A DNA stretch of 43,146 nt, from contig JAOACB010000018.1 in the NCBI GenBank assembly GCA_026418055.1, forward strand, positions 1-43,146. Direction: 5' to 3'. Source of the DNA: Fimbriimonadales bacterium. GTDB lineage: Bacteria; Armatimonadota; Fimbriimonadia; Fimbriimonadales; Fimbriimonadaceae. A program made the position numbers and the translations under genes. Each line of letters begins with the position of its first letter. Positions within the stretch are counted from its first letter, which is position 1. Below the pieces are notes generated by a model. That model was not told where the DNA came from and did not search any database. It saw only the letters and a list, made by a program, of their open reading frames with translations. Below are positions 1 through 43,146 of the stretch, piece after piece.

Positions 1-28
1 GGAGCCGATGCCTGAGGAATGACCCTCC

Positions 29-1270
29 ATGCTGGTAGATTCTGAGGTTGTGCTGGATGTCACCGCCCTCCGGGCGCAGTTCCCCGCGCTCGCTCAGCAA
101 GTTCGCGGAAAGCCCTTGGCGTACCTGGACAACGCCGCCACAACCCAGAAGCCCCATCAGGTGATCGAAGCCGTCGCCCGCTACTACCAGCGCGACAACG
201 CCAACGTCCACCGGGGCGTGCACGAGCTGAGCCAGCGGGCGACGCGCCTGTACGACGAGGCCCGCGCCACCGTCGCCGAGTTCCTGGGAGCTTCCCGGCC
301 GGAGGAGATCGTGTTCCTCCGCGGCTGCACCGAGGCGATGAACCTGCTCGCCCACACCCTGGGCTCGCGCCTGAAGCCAGGCGACGAGATCGTGCTGTCC
401 GAGCTGGAGCACCACTCGAACATCGTGCCGTGGCAGATGGCCTGCGAGCGCACAGGGGCCGTGATCCGAGTCGCTCCGATCCGCGACGACGGCACGCTGG
501 ACCTGGACGCCTACCGCGGCCTGCTGAGCGAGCGCACGAGGGTCGTGTCCATCCTTCACGTCAGCAACGCGCTGGGAACCATCAACCCGGTGCGCTCGAT
601 CGCGGCGGCCGCGCACGAGGTCGGCGCGCTGGTGGTGGTCGACGGCGCCCAGTCCGCGCCCCACCTGAGGATCGACGTGCGGGAGCTGGGCGTCGACTTC
701 TACGCCTTCAGCGGACACAAGGTGTACGGTCCCACGGGCATCGGCGCGCTGTACGGCCGCTACGAGCTGCTCGAGGGTCTGCCGCCGTTCCAGGGCGGAG
801 GGGACATGATCGCGCGGGTGTCGTACTCGGGCACCACCTACGCCAAGCCGCCGGCGCGCTTCGAGGCCGGCACCCCGAACATCGCTGGCGCCGTGGGCTT
901 GGCCGAGGCGATCCGCTTCGTTCGAGAGGTCGGCCTCGAGCGCATCCGGGCCTGGGAGGATCGGCTGACCGAGCTGGCCCACCAGGCCTTGGCCGACGTG
1001 CCCGGCCTCACCATCCACGGCCCGAAGCCGGGAGCCAAGGCCGGCGTGGTGTCGTTCTCGCTGCGGGGAGCCCACCCGCACGACATCGGCACGATCCTGG
1101 ACATGCAGGGCGTCGCCATCCGGGCCGGACACCACTGCGCCCAGCCGCTCATGGAGCGCCTCGGCGTTCCCGCGACCGCCCGGGCCTCGTTCGGGATGTA
1201 CAACACGCCGGAGGAGGTGCAGTCCCTGGTCCGAGGCCTCGCGGAGGTGAGGAGGGTGCTGGGGCTGTGA
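29..1270 (+). CDS. sufS: SufS-type cysteine desulfurase
   Basis: This is a group II PLP-dependent cysteine desulfurase. It takes sulfur from L-cysteine, leaving alanine, and passes it as a persulfide to the SUF scaffold. The PLP lysine sits in a SGHK motif (Lys231), and the catalytic cysteine lies in a RAGHHCAQP motif (Cys370), the short-loop SufS signature. The length of 413 residues is normal for the family. The ATG at 29 is preceded by GAGGAA at 14-19, a good ribosome binding site. Bases 1-28 probably hold the end of an upstream suf gene, since stops lie at 13-15 and 20-22 in two frames, but too little remains to name it. The stop overlaps the sufU start by GTGA, so the two are translationally coupled, as expected for a SufS/SufU pair. 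Confidence 0.96.
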   Translation: MLVDSEVVLDVTALRAQFPALAQQVRGKPLAYLDNAATTQKPHQVIEAVARYYQRDNANVHRGVHELSQRATRLYDEARATVAEFLGASRPEEIVFLRGCTEAMNLLAHTLGSRLKPGDEIVLSELEHHSNIVPWQMACERTGAVIRVAPIRDDGTLDLDAYRGLLSERTRVVSILHVSNALGTINPVRSIAAAAHEVGALVVVDGAQSAPHLRIDVRELGVDFYAFSGHKVYGPTGIGALYGRYELLEGLPPFQGGGDMIARVSYSGTTYAKPPARFEAGTPNIAGAVGLAEAIRFVREVGLERIRAWEDRLTELAHQALADVPGLTIHGPKPGAKAGVVSFSLRGAHPHDIGTILDMQGVAIRAGHHCAQPLMERLGVPATARASFGMYNTPEEVQSLVRGLAEVRRVLGL

Positions 1271-1716
1271 GCGACCTTCGGGAGCTGTACCAAGAGGTCA
1301 TCCTCGACCACAACCACAGGCCCAGGAACCAAGGGGAGCTGCCGGACGCCAACGCCAGGGCCGAGGGCCACAACCCCCTGTGCGGGGACCAGCTGACGCT
1401 CTTCGTGAAGGTGGAAGACGGCAGGATCGCCGACATCCGCTTCAAGGGTTGCGGGTGCGCGATCTCCACCGCCTCGGCCAGCCTCATGACCGAGGCGGTC
1501 AAGGGCAAGACGGTCGAGGAGGTGCGGGAGATCTTCCGCCGCTTCCACGCCCTGGTCACGGGCGAGGCCGAGGGACAGGAGTTCTTCGACGAGTTCGATT
1601 CGCTGATGGCTCTGGCCGGCGTCAAGGAGTTCCCGGTGCGCGTCAAGTGCGCCACGCTGGCTTGGCACACGCTCCAGCAGGCGCTGGAGGGAGGGGGCGT
1701 TGCCACGACCGAGTGA
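1267..1716 (+). CDS. sufU: SufU iron-sulfur assembly / sulfur transfer protein
   Basis: SufU is the zinc-containing, NifU-like partner of SufS. In Gram-positive-type SUF systems it accepts the persulfide from SufS. The 149-residue protein shows the three zinc cysteines and the aspartate of the family: a PLCGD motif near residue 40, a GCGCAIS motif near residue 63, and a VKCATLAW motif near residue 126. The extra stretch between the second and third cysteines that separates SufU from IscU is present (GEAEG region). The start is GTG at 1267, inside the sufS stop as GTGA. The next gene begins inside its last codons. A SufU rather than SufE partner argues against a proteobacterial host. Confidence 0.95.
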   Translation: MSDLRELYQEVILDHNHRPRNQGELPDANARAEGHNPLCGDQLTLFVKVEDGRIADIRFKGCGCAISTASASLMTEAVKGKTVEEVREIFRRFHALVTGEAEGQEFFDEFDSLMALAGVKEFPVRVKCATLAWHTLQQALEGGGVATTE

Positions 1717-2062
1717 TCCGTCCGAAGCCCGCAAGGAGCCGCTCAACCCGATCGAGCGCTCGATGCTGCAGAACGAGGTGATCGAGGCCCTCCGAACGGT
1801 CTACGATCCCGAAATCCCGGTCAACATCTACGACCTCGGTCTCGTATACGAAGTGGAGGTGTCCGAGAACGCCGACGTGCGGATCGTGATGACGCTCACT
1901 TCTCCGCACTGCCCGGTGGCCGAGTCTCTCCCGGCGGACGTTGAGATGGTCGCGCGGTCCGTCAAGGGAGTCGGGGACGTGAAGGTGGAGCTCACTTGGG
2001 ATCCGCCCTTCACGATCGACCGCATCCCCGAGGAGATCCGGCAGTATCTCGGCCTCTACTGA
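1700..2062 (+). CDS. sufT: SufT-like MIP18/DUF59 Fe-S maturation protein
   Basis: This is a MIP18 family (DUF59) protein of about 120 residues. The family aids iron-sulfur cluster maturation and is often encoded in suf operons as SufT. The core has the DPEIPVNIYDLGLVY motif near residues 36-50 and the TSPHCP motif near residue 68, whose cysteine is the conserved reactive residue. The start is TTG at 1700, preceded by the strong purine-rich site GGAGGGAGGGG; no ATG is available in frame near it. It overlaps sufU by 17 bases and ends 7 bases before the Rrf2 gene, so it belongs to the operon. Confidence 0.92.
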   Translation: MPRPSDPSEARKEPLNPIERSMLQNEVIEALRTVYDPEIPVNIYDLGLVYEVEVSENADVRIVMTLTSPHCPVAESLPADVEMVARSVKGVGDVKVELTWDPPFTIDRIPEEIRQYLGLY

Positions 2063-2069
2063 GACGCCG

Positions 2070-2558
2070 ATGAAGTTCAGCGCACAGGAAGAGTACGGTC
2101 TGCGGTGCCTCCTCGAGGTCGCCCGGTTGCCGGAGGGTCGGTCGCTCACCATTCCGGAGATCGGGCGGCTGCAGGGGCTTTCGCCGGCCAACGTGGCCAA
2201 GCTGATGGCCCTGCTGAAGAAGGGCGGGTTCGTCGAGGCCACCCGAGGACAGCACGGGGGCTACATGCTCGCCCGCCCCGCCGACCAGATCGTGGTCGGC
2301 CAGGTGCTGGCCGCCCTAGGCGGCAGGCTGTACGAGGACGACTTCTGCGAGCGCTTCGTCAAGTCCGAGACCGGTTGCGGCTGCACCGTGAGCTGCGCGA
2401 TCCGAGCCCTCTGGAGCCGGGTGCAGCTGGCCGTGGACTCCGTGCTGGACAAGGTGACGCTCGCGGACATCCTGCGGGCGGACGATCGACCGCTGATCCG
2501 GCTGCAACCCCGCCGCGCGGGGTCCGCGCCTGCCGCGGAGGAGGCGCATGTCGGCTGA
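2070..2558 (+). CDS. Rrf2/IscR-family transcriptional regulator of the suf operon
   Basis: This is an Rrf2 family winged-helix regulator of 162 residues. The N-terminal helix (MKFSAQEEYGLRCLLEVA) and the LSPANVAKLMALLKKGGFV recognition region are typical. The proposed cluster-binding loop carries four cysteines, Cys93, Cys103, Cys105 and Cys109, spaced differently from the three-cysteine loop of E. coli IscR. It is therefore likely an Fe-S sensing regulator that controls its own suf operon. It sits inside the operon, between sufT and the A-type carrier, and overlaps the latter by 11 bases. The C-terminal 20 residues are low-complexity and basic or alanine-rich. Autoregulation is an inference from position; no operator can be seen because the operon start lies outside the window. 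Confidence 0.9.
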   Translation: MKFSAQEEYGLRCLLEVARLPEGRSLTIPEIGRLQGLSPANVAKLMALLKKGGFVEATRGQHGGYMLARPADQIVVGQVLAALGGRLYEDDFCERFVKSETGCGCTVSCAIRALWSRVQLAVDSVLDKVTLADILRADDRPLIRLQPRRAGSAPAAEEAHVG

Positions 2559-2904
2559 GTTCCCGATCCGGCTCACGCAAGAGGCCGCCGACCGGTTGGC
2601 GCGCTTGCTGGCCAAGGACGTCCGCGAAGGCGTGTTCGTGCGCATCGGAGTCAAGGGCGGAGGATGCTCCGGCATGGAGTACCTGCTGAGGCTGGACACC
2701 CGGCCGATCGAGGGCGATCTGGCGGACGAGCAGCTGGGCATCCCCTTGCGTTGCGACCCCAAGTCGGCGCGCTACCTGCGCGGCTCGACCCTCACCTACA
2801 CGGGCAACCTGATCGGAGGAGGGTTCCGCTTCGACAACCCGAACGCGGCGCGCCGCTGCGGCTGCGGCACGAGCTTCACCCCCAAGCGCGAGGCCGGAGC
2901 CTAG
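2548..2904 (+). CDS. A-type iron-sulfur carrier (IscA/SufA/ErpA family)
   Basis: This 118-residue HesB/IscA-like carrier delivers or holds Fe-S clusters. The three conserved cysteines are visible: one in GGGCSGMEY near residue 40 and two in the C-terminal RRCGCGTSF motif. The ATG at 2548 lies inside the end of the Rrf2 gene and is preceded by GGAGGAGGCG. It is the last gene of the suf operon. Its TAG stop shares the palindromic CTAG at 2901-2904 with the stop of the convergent phosphohexomutase gene. The exact subtype (SufA versus ErpA) cannot be decided from the sequence alone, so no symbol is given. Confidence 0.93.
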   Translation: MSAEFPIRLTQEAADRLARLLAKDVREGVFVRIGVKGGGCSGMEYLLRLDTRPIEGDLADEQLGIPLRCDPKSARYLRGSTLTYTGNLIGGGFRFDNPNAARRCGCGTSFTPKREAGA

Positions 2905-4640
2905 CCGAGCGACGCGGTGTCGAACATCGTCTGCGCCCTTGGCAGGAGCTCCTCGAAATCGCCGGGGTCGTCCGCGTCGACGATCATCCGCCAAAGGCCC
3001 GATTCCGTGCGGCTGCCCCGCACGAACACGAACGCGGCCCGATCCGGCGAGCGCAGCTCCACGCGCCAACCGCCGGTCTCGTCCCCTGTGCGGTCCGGGC
3101 CCACGCGGGTGCCCTCGAAGTTCACGAAGCGGTAGCTCTCGAAGCGGTCCGCGAGCTCGGGCCAGAGCCTCTCGGCGAAGTGCGCCTCCAGGCGGCGCTT
3201 GACGACCGCGTGCGGCAAGGGCGGAGCGGTGAGGCGGATCGAAGCGTTGGGGTTGCTCGGAATCGACGCCACCAGGCGGCTGAGCGAGATCCGCTCGCCA
3301 GGCTCGCAGACCGGGGCTGCCGTTCCGCCGTTGTGGCTCAGCCAAGCCGCGGAGACCTCGGGCTGGGCCTCCGCGAGGGCCGCGGAGAGCGCGGCCTGCA
3401 GGCCGTCGCGGCAGGTGCTGGTCTCGAAGATCGTGCCTCCGTTCGCGCCCTCGACCCCCACGGGCACGTCGTAGCCTTGGCGGCGCAGCTGGTGCATGCG
3501 CGTCACCACGTTGATCTCGCCGGTCTCCACGTGCACCACCTCGGCTCCGAAGGCCCTGGCCACGCGCTCGCTGGCCAAGGACGTCGAGTCCGACAGCACC
3601 ACCGCGAGCGGCCGGCCGCGCTCGCCCCTCAGCTTGCGTCGCGTGAGCGCCAGGGCGATGTTGAAGGTGGCGACCTTCTGGGGTGGGATGATCGCCTCCT
3701 CGTTCTGACCCGGCAGCACCAGGTTGCCTCGGTCGGCGTCGTAGTCGAACGCCACGCCGAAGTGCGCCCTCTCGCGCAGGGCGGCGCGGGCCACGCGCAG
3801 CAGCATGTGCCTCCCGCTGGCAGGGTCGATGCCGTCGGTGTCGATCGCGTGCTCGGGGTACCCGAGCTCGGCGTTGATCTCAATGACCTTCACGCCGAAG
3901 TGCTCCAGCACGCGCGCGTCGATGCCGCAGCCTGCTCCTCCGTTGGGGTCGAGCAGCGCGGGTCCGAGCGTCAGCGGCTTGAGGCAGTGCGGCGTGATGC
4001 CCCAGTCCTCGCCGATCACGTCCAGGTACGCCCTCTCGGCGACCACGCGGGCCTGCTCGTGGTCCCGCCGGTCCGTCGGCTCCAGCTCCGCGTCCAGGGT
4101 CTCCAACTCGACCAAGCCTTCGCGCTCGGCCAGCAGCGCCACCTCTCGGATGACCCTCTCCATGTCGCTCGCCGAGAGCAGGGCGCCGGGAGGGGCCGCG
4201 TCGGGGCGCTGCTCCGCTCCGGTTCCCGTGAAGAACTTGAAGCCGTTGTGATCCAGCGGGTTGTGGCTGGCGGTGACCATCACGCCCCCTTGGGACCGCA
4301 GAGCCCGCACGGCCGTCTCGGCCAGCGGGGTGGTGATGATGCCGAGGTCGGCCACCCTCAGCCGGCAACCGATCGTGCGCGCACCCACGGCGAAGCCGCG
4401 CAGGAGGGATTCGGCCAGGGCGCGCCCGGTGGGCCTGGGGTCGCGGCCCAGCACGAACAGCGCCTCGGAGCCCGGGGCCAGCACGTCGCGCGCGTAGCAG
4501 TAGCCGTAGGCCTGCGCCAGCGCCCGGTGCTCGTCGGACAGATCCGGCCCTGGGCCGAACACCGTGCGGACGCCCGAGAAGGACTGCACCAGCTGCCGGT
4601 CGGCCAGCGCGCTGCGGAGACGGTGGATCACGTCGCTCAC
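2901..4640 (-). CDS. Phosphoglucomutase/phosphomannomutase family protein
   Basis: This is an alpha-D-phosphohexomutase, which interconverts the 1- and 6-phosphates of a hexose through a phosphoserine. The phosphoserine loop TASHNP has Ser125, and the metal-binding loop DYDADR spans residues 299-304. The sugar-binding loop is an EGANGG variant with Glu397, closer to the archaeal-type EGxNGG than to GExSGH. At 579 residues it is longer than the usual 450-550. The start is GTG at 4640; there is no Shine-Dalgarno site, and a GATAAA box at 4652-4657 suggests a very short leader. It follows the 5646 gene by 37 bases on the same strand. Substrate preference (glucose, mannose or glucosamine) cannot be read from the sequence. 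Confidence 0.9.
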   Translation of the reverse strand: MSDVIHRLRSALADRQLVQSFSGVRTVFGPGPDLSDEHRALAQAYGYCYARDVLAPGSEALFVLGRDPRPTGRALAESLLRGFAVGARTIGCRLRVADLGIITTPLAETAVRALRSQGGVMVTASHNPLDHNGFKFFTGTGAEQRPDAAPPGALLSASDMERVIREVALLAEREGLVELETLDAELEPTDRRDHEQARVVAERAYLDVIGEDWGITPHCLKPLTLGPALLDPNGGAGCGIDARVLEHFGVKVIEINAELGYPEHAIDTDGIDPASGRHMLLRVARAALRERAHFGVAFDYDADRGNLVLPGQNEEAIIPPQKVATFNIALALTRRKLRGERGRPLAVVLSDSTSLASERVARAFGAEVVHVETGEINVVTRMHQLRRQGYDVPVGVEGANGGTIFETSTCRDGLQAALSAALAEAQPEVSAAWLSHNGGTAAPVCEPGERISLSRLVASIPSNPNASIRLTAPPLPHAVVKRRLEAHFAERLWPELADRFESYRFVNFEGTRVGPDRTGDETGGWRVELRSPDRAAFVFVRGSRTESGLWRMIVDADDPGDFEELLPRAQTMFDTASLG

Positions 4641-4651
4641 CCGGGGCCGAG

Positions 4652-4657
4652 TTTATC
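4652..4657 (-). promoter_or_regulatory. -10 box before the phosphohexomutase gene
   Basis: On the minus strand GATAAA lies 11 bases upstream of the GTG start at 4640. This would give a leader of about 5 bases and fits the absence of a ribosome binding site. No good -35 is visible. Confidence 0.35.
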
Positions 4658-4677
4658 CCCAGGCAGAACGCGCCGGC

Positions 4678-5646
4678 TCAGCTCCTCGGCTTGCCCCGCT
4701 CGTCGAAGCGGTCGAACTCGAACAGGTAGCGCCACCAGTCGTTCAAGCGACCGTCCGGATTCACGCCGGGCGCCTTGGGCAGGTGGCGGAACCACCACCG
4801 CATGTAGTTCCGGTGGTAGTCGGGTCCGCCCCATGTCTCCCGGTTCACGGGCTTCTTCGTGCCCCTGAGGTTGGGGTAGTTCAGCCAGTCCTCCGCGGAG
4901 CTCATCACCGTGCGGGGGTTGGCGTAGTCGTAGTCGTGCTCCGCGTTGGGCGGATAGTGGCACGTTCCGACGGCCGCGCTGCCCGACTGCTTCTCGTTGG
5001 CTGCGAAGCGCGCCCAGTTCGTGGTCAGCTCCTCTGCCTTCCAACCGCCGTACACCCGGGCCATCGTGCTCTCGGTGCGGTGGCAGAGGTTGTGCAGCAT
5101 CTCGGCCACGCCTCGCTCGTAGTTGAAGCCCATGATCGCGAACGGACGGCGGGTCGGCACCTCGGGGTACACGCCGCCGTTGATGTAGAACGACCGCGGC
5201 CCCGCCATCGAAGACTCCCAGAACCCGAAGTAGGGCCCTCCGAAGATCCACAGCTCGTCGACCCGTCCGGAGTCCACCAGCGGACCTACGCGGTGCTCTC
5301 GGACCAGCCGCGGGTAGTCCGTGCCGTCGGGGTCGTGGAACCCCTTTCCGGCACGCCACAGCCTCACGTAGTCCTCCGCCTGGTAGCGGAAGCCATCCAC
5401 CTTGGCGGGAAAGCCGTCGACGTCGCGCCACTCGACGATCCGGAAGCGCACGCGGCCGCCGGAGGCCTCTTCCACGTCCTTGCGGTAGCCATCGGCCAGC
5501 TCGCGCGGTTTGTTCCACCCGATGACCTCCGTGAGGCGCTTGCCTCCCGCCGAGGGAACTCTCGGATCGAAGTTCAGCACCAGCACTTTGACTTCGATGG
5601 GCGCTTGGCTCATCGCCAGCGCGGCGACGCATGCGGCGAGGGTCAT
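4678..5646 (-). CDS. Secreted protein of unknown function
   Basis: I do not recognise this family. The 322-residue product starts with a short hydrophobic stretch (about residues 3-14, ending near AMSQAP) that looks like a signal peptide. The body is rich in aromatic residues (Trp, Tyr, Phe). It contains segments such as an LNFDPRVP start, a WIFGGPYFGFWESSMAGP segment and an EMLHNLCHRTES segment. The last has histidines and a glutamate that could bind metal, but it is not a recognised HExxH site. The ATG at 5646 has TTGGAG just upstream. The gene lies 40 bases after the STN-domain gene and 37 before the phosphohexomutase gene, so all three may be co-transcribed. An extracytoplasmic enzyme or surface protein is possible; this is a guess. 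Confidence 0.75.
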   Translation of the reverse strand: MTLAACVAALAMSQAPIEVKVLVLNFDPRVPSAGGKRLTEVIGWNKPRELADGYRKDVEEASGGRVRFRIVEWRDVDGFPAKVDGFRYQAEDYVRLWRAGKGFHDPDGTDYPRLVREHRVGPLVDSGRVDELWIFGGPYFGFWESSMAGPRSFYINGGVYPEVPTRRPFAIMGFNYERGVAEMLHNLCHRTESTMARVYGGWKAEELTTNWARFAANEKQSGSAAVGTCHYPPNAEHDYDYANPRTVMSSAEDWLNYPNLRGTKKPVNRETWGGPDYHRNYMRWWFRHLPKAPGVNPDGRLNDWWRYLFEFDRFDERGKPRS

Positions 5647-5686
5647 GGCTCCAACTTAAGCCTTCGGAGGCATCCCGGCAAGGGTG

Positions 5687-7753
5687 CTACTCCCGGACAG
5701 GGGGAGGAGGTCCCACCGCGGCGTCCTCCGACGCGAACTCGGGTCCGGCTTGGAACACCTGCGGCGGCAACTCGTCGAGGGTCATCTCCCTCGCCCGCGG
5801 CAGGGGCCGCTCGTCGGAGAGCGTTCGAACGAACTCCACCCCGGGCAGCGGCTGGAAGCGGAACACCAGCTGCGAGCGCGTGCCCAGGACGAACCTCTCG
5901 AACCTTCGCCGCACGTTTTGGGCCAACGCGGGGTTCCGCAGCGTGGCGAGCTCCACGGCGGACAGCGCGACCTTCGACCCCGTGTTGGGGTCGATGCCGA
6001 ACGCCACGGGTTGCTGGGCGACCATCAGCGCCACGGGCGTGGCGGGCGGCATGCCCTCCGGAAGCAACTCGGTGGGGTCGGGCTGCCCCATCGGACCCAT
6101 CAGCATCGGCGGTCCTCCACGCATCCGCAGGCCCGTGCGGCCAGCCAAGAGCATCGCCTGGGTGGCGATCGACCGTGCCGACGGTCCGAGGCTGCCCAGG
6201 GGCAGCACCCTGCCGGACGCCAGGGCCCGAAGGTTGGCCTGGCCCAGAGCCGAGTAGAACGCCAGCATGGCCCGCTCGGAGGTTGTCTGCTCCTGCTCCT
6301 GGTGGCCCGGCAGGGAGATGCCGAGCAGGTTCTCGTAGGCACGATCCAAGCCGTCGGGGAAGCCTCCGTTCGGCATCTGGCGGACATAGGCGGCCTTCTG
6401 GTCGAGGTTCAGACCCGCCTGCGATCGGTGGAGGCGCAGAGCGGCGGCCAGCGTCCGGCGGTCGATCCTTTCGGCGCGAGCCAGCAAGGGCCGGGCAGGG
6501 CCCACCACGAGCCAGCCTCCGTCCAGCTCGCTGGAGAGGCCCCAGCTTTCCGCCGCCACGCGCAGCGCTTCGTTGGCGGACCGTACGCGTTGCAGATCGC
6601 CGAACTTGGAGAAGGCTCGGTCCGACAGCCAGGCCGCCAGATTCACGTTCGCCGCTTCGGCGACCGCCTGCAGCACGGGTCCGGCGGCGAGCGAGTGAGG
6701 CTCCACGGTGTCCGGGCTGGTCAGGATCTGCTGCCACTCGTCCGAGAGCCTTGCGCCGGGGGAGCGGGCGAGCTGCCCGGGGACCGCCACGGCCGACACC
6801 GCGACGCCCTCGGCCACGGAAACCTCCGGGCGGGCAACCTGCACGGACGCCGCGTCGGGGGAGGACACGGCCGCCAGCATGCGGGCCAGCTCCGCCGCTC
6901 GGGCTGGGATCTCGAACCTGGCCGAGTCGGGCAGGGTTGCGGCAACGGCCCCGAAGGCGGTGCGGACCACCGACGTGCGCATGGCTCCCCACGCAACCCG
7001 ACCGGCGGCGTCGAGCGCCTGGAACTCGAGCACCAGCAGGCGGTCCTGCGGCATCGGCAGGTGGGCCACGTCGAGCAGCGCCTTGACCACGGGCTCGGTC
7101 GAGGGCCTCATCCCAGGCGGTCCCTGGGGCGGGCCCTGTTCGGCCTGTTGCCGCAACCTGGCCTCGTTGTCGCGCTGGGCCCGCGCGATCTCCCTCTCGG
7201 CCGCCGCCAGGGTGGCGCGAGGCATCGCCAGCTGCAGGCGGTTCGGAGAAGAGGCGAACACCACGCGCTGGTTCGGCTGGAGGGACGCCAGCACCGACGG
7301 GTCCAACGTGGCCGCGAGCCGCGAGGCCGGCTCGTCCTCGCCGGGCGTCGCGCCGGGCGTGCCCAGCGCCGCCCGGATCTCAGCGACCGCGGCCTTGGCC
7401 TCCTCCGCCGCCAACCGGCGGGCGAGATCGGAGCCGACCGTCAGGCGGTGCTGGCCTTGCTCCGCCCTCCATTCGGCGCGCATCGCCTTGGCGATCCGAT
7501 CCATCGCTTCTCGGACGGTTGCGTCCTTCAACCGCAGCGAAACGACCTCGTTCTCGAGCGCCTTGAGCGGGACGAAGGTGTATCCGGCGGCCTTGGACAG
7601 CTCCTGCAGGGCCGAGCGCAGGGGAGCGGCGACCACCGTCACCGAGACCTTTCGCTCCGGGTCCAGCTGCTGGCACGGCGCGGGGGCCGGCCAAGCGGCG
7701 AGAGCCGCGAGCAACGGCAGAGCACGCAGCGATCGAACCATGGCTTCTCTCAT
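5687..7753 (-). CDS. Secreted protein with two STN-like domains
   Basis: This 688-residue protein has an N-terminal signal peptide (hydrophobic stretch about residues 8-25). Residues about 35-107 look like an STN domain, the small fold found at the N termini of secretins and TonB receptors: a first strand, ALQELSKAAGYTF, then a VSLRLKDATVREAMDRIA helix. A second STN-like segment lies near residues 355-440. There is no secretin or beta-barrel domain after them. The C-terminal part is rich in Pro, Met and Gly and ends in a PPPP tract. The ATG at 7753 is chosen because it overlaps the corC stop as ATGA (7750-7753). The open frame extends much further upstream, but only inside corC. The role is unknown; a periplasmic or envelope-associated scaffold is plausible. 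Confidence 0.8.
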   Translation of the reverse strand: MREAMVRSLRALPLLAALAAWPAPAPCQQLDPERKVSVTVVAAPLRSALQELSKAAGYTFVPLKALENEVVSLRLKDATVREAMDRIAKAMRAEWRAEQGQHRLTVGSDLARRLAAEEAKAAVAEIRAALGTPGATPGEDEPASRLAATLDPSVLASLQPNQRVVFASSPNRLQLAMPRATLAAAEREIARAQRDNEARLRQQAEQGPPQGPPGMRPSTEPVVKALLDVAHLPMPQDRLLVLEFQALDAAGRVAWGAMRTSVVRTAFGAVAATLPDSARFEIPARAAELARMLAAVSSPDAASVQVARPEVSVAEGVAVSAVAVPGQLARSPGARLSDEWQQILTSPDTVEPHSLAAGPVLQAVAEAANVNLAAWLSDRAFSKFGDLQRVRSANEALRVAAESWGLSSELDGGWLVVGPARPLLARAERIDRRTLAAALRLHRSQAGLNLDQKAAYVRQMPNGGFPDGLDRAYENLLGISLPGHQEQEQTTSERAMLAFYSALGQANLRALASGRVLPLGSLGPSARSIATQAMLLAGRTGLRMRGGPPMLMGPMGQPDPTELLPEGMPPATPVALMVAQQPVAFGIDPNTGSKVALSAVELATLRNPALAQNVRRRFERFVLGTRSQLVFRFQPLPGVEFVRTLSDERPLPRAREMTLDELPPQVFQAGPEFASEDAAVGPPPPVRE

Positions 7754-9240
7754 TCGGACGTCCCGTCGTCCGCTTCCGCTTCGCCGACGGTCTTCTGGAC
7801 GAGCAGACGCTGGATCCGGCGCCCGTCGGTCTGTTCGACGGTGAAACGGTAGCCGTCCGCGTCGATCGACTCGCCCTGCTTCGGCTGCCGTCCGAACAGT
7901 CCGAACACGTAACCGCCAACCGTGTCGAACTCCTCGCTCTCGAACGACGAGCCGATCTCGCGGTTCAGGTCGTCCAGGTGGGTCTTGCCCTCGACGAGCC
8001 AGCCCTCCGGCCGCTCGACCACTTCCGGCTCCTCGCGGTCGTACTCGTCGACGATGTCGCCCACCAGCTCCTCGACGATGTCCTCGATCGTCACGATGCC
8101 CGACGTTCCGCCGAACTCGTCCTGCACCACGGCCATCTGCGATCGGCTGGCCCGCATCTCCTTCAGCAGCTCCTGCAGGGGCTTGTTTTCCGGCACGAAC
8201 AGCGCGGGGCGCATCAGCTTGCGGAGGTTCACCGGCTTGCCCTCCGCCACCGCCATCAGCAGGTCCTTGGCGTGCACGATGCCCACGATCTGGTCGTCGG
8301 TGTCCTCGTAAACGGGGATGCGCGAGTGTCCCGACTCCCGGATGAGCGCCACCACCTCCTCCGGGGGCGTGTCCACGGGCACGGCGTCGAGGTCCACGCG
8401 CGGGGTCATCACCTCGCGCGCCACGGTGTCCGCGAACTCGAACACCGAGTGCAGCATCTCCTTCTCCTCGCTCTCGATGTCGCCGGTCTCCTGCGCCGTG
8501 TCCACCAGCGTCTTGATCTCCTCCTCGGCGGACGTCGGCCCGGCCAGGCTCGCCGTGCGGCCGAACCGGACGGTGAACACGGAAGCCAAGCCCGCCACCA
8601 GCTTGGCCAAGGGGGAGAACAGCACCGACGCGGCGAGGATGGGCCGGTGCGTGGCCAGGGCGACCCGTTGCGGCGCCACCTCGGCGTAGGCGCGCGGCAC
8701 CATCTCCACGATCAGGCCTGCGAGGGCGATCGGCAGCAGCAGCGCGAGCGCCACCAGCACCGTTTCGACGAAGCCTGGCGTCCATCCCAAACGGCGGCCG
8801 AGGGCCTCGGCGAGCCCCGGCGCCAGCCAGAGGCACACCAGGAACAGGCTCAGCCGCAGCGTGTGGATGGCCAGGGTGACGGCAGCCAGGTGGCGGCTGC
8901 GGTCCTGCACCAGCGTCTGCAGACGGGCGTCGCCGCCCTTGCGCTTCTCTGCGGCCAGCTTCACGTGGATCGGCTTGAGCATCTGCAGCGCAGCCTCGGC
9001 GGACGCGTACACGGCATTCAGGAACAGGATGCCCACGATGGCAAAGACCGGCACCCAAGGGGACATGCCGCCCGCCGCGGCCGACGCGCCGGACAGGGGC
9101 CTGCCCCCCTGAGCCAGCAACAGGCCCGCGGCGCCCAACAGAGCGGCCAGCACGGCCGCTGCGCGGTTCTGCGTCCGTCGGTGGACGTCGTCCAACCGAC
9201 GGTCTCGTTCGGGAGGTTTGTCTTCGGATCGTTCGTTCAT
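7750..9240 (-). CDS. HlyC/CorC (CNNM) family transporter-associated membrane protein
   Basis: The domain order is typical of CorC/CNNM proteins, which are linked to Mg2+/Co2+ export. A DUF21/CNNM membrane domain lies at about residues 60-240 with several hydrophobic helices. A CBS pair follows at about 265-390, containing VAREVMTPRVDLDAV and GHSRIPVYEDTDDQIVGIVH. A C-terminal CorC_HlyC domain occupies about 405-490. The product is 496 residues from the ATG at 9240. Residues 25-45 form an additional hydrophobic segment ahead of the DUF21 domain. Its start overlaps the stop of the kinase/phosphatase gene by ATGA (9237-9240), and its stop overlaps the STN gene start by ATGA. A corC next to ybeY is a common bacterial arrangement. 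Confidence 0.92.
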   Translation of the reverse strand: MNERSEDKPPERDRRLDDVHRRTQNRAAAVLAALLGAAGLLLAQGGRPLSGASAAAGGMSPWVPVFAIVGILFLNAVYASAEAALQMLKPIHVKLAAEKRKGGDARLQTLVQDRSRHLAAVTLAIHTLRLSLFLVCLWLAPGLAEALGRRLGWTPGFVETVLVALALLLPIALAGLIVEMVPRAYAEVAPQRVALATHRPILAASVLFSPLAKLVAGLASVFTVRFGRTASLAGPTSAEEEIKTLVDTAQETGDIESEEKEMLHSVFEFADTVAREVMTPRVDLDAVPVDTPPEEVVALIRESGHSRIPVYEDTDDQIVGIVHAKDLLMAVAEGKPVNLRKLMRPALFVPENKPLQELLKEMRASRSQMAVVQDEFGGTSGIVTIEDIVEELVGDIVDEYDREEPEVVERPEGWLVEGKTHLDDLNREIGSSFESEEFDTVGGYVFGLFGRQPKQGESIDADGYRFTVEQTDGRRIQRLLVQKTVGEAEADDGTSE

Positions 9241-9950
9241 CGCGGAAGGTAGGCGCCGAACAGGATCAGTCCGAGGATCACTCCGACCGCAGCGCCCAGG
9301 GTCAGCTCGAACACCGTGTGGATCTTGGCTTCCCAGCGGCTCTGCGCCACCAGGCACGCCAGCAGGATGGCGATCGCGCTCACGATCGGCCGGTCCGTCA
9401 GGAACATGATCGACGTGGCGAAGAAGAAGCCGTAAGCGGCGTGCCCGCTCACCAGCCCCCCCTGCAGAACCTGGCCGTGCTTGCCCATCGCCTTGCCGAT
9501 CACGACGACGAGGAACACCAGAAAGCACCCGAAAACGATGCGCACCGGGGCTGTGACGCCGACGGACTCGCTGACCAGGCTGAGCTTGATCTCCTCCCAG
9601 CGGTTCTCCTCCAGGATCAGCAGCGAGCCGACCACCAGCGCCACGATCGTCGTGATCAGCACCGCTCCGGCGGCGATGTCCTTGGCGAACTTCGCCAGGG
9701 GATGGTATCGGGGCTCCACCAGGTCCACCGTGGCCTCGATCGCGCTGTTGAACATCTCGGCGACCAGCACGAGCGAAACCGTGAAGATCAGGATCATCAG
9801 CTCGCGCAGGCGCAGCCCGAAGAAGATGCCCAGCAGCACCACCGTGAGCACCACGTAGATGTGGAACCGCATGTGCCGCTGGGTGCGGAATGTGTACACC
9901 AGCCCGCGAAGAGCCACCTTGAACGGCCCGACCAGGTCGCGCTGGCTCAT
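9237..9950 (-). CDS. DgkA-type lipid kinase fused to a PAP2-type phosphatase domain
   Basis: The 237-residue protein joins two opposing activities. Residues about 1-115 are a prokaryotic DgkA domain (diacylglycerol or undecaprenol kinase) with the EMFNSAIEATVD active-site helix (65-76) and a FAKDIAAGAVL helix (88-98). Residues about 130-237 are PAP2-like: SGH at 168-170 and SRWEAKIH at 204-211 match phosphatase motifs 2 and 3. The first motif (KxxxxxxRP) is not clear; Lys153 in IGKAMGK may be its remnant. The first SGH residue is preceded by Val rather than Pro. The ATG at 9950 overlaps the ybeY stop by ATGA. The substrate is uncertain; undecaprenol and its phosphate are likely in a ybeY/dgkA context. 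Confidence 0.88.
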   Translation of the reverse strand: MSQRDLVGPFKVALRGLVYTFRTQRHMRFHIYVVLTVVLLGIFFGLRLRELMILIFTVSLVLVAEMFNSAIEATVDLVEPRYHPLAKFAKDIAAGAVLITTIVALVVGSLLILEENRWEEIKLSLVSESVGVTAPVRIVFGCFLVFLVVVIGKAMGKHGQVLQGGLVSGHAAYGFFFATSIMFLTDRPIVSAIAILLACLVAQSRWEAKIHTVFELTLGAAVGVILGLILFGAYLPR

Positions 9951-10423
9951 CGCGCGGCCTCCTCGTGCAGCGAGACCCACTCGGGATCCACGGGCAGGCC
10001 GCAGAGCTCCGCCATGCGGGCCATCTCGGCCTGCATGCGCGCCCGGTCGTCCTCCGCTTCGTCGTCGAACCCTGCCAGGTGCAGCGCCGCGTGGATCGCC
10101 AGGTAGGCGACCTCGACCTCGGGCGCGATGCCTCGCGCCCTGGCCTGCCGACGGGCGGTCTCCAGGGAGATCGCCACGTCCCCCAGGGGCGCTCCGGGAA
10201 AGTCGGGCCCTGGGAAGGTGAGCACGTCCGTCGGCTCGTTCAGGCCGCGGAACCGGGCGTTCAGCTCCCGGATGCCACGGTCGTCGGTCCACAGAAGCGA
10301 GACCTGGCCTCGCAGGCCGTGCTCCCGAAGGGTGCGAAGGAAGGCCGACTTGGCCGGGGAGGTGCGGACCCGGACCGTGCAACCTCGCGTGCACGAAACG
10401 GTGGCTGAAGGGTCAGGGTCCAT
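9947..10423 (-). CDS. ybeY: YbeY endoribonuclease / rRNA maturation factor
   Basis: YbeY is a metal-dependent single-strand endoribonuclease in 16S rRNA maturation and ribosome quality control. The 158-residue product has the LNxxFRG...PTDVLTFP block with Arg59 and the GDVAISLETA strand. The zinc motif, normally HGxLHLxGYDH, reads HAALHLAGFDD here: His111 and His115 are kept, but the third histidine is Asp121. The start is ATG at 10423; no clear Shine-Dalgarno site precedes it, and no other start exists in frame before the fold begins. It heads a block in which every gene overlaps the next by four bases (ybeY, dgkA-PAP2, corC, STN protein), so this block is probably one transcript. Confidence 0.9.
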   Translation of the reverse strand: MDPDPSATVSCTRGCTVRVRTSPAKSAFLRTLREHGLRGQVSLLWTDDRGIRELNARFRGLNEPTDVLTFPGPDFPGAPLGDVAISLETARRQARARGIAPEVEVAYLAIHAALHLAGFDDEAEDDRARMQAEMARMAELCGLPVDPEWVSLHEEAAR

Positions 10424-10435
10424 AAGCGGTGCGGC

Positions 10436-10456
10436 CGGAGAACGGGCGGTTCTCCG
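10436..10456 (-). terminator. Hairpin between rpsU and ybeY
   Basis: CGGAGAAC and GTTCTCCG form a perfect 8-bp stem around a 5-base loop in the 115-base gap after rpsU. There is no T-run on either side, so a classical intrinsic terminator is not supported. It may stabilise the rpsU 3' end or weakly terminate. Confidence 0.4.
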
Positions 10457-10538
10457 ACGCGGGAAGCTGGCGCTGCAGGATGTCGCTTGCCATGCCCGGG
10501 GCGGGGGCGCAGGGCCTCTGCCGCGAGGAACGGAGCGC

Positions 10539-10706
10539 TCAGCGCGCGCGGGAGCGGCGCCGCTGGCGGCGGCGCTTCTCGCTCGGCTTCTCGTAGTGCG
10601 CGTGCTCCTTGAGCTCCCGGAGCAGGCCGCTCTGCTGCAGCTTCATGTTGAAGCGCTTGATCGCGGCGTCGATCGACTCTCCGGGTTGCACGATCACGTA
10701 AACCAA
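10539..10706 (-). CDS. rpsU: 30S ribosomal protein S21
   Basis: This is small-subunit protein S21, about 55 residues, needed for translation initiation. The sequence has the VYVIVQPGESIDAAIKRFN core and the very basic C-terminal tail (KRRRQRRRSRAR). The start is TTG at 10706: GGAGGAG lies 8 bases upstream, and the protein then begins exactly where S21 homologues do. A longer frame reaching 10760 would add a non-homologous leader inside the OGT gene and is not favoured. It has its own promoter (CATAAT at 10731-10736) at the end of the upstream glycosyltransferase gene, so it need not depend on that operon. Confidence 0.93.
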   Translation of the reverse strand: MVYVIVQPGESIDAAIKRFNMKLQQSGLLRELKEHAHYEKPSEKRRRQRRRSRAR

Positions 10707-10730
10707 GTTGTCTTCTCCTCCAGAGCCTCC

Positions 10731-10760
10731 ATTATGGTCGTTCGGTGGCCTTGGCCGCAA
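10731..10760 (-). promoter_or_regulatory. Promoter of rpsU
   Basis: On the minus strand TTGCGG (10760-10755) and CATAAT (10736-10731) are 18 bases apart. Transcription would start near 10724, giving a short leader of about 18 bases that contains the GGAGGAG ribosome binding site. The box overlaps the stop of the upstream OGT gene. Confidence 0.6.
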
Positions 10761-12474
10761 GGACCTCGAGAGCGTCGGACAGCGCTCCGCACCAAGCTTG
10801 CTCGTTGCAGAGCGGCGAATCGCGGAACTGTTCCACCCTGCGAGGCCGGTCGCCCAGCCCGCTCTCCAGCAGGCGCAGAGCCGTCGGGACGTACAGCTCG
10901 AGGCTGGAAGCCACCTCGTGCCCGAAGCCTGCCCAGCGCAGCAACGCCGCGGACATCCGGTGCGCGTAGCCCGGTCCCTCCAGGGTGGCGACCGGAACCC
11001 CCAGGGCCAGCGGGTCCAGGGTGGTGGTCGCTCCGGTGTATGGGAAGGCGTCCAGCACCAGGCTGGCCTCCGCGATCTCGCGCAAGGCCTCGCTCCGCCC
11101 CGCCCACGGCACGAAGCGCAGAGCCTCAGGGTTTCCCCCCGCCTCGGCGAACAGGCGCCTCACCCGCTCCCGGGCGCGCTCCGACCGCCAGGAGCCGTAC
11201 AGCAGGCGGATCTCGAGGCAGGGTGCCCGGGCGCTCAGCTTCGCCCACTGGCCGACGGCCGTCGGGCTGACCTTGGCGGGGTTGGCCAGCACCAGCGCCA
11301 CCGGGCGCCCGCGCTCGGGCCGCGCGCGGGGAGTCTCCTCCTCGCTCCAACACACGAACGGAGCGCTCAGCGTCAGCACCGATTCCGTGTACAGCGCGGC
11401 GTCCTCGCTCGGGGCGAGGAACGGATCGGCGATCATCGCGTCCATCTGCGGAAGGCCCGTCGTGCCCGGGAACCCCAGGAAGGCGGCCAGGGCGCGGGCT
11501 GGCTTGCGCGCCAGAGCCGGCAGGCGGCCGCCCGCGGTGTGGCCCGCTAGGTCGACCAGCACGTCCAGACCGTCCTCCGCCAGCGTGCCGGCCAGCCGCT
11601 CGTCGGGCATCCCCGCGACGTCCCGCCAGGCGTCCGCCAAGGAACGCAACCGATCGGTGCGTGCGTCTCGTCGTCCCGAGGCGTTGTAGGCGAACACCTC
11701 GATGCGGCTTCGGTCCAGTCCGCGGAACGCCGGCTCGATGAAGCGCCCGACCGGGTGCTCGCGCAGGTCGGGCGAGAGGAAGCCCACTCGGAGGCGCCCG
11801 CCGCGGGGGGTCCTCGGGCGCATCCTCGGAGCGGCGGCGTGCCGCATGCCCCAGAGCTGCGCCTTGCAGGTCAGCTCATCGGCGGGAAGCGCGTCCGAGC
11901 AAGGGATGGTGAACAGCAGGTTGCTCCAGGCGCCCTCGCGGTCGGGGTCGAGGGCGAGCGCCGTGGCGAAAGCCTCCAAAGCCTCGTCGACGCAGCCGGC
12001 CGCGCGGAGCGCGCAACCGAGCGCGTCCCAGGCGGCGGGTTGCGAGCGGTCCAACGCGAGGCACCGCTCGACGTCCTCGAGGGCTCCGTCCAGGTCGTCC
12101 ATGCCGAGCCTCGACAGCGAGCGGTTGAGCCAGGCGGGGGAGAACGATGGGTCGGCCTCCGTCGCCCGAGCGGCCGCCCGCTCGGCTTCGACCGCGGCGC
12201 CGCGATCCAGCAGCACGGCCGCCAAGGCGCTCCAGCCTGCGGCCCGTCGCGGCGCCAGCTCGCACGAGCGGCGCAGCGCCCGCTCGGCTTCGGAAGTCTC
12301 GCCCGATTCCCGCAACAGGACGCCCAGATTGCCCCAGGCCTCACCGTTGCAGGGATCCAGGCGCAAGCTGCGCCGCAGCAGCCCCACGGCCTCCCGCAGC
12401 CTCCCCGAGCCGTAGGCTTCCAGGGCCTGACGATGCAGTCGGTCGGATTGGCGGCTGGCTGGGAGACTGGGCAT
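10732..12474 (-). CDS. TPR protein with OGT/SPINDLY-type glycosyltransferase domain (paralogue 1)
   Basis: About four or five TPR repeats (residues 10-185) are followed by a glycosyltransferase family 41 domain of the O-GlcNAc transferase type. Visible motifs are LREHPVGRF, LVDLAGHTAGGRLP, the LANPAKVSP segment with the lysine equivalent to the sugar-nucleotide-binding Lys of human OGT, and LDAFPYTGATTT. It is the most diverged of three tandem paralogues: FNNP has become LANP, and the usual LVLK strand is IRLL. The likely role is transfer of a GlcNAc-like sugar to Ser/Thr of proteins. It starts 10 bases after paralogue 2 stops, so the two are one transcript. The target protein is not apparent in the window. 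Confidence 0.88.
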   Translation of the reverse strand: MPSLPASRQSDRLHRQALEAYGSGRLREAVGLLRRSLRLDPCNGEAWGNLGVLLRESGETSEAERALRRSCELAPRRAAGWSALAAVLLDRGAAVEAERAAARATEADPSFSPAWLNRSLSRLGMDDLDGALEDVERCLALDRSQPAAWDALGCALRAAGCVDEALEAFATALALDPDREGAWSNLLFTIPCSDALPADELTCKAQLWGMRHAAAPRMRPRTPRGGRLRVGFLSPDLREHPVGRFIEPAFRGLDRSRIEVFAYNASGRRDARTDRLRSLADAWRDVAGMPDERLAGTLAEDGLDVLVDLAGHTAGGRLPALARKPARALAAFLGFPGTTGLPQMDAMIADPFLAPSEDAALYTESVLTLSAPFVCWSEEETPRARPERGRPVALVLANPAKVSPTAVGQWAKLSARAPCLEIRLLYGSWRSERARERVRRLFAEAGGNPEALRFVPWAGRSEALREIAEASLVLDAFPYTGATTTLDPLALGVPVATLEGPGYAHRMSAALLRWAGFGHEVASSLELYVPTALRLLESGLGDRPRRVEQFRDSPLCNEQAWCGALSDALEVLAAKATERP

Positions 12475-12484
12475 GGTTCCGCGA

Positions 12485-14578
12485 TCAGGCCACGGCGCGT
12501 CGCGCTCCCTGGCGCAACAGGGCCTCGCACAGGTCTTGGAAGCTCCGGGCGAAGCGGGCGCCGTCGGCCATGGGAGAGGAGGCGGCGCGCTCGCACAGGT
12601 GGTCTCGCAACCCTGCCAGCCTACCGTCGTTGCGGGCCAGCTCGATCGCGAGGCGGACGTACTCCGAGCGGTCGCGCGCGACCAGTTCGCCGAGGCCGAC
12701 GCTCCGAAGGAAGCTCTCGCTGCAGCGGCCAGCGTAGCGGTCGCCGCGCAGCGTCAGCACCGGAACGCCCATCAAAAGGCTCTCGGCCGTGGTGGTGGCC
12801 CCTCCGTAGGGGAACGGATCCAGCGCCAGGTCGATCGAAGTGTAAAGGGCGAAGTGCGTGCGGCGATCCGTCGGCCCGAGGATCTGCAGCTGCTCCACCG
12901 AGACCCCGTGCCTCAGGAACCGCGCCGCGAACCACTCCGCCACCCTGGGCGAGCGGAAGGGCAGCGACTTGAGCACCAGCTGGCTGTGGGGAAGGGCCGT
13001 CAGGATCTCCGACCACACCGCGACGGTCTCGTCCGAGAGCTTCGCGGGGTTGTTGAAGCAACCGAAGCGGAAGCCGTCTCGGCCCAAGGCCGGGGGACGC
13101 TCGGTTTCGCGCGCCTCGGGCGGCACGCCCAGGCAGGCGAAGCACTCGGGCAACCGAGCGATCCGCTCGGTGTAGAACGGCTCGTCCTCGGGCGGCACCG
13201 TCGTGGAGTCCGCGATCAGGTAGTCGATCGCATCCAAACCGGTGGTCGCCGGGTAGCCGAGCCAGCTCGCTTGGACCGGCGCGGGTCGGAGGGAGAACAG
13301 CTGCAGGCTGTGGTGCGCCGTGTGCCCGGACAGGTCGACGAGGAGGTCGATGCCGTCCTCGCGCACCATCTCAGCGGCCTGGGCTGGCGTGAGCGGGTGG
13401 ATGTTGCGCCATCCTCCGGCCAGGGACCGCAACCTTGCGGACAGGTCGTCCTGCTCGTTGTGGTTGCTGTAGAGCACGACCTCGGCACGTTCGGCATCCC
13501 AGTTCTCGAGCAACGGCAACAGGAAGTAGCCGACGGGGTGTCGCCTCAGGTCTCCCGACACGAAGCCGATGCGGGGCCTCCTGGTTTCCTCCGGCTCGCG
13601 CCGCGCGGGAGGCAGCGGTCTCAGGGCGAACCGCTCGGCCCATGCCTTCGAGGCCTCCAGCAGGTCGGCCTGCGTGGTTGAGGAGAGGTACAGCCGGTGG
13701 AACAGCGCGTTCGAGGCTAGGCACGGGTCGTCCGGGGCCAGCGCCGACGCCTTCTCGAAGCAGGAGATGGCTTCACGGATCTCGGCGCACCCTGCCAGCA
13801 CGTTTCCCATGGTGTTGTAGGCTTCGGCGGCGTCCGGCTGCAGGCGGATGGCGGCCTGCGCAAGGCTCATCGCCTCGTCCAGGCGGCCCGTGGCCTGCAG
13901 CAGCGTGGCGAGGCCGGAGAGGGCCTTGGGATAGCGCGGCTCCAGGGCCAGCGCCCGCCGGTAGGCCTCCTCGGCGACTTCGAGCCTGCCTTGCACGGTG
14001 AGCGCGAGCGCGCGGTTGTTCCAGGCCTTGGCCTGCGCGGGCTCTAGGCGCAAGGCCTCGTCGATGGCCTCGGTCGCCTCGGCGATGCGGTTCAGTTCGA
14101 GCAGGGCCGAACCCAGGTTGTTCCAGCAGGCCGCCCAGTCGGCGCGCAGCTGCAGCGCCATGCGGTAGGCCGCCACCGCTTCGCTCCAACGCCTGCGCTC
14201 CAACTCCGCGTTGCCGAGGTTGTACCAAGCGTCCGCCAGCTCAGGGTTCAACTGGATCGCCTTCCGGCAGGCCTCCGCGGCGTCGTCGTGGCGGGACAGG
14301 CCCATCAGCGCCCCGCTCAGGTTGCTCCAGAACTCCGCCCTCGGTTCGCGCTCGATGGCCCCGCGGATGAGCCGCTCCGCCGCGGCGCAGTCGCCGGCCT
14401 GCAGGCGCAGCACGCCCAGCAGGTGCTGCGCGTCGGCCAGGTCAGGGTCGGCCGCGGCCGCGGCCTGGTAGCGTCGCTCGGCCTCGTCCAGCCGGCCGCG
14501 CTGGTGCGCCTCCAGGCCGAGCATCAGGTGTTTCCGGGCCTGGTCCCGAGAGCCGGGAAAGGGGCGAGGGGCGCTCAT
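12485..14578 (-). CDS. TPR protein with OGT/SPINDLY-type glycosyltransferase domain (paralogue 2)
   Basis: This is the longest of the three paralogues, 697 residues. About eight to nine TPR repeats occupy residues 15-300, with typical WxNLGxAL and ALxLxP helices. A complete family 41 domain follows with LRRHPVGYF, LSGHTAHHSLQLF, WLGYPATTGLDAIDY, FNNPAKLSD and LDPFPYGGATTT. The ATG at 14578 is preceded by an AT-rich patch that is unusual in this GC-rich DNA. GATAAT at 14598-14603 could be a -10 box giving a leader of about 13 bases. The frame stays open far upstream, but that part lies inside paralogue 3 and has no TPR character. It is probably a cytoplasmic protein O-glycosyltransferase. Confidence 0.92.
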   Translation of the reverse strand: MSAPRPFPGSRDQARKHLMLGLEAHQRGRLDEAERRYQAAAAADPDLADAQHLLGVLRLQAGDCAAAERLIRGAIEREPRAEFWSNLSGALMGLSRHDDAAEACRKAIQLNPELADAWYNLGNAELERRRWSEAVAAYRMALQLRADWAACWNNLGSALLELNRIAEATEAIDEALRLEPAQAKAWNNRALALTVQGRLEVAEEAYRRALALEPRYPKALSGLATLLQATGRLDEAMSLAQAAIRLQPDAAEAYNTMGNVLAGCAEIREAISCFEKASALAPDDPCLASNALFHRLYLSSTTQADLLEASKAWAERFALRPLPPARREPEETRRPRIGFVSGDLRRHPVGYFLLPLLENWDAERAEVVLYSNHNEQDDLSARLRSLAGGWRNIHPLTPAQAAEMVREDGIDLLVDLSGHTAHHSLQLFSLRPAPVQASWLGYPATTGLDAIDYLIADSTTVPPEDEPFYTERIARLPECFACLGVPPEARETERPPALGRDGFRFGCFNNPAKLSDETVAVWSEILTALPHSQLVLKSLPFRSPRVAEWFAARFLRHGVSVEQLQILGPTDRRTHFALYTSIDLALDPFPYGGATTTAESLLMGVPVLTLRGDRYAGRCSESFLRSVGLGELVARDRSEYVRLAIELARNDGRLAGLRDHLCERAASSPMADGARFARSFQDLCEALLRQGARRAVA

Positions 14579-14597
14579 GATTTTGGGACTTAGCAAA

Positions 14598-14603
14598 ATT
14601 ATC
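14598..14603 (-). promoter_or_regulatory. -10 box before OGT paralogue 2
   Basis: GATAAT on the minus strand lies in a 44-base AT-rich gap and 19 bases before the ATG at 14578. The direct repeat ATCGGGAC occurs twice just upstream (near 14611 and 14642). This suggests an internal promoter of the OGT cluster. Confidence 0.4.
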
Positions 14604-14622
14604 GTGCAGGATCGGGACTTCC

Positions 14623-16344
14623 TCAGGCGGCTTTCCTCTCGAATCGGGACGTTAACAGGATTTCCTCGAGCGTCCTCGCGAAGGAACGAGGCTGGCAGAA
14701 AGCCGTGGAGGCCAGCGCGGGGCGAAGCTCCCTCCGCAGGCGCGCGAGCTCCGAGCCCGAGTCCGCCAGGCGCAACGCGCACAGCGCGAACTCGTCGGCG
14801 TCGTCGCAGGCCAGCTCCGGCAGGCCCGCCGCGCAGAGCATCGACGCGGACATCCGCGAGCAGTACCGATCGCCCGCACGAGTGACCACGGGCACGCCCA
14901 TCCACAGGCTCTCGAGCGTGGTGGTGGCGCCGCTGTAGGGGAAAGTATCGAGCATCAGGTCCACGTCGTCGAAGTCGGCGTGGCGGCGTTGCGGCGGGCT
15001 CCACGCCCGGGTCTCGATCCGGCAGGGAGCCACGCCGCGCTCGGCGAACCGCTCGATCCAGCGCGACCGCACGGCCTCGTCGGCGAAGAACTTGTACTTC
15101 AGCACGAGCCTCGAGTCCGGCATCGCCCGCAGCACCGCGCACCAGGCGTCGAGCGTCGCGGGGGAGATCTTGCCGGGGTTGTTGAAGCTGCCGAACGTGA
15201 CGAAGCCGTTCCGCTCGCACGGCGGTTGGCTCGGCTCCGGCAGATCATCGGGGGCGTCCCACGTGAGGAAGCTCGGCAGGCGAAGCGGGGTTTCGGTGAA
15301 CTCCCGGGTGCCAGGGGGTGCGACCACCGGGTCCACCAGCACGCCGTCGATCGCCGCCAGGCCCGTGGTGCCGGAGTAGCCCAGCCACGAGAGCTGCACC
15401 GCGGCGGGCTTCAGCGCGAACAGCGGCAGGCGGTTGCCCGCGGTGTGCCCCGAGAGGTCGATCAGCACGTCCACGCGCTGCTCCCGGATGCGCTCGGCCG
15501 CCCAAGCGTCGGGCAGGCCGGCGATGGGCACCCAGGCGTCGCACCAGCTTTGGATCCGTTGCGAGGCTTCGTCCCGAGCGGACGAGGTCGGGAACACCGC
15601 CACGCGGAAGCGGCGCCTGTCCAGCTCGCGCAGCACCGGTCCGGCGAAGAAGCCCACGGGGTGGGAACGCAAGTCGCCGGACACGAACCCGACGGTGATT
15701 CGGTCGTCGTTGCTCGGTTCTGGCGCCGGCGCCGGCGCGAACCTCCGGCCGTACCGCTCGGCCTCGGCGCGAAGGTCGCCGACGTCGGCTTGGTCGCTGC
15801 CGAGCATCAGGAACAGCAGGCTGCTGTGCGCCTCCAGACCCTCGGGCCGGCGGGCCAGGCCCCGCAGCAACCCGATCGCCTCGTCGGTCTGGCCGAAGGC
15901 CGGCAGCACGGCCGCGAGGTTGACCCTCGCGTCCGGCAGAGACGGGTCGAGGCGCAGCGCCTCGCGAGCCTGGGCCTCGGCGTCGGCCAGGCGGTCGAGG
16001 GGCCGCAGGCAGGCCGAGAGGTTGCTGCGGGCCACCGCCGAATTCGGCGCGAGCGCGACGGCGTTGGAGCAGGCCTCGGCGCCTTCCGCGAACTTCTCCA
16101 TCAGGCGGCAGGCGTTGCCCAGGTTGCTCCAGGCCTCGGCGTCGGTCGGCTGGGTTTCCAGCGAGCGCAGCAGCAGGTCCGCGCCCTCCGCCAGCCGGCC
16201 GACCTGGCACAGCAGCACGCCGAGCCCCTTCAGGGCTCCGGCGTTCCGGGGGTCTCTCCGAAGGGCTGCGGCGTACAGGTCCGACGCCTCGACCAGGCGG
16301 CCGCGGGAGTGGGCCTCCCAAGCCGATGCGAGCAGCGGGTCCAT
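14623..16344 (-). CDS. TPR protein with OGT/SPINDLY-type glycosyltransferase domain (paralogue 3)
   Basis: The 573-residue product has about five TPR repeats (residues 5-190) and then a family 41 domain. The domain shows LRSHPVGFF, LIDLSGHTAGNRLPLF, WLGYSGTTGLAAID, FNNPGKISP and LDTFPYSGATTT. The key His, Lys and Asp positions of OGT enzymes are kept, so it should be active. It is the first gene of the OGT cluster and is divergent from the methyltransferase gene at 16454. The ATG at 16344 is chosen because homology begins there. The frame can be extended to 16470, but that would cross the divergent promoter region and adds no TPR-like sequence. There is no signal peptide, so the protein should be cytoplasmic. 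Confidence 0.92.
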   Translation of the reverse strand: MDPLLASAWEAHSRGRLVEASDLYAAALRRDPRNAGALKGLGVLLCQVGRLAEGADLLLRSLETQPTDAEAWSNLGNACRLMEKFAEGAEACSNAVALAPNSAVARSNLSACLRPLDRLADAEAQAREALRLDPSLPDARVNLAAVLPAFGQTDEAIGLLRGLARRPEGLEAHSSLLFLMLGSDQADVGDLRAEAERYGRRFAPAPAPEPSNDDRITVGFVSGDLRSHPVGFFAGPVLRELDRRRFRVAVFPTSSARDEASQRIQSWCDAWVPIAGLPDAWAAERIREQRVDVLIDLSGHTAGNRLPLFALKPAAVQLSWLGYSGTTGLAAIDGVLVDPVVAPPGTREFTETPLRLPSFLTWDAPDDLPEPSQPPCERNGFVTFGSFNNPGKISPATLDAWCAVLRAMPDSRLVLKYKFFADEAVRSRWIERFAERGVAPCRIETRAWSPPQRRHADFDDVDLMLDTFPYSGATTTLESLWMGVPVVTRAGDRYCSRMSASMLCAAGLPELACDDADEFALCALRLADSGSELARLRRELRPALASTAFCQPRSFARTLEEILLTSRFERKAA

Positions 16345-16394
16345 CGCTCTACCTATCGGTGCGCGGAGCCTCGGCTTGGATGGGGTCGGGTCCA

Positions 16395-16410
16395 GTTTTC
16401 CGCCGAAAAC
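16395..16410. promoter_or_regulatory. Palindrome in the OGT/methyltransferase divergent region
   Basis: GTTTTC-CGCC-GAAAAC is a perfect inverted repeat in the 109-base space between the divergent starts at 16344 and 16454. It lies directly upstream of a possible -10 box (GACAAT, 16413-16418) of the methyltransferase gene. It has the form of a repressor operator; no matching regulator is known. Confidence 0.4.
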
Positions 16411-16423
16411 CCGACAATCCTGC

Positions 16424-16441
16424 CGGGGGATCGCTTCCCCG
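16424..16441 (+). other. Leader hairpin before the methyltransferase gene
   Basis: CGGGGGA and TTCCCCG can pair (one G-T pair) around a TCGC loop. The stem ends just before the GAGGAA ribosome binding site at 16445-16449 of the gene starting at 16454. It could modulate translation or be fortuitous in GC-rich DNA. Confidence 0.3.
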
Positions 16442-16453
16442 AACGAGGAATCT

Positions 16454-17224
16454 ATGGCCGCCCAACCCATGCCGGAACCGACGCCGCTCGCCGTGCAGGC
16501 GATGCGCTTTCCCTTCTGGTACCACCGGATCCAGCTTCCGGACGGATCCGTGACGCCCGGATGGGCCCCCCTGGTGCCCGAGGCCTACCGCATCCCCGAC
16601 GACCTGACCGGAGCCCGCGTGCTGGACGTGGGAGCCTGGGACGGTTACTGGACCTTCGAGGCTCTGCGGCGCGGCGCCCGCGAGGTGGTGGCGATCGACG
16701 ACTTCAGCGACCACCTCGGAAGCCTCCGGGAGTCCGACCGGCGCGCTTGGGAGACGTTCGACTTCTGCCGCGACGCGTTCGGCTACGGAGAGGACCGATG
16801 CAAGCGCATCGAGATGAGCGTGTACAACGTCAGCGAGGAGGCGCTGGGCCGCTTCGACCACGTGTTCTTCTTCGGCACGCTGTACCACCTGCGGTACCCG
16901 TTGCTCGCGCTGGACATCCTCAGCTCGGTGTGCGACGGCGACATCTGGATCGAGAGCGCGATCTGCGACGATTTCTCCGTGTACCGAGGCGGGCTCGGCC
17001 AGGGCTACCCCGGCGCGCAAGCCGTCATGGAGTTCTATCCCACCAGCGAGTACGGCAACAACCCGACCAACTGGTGGGCGCCGTCGCTCGCGTGCCTGGG
17101 CCTGATGGTGCTGGCGGCCGGCTTCCTGGACTTCGAGGTGTGGAAGCTGACCGACAACCCCCGGAGCCTGCCGGAATGCCGCGGCTTCGCGCACGGCAGC
17201 AAGGTGGGTCGCAGGCTGGGCTAG
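16454..17224 (+). CDS. Class I SAM-dependent methyltransferase, DUF1698/CmoB-like
   Basis: This is a 256-residue SAM-dependent methyltransferase. Motif I is VLDVGAWDGYWTFEALRRGA (about 57-76), followed by an acidic VVAIDD strand. The FFFGTLYHLRYPLLALD segment (138-154) and the C-terminal FYPTSEYGNNPTNWW segment are typical of the DUF1698/CmoB-like group, which includes tRNA-modifying enzymes and many methyltransferases near glycan genes. The ATG at 16454 follows GAGGAA. It is divergent from the three OGT genes, so a role in modifying glycans or the same targets is possible, but nothing proves it. It ends 3 bases before the convergent isomerase gene. Confidence 0.85.
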   Translation: MAAQPMPEPTPLAVQAMRFPFWYHRIQLPDGSVTPGWAPLVPEAYRIPDDLTGARVLDVGAWDGYWTFEALRRGAREVVAIDDFSDHLGSLRESDRRAWETFDFCRDAFGYGEDRCKRIEMSVYNVSEEALGRFDHVFFFGTLYHLRYPLLALDILSSVCDGDIWIESAICDDFSVYRGGLGQGYPGAQAVMEFYPTSEYGNNPTNWWAPSLACLGLMVLAAGFLDFEVWKLTDNPRSLPECRGFAHGSKVGRRLG

Positions 17225-17227
17225 AGG

Positions 17228-18052
17228 CTACAGCAGGGGCGTCAGCAGCTCGATGGCCCGGCGGATGTCCGCGATCTGCCGGTCCCCGCTGATCTCGCGC
17301 TCGATGGTCAGGCTGCCTCGGTATCCCATCGCCTTGGCCTTGGCGACCAGGCGGGGGAAGTCCACGCGGCCCTCCCCCAGCGGCCTCTCCGGCCCGAGCT
17401 CCCTCGGATCCGAGGGGTAGTCGCCATCCTTGGCGTGCAAGCCCATCAGGTGCGGACCCAGAAGGTCCAGGGCGTCCACCGGGTTGGCCTTGCCGTACAT
17501 CAGCAGGTTGGCGGGGTCCAGGTTCACGCCGAGGTTGTCGGTGCCCACGTCGCGCATCGCTCGCAGCAGGGCCACCGGCGTTTCCTGACCGGTCTCGAAC
17601 GCGAAGCCCAGCCCGAGCTCCCGGCACCGCTCCGCCACGCGGCGCAACGCCCGGATCGTGCCTTCGTACAGCGGGTCTCTGGGGTTCTCGGGGAGGAAGC
17701 CGGCGTGGGTGCTGATGCACGGCGCCTCGATCTTGGCGGCGAATTCCGCTCCGGCGATGAGCTCCGCGGTTCTTCGCTCCCGATGCTCTGGGGGAACCAG
17801 CCCGATCGTCGCGGGGCCGTCGACGAAGTTCCAGACCGCGGGCCCGGAGTAGCCGGTCCACAGCGACGTGATCTCCACCCCGAACTCCGCGCAGGCCGCC
17901 CGCACCTGCGCGGCGCGCTCGTCGGTGTACTGGGAGGGGTCCCAACAGTTCAGCTGGCAGTTGTCCAGCCCGAACTCGCGCACCTTGCCGATCTCCTCGC
18001 GCACGTTGGAACCTAGGGTCATCATCACGCCGATCCGCAACCTTTCCGCCAT
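17228..18052 (-). CDS. Sugar phosphate isomerase/epimerase (TIM-barrel, AP-endonuclease 2 fold)
   Basis: This 274-residue member of the xylose-isomerase-like TIM barrel family has a full set of metal ligands: Glu in GFAFETGQE, Asp in GVNLDPANLL, His in GLHAKDGD and Glu in LTIEREI. Such enzymes isomerise or epimerise free or phosphorylated sugars and related compounds; the substrate cannot be told. There is no signal peptide. The ATG at 18052 is preceded by GGAGG- and GAGAGGA-type sites and by a CATAAT box at 18082-18087. It is divergent from the aldehyde dehydrogenase gene, with 88 bases between the starts. Confidence 0.88.
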   Translation of the reverse strand: MAERLRIGVMMTLGSNVREEIGKVREFGLDNCQLNCWDPSQYTDERAAQVRAACAEFGVEITSLWTGYSGPAVWNFVDGPATIGLVPPEHRERRTAELIAGAEFAAKIEAPCISTHAGFLPENPRDPLYEGTIRALRRVAERCRELGLGFAFETGQETPVALLRAMRDVGTDNLGVNLDPANLLMYGKANPVDALDLLGPHLMGLHAKDGDYPSDPRELGPERPLGEGRVDFPRLVAKAKAMGYRGSLTIEREISGDRQIADIRRAIELLTPLL

Positions 18053-18081
18053 GGATCCTCTCCCGGCCTCCCGACCGCGGC

Positions 18082-18087
18082 ATTATG
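18082..18087 (-). promoter_or_regulatory. -10 box of the isomerase gene
   Basis: CATAAT on the minus strand would start transcription near 18075, leaving about 23 leader bases that hold the ribosome binding site. The -35 is not clear. The divergent aldehyde dehydrogenase promoter must lie in the same 88 bases (perhaps TACCTT at 18107-18112). Confidence 0.5.
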
Positions 18088-18140
18088 GCCCAGGGCACCC
18101 ATCGGGTACCTTCTGCGGCTAGATCCGGAGGAATCCCCCG

Positions 18141-19691
18141 ATGTCTCTGATGCCCTACCGCCCTGAGCCGTACGTCGACTTCAGCCAGCCCGGCCCCGCG
18201 GCGGCCATGAAGGCCGCCCTCGACAAGGTCCGTGGGGAGCTGGGACACCACTACCCGCTGGTGATCGGGGGAGACCCGATCGCCACCGAGGGCCGCATCG
18301 TGTCGGTGAACCCAGCCAAGCCGTCCGAAGTGGTCGGCGAGACCAGCAAGGCCGACGTCGCGCTCGCCGACCGGGCGATCCGCACGGCGGCGGAGGCGTT
18401 CCGCTCGTGGAGCCGCGTCGCGCCCGAGGAGAGGGCGCGCTACCTGCTTCGCACCGCCGCGCTGCTGCGCCGCAGGATCTACGAGTTCTCGGCGTGGATG
18501 TGCTTCGAGGTGAGCAAGAACTGGATCGAGGCCTACGCCGACACCTGCGAGGCGATCGACTTCATGGAGTTCTATGCGCGCGAGATGATGCGCCTGGGCG
18601 GATCGCACCCCGTGACGCCCTGGCCGGGGGAGGAGGCCGAGCTGCGCTACATTCCGCTGGGCGTGGGGGTGGTCATTCCGCCGTGGAACTTCCCGCTGGC
18701 GATCCTGGTGGGCATGACCACCGCGGCGATCGTGACGGGGAACACCGTGGTGCTCAAGCCCGCCAGCACCTCGCCGATCATCGCGGCGAAGTTCTTCGAG
18801 CTGCTCGAGGAGGCCAGCCTGCCGCCGGGTGTGGTGAACTTCCTGCCGGGGCCGGGGGGCTCGATGGGCGACGCTCTGGTGCAGCACCCGCTCACCCGGT
18901 TCATCAGCTTCACCGGCTCGAAGGAGGTCGGCATGCGCATCTTCGAGCTGGCCTCCAAGGTGCAACCGGGCCAGAAGTGGCTCAAGCGCACCGTGCTGGA
19001 AATGGGGGGCAAGGACGCCACGTGCGTGGACTACCCGTGCGACGTGGACCTTGCGGTGCGGGAGGCCGTGGCCGGAGCGTTCGGGTTCCAGGGGCAGAAA
19101 TGCTCGGCGGGCTCGCGGCTCATCGTGCACCAGAGGCTGTACGACGAGGTGCTCGAGCGCGTGTGCGAGGCCACGCGCAAGCTGACCGCCGGCGTGCCCA
19201 GCGAGACCAACCCGAACTTGGGCGCGGTGATCGACGATAGGAGCCAGCGCAAGATCCTCGAGTACATCGAGGTCGGCAAGACGGAGGGGCGGCTGGTCGC
19301 GCAGAGCGACGTTCCCGCGAGCGACGGCTACTTCGTGCCGGCCACGGTGTTCGCGGACGTGGATCCGAACGCGCGCATCGCGCAGGAGGAGATCTTCGGG
19401 CCGGTTCTGGCGGTCATCCGGGCGCGCGACTTCGACGACATGCTGGCCATCGCCAACGGCACCGAGTACGGCCTGACGGGCGCGCTGATCTCCAACGAGC
19501 GCACGCACATCGAGCGGGCCCGGCACGAGTTCCACGTGGGCAACCTGTACTTCAACCGGAAGTGCACGGGCGCGCTGGTGGGCGTGCAGCCGTTCGGCGG
19601 CTTCAACATGTCGGGCACCGACAGCAAGGCCGGCGGACAGGACTACCTGCAGCTGTTCCTGCAGGGCAAGTCGATCACCGAGCGCTGGTAG
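18141..19691 (+). CDS. Aldehyde dehydrogenase, probable L-glutamate gamma-semialdehyde (P5C) dehydrogenase
   Basis: This 516-residue NAD(P)-dependent aldehyde dehydrogenase most resembles RocA/PruA-type 1-pyrroline-5-carboxylate dehydrogenases, which oxidise glutamate semialdehyde to glutamate in proline and arginine breakdown. It shows IPPWNFPLAI and the GNTVVLKPAS cofactor strand, the catalytic Glu in VLEMGGKDA, the catalytic Cys in FGFQGQKCSAGSR, and the EEIFGPVLAV and QPFGGFNMSG segments. The N-terminal extension before the ALDH core also fits the RocA group. The ATG at 18141 follows GGAGGAA by 7 bases. No proline dehydrogenase lies nearby. Confidence 0.9.
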   Translation: MSLMPYRPEPYVDFSQPGPAAAMKAALDKVRGELGHHYPLVIGGDPIATEGRIVSVNPAKPSEVVGETSKADVALADRAIRTAAEAFRSWSRVAPEERARYLLRTAALLRRRIYEFSAWMCFEVSKNWIEAYADTCEAIDFMEFYAREMMRLGGSHPVTPWPGEEAELRYIPLGVGVVIPPWNFPLAILVGMTTAAIVTGNTVVLKPASTSPIIAAKFFELLEEASLPPGVVNFLPGPGGSMGDALVQHPLTRFISFTGSKEVGMRIFELASKVQPGQKWLKRTVLEMGGKDATCVDYPCDVDLAVREAVAGAFGFQGQKCSAGSRLIVHQRLYDEVLERVCEATRKLTAGVPSETNPNLGAVIDDRSQRKILEYIEVGKTEGRLVAQSDVPASDGYFVPATVFADVDPNARIAQEEIFGPVLAVIRARDFDDMLAIANGTEYGLTGALISNERTHIERARHEFHVGNLYFNRKCTGALVGVQPFGGFNMSGTDSKAGGQDYLQLFLQGKSITERW

Positions 19692-19727
19692 ACGCGCGCC
19701 GAGCCGGGGAGCCGACCGTGCGAGCGG

Positions 19728-19756
19728 TTGCGCGCGCGGTGCGGTCAAGGTAGATT
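19728..19756 (+). promoter_or_regulatory. Leaderless-type promoter of the GH172 gene
   Basis: TTGCGC (19728-19733) and TAGATT (19751-19756) are separated by exactly 17 bases. Six bases follow before the ATG at 19763, which places the expected transcription start on the A of the start codon. There is no Shine-Dalgarno site. Confidence 0.6.
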
Positions 19757-19762
19757 GGCCGC

Positions 19763-20863
19763 ATGGCGTACAACGGTCTCGGCCTGCACCTCGGCAACCT
19801 GTCGCGTCTCTCGAACGCGCTGACGCGCTCGATCAGCCCGGAGAACTTCGACGGTTCGAAGGGCGGAGGGGCCCTCGCCACCGAGGGCATGGGTGCGAGC
19901 TGCGCCCGCGACCTCGGGCGCGGCTGGAAGATCTCGCCCTGCGTGAGGATCGAGGCTGGCCAGACGTTCACCCTGGCGGACATCGAGGGGCCGGGCGCCA
20001 TCCAGCAGATCTGGATGACCCCGACGGGCAACTGGCGCTTCTCGATCCTGCGCTTCTATTGGGACGACCAGCAGCAACCGAGCGTCGAGTGCCCCGTCGG
20101 CGACTTCTTCGCCTGCGGCTGGGGCGAGTTCGCGCAGGTGTCGTCGCTGGCCGTGTGCGTCAACCCGGGCAGCGCCTTCAACTGCTACTGGGAGATGCCG
20201 TTCCGCAAGCGCTGCCGCATCACCCTTGAGAACATCGGCCTCGAGGCGATGGTTCTGTACTATCAGATCAACTACACGCTCACCGAGGTGCCGGACGACG
20301 CGGCCTACTTCCATGCGCAGTTCCGGCGCACCAACCCGTTGCCGTATAAGGAGCCATACACCATCCTGGACGGCGTCCGCGGGCAGGGCCACTACGTGGG
20401 CACCTACATGGCGTGGCAGGTGAACAGCAACGGCTGGTGGGGTGAGGGTGAGATCAAGTTCTACCTGGACGGGGACGACGAGTTCCCCACCATCTGCGGC
20501 ACGGGAACCGAGGACTATTTCTGCGGGTCCTACGACTTCGACACCAAGGTTCGGCACGCCCCAGGGGTCGAGACCGTCGAGTACACGCCGTTCACCACGC
20601 CCTACTCCGGGCTGCCGCAGGTGATCCGTCCCGACGGCCACTACCGAGCGAACACGCGCTTCGGAATGTACCGCTGGCACATCATGGACCCGATCCGCTT
20701 CCAAACCGACCTGAGGGTGACCATCCAGGCGCTCGGCTGGCGGAGCGGGGGCCGATACCTTCCGCTGCGCGACGACATCGCCAGCGTGGCCTTCTGGTAC
20801 CAGACGCTGCCCACCGAGCCGTTCCCGCCGCTGCCCGGCCGGGACGAGCTGGAGGTCGTCTAG
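19763..20863 (+). CDS. GH172 (DUF2961) glycoside hydrolase
   Basis: The 366-residue protein is a DUF2961 family member, now glycoside hydrolase family 172. Characterised members act on fructofuranosides, difructose anhydride or D-arabinofuranosides. Visible family features are the ENFDGSKGGG segment near residue 28, the GPGAIQQIWMT strand near residue 75, and the CGTGTEDYFCGSYDF segment near residue 250, whose glutamate is a likely catalytic residue. There is no signal peptide, so the enzyme should act in the cytoplasm on imported sugars. The ATG at 19763 has no ribosome binding site but an ideal leaderless promoter. Its stop shares CTAG (20860-20863) with the convergent phosphodiester glycosidase gene. 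Confidence 0.9.
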   Translation: MAYNGLGLHLGNLSRLSNALTRSISPENFDGSKGGGALATEGMGASCARDLGRGWKISPCVRIEAGQTFTLADIEGPGAIQQIWMTPTGNWRFSILRFYWDDQQQPSVECPVGDFFACGWGEFAQVSSLAVCVNPGSAFNCYWEMPFRKRCRITLENIGLEAMVLYYQINYTLTEVPDDAAYFHAQFRRTNPLPYKEPYTILDGVRGQGHYVGTYMAWQVNSNGWWGEGEIKFYLDGDDEFPTICGTGTEDYFCGSYDFDTKVRHAPGVETVEYTPFTTPYSGLPQVIRPDGHYRANTRFGMYRWHIMDPIRFQTDLRVTIQALGWRSGGRYLPLRDDIASVAFWYQTLPTEPFPPLPGRDELEVV

Positions 20864-21705
20864 CGCCTCGCCACCGTGCGCGACCTCGATCCGGACTTGT
20901 GGGCCACGGTCTTGGGCTTGGGCGCGGTCCGGCTCGCCACCTTGACCTTGGGGGCCTTCGGCTGGGACTCGACCAGCCGGAGCAGGTCCGTGGCCTTCGG
21001 GTCCACCACCCGCACCACCACCACGTTGTTCAGCTTGCGGGTGGGTGCCGCCAGCAGCCTTCCGCGGTAGTACAGCGAGGTGCTGCCGCCGCCGTCCAGC
21101 GCGACGCCCTCCCGCACGCCCGCGCGCACCATGGCCCTCCCGAGCGCCCTCAGGTACACGGGCTGGGACGTCGCGATCAGAACGAGCTTGCCGTGCTTGG
21201 TCACGCCGAGGCCCGTCCGCGCGGCTTTGCCCCAGATCCGAGGATCTCGGAAGCGCTGAGCCTTGGGATCGGGACGCACGCGGCCCTGGGTCACCACGCG
21301 CACGGCGCCCCGCAGCCCGTGGCGGAACTCGCTCCAGTCCACGGGCTTTCCGAACGGCACGTCGCGGATCTGCACGGCCCCGAACAGGTCGAAGCCCACG
21401 AGCGTGGCCCGATGCCCGCTGGCCTTCAGCACCCCGTTGGAGAACACGTCGGCCACGGGCCTCTGCGATCCTGGGTCGAAGAACGTGCCCGTCACCGCGG
21501 CCACGGCGCGCTGGCCGGACACCAGCTGCCACACCGACACGAGCTTGGGCGCGGACACCACCGCGGCCTCGATGCGAGGGTTCGAGAGGTCGGCCCGGAC
21601 CACGTGGTAGGTCGCGCGCCCCACGCGGATCTTCTCGTACCCCACCGGGCTCGCCGCTCGGGCGAGCGCCGAGAGACACAGGGCGAGCAACAACAGCAAC
21701 CTCAT
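20860..21705 (-). CDS. Secreted phosphodiester glycosidase, NAGPA family
   Basis: The 281-residue product has a signal peptide (MRLLLLLALCLSALARA, cleavage near residue 17) and a NAGPA domain. This is the fold of the mammalian uncovering enzyme and of bacterial exopolysaccharide phosphodiester glycosidases. Typical pieces are AVTGTFFDPGS, ARTGLGVTKHGKLVLIA and the GVALDGGGSTSLYY signature. The last 40 residues form a basic Lys/Arg/Ser-rich tail that could bind wall polymers. The ATG at 21705 begins the signal peptide. The frame extends upstream to 21765 without adding a sensible sequence. It probably acts on a wall or surface polysaccharide. Confidence 0.87.
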   Translation of the reverse strand: MRLLLLLALCLSALARAASPVGYEKIRVGRATYHVVRADLSNPRIEAAVVSAPKLVSVWQLVSGQRAVAAVTGTFFDPGSQRPVADVFSNGVLKASGHRATLVGFDLFGAVQIRDVPFGKPVDWSEFRHGLRGAVRVVTQGRVRPDPKAQRFRDPRIWGKAARTGLGVTKHGKLVLIATSQPVYLRALGRAMVRAGVREGVALDGGGSTSLYYRGRLLAAPTRKLNNVVVVRVVDPKATDLLRLVESQPKAPKVKVASRTAPKPKTVAHKSGSRSRTVARR

Positions 21706-21806
21706 GGCTGACCCCTGGGGACCACCGAACCTCGAGGAGGAGGGAAGGCCCCTCAACGGAAGCATCGGTTGCCGTTAGACGTCCGCTACCGGCAATCCGG
21801 CCGGGT

Positions 21807-22526
21807 TCAGTCCCGAAGGACCCACACGTGGAAGGCGACCTCGGGGCCGACGGACAGCCGCTCGCCGCGCCTCTCCAGGTGGTAGATGGAGTCCACGCTG
21901 CCCCTCCCGACCAGCCGCAGTCTGGTGCCGGGCACAAGACCGATCGAGCGCAGGTGGTGCAGGAACTCGGTGCGCTCGTCCGTGATGCGCGTGACCCTCA
22001 GGGGAACGTCCGTCTCGGCCTCGGCGAGCGGAGCGTCGCCGAGCGCCGCCTCGACCTCCACGGGGTTGCCGTGCGGGCAGGTGCGCGGACGGCCGATCTT
22101 CTCCCAGATCATGTCGATCTGCTCGTCGGAAAGGTGGTGCTCCAGCCGACAGGCGATGTCGTGCACCTCGTGCCAGTCCAGCCCGAGGCTGCGCTGCAGG
22201 TAGACCTCGAGCACGCGGTGCGCGCGCACCAGACGCAGGGCGAGGGCTCGTCCCTGCTCGGTGAGCGTCAACCCCTGGTACGGCTGGTGGCGCACGTAGC
22301 CCAGCTCGTGCAGGCGCTTGATCATGGTGGTGGCCGACCCCGGCGAGACCGCCATGTATTCCGCCACCTGGCCGGTGGTCACGCGGTGCACGTCCTCCTG
22401 CAGGCGATAGATGCCCTCCACGTATTCCTCGATGCTCTGTGTCTCGGCCCGCAGGGTGGCGGCTCTCGCGTCGCTTCCCGGCCGACAGGCCGCGGGCACC
22501 CGGAGCGTGGAGTGGCGTCGGAGCAT
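21807..22526 (-). CDS. DtxR/MntR-family metal-dependent transcriptional regulator
   Basis: This 239-residue regulator has a winged helix (VTTGQVAEYMAVSPGSATTMIKRL), a dimerisation domain with metal ligands, and a C-terminal FeoA/SH3-like domain (SIGLVPGTRLRL). In the metal site ACRLEHHLSD keeps the Cys-Glu-His of DtxR (its Cys102, Glu105, His106). The N-terminal ligand position (SIEEYVEGIY) is Glu, where MntR has Asp8 and DtxR has Met10. Iron or manganese is therefore equally possible. The first 45 residues are an extra basic tail before the usual start. The ATG at 22526 is picked because a TATAAT box lies 7 bases upstream; a longer frame to 22586 would run through the promoter. Confidence 0.9.
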   Translation of the reverse strand: MLRRHSTLRVPAACRPGSDARAATLRAETQSIEEYVEGIYRLQEDVHRVTTGQVAEYMAVSPGSATTMIKRLHELGYVRHQPYQGLTLTEQGRALALRLVRAHRVLEVYLQRSLGLDWHEVHDIACRLEHHLSDEQIDMIWEKIGRPRTCPHGNPVEVEAALGDAPLAEAETDVPLRVTRITDERTEFLHHLRSIGLVPGTRLRLVGRGSVDSIYHLERRGERLSVGPEVAFHVWVLRD

Positions 22527-22533
22527 GGACGCG

Positions 22534-22561
22534 ATTATACTGACGCCTATCCCTCGTCCAA
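22534..22561 (-). promoter_or_regulatory. Leaderless-type promoter of the DtxR gene
   Basis: On the minus strand TTGGAC (22561-22556), a 16-base spacer and a perfect TATAAT (22539-22534) lie 7 bases from the ATG at 22526. The transcript would start one base before the start codon. The divergent FAD protein gene begins at 22596, so its promoter must overlap this region. Confidence 0.65.
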
Positions 22562-22595
22562 CGGGGACGTTGGGTCCTTCAAACATGGTGCCTGC

Positions 22596-23579
22596 GTGAG
22601 GGTTGCGGTCGTGGGGGCCGGAGTTTCGGGGCTGGCGGCGGCGCGGGAGCTCGCCGAAGCCGGCGTAGGCGCAGTGCTCTTCGAGGCCTCCGGCCAGGTG
22701 GGAGGCCGTCTGCTCTCCTGGCGAGCGGAGCCCGGGCTGGTGTTCGATGTCGGCGCGACGCTGCTGGCGCCGGTGGGTGAAGGCTTCGCGGCGCTGCTGG
22801 AGAGCCTACCCGCTGATGAGCGGCCGGAGCGCATCCGCCGATGGATCGCCCCCCACCAAGGCCTGCGGGCTCTCCCTGCCGACCCGGCGCGGAACGCCGC
22901 TCCGAGGTTCGCGTTCCGCGACGGCAACCAGAGGCTGGCCGAGCGGCTGGCCGACGGCCTCGAGCTGCGCTTCGGCGCGCCCGTCGAATGGCTGGACAAG
23001 GCGGGCCGGGAGATCCTCGTGCGCGGAGAGCCGTTCGACGCGTGCGTGCTGGCGGTGCCGGGGCCGATCGCCGCGGACCTGCTGGCGACGCTCGGCGAGC
23101 GGAGGCCCCTGCGGCGAGACTCCTACCGCAGCTGCCTATCGGTGGCGCTGGGCTACCCGATGGACGCGCCGGACCTGCCATGGTTCGCTTTGCTCGACCC
23201 GGACCAGACGCACCCGCTGGGCTGGCTCAGCCTGGAGTCGCGCAAGGTGTCCGGCAGGGCCCCCTCGGGCTGGGCGGCGCTGGTGGCCCAGCTGAGCGCC
23301 CGGGCCTCGTCGGACTGGTGGGGGCTGGACGACGACACCGTGGTCCAACGGACGTCGGTGTTCGTCGGGAGGCTGTTCGGCCGCGGCTGGGACTCGCCCT
23401 CGGTGGCGAGGGTGTTCCGTTGGACGCACAGCCAGCCCGAGCTGGCGGCTCCTACGGAGGCGATCCTCGGGCCCGAAAGCCGCGTCGCGCTGGCCGGGGA
23501 CGCCTTCGGCAAGGGCCGGGTGGAGTACGCTTGGGAGGCCGGGCGGAGGGCCGCGCGCCTGCTGCTCGGCGGAGGCTAG
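22596..23579 (+). CDS. FAD-dependent amine oxidase/renalase-like oxidoreductase
   Basis: This 327-residue flavoprotein starts at once with a dinucleotide-binding fold (VAVVGAGVSGLAAARELAEAG). An acidic VLFEAS strand and the VGGRL motif of the amine-oxidase superfamily follow. The C-terminal RVALAGDAFGKGRVEYAWEAGRRAA segment is the second FAD contact. The length and the shape of the ends recall renalase-like and protoporphyrinogen-oxidase-like proteins; the substrate is unknown. The GTG at 22596 is the only suitable start: the frame has no ATG close by, and the Rossmann strand begins two residues later. The dapB gene follows after 3 bases, so they share a transcript. Confidence 0.83.
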   Translation: MRVAVVGAGVSGLAAARELAEAGVGAVLFEASGQVGGRLLSWRAEPGLVFDVGATLLAPVGEGFAALLESLPADERPERIRRWIAPHQGLRALPADPARNAAPRFAFRDGNQRLAERLADGLELRFGAPVEWLDKAGREILVRGEPFDACVLAVPGPIAADLLATLGERRPLRRDSYRSCLSVALGYPMDAPDLPWFALLDPDQTHPLGWLSLESRKVSGRAPSGWAALVAQLSARASSDWWGLDDDTVVQRTSVFVGRLFGRGWDSPSVARVFRWTHSQPELAAPTEAILGPESRVALAGDAFGKGRVEYAWEAGRRAARLLLGGG

Positions 23580-23582
23580 GCG

Positions 23583-24401
23583 ATGGCGGACGAGACGCGC
23601 GTATTGAAGGTGGCGGTGGCCGGAGCCGCCGGTCGGATGGGCACGACCACCGTGCAGGCCCTGGCGCTGGAGGGAGACTTCGAGGTCGTGTGCGCCGTCG
23701 ACCGCGCGCACGCGGGAGAGTCGCTGCGCTCGGTCGCGGGCCCGAAGGCGCCGGACATCCCGATCCGAGAGAAGTTCGGAGCGGCGCTGGACGAGACCAA
23801 GCCGGACGTGCTGATCGACTTCACCACGCACGCCTCGGCCGTCGAGCATGCCGCCTCGTCGATGCGGAGGGGGGTGGCTCCGGTCATCGGCGCGACGGGC
23901 CTGACCCAGCACGACCTCTCCGAGCTGCGGCGGCTGTCGGAGGACACGGGCGTGCCGGGCATCTACGTTCCCAACTTCGCGATCGGAGCGGTGCTGATGA
24001 TGCGCTTCGCGGAGCTGGCAAGCCGCTGGCTCCCCGACGTGGAGATCGTGGAGATGCACCACGACCGCAAGCTCGACGCCCCCAGCGGAACGGCGATTCT
24101 GACCGCCGATCTGATCGCCGAGGCTCGCAAGTGCGTGCCCACCCCGCCTGTCACGCAGCAACTCAAGGTGGAGGGAGCCAGGGGCGGCGTGTACAAGGAC
24201 ATCCCGATCCACTCCGTGCGCCTGCCCGGCCTGGTGGCGCACCAGGCGGTGCTGTTCGGCGGCAAGGGGGAGCTGCTCACCATCCGACACGACTCGCTCG
24301 ACCGCAGCTCCTTCATGGAGGGAGTGAAGATCGCCCTGCGCCACGTCCGCAAGCTGCAGGGGTTCTCGGTCGGGCTCGACAAGATCCTGTTCCGGTCGTA
24401 G
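23583..24401 (+). CDS. dapB: 4-hydroxy-tetrahydrodipicolinate reductase
   Basis: DapB reduces the cyclic intermediate of the diaminopimelate/lysine pathway and so supplies the peptidoglycan cross-link residue. The 272-residue protein has the NAD(P) motif VAGAAGRMG near residue 13 and the signature EMHHDRKLDAPSGTA, with the catalytic histidines and lysine, near residue 158. It lies 3 bases after the FAD protein gene and has GGAGG 8 bases before its ATG. No other dap genes are present in the window. Confidence 0.95.
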   Translation: MADETRVLKVAVAGAAGRMGTTTVQALALEGDFEVVCAVDRAHAGESLRSVAGPKAPDIPIREKFGAALDETKPDVLIDFTTHASAVEHAASSMRRGVAPVIGATGLTQHDLSELRRLSEDTGVPGIYVPNFAIGAVLMMRFAELASRWLPDVEIVEMHHDRKLDAPSGTAILTADLIAEARKCVPTPPVTQQLKVEGARGGVYKDIPIHSVRLPGLVAHQAVLFGGKGELLTIRHDSLDRSSFMEGVKIALRHVRKLQGFSVGLDKILFRS

Positions 24402-24435
24402 ATCGGCCCGGCATTCGCGCCGGGATGTGGAACAA

Positions 24436-24466
24436 CACCCTCGGGGCCCCCGGCCCCGGAGGGTGT
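24436..24466 (+). promoter_or_regulatory. Hairpin covering the ribosome binding site of the PilB/GspE gene
   Basis: ACACCCTC (24435-24442) pairs perfectly with GAGGGTGT (24459-24466). Inside it GGGG/CCCC and CC/GG continue the stem, with one bulged G and a small loop. The 3' arm contains GGAGGG (24458-24463), the Shine-Dalgarno site of the TTG start at 24472. No T-run follows, so a translational control element is more likely than a terminator for dapB. Confidence 0.45.
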
Positions 24467-24471
24467 CGTCG

Positions 24472-26214
24472 TTGGCTGGGAATCGGAAGAGACTCGGAGA
24501 GCTCCTTCTTTCGCACCGCCTGATCACGCAGGAGCAGCTCGATCAGGCCCTCGCGCTGCAGCGCGAGCGTCCTGGCTCGCTGGGCAGCATCCTGGTTTCG
24601 CTGGGACACATCACCGAGGACCTGTTGTTGCAGGCGCTGGCGGCGCAGCACGGAGTGTCGGCCTGGCGCCTGGAGCGCGACGCGCCGAAGGCCGCCGCGG
24701 TCGCCAAGGTTCCAGAGCACATCTGCCGCACCTACCAGGTGCTCCCCGTCGAGGTGCGCGGCGACCTGCTGGTGCTCGCGATGCGCAACCCCTACGACCT
24801 GGACGCGATCGACGCGGTGCGCAACGTCACCGGCATGCGCGTCGAGCCCGTGCTGGCCCAGGAGGACCGCCTGGCGAACGCGATCGAGAAGGCGTTCCAG
24901 CACCGCGGCCGCTCGGAGCACTTCGACGGCTACGTCGAGAGGGCCCTGGAGGAGTTCAAGCCACAGGACGAGCGCAGCCGCAAGGCCACCCTCACCGAGG
25001 AGGACACGCGCCCGGTCGTCGGCTTGGTCAACCAGATCCTGATCGACGCCATCCGGATGGGAGCGAGCGACATCCACATCGAGCCGCGCGCCGACCGCGT
25101 GGACCTGCGGTACCGCATCGACGGCGAGCTGCACCCGATCCGCACCATCCCGCAGGGCCTCATGCCCATGCTCACCACGCGGCTGAAGATCCTGGCGGAC
25201 TTGGACATCGTCGAATCGCGCCTCCCGCAGGATGGCCGCATCAGCGTCGAGGTGGACGGACGCGACGTGGACCTGCGCGTGAGCGTGCTGCCGAACTACC
25301 ACGGCCAGCGCATCGTGCTGCGGATCCTCGACAAGTCGGTCACGCTCAAGAAGCTCGACGAGCTCGGCTTCTCGCCGCAGAACCTCAGGATCTTCCGCAA
25401 CCTCATCCACAAGCCGTACGGCATGATCCTGGTCACCGGTCCCACCGGCAGCGGCAAGACCACCACGCTGTACGCGGCGTTGCGCGAGGTGCAGAAGAAG
25501 ACCAACAACGTCATGACCTGCGAGGATCCCGTCGAGTACGACATCGACGGCATCAACCAGTCGCAGGTGTTCGAGAAGGTGGGTCTGACGTTCGCCATGC
25601 AGCTGCGCGCGATCCTGAGGCAGGATCCCGACGTGGTGCTGGTCGGGGAGATCCGCGACCGCGAGACCGCCGAGACCGCCATCCGAGCCTCGCTCACCGG
25701 CCACCTGGTGCTCAGCACCCTGCACTGCAACGACGCGCCGAGCGCAGTCCCTCGGTTGCTGGACATGGGCATCAATCCGTACCTGCTCAGCACTTCGCTC
25801 ATCGGCGTGATGGCTCAGAGGCTGCTGCGGACGCTGTGCGCCGACTGCCGGGTGCCCGACGACGACGGCGAGGACCGCGCCCTGTTGGAGGCGGTGCTCG
25901 GCCACAACCAAGTTCCGACCATCTACCGCGCCAAGGGTTGCCTCAAGTGCGGAAGCACAGGCTTCCGAGGCCGCATCGCGGTGCATGAGATCCTGCCGGT
26001 GACGCCCGAGGTCGGGAGCCTGATCGCCGAGCAGGCTCCGATCGAGGCGATCAAGCGCGCTGGCGCGCGCTACGGCTACGAACCGCTGCAGGTGGACGCC
26101 ATCCGCAAGGTGATCGACGGCAGGACGACGCTGGCCGAGGCCCAGAGGCTGGTGTTCTTCGAGACGCTGCCCACCCAGCCCGCCGAGCGGCACGGGCTGC
26201 GCCTGGCCGCCTGA
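24472..26214 (+). CDS. PilB/GspE-type secretion ATPase with MshEN c-di-GMP domain
   Basis: This hexameric ATPase of type IV pilus or type II secretion machines has 580 residues. Residues 7-30 and 36-59 are two 24-residue MshEN motifs (RLGxxLxxxxLI...LxxALxxQ) separated by the canonical 5-residue spacer. This is a known c-di-GMP-binding arrangement; the usual Gly at position 10 of the first motif is Arg here. The ATPase domain has Walker A GPTGSGKTTT near 323-332, the Asp box, a DPDVVLVGEIRDRETAE Walker B region, and a CxxC...CxxC zinc site (LCADC, GCLKCG). TTG at 24472 is chosen because GGAGGG lies 8 bases upstream; GTG at 24427 lacks a good site. No pilC or pilT is nearby. Confidence 0.92.
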   Translation: MAGNRKRLGELLLSHRLITQEQLDQALALQRERPGSLGSILVSLGHITEDLLLQALAAQHGVSAWRLERDAPKAAAVAKVPEHICRTYQVLPVEVRGDLLVLAMRNPYDLDAIDAVRNVTGMRVEPVLAQEDRLANAIEKAFQHRGRSEHFDGYVERALEEFKPQDERSRKATLTEEDTRPVVGLVNQILIDAIRMGASDIHIEPRADRVDLRYRIDGELHPIRTIPQGLMPMLTTRLKILADLDIVESRLPQDGRISVEVDGRDVDLRVSVLPNYHGQRIVLRILDKSVTLKKLDELGFSPQNLRIFRNLIHKPYGMILVTGPTGSGKTTTLYAALREVQKKTNNVMTCEDPVEYDIDGINQSQVFEKVGLTFAMQLRAILRQDPDVVLVGEIRDRETAETAIRASLTGHLVLSTLHCNDAPSAVPRLLDMGINPYLLSTSLIGVMAQRLLRTLCADCRVPDDDGEDRALLEAVLGHNQVPTIYRAKGCLKCGSTGFRGRIAVHEILPVTPEVGSLIAEQAPIEAIKRAGARYGYEPLQVDAIRKVIDGRTTLAEAQRLVFFETLPTQPAERHGLRLAA

Positions 26215-26284
26215 GCGCCTCCGTCGGGTTCTCCAGCGGCGGGCGCAGCCCACCGGGGATCGGCGGGGGTCCGTCCGGCTGATC

Positions 26285-26290
26285 CATAAT
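26285..26290 (+). promoter_or_regulatory. -10 box of a leaderless-type uvrD promoter
   Basis: CATAAT is followed by 7 bases (CGGGGGC) and the ATG at 26298, so the transcript would begin at or next to the start codon. No convincing -35 and no ribosome binding site are present. Confidence 0.5.
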
Positions 26291-26297
26291 CGGGGGC

Positions 26298-28504
<2,207 letters not shown>

Positions 28505-28508
<4 letters not shown>

Positions 28509-29083
28509 GGGTCGCGGCGGCGGTCTTGGGGCTGGTGCTGGCGCTCGCAGGCTGCGGCGGGCCCGCCGAGATGTGGCCCCTGGAGGTGGGCCGGACCTGG
28601 ACCTACAGCGTCGACACCGGCCTGACCACGTTCGTCGCGAGGGTGCGCGTCGAGCGCAGGGTGCCGGTGGGCCGCGCGCTGGGCTACGAGCTGCGGGGCA
28701 GCATGGGCACGTCGCGCCTGGCCTGGGACGGCGACGAGCTGGTGGCCTCGATGTTGCCGCAGACGAGGTTCAACCCACCGATCCGTCTGGCCGTCGCAGG
28801 CGCGAGGGGGGACGCCAGGAATCCCTTCCGGGCCGTCTGGAGGGGCAACGTGGAATGGTTCGGCAAGGCCCGCGCCGGCGTGGCCACGCTGGAGCAAAGG
28901 CCCGACCGAGCGCGCATCGGCTCGGCCGAGGTGCCCGCGACGCTGTCCGTCGTGCGTCTGACGACCGAAAATCGCACTGTGGAGCTGTCCTCGTGGTTCG
29001 TGGACGGCATCGGGCTTGTGCGCCAGGAGCAGCGCACCGACGGCATCCTGGACGTCCGGCTGGAGTACCTGCGCGGGGAGTGA
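28505..29083 (+). CDS. Small lipoprotein of unknown function
   Basis: The 192-residue product has a lipoprotein signal peptide ending in LAGC (Cys17). The mature part is beta-rich, beginning with WPLEVGRTWTYSV and ending with VRLEYLRGE, like many small outer-surface lipoproteins without a named family. The GTG start at 28505 lies inside the uvrD stop (GTGA), so its translation depends on the helicase gene. Functional connection with the helicase is not obvious, and co-translation may simply reflect tight packing. Nothing further can be said of its role. Confidence 0.8.
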
Positions 29084-29156
29084 GCGGCCGCGGGACTTTG
29101 GGTCCTGACCGCGGAACGCCCTGCCCGAGACGTTGTCTCAATCAGGAAGCAATCGC

Positions 29157-29846
29157 ATGGAAACGGAAGCCAACCTGCAAACGAGGCCGATCACCCTGAA
29201 GGACGTCAAGGCCAACCCCAAGGTCCGGAGGATGATCGACGGGGCCAACGACGTGATGAAGGCGATGGGCTACACCGAGCACGGCCATCGCCACGCCGGC
29301 GTCGTCGCCAGCATCACCCGGTACATCCTGGAGCAGGTCGGCGCCCCGCAGCGCGAGGTGGAGCTGGGGCAGATCGCGGCATACCTGCACGACGTGGGCA
29401 ACGTGATCAACCGCATCGACCACCCGATCAGCGGCGCGAACATCGCCTGGACCATCCTGAACGAGATGGGCATGGACTCGGCGGAGGTCGCTCCCATCCT
29501 CGGGGCGATCGGCAACCACGAGGAGCTGGCGGGCTCGCCGGTGAGCTCCATCTCGGCCGCCTTGATCCTGGCCGACAAGAGCGACGTGCACTTCAGCCGG
29601 GTGCAGAACCCGATCATGGACACGTTCGACATCCACGACCGCGTGAACTACGCGGTGCAGAAGTCGCGGGTCGAGGTTCTGCCGGACGAGGGCACCATCG
29701 AGCTGACGCTGGAGATCGACACCTCCTACGCCACGGTGATGGAGTACTTCGAGATCTTTCTGGAGCGCATGATCGCCTGCCGCCGCGCCGCCGAGACGCT
29801 GGGGCTGAAGTTCGCCCTGCGCGTGAACGGCGTGAAGCTGGAGTAA
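29157..29846 (+). CDS. HD-domain phosphohydrolase
   Basis: This 229-residue metal-dependent phosphohydrolase has the HD domain ligands His46 (GHRHAG), His78-Asp79 (YLHDVGN), His89 and His121 (NHEE) and Asp140 (LADKSD). This layout is that of HD-family enzymes acting on nucleotides or signalling molecules; the substrate is not known. The ATG at 29157 follows AGGAAG by about 7 bases; a TTG at 29133 in the same frame is less likely. It precedes a PilZ protein on the same strand by 46 bases, so a link with cyclic nucleotide signalling is possible, though the domain is not the HD-GYP type. Confidence 0.85.
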   Translation: METEANLQTRPITLKDVKANPKVRRMIDGANDVMKAMGYTEHGHRHAGVVASITRYILEQVGAPQREVELGQIAAYLHDVGNVINRIDHPISGANIAWTILNEMGMDSAEVAPILGAIGNHEELAGSPVSSISAALILADKSDVHFSRVQNPIMDTFDIHDRVNYAVQKSRVEVLPDEGTIELTLEIDTSYATVMEYFEIFLERMIACRRAAETLGLKFALRVNGVKLE

Positions 29847-29892
29847 CCGGGCTCTAGGACGCGGTCCCGCCTTCCGAGAATCCGGTAGGGAG

Positions 29893-30573
29893 ATGGGTTC
29901 GTCCGCCGCCAAGCTGTTCGAGGCCGACCCGAGGGAGATCGCCAAGGTTCTGTTCCTGGCTCAGCAGTCGGGCTCGCGCCTTGCTCTTCGGCTTCAGGAG
30001 CGCGACCCCGTGCCGGTGCGCCTGGTGCGGGGCCCGGAGCCGGGCATCTGGCTGCTGCCGGGCGGCCCCGGCGCCAGCCCCTACATGGGCGAGCCGTGCT
30101 GCCTGATCGCCGGACCGGAGACCGACCCGTGGCACATCCACACGGTGGCGCGCCGCACGCTGCCCACGGGAGACGGCTGCCTCATCGAGATCGACCGTCC
30201 GACGCGCATGGTGCGCAACGAGCAACGCCTGGACGCGCGCGTGGAGCTGTCGGACGGCGAGCTGCAGGCCCAGGTGGCTCAGGGTTCGGCCAGCCTCAGC
30301 CTCTCCGTGGAGAACGTGAGCTGGAGCGGCCTCGGAGCGAGGTTCCTGCGCCCGCTGTTCGCGAGCTTCGAGTCGGGTAGGCCGTGCCGTTTGTTGCTCG
30401 GCCCCGGCACGATGAACCTCGAGGCGGAGGGAGAGGTGCGGTGGTTCGACCCCAAGGGCATGGGAGTCCGGATCTGCTGGCCCGACCCCCACAACCCTCC
30501 CGAGGCCTGGGTCACCTTCCTGCGGCGGGCGGCGATGTCGCGCCTGTACCGGTCGCTGTCGGGCACGCGCTGA
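29893..30573 (+). CDS. PilZ-domain protein, likely c-di-GMP receptor
   Basis: This 226-residue protein ends in a PilZ domain. The c-di-GMP motifs are RNEQR (RxxxR, Arg108 and Arg112) and NVSWSG (NxSxxG, Asn141, Ser143, Gly146), followed by a beta-barrel pattern. The first 100 residues form a separate beta-rich domain, possibly YcgR-N-like, containing a GIWLLPGGPGASPYMGEP segment. It probably couples c-di-GMP levels to motility, pilus function or exopolysaccharide production. It is the second c-di-GMP-type protein within 6 kb, after the MshEN domain of the PilB-like ATPase. The ATG at 29893 follows GGTAGGGAG very closely, so translation may start from a short leader. Confidence 0.85.
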   Translation: MGSSAAKLFEADPREIAKVLFLAQQSGSRLALRLQERDPVPVRLVRGPEPGIWLLPGGPGASPYMGEPCCLIAGPETDPWHIHTVARRTLPTGDGCLIEIDRPTRMVRNEQRLDARVELSDGELQAQVAQGSASLSLSVENVSWSGLGARFLRPLFASFESGRPCRLLLGPGTMNLEAEGEVRWFDPKGMGVRICWPDPHNPPEAWVTFLRRAAMSRLYRSLSGTR

Positions 30574-30582
30574 TTCGCATCG

Positions 30583-30611
30583 CTTCGGGTAAAAAGCCTC
30601 CCATCCCGAAG
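30583..30611. promoter_or_regulatory. Inverted repeat at the S9 peptidase promoter
   Basis: CTTCGGG (30583-30589) and CCCGAAG (30605-30611) are perfect inverted arms around a 15-base spacer holding TAAAAA (30590-30595), a poor -10 candidate. It lies just upstream of the ATG at 30626. It may be an operator or the stem of a weak terminator after the PilZ gene. Confidence 0.35.
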
Positions 30612-30625
30612 GGGGCCGTTCCGCC

Positions 30626-33043
30626 ATGCGACCGATCGCCGCCGCGCTGCTCGCAACCGTCCTGCTGTCCTCCGCCGCTCCCGCGCGGGCCCAGGCGAAC
30701 TGGGACCTCGCCAACCGCTTCTCCGCCGAGAGCCTCCAGCCGTTCCTCTACAGCACGAGCCTCTCGCCGAACTGGATCGGCAAGACGGACCAGTTCTGGT
30801 ACAGCTGGAAGGACGACTCCGGCACGCGCTATTGGCGCGTGGACCCGGCCAAGAGGACGAAGACGCCGCTGTTCGACGCGGACCGCATGGCCGCTCTGCT
30901 GGCCCAGGAGCTGCGGCGTCCGATCGACGCGCTCAACCTGCAGATTTCCAACTTGAGCTTCGACGAGAAGAACCTCGACCTGCTCCGCTTCGAGTCGGGC
31001 GGCTTCCGTTTCGAATACGATCTGAAGTCCGGCACGATCAAGAACGCCGGCAAGGTGGAGCCTCCCCGCCGCGAGGCGCCGAGCTTCAAGAACGAGGCGC
31101 CGGACAAGAAGGCGTACGTCTACGCCCAGGACCACAACCTGTTCCTCGTGGAGATCGTCGACGGCAAGGAGCAGCCTCCCGTGCAGCTGACCACCGACGG
31201 CGCCGAGCGGTACAGCTTCGGCAGCGCCGACGGAACAGGCCGGGGAGGGCAGCGCCGCGAGGGCCAGACGCAACAGGGCGAGCGGCGCGTGCGGCCCAAC
31301 GTCACTTGGTCCAAAGACTCCAAGCGGTTCTTCGTGATCCGGCGCGACTCGCGCAAAGTCAAGGACCTGTACCTGGTCAACAACTTGGCGCAACCCAGGC
31401 CGACGCTGCGCACCTACGAGTACGCCATGCCGGGCGACCCGGACGTGCCGCAGTACGAGCTGTTCGTGTTCGACCGCGAATCCAAGAAGCTGGAGAAGCT
31501 GGACGTGGCGCGCTACAAGGACCAGCAGCTGTTCAACGTCCACTTCCAGGACACCGCGTCCGACTCCCTGAGGTTCGTGCGCAGGGACCGCCTGCAGAGG
31601 AACCTGGAGCTGTGCGAGACCGACCTGAAGACGGGCAAGACGCGCGTGCTGCTCTCGGAGTCGGTCGAGAACGCGTTCCTCGAGTTCCGACCGGTGCGGT
31701 ACGTCAAGCCCGGAGGCGACTTCCTGTGGTTCTCCGAGCGCGACGGCTGGGGCCACTACTATCTGTACTCCAACGACGGCAAGCTGAGGAACGCGGTGAC
31801 CTCGGGGCCGTTCCGAGCCAGCGAGCTGGTCGACGTGGACGCGGACAAGGGATGGGTGTACGTGCGGCTCGTCGGGCGCGACCCCGCCGAGAACCCGTAC
31901 CACCGCCACCTGGCGCGCGTGCGGCTGGACGGCACCGGTCTGACGGTGATGGATCCGGGTGACGCGGACCACTCCTCGGTGCTTTCTCCGTCGAAGAGGT
32001 TCGTCGTGGACGTGTTCTCCCGCAGCGACCTGCCGCCCAGGGCCGTGCTGCGGGACGACGACGGCCGCCAGCTGCTCGAGCTGGCCGAGACCGACGTCTC
32101 GAAGCTCGTCGAGCTCGGATGGAGGATGCCCGAACGGTTCGTGGTGAAGGCCGCGGACGGCGTCACGGACATCCACGGCAACCTGTGGAAGCCCGCGGAC
32201 TTCGACCCGCGCAAGACCTACCCGATCATCGCGTACGTGTACCCCGGCCCGCAGACCGAGGCCGTCACCGCGGGCTTCTCCCTGCAGGCCAGCTTCCTGC
32301 GCCTGGCCAACCTAGGGTTCATCGTCGTGCAGATCGGCAACCGCGGAGGCAATCCCAACCGCTCGAACGCCTACCACAGCTTCGGCTATGGGAACCTGCG
32401 CGACTACGGGCTGGCGGACAAGAAGGCGGGCATCGAGCAGCTCGCCGCGCGCCATCCCTGGATCGACTTGCGGCGCGTGGGCATCTACGGCCACTCCGGC
32501 GGAGGGTTCATGACCGCGGCCGCCATGCTGCTGCCGCCCTACAACGAGTTCTTCAAGGTGGGAGTGAGCAGCGCGGGCAACCACGACAACAACATCTACA
32601 ACGCCAACTGGTCCGAGCAGCACCACGGCCTGAGGGAGGTCGCCGTGCGGGACAGGGACGGCAAGGAGACCGGCGAGACGCGCTTCGAGATCCGAGTGCC
32701 GACCACCCCCGAGCTGGCCGCCAACCTGAAGGGCAAGCTGCTCATCGTGCACGGCGACATGGACGACAACGTGCATCCCGCCAACTCGATCCGGCTGGCG
32801 GCGGCGCTGATCCGCGCCGGCAAGCGGTTCGACTTCATGCTCATGCCCGGCCAGGCGCATGGCTTCGGCGACATGAGCCCGTACTTCAACCAGATGCTGA
32901 TGGAGTACTTCGCCGAGCACCTGTTGGGCGACCGCAGCAGGCGGCCGCTGGCGGACATGGGCCTGCCTCAGCGCGGACCCGCGCAGGCCGCGCCGCCGCC
33001 CGCGCAGGAGGAGCAGCAGCGCCAGCAGGCGGCCGACGACTGA
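30626..33043 (+). CDS. Secreted S9 (dipeptidyl peptidase IV-type) serine peptidase
   Basis: The 805-residue product has a signal peptide (cleavage after PARA near residue 23), a DPP IV N-terminal beta-propeller (about 60-530) and an alpha/beta-hydrolase catalytic domain. The nucleophile is Ser624 in GHSGGGFM. The aspartate is in HGDMDDNVHP and the histidine in GQAHGF. It removes dipeptides or small peptides from extracytoplasmic substrates. The C-terminal 30 residues are a low-complexity Ala/Pro/Gln tail (AAPPPAQEEQQRQQAADD), uncommon in this family. No partner genes are near, so it probably serves protein or peptide scavenging. Confidence 0.93.
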   Translation: MRPIAAALLATVLLSSAAPARAQANWDLANRFSAESLQPFLYSTSLSPNWIGKTDQFWYSWKDDSGTRYWRVDPAKRTKTPLFDADRMAALLAQELRRPIDALNLQISNLSFDEKNLDLLRFESGGFRFEYDLKSGTIKNAGKVEPPRREAPSFKNEAPDKKAYVYAQDHNLFLVEIVDGKEQPPVQLTTDGAERYSFGSADGTGRGGQRREGQTQQGERRVRPNVTWSKDSKRFFVIRRDSRKVKDLYLVNNLAQPRPTLRTYEYAMPGDPDVPQYELFVFDRESKKLEKLDVARYKDQQLFNVHFQDTASDSLRFVRRDRLQRNLELCETDLKTGKTRVLLSESVENAFLEFRPVRYVKPGGDFLWFSERDGWGHYYLYSNDGKLRNAVTSGPFRASELVDVDADKGWVYVRLVGRDPAENPYHRHLARVRLDGTGLTVMDPGDADHSSVLSPSKRFVVDVFSRSDLPPRAVLRDDDGRQLLELAETDVSKLVELGWRMPERFVVKAADGVTDIHGNLWKPADFDPRKTYPIIAYVYPGPQTEAVTAGFSLQASFLRLANLGFIVVQIGNRGGNPNRSNAYHSFGYGNLRDYGLADKKAGIEQLAARHPWIDLRRVGIYGHSGGGFMTAAAMLLPPYNEFFKVGVSSAGNHDNNIYNANWSEQHHGLREVAVRDRDGKETGETRFEIRVPTTPELAANLKGKLLIVHGDMDDNVHPANSIRLAAALIRAGKRFDFMLMPGQAHGFGDMSPYFNQMLMEYFAEHLLGDRSRRPLADMGLPQRGPAQAAPPPAQEEQQRQQAADD

Positions 33044-33062
33044 TCCGAGGGCCGCGTCGGAG

Positions 33063-34772
33063 TCAGAGGCTCACGCGCAGCGTGCGGCCGTTCGCGTCGA
33101 ACTTGGCCTTGACGGTGCGACCGCCGACCGTCACCTCGTAGTCGCCGAAGAAGCCGCGGAACCGCGCCCGGCCCTGCGCGTCGGTGCGGACGGCCGCGTT
33201 GGTCCACCACCTGCGGGTGACCAGCTCGTCCCAAACCTTGGCCATCGGCTTGGGCGACCAGTCGCGCCGGTACATGGCACCGTCCGGCTTCCAGTGGGAG
33301 CCCTCCCAGAAGCCCCACATCGTGAAGCCTGCCGTCTTGGGGTGCGCGAACCAGGCGGTCAGCAGGTCTCGGGTGTAGTCGGCCTGCGCCTGCTCGTCGC
33401 GGGTGCTCACGTCGTACTCGGTGATCTCGATCGGCAGGCCGACCGACTTCTGGAAGCGGTCGATCAGCCGCCACACCCTCTCGGGCGGAGTCAAGTCCTC
33501 TCCGAAGTGCGCCTGCCAGCCAAGCATGGTCACGGGCGCGCCGGTGGATCGGAGCCGCCTGGCGATCGCCTCGGAGAGCTGCGTGGTGGGTCCGCCGGCC
33601 TGCGAACCCTCGAACACCGAATAGTCGTTGTACACCAGGTGCGCCTTGGCCCAGGCCCTGCGGGCGGCGCGGAACACGTCGACGTACAGGTTCCAGCCGA
33701 GGCGTTCGGCGAACTCGGTTTCGGTCCGCAGCTCGTTCAGCACGTCGACGTTCTCGAAGGGGTATCGGCCCAGCGTGCGGGTGCGCTCCTCGAGAGCGTC
33801 GTAGATCGCCCGGCGCAACCCCTCCCGGTCGAGCTGGCGCAGGAACTGGGGCGAGTACTGGAAGCTGGGCCACAGCAGGCAGTGCGCCTTCATGCGCAGC
33901 CCGTTCCTCTGGCACCACTCGATCGTCTCAAGGAACTCGCGCCGGCTCTGCTCTCCGGCCCAGCCCCAATCGGCCCAGTAGATCGGCACCGTGACGCGGC
34001 TGAAGCGTCGGCTGAGCAGCATCCGGCGGAACCGCTCGCTGTTCGGGTCGTTCCTGCGCGGCACGTGGTACTCCGTGAAGGTGCCGAAGGGGTACTCGTG
34101 GCGGGTCATGTCCGCTCGCACCAGCGCTCCGCGCACGGGCTTGCCGTTCCGCGTCACCAAGACCGCGAAGTCTCCCTTGCGGTGGCGCTCGATCATCGCC
34201 TCGGCCCTCTTCCGCCAGGGGGCGTTCGGCTCGCGGCCCTCGTAGGTGAGCTCGGTGTGGGGCAGCGCCTTGAGGTCGGTGGCCGCCGGAAGCAGCGTTG
34301 CCCGCAGGTCCCGGAACTCCACCTCCTGCACCCGGCCGGCCAGGTGGAACGTGATCTCGACCTCGCCGGCCTCGAAGTCCCTGTCGGAGCGGAAGGCCTG
34401 GTGGAAGCTGCGCCAAGCCTTGCCCGCGCCCCCCGACGAGGCGCCGATCTGCGTCCAAGGCTGCCGGTTGAGCTGGACCGCCATGTACCACGCGGACGTG
34501 CCGCTCTCGTCGCGGCTGGCCAGGGTGCGCGCGCGGTACTGCACGAACACCACCTCCCCGCGGCGGATCGGCCTTTGGAACGGCGCGGTCTGCAGCTGCA
34601 CCGTCCAAGCGTCGCGGTGGGTCCGGAGAACCTTGACCTTCGCCCAGTTGGAGCCGAGCGCCCCCTGGGCGTACTCGGGCACCCCGGAGAGCCTCAGGCC
34701 CAGGTTGTCGGGCAACAACGGCACTCCGGACGGCTGAGCGAGCAACAGCGTCGCGGCGGCGAGCAACGTCAT
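33063..34772 (-). CDS. Secreted GH10 endo-beta-1,4-xylanase
   Basis: The 569-residue enzyme has a signal peptide (residues 1-16), an N-terminal beta-sandwich that may bind carbohydrate (about 20-175), a GH10 catalytic barrel (about 195-505) and a short C-terminal beta domain. The acid/base is Glu347 in VDVLNELRT, and the nucleophile is Glu452 in IEITEYDV. Neighbouring conserved pieces (KAHCLLWPS, YNDYSVFEG, TMWGFWEGSHWKP) also fit GH10. It cleaves xylan outside the cell. The ABC sugar transporter on the other side of the PQQ enzyme gene could take up its products. The 19-base gap to the convergent peptidase gene holds no terminator. Confidence 0.92.
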   Translation of the reverse strand: MTLLAAATLLLAQPSGVPLLPDNLGLRLSGVPEYAQGALGSNWAKVKVLRTHRDAWTVQLQTAPFQRPIRRGEVVFVQYRARTLASRDESGTSAWYMAVQLNRQPWTQIGASSGGAGKAWRSFHQAFRSDRDFEAGEVEITFHLAGRVQEVEFRDLRATLLPAATDLKALPHTELTYEGREPNAPWRKRAEAMIERHRKGDFAVLVTRNGKPVRGALVRADMTRHEYPFGTFTEYHVPRRNDPNSERFRRMLLSRRFSRVTVPIYWADWGWAGEQSRREFLETIEWCQRNGLRMKAHCLLWPSFQYSPQFLRQLDREGLRRAIYDALEERTRTLGRYPFENVDVLNELRTETEFAERLGWNLYVDVFRAARRAWAKAHLVYNDYSVFEGSQAGGPTTQLSEAIARRLRSTGAPVTMLGWQAHFGEDLTPPERVWRLIDRFQKSVGLPIEITEYDVSTRDEQAQADYTRDLLTAWFAHPKTAGFTMWGFWEGSHWKPDGAMYRRDWSPKPMAKVWDELVTRRWWTNAAVRTDAQGRARFRGFFGDYEVTVGGRTVKAKFDANGRTLRVSL

Positions 34773-34821
34773 CGTTCCACCTCGTCGCCGCGAGGTTTAC
34801 CTGACAACCTGGCCGAGGGCG

Positions 34822-36318
34822 CTACCTGGCAGGAACCAGCCGAACCACCGAGTCGGGGTCGTTGAACGCGAGGTACACGAACCCGTCGGGGCCGACCACC
34901 ACGTCGCGGACGCGGGCGATGCCGTGCACGATCTCCTCCCTCTCGACCAGCTGCCCGTTGCGCACCCGGATCCGGTCCACGTTCGTGCCCGAAAGGCCTC
35001 CGGCGAGCAGGTCGCCGCGCCACTCGGGGAAAGCGTCGCCCCGCACGACGTCCAGCCCGCACGCGCCGATCGACGGCAACCAGCGGAAGACCGGCAGGAC
35101 GATGTCCTGGCCCTGCTTGGGCCAAGGCGTGCGGAACGGGGTGTCGTTGTAGTTGATCGAGAACGCCACGAGCGGCCAGCCGTAGTTGCGGCCCTTCTGG
35201 ATGAGGTTCAGCTCGTCGCCGCCTCTCGGACCGTGCTCGGTGACCCACAGGTTGCCCTCCAGGTCGAACGCCACTCCCTGGGCGTTGCGGTGCCCGTAGC
35301 TCCACACCGCCTGCATCTGCCCCGGCTGGCGGAACGGGTTGTCGGGCGGGATGGAGCCGTCCTCGCGCAGGCGGAAGAGCTTGCCGTTCGGCTTGGACAG
35401 GTCCTGCGCGAGGTCCTGCTGGCCTCGGTCGCCGATCGAGAAGAACAGGTGCCCCTTGCCGTCGAACACGATGCGGGAGCCGAAGTGCACCCCCGCGCCG
35501 GTGTAGGAGTCCGCAGCGGCCTCGAAGATCGTCTGCTGGCTGGTCCATCGCGGCTGGCCCGCGCGCCACTCGATCTTGCCCCGCACGATCTTGGTCATGC
35601 CGCCCCGCCTTCCCGAGGCCGGCTCGGCGTAGGCCAGGTAGACCCAGCCGTTCCTGGCGTGCTCCGGGTGCACGGCCACATCCAGCAGGCCTCCCTGGCC
35701 CAGCTCGATCACCGCGGGCGTGCCCTGCACGGTCTTCAGTTCGTCGCCGTCCTTCACCATCAGAGCGCCGGGTCGGTTCGTCACCAGCATACGGCCGTCC
35801 GACAGCCAGTCGATGGCCCAAGGCGTGCGCAGGCCCTGGCCCTCGCCGATCACGGTCTCCAGTCGGTAGCCGGCCCTCTTGGTGCGGAACACGCCGTTCT
35901 GGGCCCTGGGCGATCCGGTGCGCTCCCGCAGGGCGCGCGCCTGCAGCTCTCGGATGTGCACCACCAGGCCCCAGATCTGCTCGTCGCTCAGCGAGCCACC
36001 GAACGCCTCCATCCCCATTTCCGGCACGCCGTTCTTGATGGCGTCGAAGAACGCCCGGTCGTGCTTCTGGTCGAACTTCTCCTCGGTGAGCAGCGTGCGG
36101 GTTCCGGCGCCCCCGCCCTGGCCCCGCTCGCCGTGGCAGTGCGCGCAGTTCTCGCGGTAGAGGTTGGTGATGTTGGCGCTCTGCACGACGCTCGCCGCGG
36201 TCGCCCCCAGGGCCCGTTGCGCGGTCGAGCCTCCCGCCTGGGCCGAAGGGCCCGGAGAGGAGGAGCACATCGCGAGGAACAGCGGCAGAGCCGAGAGCCC
36301 GAGCCAAGCCTTCTTCAT
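34822..36318 (-). CDS. Cytochrome c / PQQ-dependent sugar dehydrogenase (aldose dehydrogenase-like)
   Basis: This 498-residue exported enzyme starts with a signal peptide or lipoprotein signal (Cys18). A c-type cytochrome domain follows, with heme motif CAHCH at Cys58, Cys61 and His62 and a likely Met axial ligand in VPEMGMEAFGG. From about residue 150 there is a soluble PQQ glucose/sorbosone dehydrogenase beta-propeller: GEGQGLRTPWAIDW, SIGDRGQQDLAQDLSKPNGK and TEHGPRGGDELNLIQKGRNYGWP. It oxidises sugars and passes electrons through its own heme. The ATG at 36318 is chosen over that at 36327 because the CAAAAT box is 7 bases upstream. The next gene on the other strand begins only 90 bases away. 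Confidence 0.9.
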   Translation of the reverse strand: MKKAWLGLSALPLFLAMCSSSPGPSAQAGGSTAQRALGATAASVVQSANITNLYRENCAHCHGERGQGGGAGTRTLLTEEKFDQKHDRAFFDAIKNGVPEMGMEAFGGSLSDEQIWGLVVHIRELQARALRERTGSPRAQNGVFRTKRAGYRLETVIGEGQGLRTPWAIDWLSDGRMLVTNRPGALMVKDGDELKTVQGTPAVIELGQGGLLDVAVHPEHARNGWVYLAYAEPASGRRGGMTKIVRGKIEWRAGQPRWTSQQTIFEAAADSYTGAGVHFGSRIVFDGKGHLFFSIGDRGQQDLAQDLSKPNGKLFRLREDGSIPPDNPFRQPGQMQAVWSYGHRNAQGVAFDLEGNLWVTEHGPRGGDELNLIQKGRNYGWPLVAFSINYNDTPFRTPWPKQGQDIVLPVFRWLPSIGACGLDVVRGDAFPEWRGDLLAGGLSGTNVDRIRVRNGQLVEREEIVHGIARVRDVVVGPDGFVYLAFNDPDSVVRLVPAR

Positions 36319-36325
36319 GCCGGCC

Positions 36326-36331
36326 ATTTTG
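36326..36331 (-). promoter_or_regulatory. -10 box of the PQQ dehydrogenase gene
   Basis: CAAAAT on the minus strand is 7 bases before the ATG at 36318, a leaderless-type layout. The box overlaps the ATG at 36327, which argues against that start. No clear -35 is seen. Confidence 0.4.
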
Positions 36332-36391
36332 GCCGCACTGCTTCCGGTGGGCGGGCCGTTCGGCGTTTGGCGGTCGCCTCCGGCCATGGGC

Positions 36392-36397
36392 CATACT
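36392..36397 (+). promoter_or_regulatory. -10 box of the sugar transporter operon
   Basis: CATACT lies 10 bases before the ATG at 36408, giving a leader of about 4 bases; there is no ribosome binding site. TTGGCG (36367-36372) is a possible -35 with a long 19-base spacer. Confidence 0.4.
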
Positions 36398-36407
36398 GCT
36401 CATCGGC

Positions 36408-38834
36408 ATGGTCCGATGCCGCTTCCTGTTCCCGCTCCTCGCCCTGCTGGCGCTCGCCTCCCCGGGGTCTGCGGACAGCCGACAGACGGTGACCGTGTGG
36501 GGCATGGGCCTCGGTCCCGACTCGCAGGGCCTTCAGGACGTCATCCGCGAGTTCGAGCGGCGCAACCCGCGGTACCGCGTGCGCATCCTCAGCATGGGGG
36601 CGGGAGGCATGAACCCGCAGAAGCTGATGACGGCGATCGTCGGCAAGGTACCGCCCGACGTCATCTTCCAGGACCGCTTCTCGATCTCGGACTGGGCCAG
36701 CCGAGGGGCGTTCCGACCGTTGGACGACCTGATCGCGCGGGACCGCGGCAGGGACCCCCTGACGCCCACGCCCGACCAGTACTACCCCGCCTTCTGGCAG
36801 GAAGCCTGCTACGGCGGCAGGGTGTACGGCATCCCGGCGAGCGCCGACACGCGCGCCCTCTACTGGAACAAGAGGGTGTTCCGCGAGAACGCCGCCGCGC
36901 TCCGGGCGGCGGGGCTGGATCCGAACCGCCCGCCCCGCACGTGGAGCGAGACGCTGGCCTACAGCAGGGTGCTCACGAAGTTCAACAAGGACGGGTCGCT
37001 GCGGCAGGCGGGGTTCATTCCGAACTACGGCAACAGCTGGCTGTACCTGTACGCGTTCCAGATGAACGCCAGCTTCCTGTCGCCCGACGGCCGCACCTGC
37101 ACGCTGTACTCGCCGGAGTCGGAGGCGGCGCTGCGGTTCATGGTCGAGGGCTACCGGCTGCTCGGCGGCTACGAACAGGCGCAGAAGTTCCAGTCGACGT
37201 TCCAGTCGGGCGAGAACGACCCGTTCATCGTGGGAAAGGTCGCGATGAAGATCGACGGCGACTGGATCATCCCTTGGATGGCCTTGTACGCCCCGAAGCT
37301 CGACTTCGCCACGGCCCCGCCGCCGGTTCCCGACGACCGCTTCCACCACCGGGGTCGGTTCCGCAACGAGAAGGACACGTTCATCAGCTGGGCAGGCGGC
37401 TTCGCCTACGCGATCCCCGTGGGCGCCAAGAACGTCGAGGGGGGCTGGGCGTTCATCAAGTTCATCACGAGCACCGAGGGCCGGCTGATCGAGATGCGCG
37501 GGCAGAACAGCCTCGAGCGCAAGCGCGGCCGCACCTACATGCCGCGCGTCAGCGCGCAGATCCAGGCGGGGCGCATCGGCTTCGAGACCTTCAAGCCGAG
37601 CGACCCGCGCTGGGCCGACACGATCAAGCTGCACCTGGACCTGGCGTCGGTGTCGCGCATCCGGCCGGCGACGTTCGTGGCGCAGGTGCTCTGGGACGAG
37701 CACGTGCGCGCCGTCGAGAACGCGGCCTCGGGGCGCATGACGCCCAAGGAGGCTCTTCTGGCGGGCCAGCGGGTGGTGCAGCAGGCCTTGGACGAGGAGC
37801 TGGGCAAGACGCGCTTCCCCGTCATCGACCTGCGCCTGCCGGCCGCGATCGGGGTGTTCGGGTTCCTCGTGGGCTGCGGGCTGCTGGCGGCCGCCTACCG
37901 ACGCCAGAGGCTCGGGCGCCTGGCTCGCCACGAGGCGATCGCGGCGTACCTGTTCGTCTCGCCGTGGGTCGTGGGCTTCGTGGTGTTCACGCTGGGCCCG
38001 ATGCTGGCGTCGCTGTTCTTCAGCTTCACGCAGTACGGCGTGCTGACCGAGGCCCGGTGGGTCGGGCTGAAGAACTACGTCGACCTTTTCACGCTGGACC
38101 AGCAGAACATCGTGAAGTCGTTCGCGAACGTGCTGTACCTCGGAGGCATCGGCGTGCCGCTCGGCCTGGTCACCGGGCTTGCGGTGGCGCTGCTGCTGAA
38201 CAGCGCGGTCCGAGGCATGCGCTACTACCGCACGATGTTCTATCTGCCGGCGATCGTGCCCGGGGTGGCCAGCGTGGTGCTTTGGATGTGGATCCTCAAC
38301 GCCGACCCGAACCGCGGCCTGATCAGCTTCGTGTGGGCCCGCACCATCTCGCAGTGGTTCGGCACCCAGCCGCCGGGATGGCTCACCGTGGAAGCCTGGG
38401 CCAAGCCGTCGCTGATCCTGATGGGCCTGTGGGGAGCGGGATCCGGCATGATCCTGTGGCTCGCGGGCCTCAAGGGCATCCCCAGCACGCTGTACGAGGC
38501 CGCTTCGATCGACGGCGCCAACCCGCGCCAGCAGTTCTGGGCGGTCACGCTGCCGCAGCTGAGCCCCATCGTGTTCTTCAACACGGTCATGGGGTTCATC
38601 GGGGCGCTGCAGCAGTTCGAGGGTGTGTACATCATCACCGGCGGCAACGGCACCGGCCCCGGAGACTCGCTGCTGATGCCCGTGTACCACCTGTTCAACA
38701 ACGGCTTCAAGTACTTCAAGATGGGCTACGCCAGCGCGCTGGCCTGGGTGATCTTCGCGATCATCCTCGTGCTGACCGGCATCCAGTTCCTGCTGGCCAG
38801 AAAGTGGGTGCACTACGAGGCGGGTGGGAGATGA
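36408..38834 (+). CDS. Sugar ABC transporter: solute-binding protein fused to MalF-type permease
   Basis: Two normally separate subunits are one 808-residue chain. Residues 1-22 are a signal peptide. Residues 25-465 are a family 1 sugar-binding protein (VTVWGMG start, PPDVIFQDRFSISDWA, VYGIPASADTRALYWNK, GKVAMKIDGDWIIPW, WAFIKFITSTEG). A membrane anchor at about 475-497 is followed by a basic cytoplasmic loop (YRRQRLGRLAR), and residues 510-805 are a six-helix permease with the EAA loop LYEAASIDGANPRQQFWAVTLP (about 695-716). The topology is consistent: the binding domain faces outside and the permease starts inside. The stop overlaps the next permease by ATGA. No ATPase is encoded here, so a shared MsmK-like ATPase is expected elsewhere. 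Confidence 0.93.
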   Translation: MVRCRFLFPLLALLALASPGSADSRQTVTVWGMGLGPDSQGLQDVIREFERRNPRYRVRILSMGAGGMNPQKLMTAIVGKVPPDVIFQDRFSISDWASRGAFRPLDDLIARDRGRDPLTPTPDQYYPAFWQEACYGGRVYGIPASADTRALYWNKRVFRENAAALRAAGLDPNRPPRTWSETLAYSRVLTKFNKDGSLRQAGFIPNYGNSWLYLYAFQMNASFLSPDGRTCTLYSPESEAALRFMVEGYRLLGGYEQAQKFQSTFQSGENDPFIVGKVAMKIDGDWIIPWMALYAPKLDFATAPPPVPDDRFHHRGRFRNEKDTFISWAGGFAYAIPVGAKNVEGGWAFIKFITSTEGRLIEMRGQNSLERKRGRTYMPRVSAQIQAGRIGFETFKPSDPRWADTIKLHLDLASVSRIRPATFVAQVLWDEHVRAVENAASGRMTPKEALLAGQRVVQQALDEELGKTRFPVIDLRLPAAIGVFGFLVGCGLLAAAYRRQRLGRLARHEAIAAYLFVSPWVVGFVVFTLGPMLASLFFSFTQYGVLTEARWVGLKNYVDLFTLDQQNIVKSFANVLYLGGIGVPLGLVTGLAVALLLNSAVRGMRYYRTMFYLPAIVPGVASVVLWMWILNADPNRGLISFVWARTISQWFGTQPPGWLTVEAWAKPSLILMGLWGAGSGMILWLAGLKGIPSTLYEAASIDGANPRQQFWAVTLPQLSPIVFFNTVMGFIGALQQFEGVYIITGGNGTGPGDSLLMPVYHLFNNGFKYFKMGYASALAWVIFAIILVLTGIQFLLARKWVHYEAGGR

Positions 38835-40576
38835 ACGGCGCGGTGGCCTTCCTAGTCGGGACGCTGGCGCTGTGGGCGGGATGGCTCGCCCTCGCCCGCG
38901 CGGCGCTGCTGGGGGTGCAGCTGCTGATGGCCCACGACCCGGAGAACCGCCCGGGACGGGCGAGGGGCTTGTGGCAGTCGGCCGCAGCCGGAGCGGCGCT
39001 GCTCGCCCTGGCCCAGGGGTTGCCGATCGATCCGGGCCGTCCCGTCGAACCGGCGCCGATCCGCTTGCCGCTGGCGTGGGTGCTGATGCCGTTCACCGCC
39101 TGGCTGGCGCTGACATCCGCCGCCATGGTCGTGGTGCGCGCCATCCACGCGGTTTCGGCGCTGAGCCGGCGGGAGGCGCGTCAGAGGCTGGGAGCCGCCG
39201 GAGTGTGGGCGCTGGTGGGAGCGGGCTCGTTCTGGCTGTTCCGGCGATCCGGCGACGAGGCGGTGGTGTTCCGGGGCGTGCTGCCCCTGAGCTACACGGG
39301 CGCTTTCGCGCTGGCGCTGCTGTTCGTCGCGAGCGCCGCGCTGATGGTCGCGACGGCGCGTTCGCACCGCCTGAGGGGCCTCGGCAAGGGCGTGGCCACC
39401 CACGCCGCTCTGGTGGTGGGCAGCGTGCTGTTCAGCGTGCCGTTCGTCTGGCTGCTGGTCACCAGCTTCAAGGAGAGCCGCGACATGGTGAGCGCGGATG
39501 GCATCCGGTGGGTGCCCCGCGTGTGGGTCACGGTGCCGTACGACGACCCGATCGACCCGCTGTTCGAGGTGAGGCTGGACGACGGCCGGGTCGTGCAGGC
39601 GAACATCGCCGACAGGCTCCCGAACGGGCGCGTGATCCTGGAGGTCTACCGTCCGTTCAGCCAGCAGGGCCTGCGCGTCGAGCGCTCGATGGACGAGATC
39701 CGCCGCATCCCCAAGCAGTGCCAGGTGGTGACCGCCAGGCACGAGGGCCGGCGGGTCAAGGCCTTCATCGCTCAGAACCTGATGGACGGCCGCCAGCGCC
39801 TGCGCATCCTCGAGCCGAAGGAGCTGGAGGGCCGCGAGTTCCTCGCGCAGCCGAGCGACACCGAGCCGTACATGGTGACCGGCATCCGCTGGCAGAACTA
39901 CTCCGACGCGCTGCAGTTCCTGCCGCCGGAGGCCAACTACGGCCTGACCTACCTGAAGAACACCCTGATCCTGGTGGTGATGGGCCTGATCGGCACGCTG
40001 CTCAGCTCGGCTCTGGTGGCGTACGGCTTCGCGCGCCTGCGCTGGCCTGGCAAGGGGCCTCTGTTCACGCTGATGCTCAGCACGATGATGCTGCCGGGCG
40101 CCGTCACGCTGCTGCCGTCGTTCCTGATCTTCCGGTCGCTCGGATGGATCGACACGCTCTACCCGATGTGGGTGCCGGCGTTCTTCGCCAGCGCCTTCAA
40201 CGTGTTCCTGCTGCGGCAGTTCTTCCTCAACATCCCGATGGAGCTGGAGGACGCCGCGAAGATCGACGGCTGCTCGTACCTGCGCACGTTCTGGCAGGTG
40301 ATGCTGCCCCAGGTGAAGCCCGCGCTGGCCGTCATCGCCATCTGGACCTTCATGGGAGCCTGGAACAACTTCATGGGCCCGCTGATCTACGTGTCGTCGC
40401 CCGAGAACATGCCGATCGCGTACGCGGTGCAGCTCTTCCAGAGCGACCGCGGCGGCGAGCCGGGGCTGATCATGGCGTTCGCCACCATGGCGATGCTGCC
40501 GGTGCTGCTGGTGTTCTTCCTGGCGCAGAAGTACTTCATCGAGGGCGTGCAGCTCACGGGCCTGGGCGGCCGCTAG
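38831..40576 (+). CDS. Sugar ABC transporter MalG-type permease with N-terminal membrane domain and large outer loop
   Basis: The 581-residue protein is about twice the usual MalG length. Residues 1-180 are an additional hydrophobic region with four or five predicted helices and no homology I can name. The normal permease starts at about 187. Between its first helix (190-211) and the second (372-400) lies an extracytoplasmic insertion of about 150 residues, with beta-rich, charged sequence (VRLDDGRVVQANIADRL, RPFSQQGLRVERS). The EAA loop is EDAAKIDGCSYLRTFWQVMLP (473-493). The ATG at 38831 lies in the ATGA overlap with the fusion gene. Together they form the membrane part of one sugar importer. 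Confidence 0.9.
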   Translation: MNGAVAFLVGTLALWAGWLALARAALLGVQLLMAHDPENRPGRARGLWQSAAAGAALLALAQGLPIDPGRPVEPAPIRLPLAWVLMPFTAWLALTSAAMVVVRAIHAVSALSRREARQRLGAAGVWALVGAGSFWLFRRSGDEAVVFRGVLPLSYTGAFALALLFVASAALMVATARSHRLRGLGKGVATHAALVVGSVLFSVPFVWLLVTSFKESRDMVSADGIRWVPRVWVTVPYDDPIDPLFEVRLDDGRVVQANIADRLPNGRVILEVYRPFSQQGLRVERSMDEIRRIPKQCQVVTARHEGRRVKAFIAQNLMDGRQRLRILEPKELEGREFLAQPSDTEPYMVTGIRWQNYSDALQFLPPEANYGLTYLKNTLILVVMGLIGTLLSSALVAYGFARLRWPGKGPLFTLMLSTMMLPGAVTLLPSFLIFRSLGWIDTLYPMWVPAFFASAFNVFLLRQFFLNIPMELEDAAKIDGCSYLRTFWQVMLPQVKPALAVIAIWTFMGAWNNFMGPLIYVSSPENMPIAYAVQLFQSDRGGEPGLIMAFATMAMLPVLLVFFLAQKYFIEGVQLTGLGGR

Positions 40577-42375
40577 GGCCTGCGCGCGAAGGCAAGGCGC
40601 GCGGCCAGATCCGCGTCGAACACGGGATCTTCCGGATCGAGGCTGCACACCTGCACCTCAGGGCTGGCGGCGATCAGGAACCGGGCGCCGCCCAGCGACA
40701 CGCCGACGCTGTCCGGCAGGCCAGACTCGCCCAAGAACACCAGCAGGTCGCCGGCCAACAGAGGCTGCCCCTTGGGAACCAGCGACCCTGCCTTGGCCAG
40801 AGACTCCGGGTCGTTCGGCAAGACGACGCCGACGGTCCTCCAAGCGAGCTCCGCGAGCTGCAGGTTGCCGATCCCCTGCTCGCTGCGCCCTCCCTCCAGC
40901 ACCGGCGAGCCTTGGTACGGCGCCGCGGCGCGCGCGGCCGCCTCACCGAGGGCGTGCTCGGCGGCGTCGGCCAGGTTCTCCGCGGGAACCCGTGCCTCCG
41001 GCTTCTGTCCGGTCCCGCGCACCCCGCGCGGCAGGGCGACCACCGCCAACCCGCCCTCCCGGCGCACCAGAGGCAGCTCGGCCCCCACCGGCAGGCGGAA
41101 GTCGTCGGCGAGCGTCTCCTTGGCGACGCGCACCCGAGGCAGGTTTCTTCCGAACGATCCCAGCGGCTCCAGGGCGTCTCGCCGGACCCATCCGAACGCT
41201 CCCCGCCGGGTCTGAACGAGGAGGAACGAGCCGTCCGGCGTGGCCGAGCGTCGCCAGACCGTCTCTCCCAGCAGGGCCTGGTCCACGAGGCCCGAGCCCC
41301 GCTTCGGGTCGCGCCACACCGAGGCCGTGGGAAACGCCGCCACCATCGGCTCCGGCTCGTCCAGGGACCTCAGGGCGTTCTCGGCGCCTTCGGGAAGCAG
41401 CGAGAGCGCGAACTCGGCGATCCTGGGGTGCGAGCACTCGCCCTCGATCCTCCAGCGCTCCCCCTCGCGCTTGAGTCGGGCCGACAGCCAGCCTCCCGCG
41501 GCGCGGACCCTTTCGGCATACCGCTCGAGCGCCTTCTCCGGGCCGTCCCTCAGCAGCTCGGCGCGCAGCCGCTCGGTCTGGGTCGGCTCGGGAGCCCTCG
41601 GGATCGAGGCCGCGGCGGGGAACAGCCGGACCCGCTTCGCCTCCAGTTCGGTGCGCCTTTCCCTCCAAAGGCGCTCGATGGCCCGGTAGACCGCCACCGC
41701 CTCGGTGCGCGTGTTGCCCGGGGCGGTCACCCAACGGTCGAACTCGGGGTTGGACAGGAAGCCGAACTCGATGACCGCGGAGGGCTGGTCGCTGAAGGTG
41801 ACCAGCGGGTGCTGGCTCAGGTAGTGGCTGTACCTGCGACCCTTCGGCACCATCGCCTCCACCTCCTCGCGCAACACGTCCGCGAAGACTCTCTCGAGGG
41901 GCTGGTCCGCGCCGCTCCGGTCGGTCGGCCAGATCAGCACCACCACGCCGTGGGCGCTGGGGTTCGAGAAGCTGTTGTGGTGCACCGCGAGGAACAGGTG
42001 CGAGGCGCTCTCCGCCGCCACCTTGACACGGGCTCCCAGCTCCTCGCTCCGCGAGGTTGGCGGCCCTTCGAGCGGGTTCAGCGTGCTGCGGCTGTCGTCG
42101 GCGCGCGTCAGGTGCACCTCGGCTCCCGCCAGACGCAGCAGGTTCGCCAGGTGCAGCGAGACGCGGAGGTTGAGGTCCTGCTCGGGGTAGCGGCTCTGGA
42201 CCCCCCTGGCCGAGCCGGTGTAGCCGGCCGAGTGCGAAGCCCCGCCGTGCCCGGGATCGACGGTGATCACCAAGCCCTCGAGCGGCCTGCCCTCGGGAAC
42301 GAACGGCCTCTGGACCGGGAGCGGCAACGGGATGCCCTGGGCGAGCGCCAAGGCCAGCGCGGGAAGCGGAAGCAT
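40573..42375 (-). CDS. N-acetylmuramoyl-L-alanine amidase with SH3-like and degenerate NlpC/P60 domains
   Basis: The 600-residue exported protein opens with a short signal-like stretch (residues 1-20) and an Amidase_3 domain (34-237), which cleaves the lactyl-peptide bond of peptidoglycan. Its zinc and catalytic residues are intact: His43 (DPGHGG), Glu65, His132 (VHHN) and Glu203 (VIEFGFLSN). Two SH3-like segments follow (about 350-405 and 415-468). Residues 480-600 align with NlpC/P60 over the whole fold, ending AGDLLVFLGE, LGGARFLIAAS and ARRP. The catalytic Cys position is Asn504, and the His position is Ser556 (DSVGVSLGG). That domain is therefore probably a binding module. The stop shares CTAG at 40573-40576 with the transporter gene. 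Confidence 0.88.
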   Translation of the reverse strand: MLPLPALALALAQGIPLPLPVQRPFVPEGRPLEGLVITVDPGHGGASHSAGYTGSARGVQSRYPEQDLNLRVSLHLANLLRLAGAEVHLTRADDSRSTLNPLEGPPTSRSEELGARVKVAAESASHLFLAVHHNSFSNPSAHGVVVLIWPTDRSGADQPLERVFADVLREEVEAMVPKGRRYSHYLSQHPLVTFSDQPSAVIEFGFLSNPEFDRWVTAPGNTRTEAVAVYRAIERLWRERRTELEAKRVRLFPAAASIPRAPEPTQTERLRAELLRDGPEKALERYAERVRAAGGWLSARLKREGERWRIEGECSHPRIAEFALSLLPEGAENALRSLDEPEPMVAAFPTASVWRDPKRGSGLVDQALLGETVWRRSATPDGSFLLVQTRRGAFGWVRRDALEPLGSFGRNLPRVRVAKETLADDFRLPVGAELPLVRREGGLAVVALPRGVRGTGQKPEARVPAENLADAAEHALGEAAARAAAPYQGSPVLEGGRSEQGIGNLQLAELAWRTVGVVLPNDPESLAKAGSLVPKGQPLLAGDLLVFLGESGLPDSVGVSLGGARFLIAASPEVQVCSLDPEDPVFDADLAARLAFARRP

Positions 42376-42390
42376 GGCCCATTCTGCACC

Positions 42391-43146
42391 CTATTGGCGC
42401 AGGATCGGCACGGGGAAGCCGAAGGGAGGGTCCCCCTGGAGGCTCGCTTCCGCTTCGGAGGACTCGAACACCCCATAGCGCGCCCGGCTTCCGATCGCCA
42501 CGGTGTGGGAGCCGGGCCGAGGCGAGCCGCTGGTGGGCCTGCAGGCGAACGCGCCGGAGGCGAGGCCCTGCAGCCACAGCGTGAAGCCCGGGTCCACGCA
42601 CCTCGCCTGGGTCTGCTGGTAGGCCTCCCAGCCGTGCTCCGAGGGCTCCAGCGGCCGGAGAGTCCATCCGCCCTTCGCGTCGCGGCTCAAGGAGGCGCGG
42701 ACCGTCCGCCACGAGCCTCCGGCGGCGATCGTGCACGCTTCCAGCCGCGCCTGCGCGCCCTTGGAGAGGCGCACTTCGGCCACGGCCTCGCTACGCGGCC
42801 CCACGCAGTTGCCTTGCACCGTGCAGCCCTTGAGAACCACGCTCTTCGCGTCGGGATAGAGGTACACGCCGTAGTGGGCGTTGCCGCGCATCTCGCAGCG
42901 CTCGACCGTGTGGTTCCGGTGCATCAGCACCAAGCCGAAGCCCGCGTCGGGCCTTTCGGAGGAACCGTTGGCCACCAGGCGGCTGTTCCGCAGGGTCTGT
43001 CCGTTCTGGCTCAGGCTGACCCCCGCGTAGCCGTTGCCGACGCAGAGAAGGTCCTCCAGCACGTTCCCCTGGCCTCCCGACTCCGCGCCGCAAGAGCCAT
43101 TGCCGATCAGCACCGCGCCGCGCAGCGTGCAGGCGCGCGTGCCACC
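42391..43146 (-). CDS. Right-handed beta-helix repeat protein (partial, 5' end beyond window)
   Basis: The frame stays open to the right edge, so only the C-terminal 251 residues are present. The sequence shows short beta-helix turns (GNGYAGVSLSQNGQTLRNSRLVANG, read as repeated 20-25-residue rungs), as in pectate lyase-like and NosD-like proteins. A non-repetitive end follows (GWTLRPLEPSEHGWEAYQ...). A Cys in several rungs may stack. It is probably a secreted or surface carbohydrate-active protein. It lies 15 bases upstream of the amidase gene and ends with FPVPILRQ. Catalytic residues cannot be judged because the N-terminal part is missing. Confidence 0.75.
   Translation of the reverse strand, partial: GGTRACTLRGAVLIGNGSCGAESGGQGNVLEDLLCVGNGYAGVSLSQNGQTLRNSRLVANGSSERPDAGFGLVLMHRNHTVERCEMRGNAHYGVYLYPDAKSVVLKGCTVQGNCVGPRSEAVAEVRLSKGAQARLEACTIAAGGSWRTVRASLSRDAKGGWTLRPLEPSEHGWEAYQQTQARCVDPGFTLWLQGLASGAFACRPTSGSPRPGSHTVAIGSRARYGVFESSEAEASLQGDPPFGFPVPILRQ

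Follow-up and report, generated by a model that had tools for sequence, protein, structure and literature searches.

The Arabidopsis protein O-fucosyltransferase SPINDLY (PDB 7y4i, 8dth, 8dti) is a member of glycosyltransferase family GT41. Bacteria are reported to conserve SPINDLY-like GT41 proteins as well, but very few of these have been characterized (PMC10027727). One bacterial TPR-GT41 protein of solved structure is TtOGT of Thermobaculum terrenum (PDB 5djs), for which no O-GlcNAc activity was found (PMC9715652). Flagellin can be glycosylated in the cytoplasm by a TPR-type enzyme, as FlmG of Caulobacter crescentus shows (PMC7591256), and some flagellar glycosylation islands of Clostridium hold TPR-bearing transferases, according to the available portions of PMC13317340 and PMC3927599. 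A SPINDLY-like flagellin system was not found in print in the open-access PMC literature.

Here, we analyzed a 43,146-nucleotide stretch (the window) of a Fimbriimonadaceae genome, which contains a tandem array of GT41 genes. We consider it probable that such arrays belong to a Fimbriimonadaceae island for the cytoplasmic O-glycosylation of flagellin, which would use a GDP-sugar donor, most plausibly a (methylated) 6-deoxyhexose.

The tandem GT41 array and its donor site

The original prediction of three tandem TPR-GT41 genes on one strand was borne out by the open reading frames and by Pfam. GT1, GT2 and GT3 each combine TPR repeats with a PF13844 (GT41) match above the 25-bit curated cut-off (Table 1), and are separated by gaps of 10 bases (12475-12484, GT1/GT2) and 44 bases (14579-14622, GT2/GT3). 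No GT41 genes were found elsewhere in the window's genome, all six matches falling within this stretch. Genes were called with purpose-written codon-score scripts instead of a standard caller. The scripts shortened some starts, and the spacings that they give in the window depart from the 10 and 44 bases of the open reading frames; in the lower-GC loci L202-L204, genes were located by tblastn.

Table 1. Coordinates of the GT41 array and its flanking methyltransferase gene in the window
Feature	Position	Strand	Details
GT1, TPR + GT41, distal in the array	10732..12474	-	580 aa; PF13844, 94.7 bits
GT2, long TPR + GT41	12485..14578	-	697 aa, ATG at 14578; PF13844, 149.1 bits
GT3, TPR + GT41, beside the presumed divergent promoter	14623..16344	-	573 aa, ATG at 16344; PF13844, 136.4 bits
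Presumed divergent promoter, 109 bases, GT3/methyltransferase intergenic	16345..16453	.	based on gene coordinates
Methyltransferase	16454..17224	+	256 aa; PF08003, 37.1 bits (cut-off 23.8)

The catalytic Lys (human OGT K842, SPINDLY K665) is present in all three enzymes. GT1 proved to be the anticipated diverged member that keeps this residue, its FNNP and LVLK motifs being altered to LANP and RLLY, respectively. It does not look decayed, as judged by dN/dS (0.34, compared with 0.24 for GT2 and 0.33 for GT3) and by its AlphaFold2 model (mean pLDDT 90.9). The best full-length structural match of this model is SPINDLY (Z 48.8 across 576 residues), which GT2 also matches in sequence (E 7e-117), although by the sequence of the catalytic domain alone GT2 is nearer to TtOGT, whose donor is unknown. 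In the GT41 tree, array position agrees in part with gene type, at low support, and the argument does not draw on this tree.

The donor site was compared across 40 array and 10 solo enzymes, with the relicts G003 L060_g5 and G031 L057_g5 tallied apart. A second GT41 type of the family, comprising 14 genes (G008, G010, G014, G017, G018, G019, G021) and devoid of Lys689 and Tyr744, was excluded from the argument. The functional meaning of SPINDLY K689 and of the OGT-equivalent donor residues, including L866/R904/C917 as markers of the UDP-GlcNAc-using OGT, follows PMC10027727. GT2 retains K665, K689, H728, Y744, T748 and E752 of SPINDLY, with Pro at S496 and Ala at T747; GT3 retains K665, K689, Y744, T748 and E752, with Arg in place of H728. 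GT1 has Leu in place of the guanine-contact Lys689. At SPINDLY position 731 (Ala there, Arg in OGT), GT1 has Glu, GT2 Leu and GT3 Asp.

The OGT marker set is therefore absent, its three places being occupied by Lys/Leu/Tyr in GT2, Lys/Asp/Tyr in GT3 and Leu/Glu/Tyr in GT1, the only one of the three with the OGT-like Leu. This result does not support the originally proposed O-GlcNAc modification (HexNAc, +203.08), since GT2 and GT3 bear the Lys of the GDP-fucose type, all three have Tyr744 and none has the Arg. The pattern extends to the relatives: Lys689 occurs in 35 of the 40 array enzymes, Tyr744 in 40/40 and the OGT-type Arg in 0/40, and the distal member lacks the GDP-contact Lys in genus g1, G149 and G157. 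In sequence, the array donor site thus resembles that of the SPINDLY O-fucosyltransferase rather than that of an O-GlcNAc transferase. The S496 and T747 sugar contacts are changed in all array enzymes, relative to both SPINDLY and the solo relatives, and because these contacts are missing, fucose itself is uncertain as the donor sugar.

Methyltransferase and flagellin genes beside the arrays

On the GT3 side, a methyltransferase gene stands head-to-head with the array. It has homologues in 16 of the 291 genomes of the phylum, all in Fimbriimonadaceae, and 14 of these 16 face a GT41 array. The tandem set is thus conserved together with the methyltransferase, as the original prediction had suggested checking, and the lineage-specific scatter that would have spoken against it was not seen. 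The homologous stretches in G147 and G155 each contain one in-frame stop. The array's sugar is a candidate substrate of this enzyme.

The fold and family matches would also suit a relative of the tRNA-modifying enzyme CmoB, placed beside the array for reasons apart from glycosylation. CmoB is the second Foldseek match, nearly tied with the top one, the sugar O-methyltransferase EvdMO1 (TM 0.58), and NCBIfam returns CmoB as well, at 45.8 bits, far under the 209-bit cut-off. We regard this explanation as very unlikely: the gene is confined to one family, mostly facing arrays, and is missing from G003, G004, G022 and G031, whose SPINDLY-type genes are all solo or relict. So patchy a distribution is unlike that of a housekeeping tRNA enzyme.

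At the other end, the last GT41 gene of the array meets a flagellin gene tail-to-tail in 9 of the 14 arrays whose distal flank is visible (G009, G011, G016, G148, G149, G154, G157, G172, G147), spanning five of the seven genera with arrays. Of the seven that came from genomes identified once this hypothesis existed, six showed the adjacency. A genome has only about four PF00669 matches, so this adjacency is far from chance, with the proviso that the genomes share ancestry; a binomial value for 5/7 genera assumes independent genomes, and we do not treat it as a p-value. The targets had been expected outside the window, and the present analyses agree, pointing to one kind of target, flagellin, which is linked to arrays in relatives and is itself not in the window. 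The window's array is followed instead by an S21-like gene, as in G001, and the adjacency is likewise absent in G005, G034, G155 and G017.

One flagellin clade (support 1.0) is present in all of the first eight array genomes, including that of the window, one contig of which breaks off within a flagellin gene (G000:C63); G026 has a flagellin of this clade but no GT41. The tree comprised 84 sequences drawn from strong matches in the family genomes, one of which (G002) is an 85-aa fragment; G014, G023, G032, G035 and G036, which had no match or were left out, are outside it, as are some of the loci listed for other genomes. Flagellin occurs in 57 of 61 genomes, most of which lack GT41, so the module is not required for flagella as such. 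Ser/Thr richness, considered as a target mark, did not differ between the 14 clade flagellins and 69 others (p 0.32). Separately, a type IV pilin was considered as target, given a T2SSE-type ATPase gene near some GT41 genes, and set aside: by eye, the other neighbors looked unrelated, and no pilin was seen.

That 5 of the 14 arrays are not beside flagellin would suit a wider regulatory role, in which many proteins of the cytoplasm are O-glycosylated in the manner of plant SPINDLY or animal OGT and flagellin is a mere neighbor or one target among others. So would the identity of the closest solved full-length enzyme, SPINDLY being a regulator of plant proteins, and the seven SPINDLY-type genes that G004 carries at several loci. 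We find this unlikely, given the distinct signature of the array enzymes and their position beside flagellin in the other nine cases. Some array genomes (G016, G154) have, apart from the array, a solo gene of SPINDLY type that would fit a regulatory role better; in the G016 gene, the one of the two scored for residues, the sugar contacts are unchanged.

Sugar supply in the genomes

The window's genome encodes gmd and fcl of the GDP-fucose pathway side by side. Gmd scores above its cut-off in 12 of the 13 family genomes with SPINDLY-type genes, compared with 10 of the 24 others; the p value of 0.004 treats related genomes as independent and lends supporting weight only. G031, with a relict SPINDLY-type gene, has no gmd.

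A FlmG-type system adding a nonulosonic (pseudaminic or related) acid to flagellin would call for a different supply. FlmG is itself a TPR-type flagellin glycosyltransferase (PMC7591256), and three of the seven array genomes searched for NeuB, G034 not among them, gave strong matches (G005, G009, G016). In the other four (G000, the window's genome, G002, G011 and G017) the NeuB-family matches are weak, at best 1.0e-11 (in G000), whereas strong NeuB matches elsewhere reach 1e-67 to 1e-100; the weak ones may be DAHP synthases. The donor site also carries the guanine-contacting Lys typical of enzymes that use GDP-sugars, and a nonulosonic acid seems highly improbable.

As to the Maf route, GT1-GT3 belong to PF13844 and not to the Maf-type PF01973, a domain that we take to be linked to Maf flagellin glycosyltransferases (now MptE-like in Pfam), and no PF01973 match above the cut-off was found in the 23 family genomes searched.

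A probable flagellin island and its known counterparts

In the flagellin glycosylation island that we favor, the TPR superhelix of the GT41 enzymes would bind newly made flagellin in the cytoplasm, a putative interaction suggested by gene linkage. Before export, a sugar would be moved to flagellin Ser/Thr from a GDP-sugar, most likely a GDP-6-deoxyhexose (for instance, GDP-L-fucose or a relative), and the methyltransferase would methylate this sugar either as nucleotide sugar or once transferred. Deoxyhexose and methyl-deoxyhexose correspond to mass shifts of +146.06 and +160.07, respectively. The array members may differ in the sites or the flagellin paralogues that they serve, or one of them may add a second sugar; a sequential relay, as originally suggested, is possible. 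The distal enzyme without the guanine Lys, here GT1, would probably use another donor or perform a second step.

More tentatively, and as a possibility that we would not call likely, the array enzymes may form a SPINDLY-like branch whose sugar pocket was rebuilt (Pro/Ala for S496/T747) for a GDP-6-deoxyhexose that is O-methylated by the partner. In that case, a SPINDLY-type pathway resembling O-fucosylation would act on bacterial flagellin, and the distal member, having repeatedly lost GDP recognition (genus g1, G149, G157), would add a second, different sugar.

A conserved array often beside its probable target offers one concrete bacterial GT41 substrate to test, and the differences at known sugar contacts among the 40 array and 10 solo enzymes make GT41 donor choice directly testable. 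If correct, our proposal would add a route of cytoplasmic flagellin glycosylation independent of both Maf and nonulosonic acids.

Among known systems, the Pseudomonas and Clostridium islands combine glycosyltransferases with a methyltransferase acting on flagellin; as described in the available portions of PMC13317340 and PMC3927599, they use Maf, GT2-type or fgt1/fgt2 enzymes, and no SPINDLY-like GT41 array is reported there. FlmG shares the TPR and glycosyltransferase domains and the cytoplasmic location, and would share the flagellin target (PMC7591256). However, FlmG works as a single enzyme and depends on pseudaminic acid, whereas the arrays have two to four tandem enzymes with a GDP-type donor site, and the window's genome has no strong NeuB. 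TtOGT, whose catalytic domain is nearest in sequence to that of GT2 among solved structures, has Pro at the S496 place, as does GT2, but Ile where GT2 and GT3 carry the guanine Lys. SPINDLY has the same TPR superhelix and GT41 domain, and its K665, K689, Y744 and T748 recur in GT2 and GT3. Unlike SPINDLY, the array replaces two fucose contacts by Pro and Ala, includes a GT1 without K689, and is bacterial and tandem, with a partner methyltransferase and a linkage to flagellin.

Tandem GT41 genes and the facing methyltransferase

The window corresponds to contig C44 in a genome of 2.89 Mb and 135 contigs (G000) from the Fimbriimonadaceae, a family of the phylum Armatimonadota. The original prediction of three TPR plus GT41 genes lying side by side (GT1, GT2 and GT3) was borne out in all its details by the ORFs, Pfam matches and residues. 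The genes read leftwards, and beyond the S21-like ORF follow ybeY, a DAGK/PAP2 protein and a CNNM/CorC protein. A full-length relative of GT2 occurs in an uncultured Fimbriimonadaceae bacterium, with 73% identity in the best segment.

Features of the window and of other loci
Feature	Location	Strand	Remarks
Protein with STN-domain match	window 5687-7741		match sub-threshold only (22.3 vs 28.4 bits); conserved in genome G001
Ribosomal protein S21-like small ORF	window 10539-10706		beyond GT1; similarity judged by eye
GT1, GT2, GT3	window 10732-16344	-	GT1 distal, GT3 nearest the methyltransferase
Methyltransferase gene	window 16454-17224	+	points away from GT3, with 109 bases between the two
Methyltransferase homologue of G023	L194:4490-5245		6-kb contig, without a GT41 neighbour
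Four tandem GT41 relatives	L036:2154-9953 (JAJZHP010000020.1)		Proteobacteria MAG; ~33% identical to GT2

Among 61 genomes of the order, GT41 genes turned up in 19, each a member of this family. The methyltransferase profile matched 9 of these 61 genomes and 16 of the 291 of the phylum, again all Fimbriimonadaceae. Gene neighbourhoods, taken from 29 fetched loci and gene calling, revealed the methyltransferase head-to-head with two to four tandem GT41 genes in eight genomes (G000, G002, G005, G009, G011, G016, G017 and G034). Seven of the 16 methyltransferase genomes were previously unseen and served as a held-out set, found after the idea of a flagellin linkage had formed. The head-to-head array was present in G148, G149, G154, G155, G157 and G172, and absent in G147, where the methyltransferase lies at a contig edge and the array on a separate contig. 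The cluster, whose conservation together with the methyltransferase had been proposed as a check, is head-to-head with it in 14 of the 16 genomes. The other exception is G023, a 72% complete genome in which GT41 was not found.

The window methyltransferase (METHYLTRANSFERASE) is 66-89% identical to the six others aligned, and evolves more slowly than the glycosyltransferases (dN/dS 0.125). Its TIGR04290 and CmoB matches are both below their cut-offs. In the fold comparison of its AlphaFold2 model (pLDDT 77, below 50 at residues 172-206), EvdMO1, whose structure was solved with SAH and D-fucose, ranks first, nearly tied with CmoB. Given the company of the GT41 array, a putative sugar methyltransferase is the simplest reading.

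Donor and sugar sites of the array enzymes

The best full-length match of GT2 among natural PDB proteins is the Arabidopsis O-fucosyltransferase SPINDLY (E 7e-117), and TtOGT ranks first for the catalytic domain alone. Residues were assigned by aligning the enzymes with SPINDLY, in which Lys689 contacts guanine, and S496 and T747 contact the sugar (PMC10027727, PMC9715652). Of the array enzymes, 20 of 23 in the first set and 15 of 17 in the held-out set retain Lys689; the five lacking it are the distal enzymes of G000, G001, G002, G149 and G157. Tyr744 is present in all 40, and the OGT-type Arg in none. The place of S496 is occupied by Pro in all 39 enzymes with a residue there, as in TtOGT, and that of T747 by Ala in 39 of 40 and Gly in one. 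Solo SPINDLY-type genes, outside arrays, keep S496 in nine of ten cases and T747 in all ten. The largely kept Lys689 and the replaced sugar contacts argue that the predicted GDP site is retained in the array enzymes and the sugar site altered.

GT1 still has the catalytic Lys, and Lys689, H728 and N661 are lost; G001 and G002 share its Lys689 and N661 changes, with Cys at 728. Its dN/dS is similar to that of its neighbours, and its model matches SPINDLY (Z 48.8, 576 residues, rmsd 3.1) ahead of TtOGT (46.3). From sequence and model, GT1 is likely an enzyme that still works in altered form, perhaps on a different donor.

The gmd gene scores above cut-off in 12 of the 13 family genomes with SPINDLY-type genes, versus 10 of the 24 others. 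In G000, the gene after gmd encodes a GDP-L-fucose synthase and is truncated at the contig end; its fragment scores 307.9 bits against a cut-off of 500 meant for the whole protein. The G000 genome has no strong NeuB match.

Two further groups of GT41 genes occur in the family. G004 has seven SPINDLY-type genes at several loci (L050-L053), without the methyltransferase and mostly retaining SPINDLY's own sugar contacts. A second GT41 type (14 genes; L043, L054-L056, L058, L062-L068) lies in other neighbourhoods, with Trp or Phe at the place of Tyr744 and without Lys689.

Linkage to flagellin

A flagellin gene lies beyond the last GT41 gene in three of the seven first arrays with a visible distal flank (G009, G011 and G016, with gaps of 61, 75 and 60 bases), and adjoins the array in six of the seven held-out genomes (G147, G148, G149, G154, G157 and G172; not G155). 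Overall, flagellin adjoins 9 of the 14 arrays with a visible distal flank, the flanks without it being those of the window, G005, G017, G034 and G155; the G002 array, cut by a contig end, is outside this count. The order is constant: the methyltransferase pointing outwards, the array, and flagellin tail-to-tail. The longest shared order, in G172, is addA-like, addB-like, c13, methyltransferase, GT, GT, flagellin, c12, c8 and selB-like (labels assigned from protein starts and clusters).

At the end of another G000 contig, C63, lies a flagellin fragment next to c12, c8 and the selB-like gene, the neighbourhood known from G172, here with no visible array. The S21-ybeY-DAGK-CNNM genes, neighbours of the window's array, are found in G157 no farther than 10 kb from a full array plus flagellin, in a different orientation. 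The window's array therefore looks like a displaced copy of the flagellin-linked module.

In a tree of 84 flagellins, one clade (support 1.0) contains flagellins from all eight first array genomes, together with members from G003, G026 and G031; this clade may partly reflect species relationships. At position 406 (numbered in the L040 flagellin), all 14 flagellins of the clade carry Thr, versus about 10% of the 69 others; this residue may mark a lineage or be a target.

Comparison with known systems

GT41 tandem arrays also exist outside the Fimbriimonadaceae, as in the Proteobacteria MAG, where the fetched flanks contain no flagellin similar to the query flagellins. FlmG is a TPR-type glycosyltransferase able to glycosylate flagellin in the cytoplasm (PMC7591256), and glycosylation islands that combine several transferases with methyltransferases have been described (PMC13317340, PMC3927599). 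We found no published report, in the open-access PMC literature, of a SPINDLY-type array with a methyltransferase and flagellin linkage. What is new is the combination, in the Fimbriimonadaceae, of a predicted SPINDLY-type GDP-sugar site, a tandem array, a dedicated methyltransferase and linkage to flagellin.

Follow-up and report, generated by a model that had tools for sequence, protein, structure and literature searches.

A sugar receptor fused to a MalF-type permease in a putative CUT1-type importer of Fimbriimonadales with an enlarged partner permease

The gene at positions 36408–38834 (+) of the analysed window, a stretch of 43,146 nucleotides from a Fimbriimonadales bacterium, encodes a genuine, intact fused receptor–permease protein. 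The protein is very probably the subunit that combines receptor and permease in a CUT1-type oligosaccharide ABC importer (maltose/UgpABCE-like), with a predicted topology and a putative pairing, shared ATPase, transport activity and substrate. The design is unusual yet has a precedent: the window fusion is part of a large, phylum-wide clade of an already known kind, and the novelty, if any, may sit in the enlarged MalG-type partner rather than in the fusion itself.

Architecture and topology of the fused subunit

The gene is a single frame of 808 codons plus a stop, and its translation contains no internal stop. A signal peptide, an SBP_bac_1 domain, a membrane anchor and a MalF-type permease, which the earlier note had read from this one frame, were confirmed by Pfam, hydropathy and AlphaFold. 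The probable signal peptide (residues 1–23, 36408–36476 (+)) contains a hydrophobic stretch at residues 1–19; in the ortholog alignment the N-termini vary in sequence and keep this hydrophobic pattern. The solute-binding domain follows (residues 24–465, 36477–37802 (+)), with SBP_bac_1 at residues 40–358 (E 1.6e-27, above the curated cut-off). Family 1 sugar-binding proteins are the best structural matches of the fusion model, the top one being CpMnBP1 with manno-oligosaccharide (4r9f/4r9g, TM 0.81–0.84 on target); the Pfam and fold matches together give the family 1 solute-binding domain expected of a CUT1 importer.

The linker (residues 466–475) and anchor helix (476–499) occupy 37803–37904 (+), and the MalF/UgpA-type permease core takes up residues 500–808 (37905–38831 (+)), with BPD_transp_1 at residues 586–800 (E 1.4e-13, above the curated cut-off). 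The nearest NCBIfam model for this part is UgpA (residues 511–803), and since the match lies well below the equivalog cut-off, it does not warrant a more specific name. As had been claimed, the EAA loop (E697-A698-A699...G703...L715-P716) is intact. A CUT1 importer has two different permeases with EAA loops, and here BPD_transp_1 is above the cut-off in both the MalF-type part and the MalG-type partner encoded by the next gene. NCBIfam matches the pair best to UgpA and UgpE, both below the equivalog cut-offs, and the EAA columns are nearly invariant in the ortholog alignments of both subunits.

Hydropathy gives a signal-peptide helix (1–19), an extra helix (477–495) and six permease helices within residues 511–796, and the AlphaFold model (pLDDT 80.7, pTM 0.75), in which confidence is low in places within the permease part, has the same layout. 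In the model, a helix ending the receptor (446–465) is followed by a linker of about 10 residues, the helix 476–499 and the permease, with block pLDDT values of about 80–89 for the two helices. Five of the 15 residues in the loop after the extra helix are K or R, which suggests that this loop is cytoplasmic and the receptor outside. The consistent topology proposed earlier is thus supported by the predictions from hydropathy and the model.

Conservation, origin and rival readings of the fusion

A protein search found a full-length, stop-free fused ortholog in 52 of the 61 sampled genomes of the same family (53–94% identity) and a full-length or nearly full-length stop-free one in 62 of the 131 genomes sampled from other Armatimonadota families (46–57%); both tallies were counted by hand. 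The same SBP_bac_1 plus BPD_transp_1 chain, for which a search in other genomes had been suggested, is therefore widespread. Of the nine remaining family genomes, G013, G003 and G036 have close fragments that lie at the ends of contigs or near them, and a further two belong to a genus of small genomes. By their record labels, the source organisms are mostly Armatimonadota, many of them Fimbriimonadaceae. Two fused loci bear odd taxonomic labels and are probably mis-binned or mislabelled; the permease of the "Actinomycetota" one is identical to that of an Armatimonadota genome. Two single loci should also be noted. Beyond the 62, one ortholog on a long contig (L069, G134:C1:2177800-2183400) has one in-frame TAG in the receptor part, which may be an error or mark a decaying copy. 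At L030 (7496–9977), in a record labelled as a Methanoregulaceae archaeon and probably mis-binned, a second receptor–permease frame, very divergent from the first, lies directly downstream of the ortholog operon.

The two-gene arrangement of the closest relatives outside the phylum, adjacent and in the same order, could be taken to mean that a sequencing or assembly error joined two genes in the window. Intact single frames nevertheless occur in over 110 other, independently assembled genomes at 46–94% identity, the anchor segment is hydrophobic in the aligned ortholog rows, and no start codon at the junction is common to all rows. A lost stop between residues 465 and 505, the kind of error that the earlier note had warned of, is rejected by the conserved stop-free frame of the orthologs and by the codon changes relative to the closest relative (94% identical), which are mostly synonymous through linker and anchor (6:1 and 13:5, synonymous:non-synonymous). 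The probability of such an error is vanishingly small. A separate permease could also come from a true fused frame, by cleavage of the chain after export or by an internal start. GTG, TTG or ATG codons do lie near residues 456–505 in individual sequences, with an ATG at 502 in several rows, but none of these candidate positions is conserved in all the aligned rows, and the linker is short and predicted by AlphaFold to be ordered; we consider this route highly unlikely.

The operon holds no ATPase, and the only match to the MalK OB domain in the whole source genome is distant, on contig C80. This would suit a sugar sensor derived from an importer subunit, were it not that both subunits have an intact EAA loop, the contact site of the ATPase, with hardly any variation among orthologs, and that one ATPase is reported to serve several CUT1 systems in Thermotoga maritima and A. 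bescii (PMC11212667). A sensor role is very improbable.

Under the preferred reading, an importer subunit, the signal peptide would direct the binding domain into the periplasm, and helix 476–499 would span the membrane from outside to inside, so that the six-helix permease would begin in the cytoplasm like an ordinary MalF or UgpA. The permease would pair with the MalG-type protein whose gene comes next and overlaps that of the fusion, and the pair would probably be powered by the single MalK-type ATPase encoded on contig C80, an enzyme probably shared among several such pairs. On the model of MalFGK2 and the fused MalE–MalF system, the tethered receptor would close on the sugar, dock on the permease pair and open upon ATP binding, never departing. 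Each complex would have exactly one tethered receptor; the earlier proposal of one receptor per transporter follows from the presence of one MalF-type subunit per complex.

Outside Armatimonadota, the closest relatives detected (mostly Bacillota) have the two parts as adjacent separate genes; our scan placed such systems in Paenibacillus, Virgibacillus, Bacillus, Spirochaetota and Thermotogaceae. Their genes are ordered receptor, MalF-type, MalG-type, and therefore the loss of one gene boundary would give the fusion. In the Paenibacillus and Virgibacillus CUT1 operons (L043–L058), which share this order, the permease is 44–48% and the receptor 28–31% identical to the window protein, whereas the genes are separate. 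Separate-gene homologues in the same order, raised earlier as an argument against the fusion, thus do exist outside the phylum, and also in other paralog clades within it, but they illustrate how the fusion could have arisen and do not refute it.

Fused and separate systems stand side by side within the phylum and within the source genome, where fused genes are found only on contigs C44 (the window copy), C39 and C86; the systems on C91, C42 and C72 are not fused, with receptor and permease in different frames on C91 and C42. A quick tree of 118 permease domains groups the window protein's orthologs into a single clade of 54 rows, with an SH-aLRT of 97. Further fused clades sit in other parts of this tree, which requires at least four label changes, and a single origin of all fused clades would be compatible with it. 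Since a CUT1 receptor locked 1:1 to its permease occurs beside separate-gene paralogs in the same genomes, tethered and free designs could be compared there.

The enlarged MalG-type partner

The MalG/UgpE-type partner (38831–40576 (+)) starts within the stop region of the fusion gene, the two overlapping by 4 bases (ATGA). Its BPD_transp_1 domain covers residues 400–570 (Pfam), and its core has the MalG fold (Z 13.8, rmsd 4.2, 236 residues aligned). The protein is 581 aa long, in contrast to the ordinary length of about 275–310 aa of partners in the Bacillota relatives, including the Paenibacillus and Virgibacillus operons, and has two additional parts.

An N-terminal membrane extension (residues ~1–190, 38831–39400 (+)) is indicated by hydropathy, the model and the ortholog alignment, and adds 3–5 helices: three strong hydropathy peaks precede MalG helix 1, and the structural model has five helices. 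It was found in most aligned orthologs. Because the number of extra helices is odd, the loop between MalG helices 1 and 2 stays periplasmic. This loop is 168 residues long and holds an all-beta insert of about 120 residues (residues ~230–349, 39518–39878 (+)), the modelled strands of which have pLDDT values of 75–88. The insert consists of two similar halves, with the repeat DGRVVQANIADRL / EGRRVKAFIAQNL.

The insert is conserved in the alignment of 30 orthologs and was detected in fused systems of Fimbriimonadaceae. A profile of it gave no match, except one weak hit, among the partners of other-family orthologs and no match in the ordinary partners of fused paralogs that were checked (e.g., L002), and therefore the insert is no requirement of the fusion. 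In E. coli it is MalF, through its P2 loop, and not MalG that reaches the receptor with a large periplasmic loop, which makes the position of the insert, in the MalG-type subunit, the less expected feature. The enlarged partner raises a specific structural question, namely what the periplasmic insert contacts. We tentatively propose, as a possibility that we favour less than its opposite, that tethering in Fimbriimonadaceae altered both subunits, the MalF-type one having taken on the receptor and the MalG-type one having gained helices and a beta insert placed where it could dock or gate the tethered receptor.

In Foldseek searches the extension and insert gave weak Tudor/Agenet matches (E 0.01–0.1), which may offer a mere hint at the fold of the insert; VIA-align covered mainly the MalG core of the partner and listed no Tudor/Agenet match. 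At two loci, L016 and L033, fusion orthologs lack a partner next door. The best partner match in the L016 genome lies far from the fusion (G196:C1:1264112-1265828) and is interrupted near residue 365, where a second frame overlaps the first by about 5 bases, through either a real split or a frameshift.

Relation to known systems and gene neighbourhood

The doubt expressed in the earlier note that a fusion of this kind exists in the CUT1 class was mistaken. In 2019, Licht et al. described a CUT1 importer in which MalE and MalF are joined (Res Microbiol 170:1–12, doi 10.1016/j.resmic.2018.08.006, as cited in PMC9045158), and the review PMC7756565 lists a natural MalE–MalF supercomplex as transport-competent. 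A receptor domain and a MalF-type permease in one chain is the defining trait of MalE–MalF fused importers, and the window protein has it. Like the window fusion, the published system is of the CUT1 class, with a single family 1 binding domain linked covalently to MalF; unlike it, it comes from another phylum and is distant in sequence, and the likeness drawn here is that of receptor and permease sharing a chain. Its host is reportedly Bdellovibrio bacteriovorus. The window receptor matched PDB 6ffl ("Maltose/maltodextrin transport permease homologue"; profile E 2.7e-18), which we take to be the binding domain of that fusion. Our literature search found no report of a fused CUT1 receptor in Armatimonadota.

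The UgpA/MalF and AlgM1/SugA permeases share with the window system the permease fold, the EAA loop and a partner permease, whereas their binding proteins (UgpB, MalE, AlgQ, LpqY) are separate, soluble or lipid-anchored. GlnPQ and OpuA also have receptor domains fused to the permease, and thus a tethered extracytoplasmic receptor (PMC8025302, PMC11065425), but they belong to the amino acid and glycine betaine classes, with receptor and permease families that differ from those of the window fusion.

No consistent neighbourhood that would name the substrate was observed across the loci. Gene clusters shared by most loci are those of the fusion, the partner and overlapping frames, to which one sub-group adds a LacI-type regulator; at one related locus, read by eye, a LacI-type regulator and an apparent alpha-amylase-type gene lie upstream. 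Within the window, a glycoside hydrolase family 10 (GH10) gene near the importer (33063–34772 (−)) is a possible substrate clue, and a divergent gene at 34822–36387 (−), encoding a cytochrome c fused to a glucose/sorbosone dehydrogenase, adjoins the importer.
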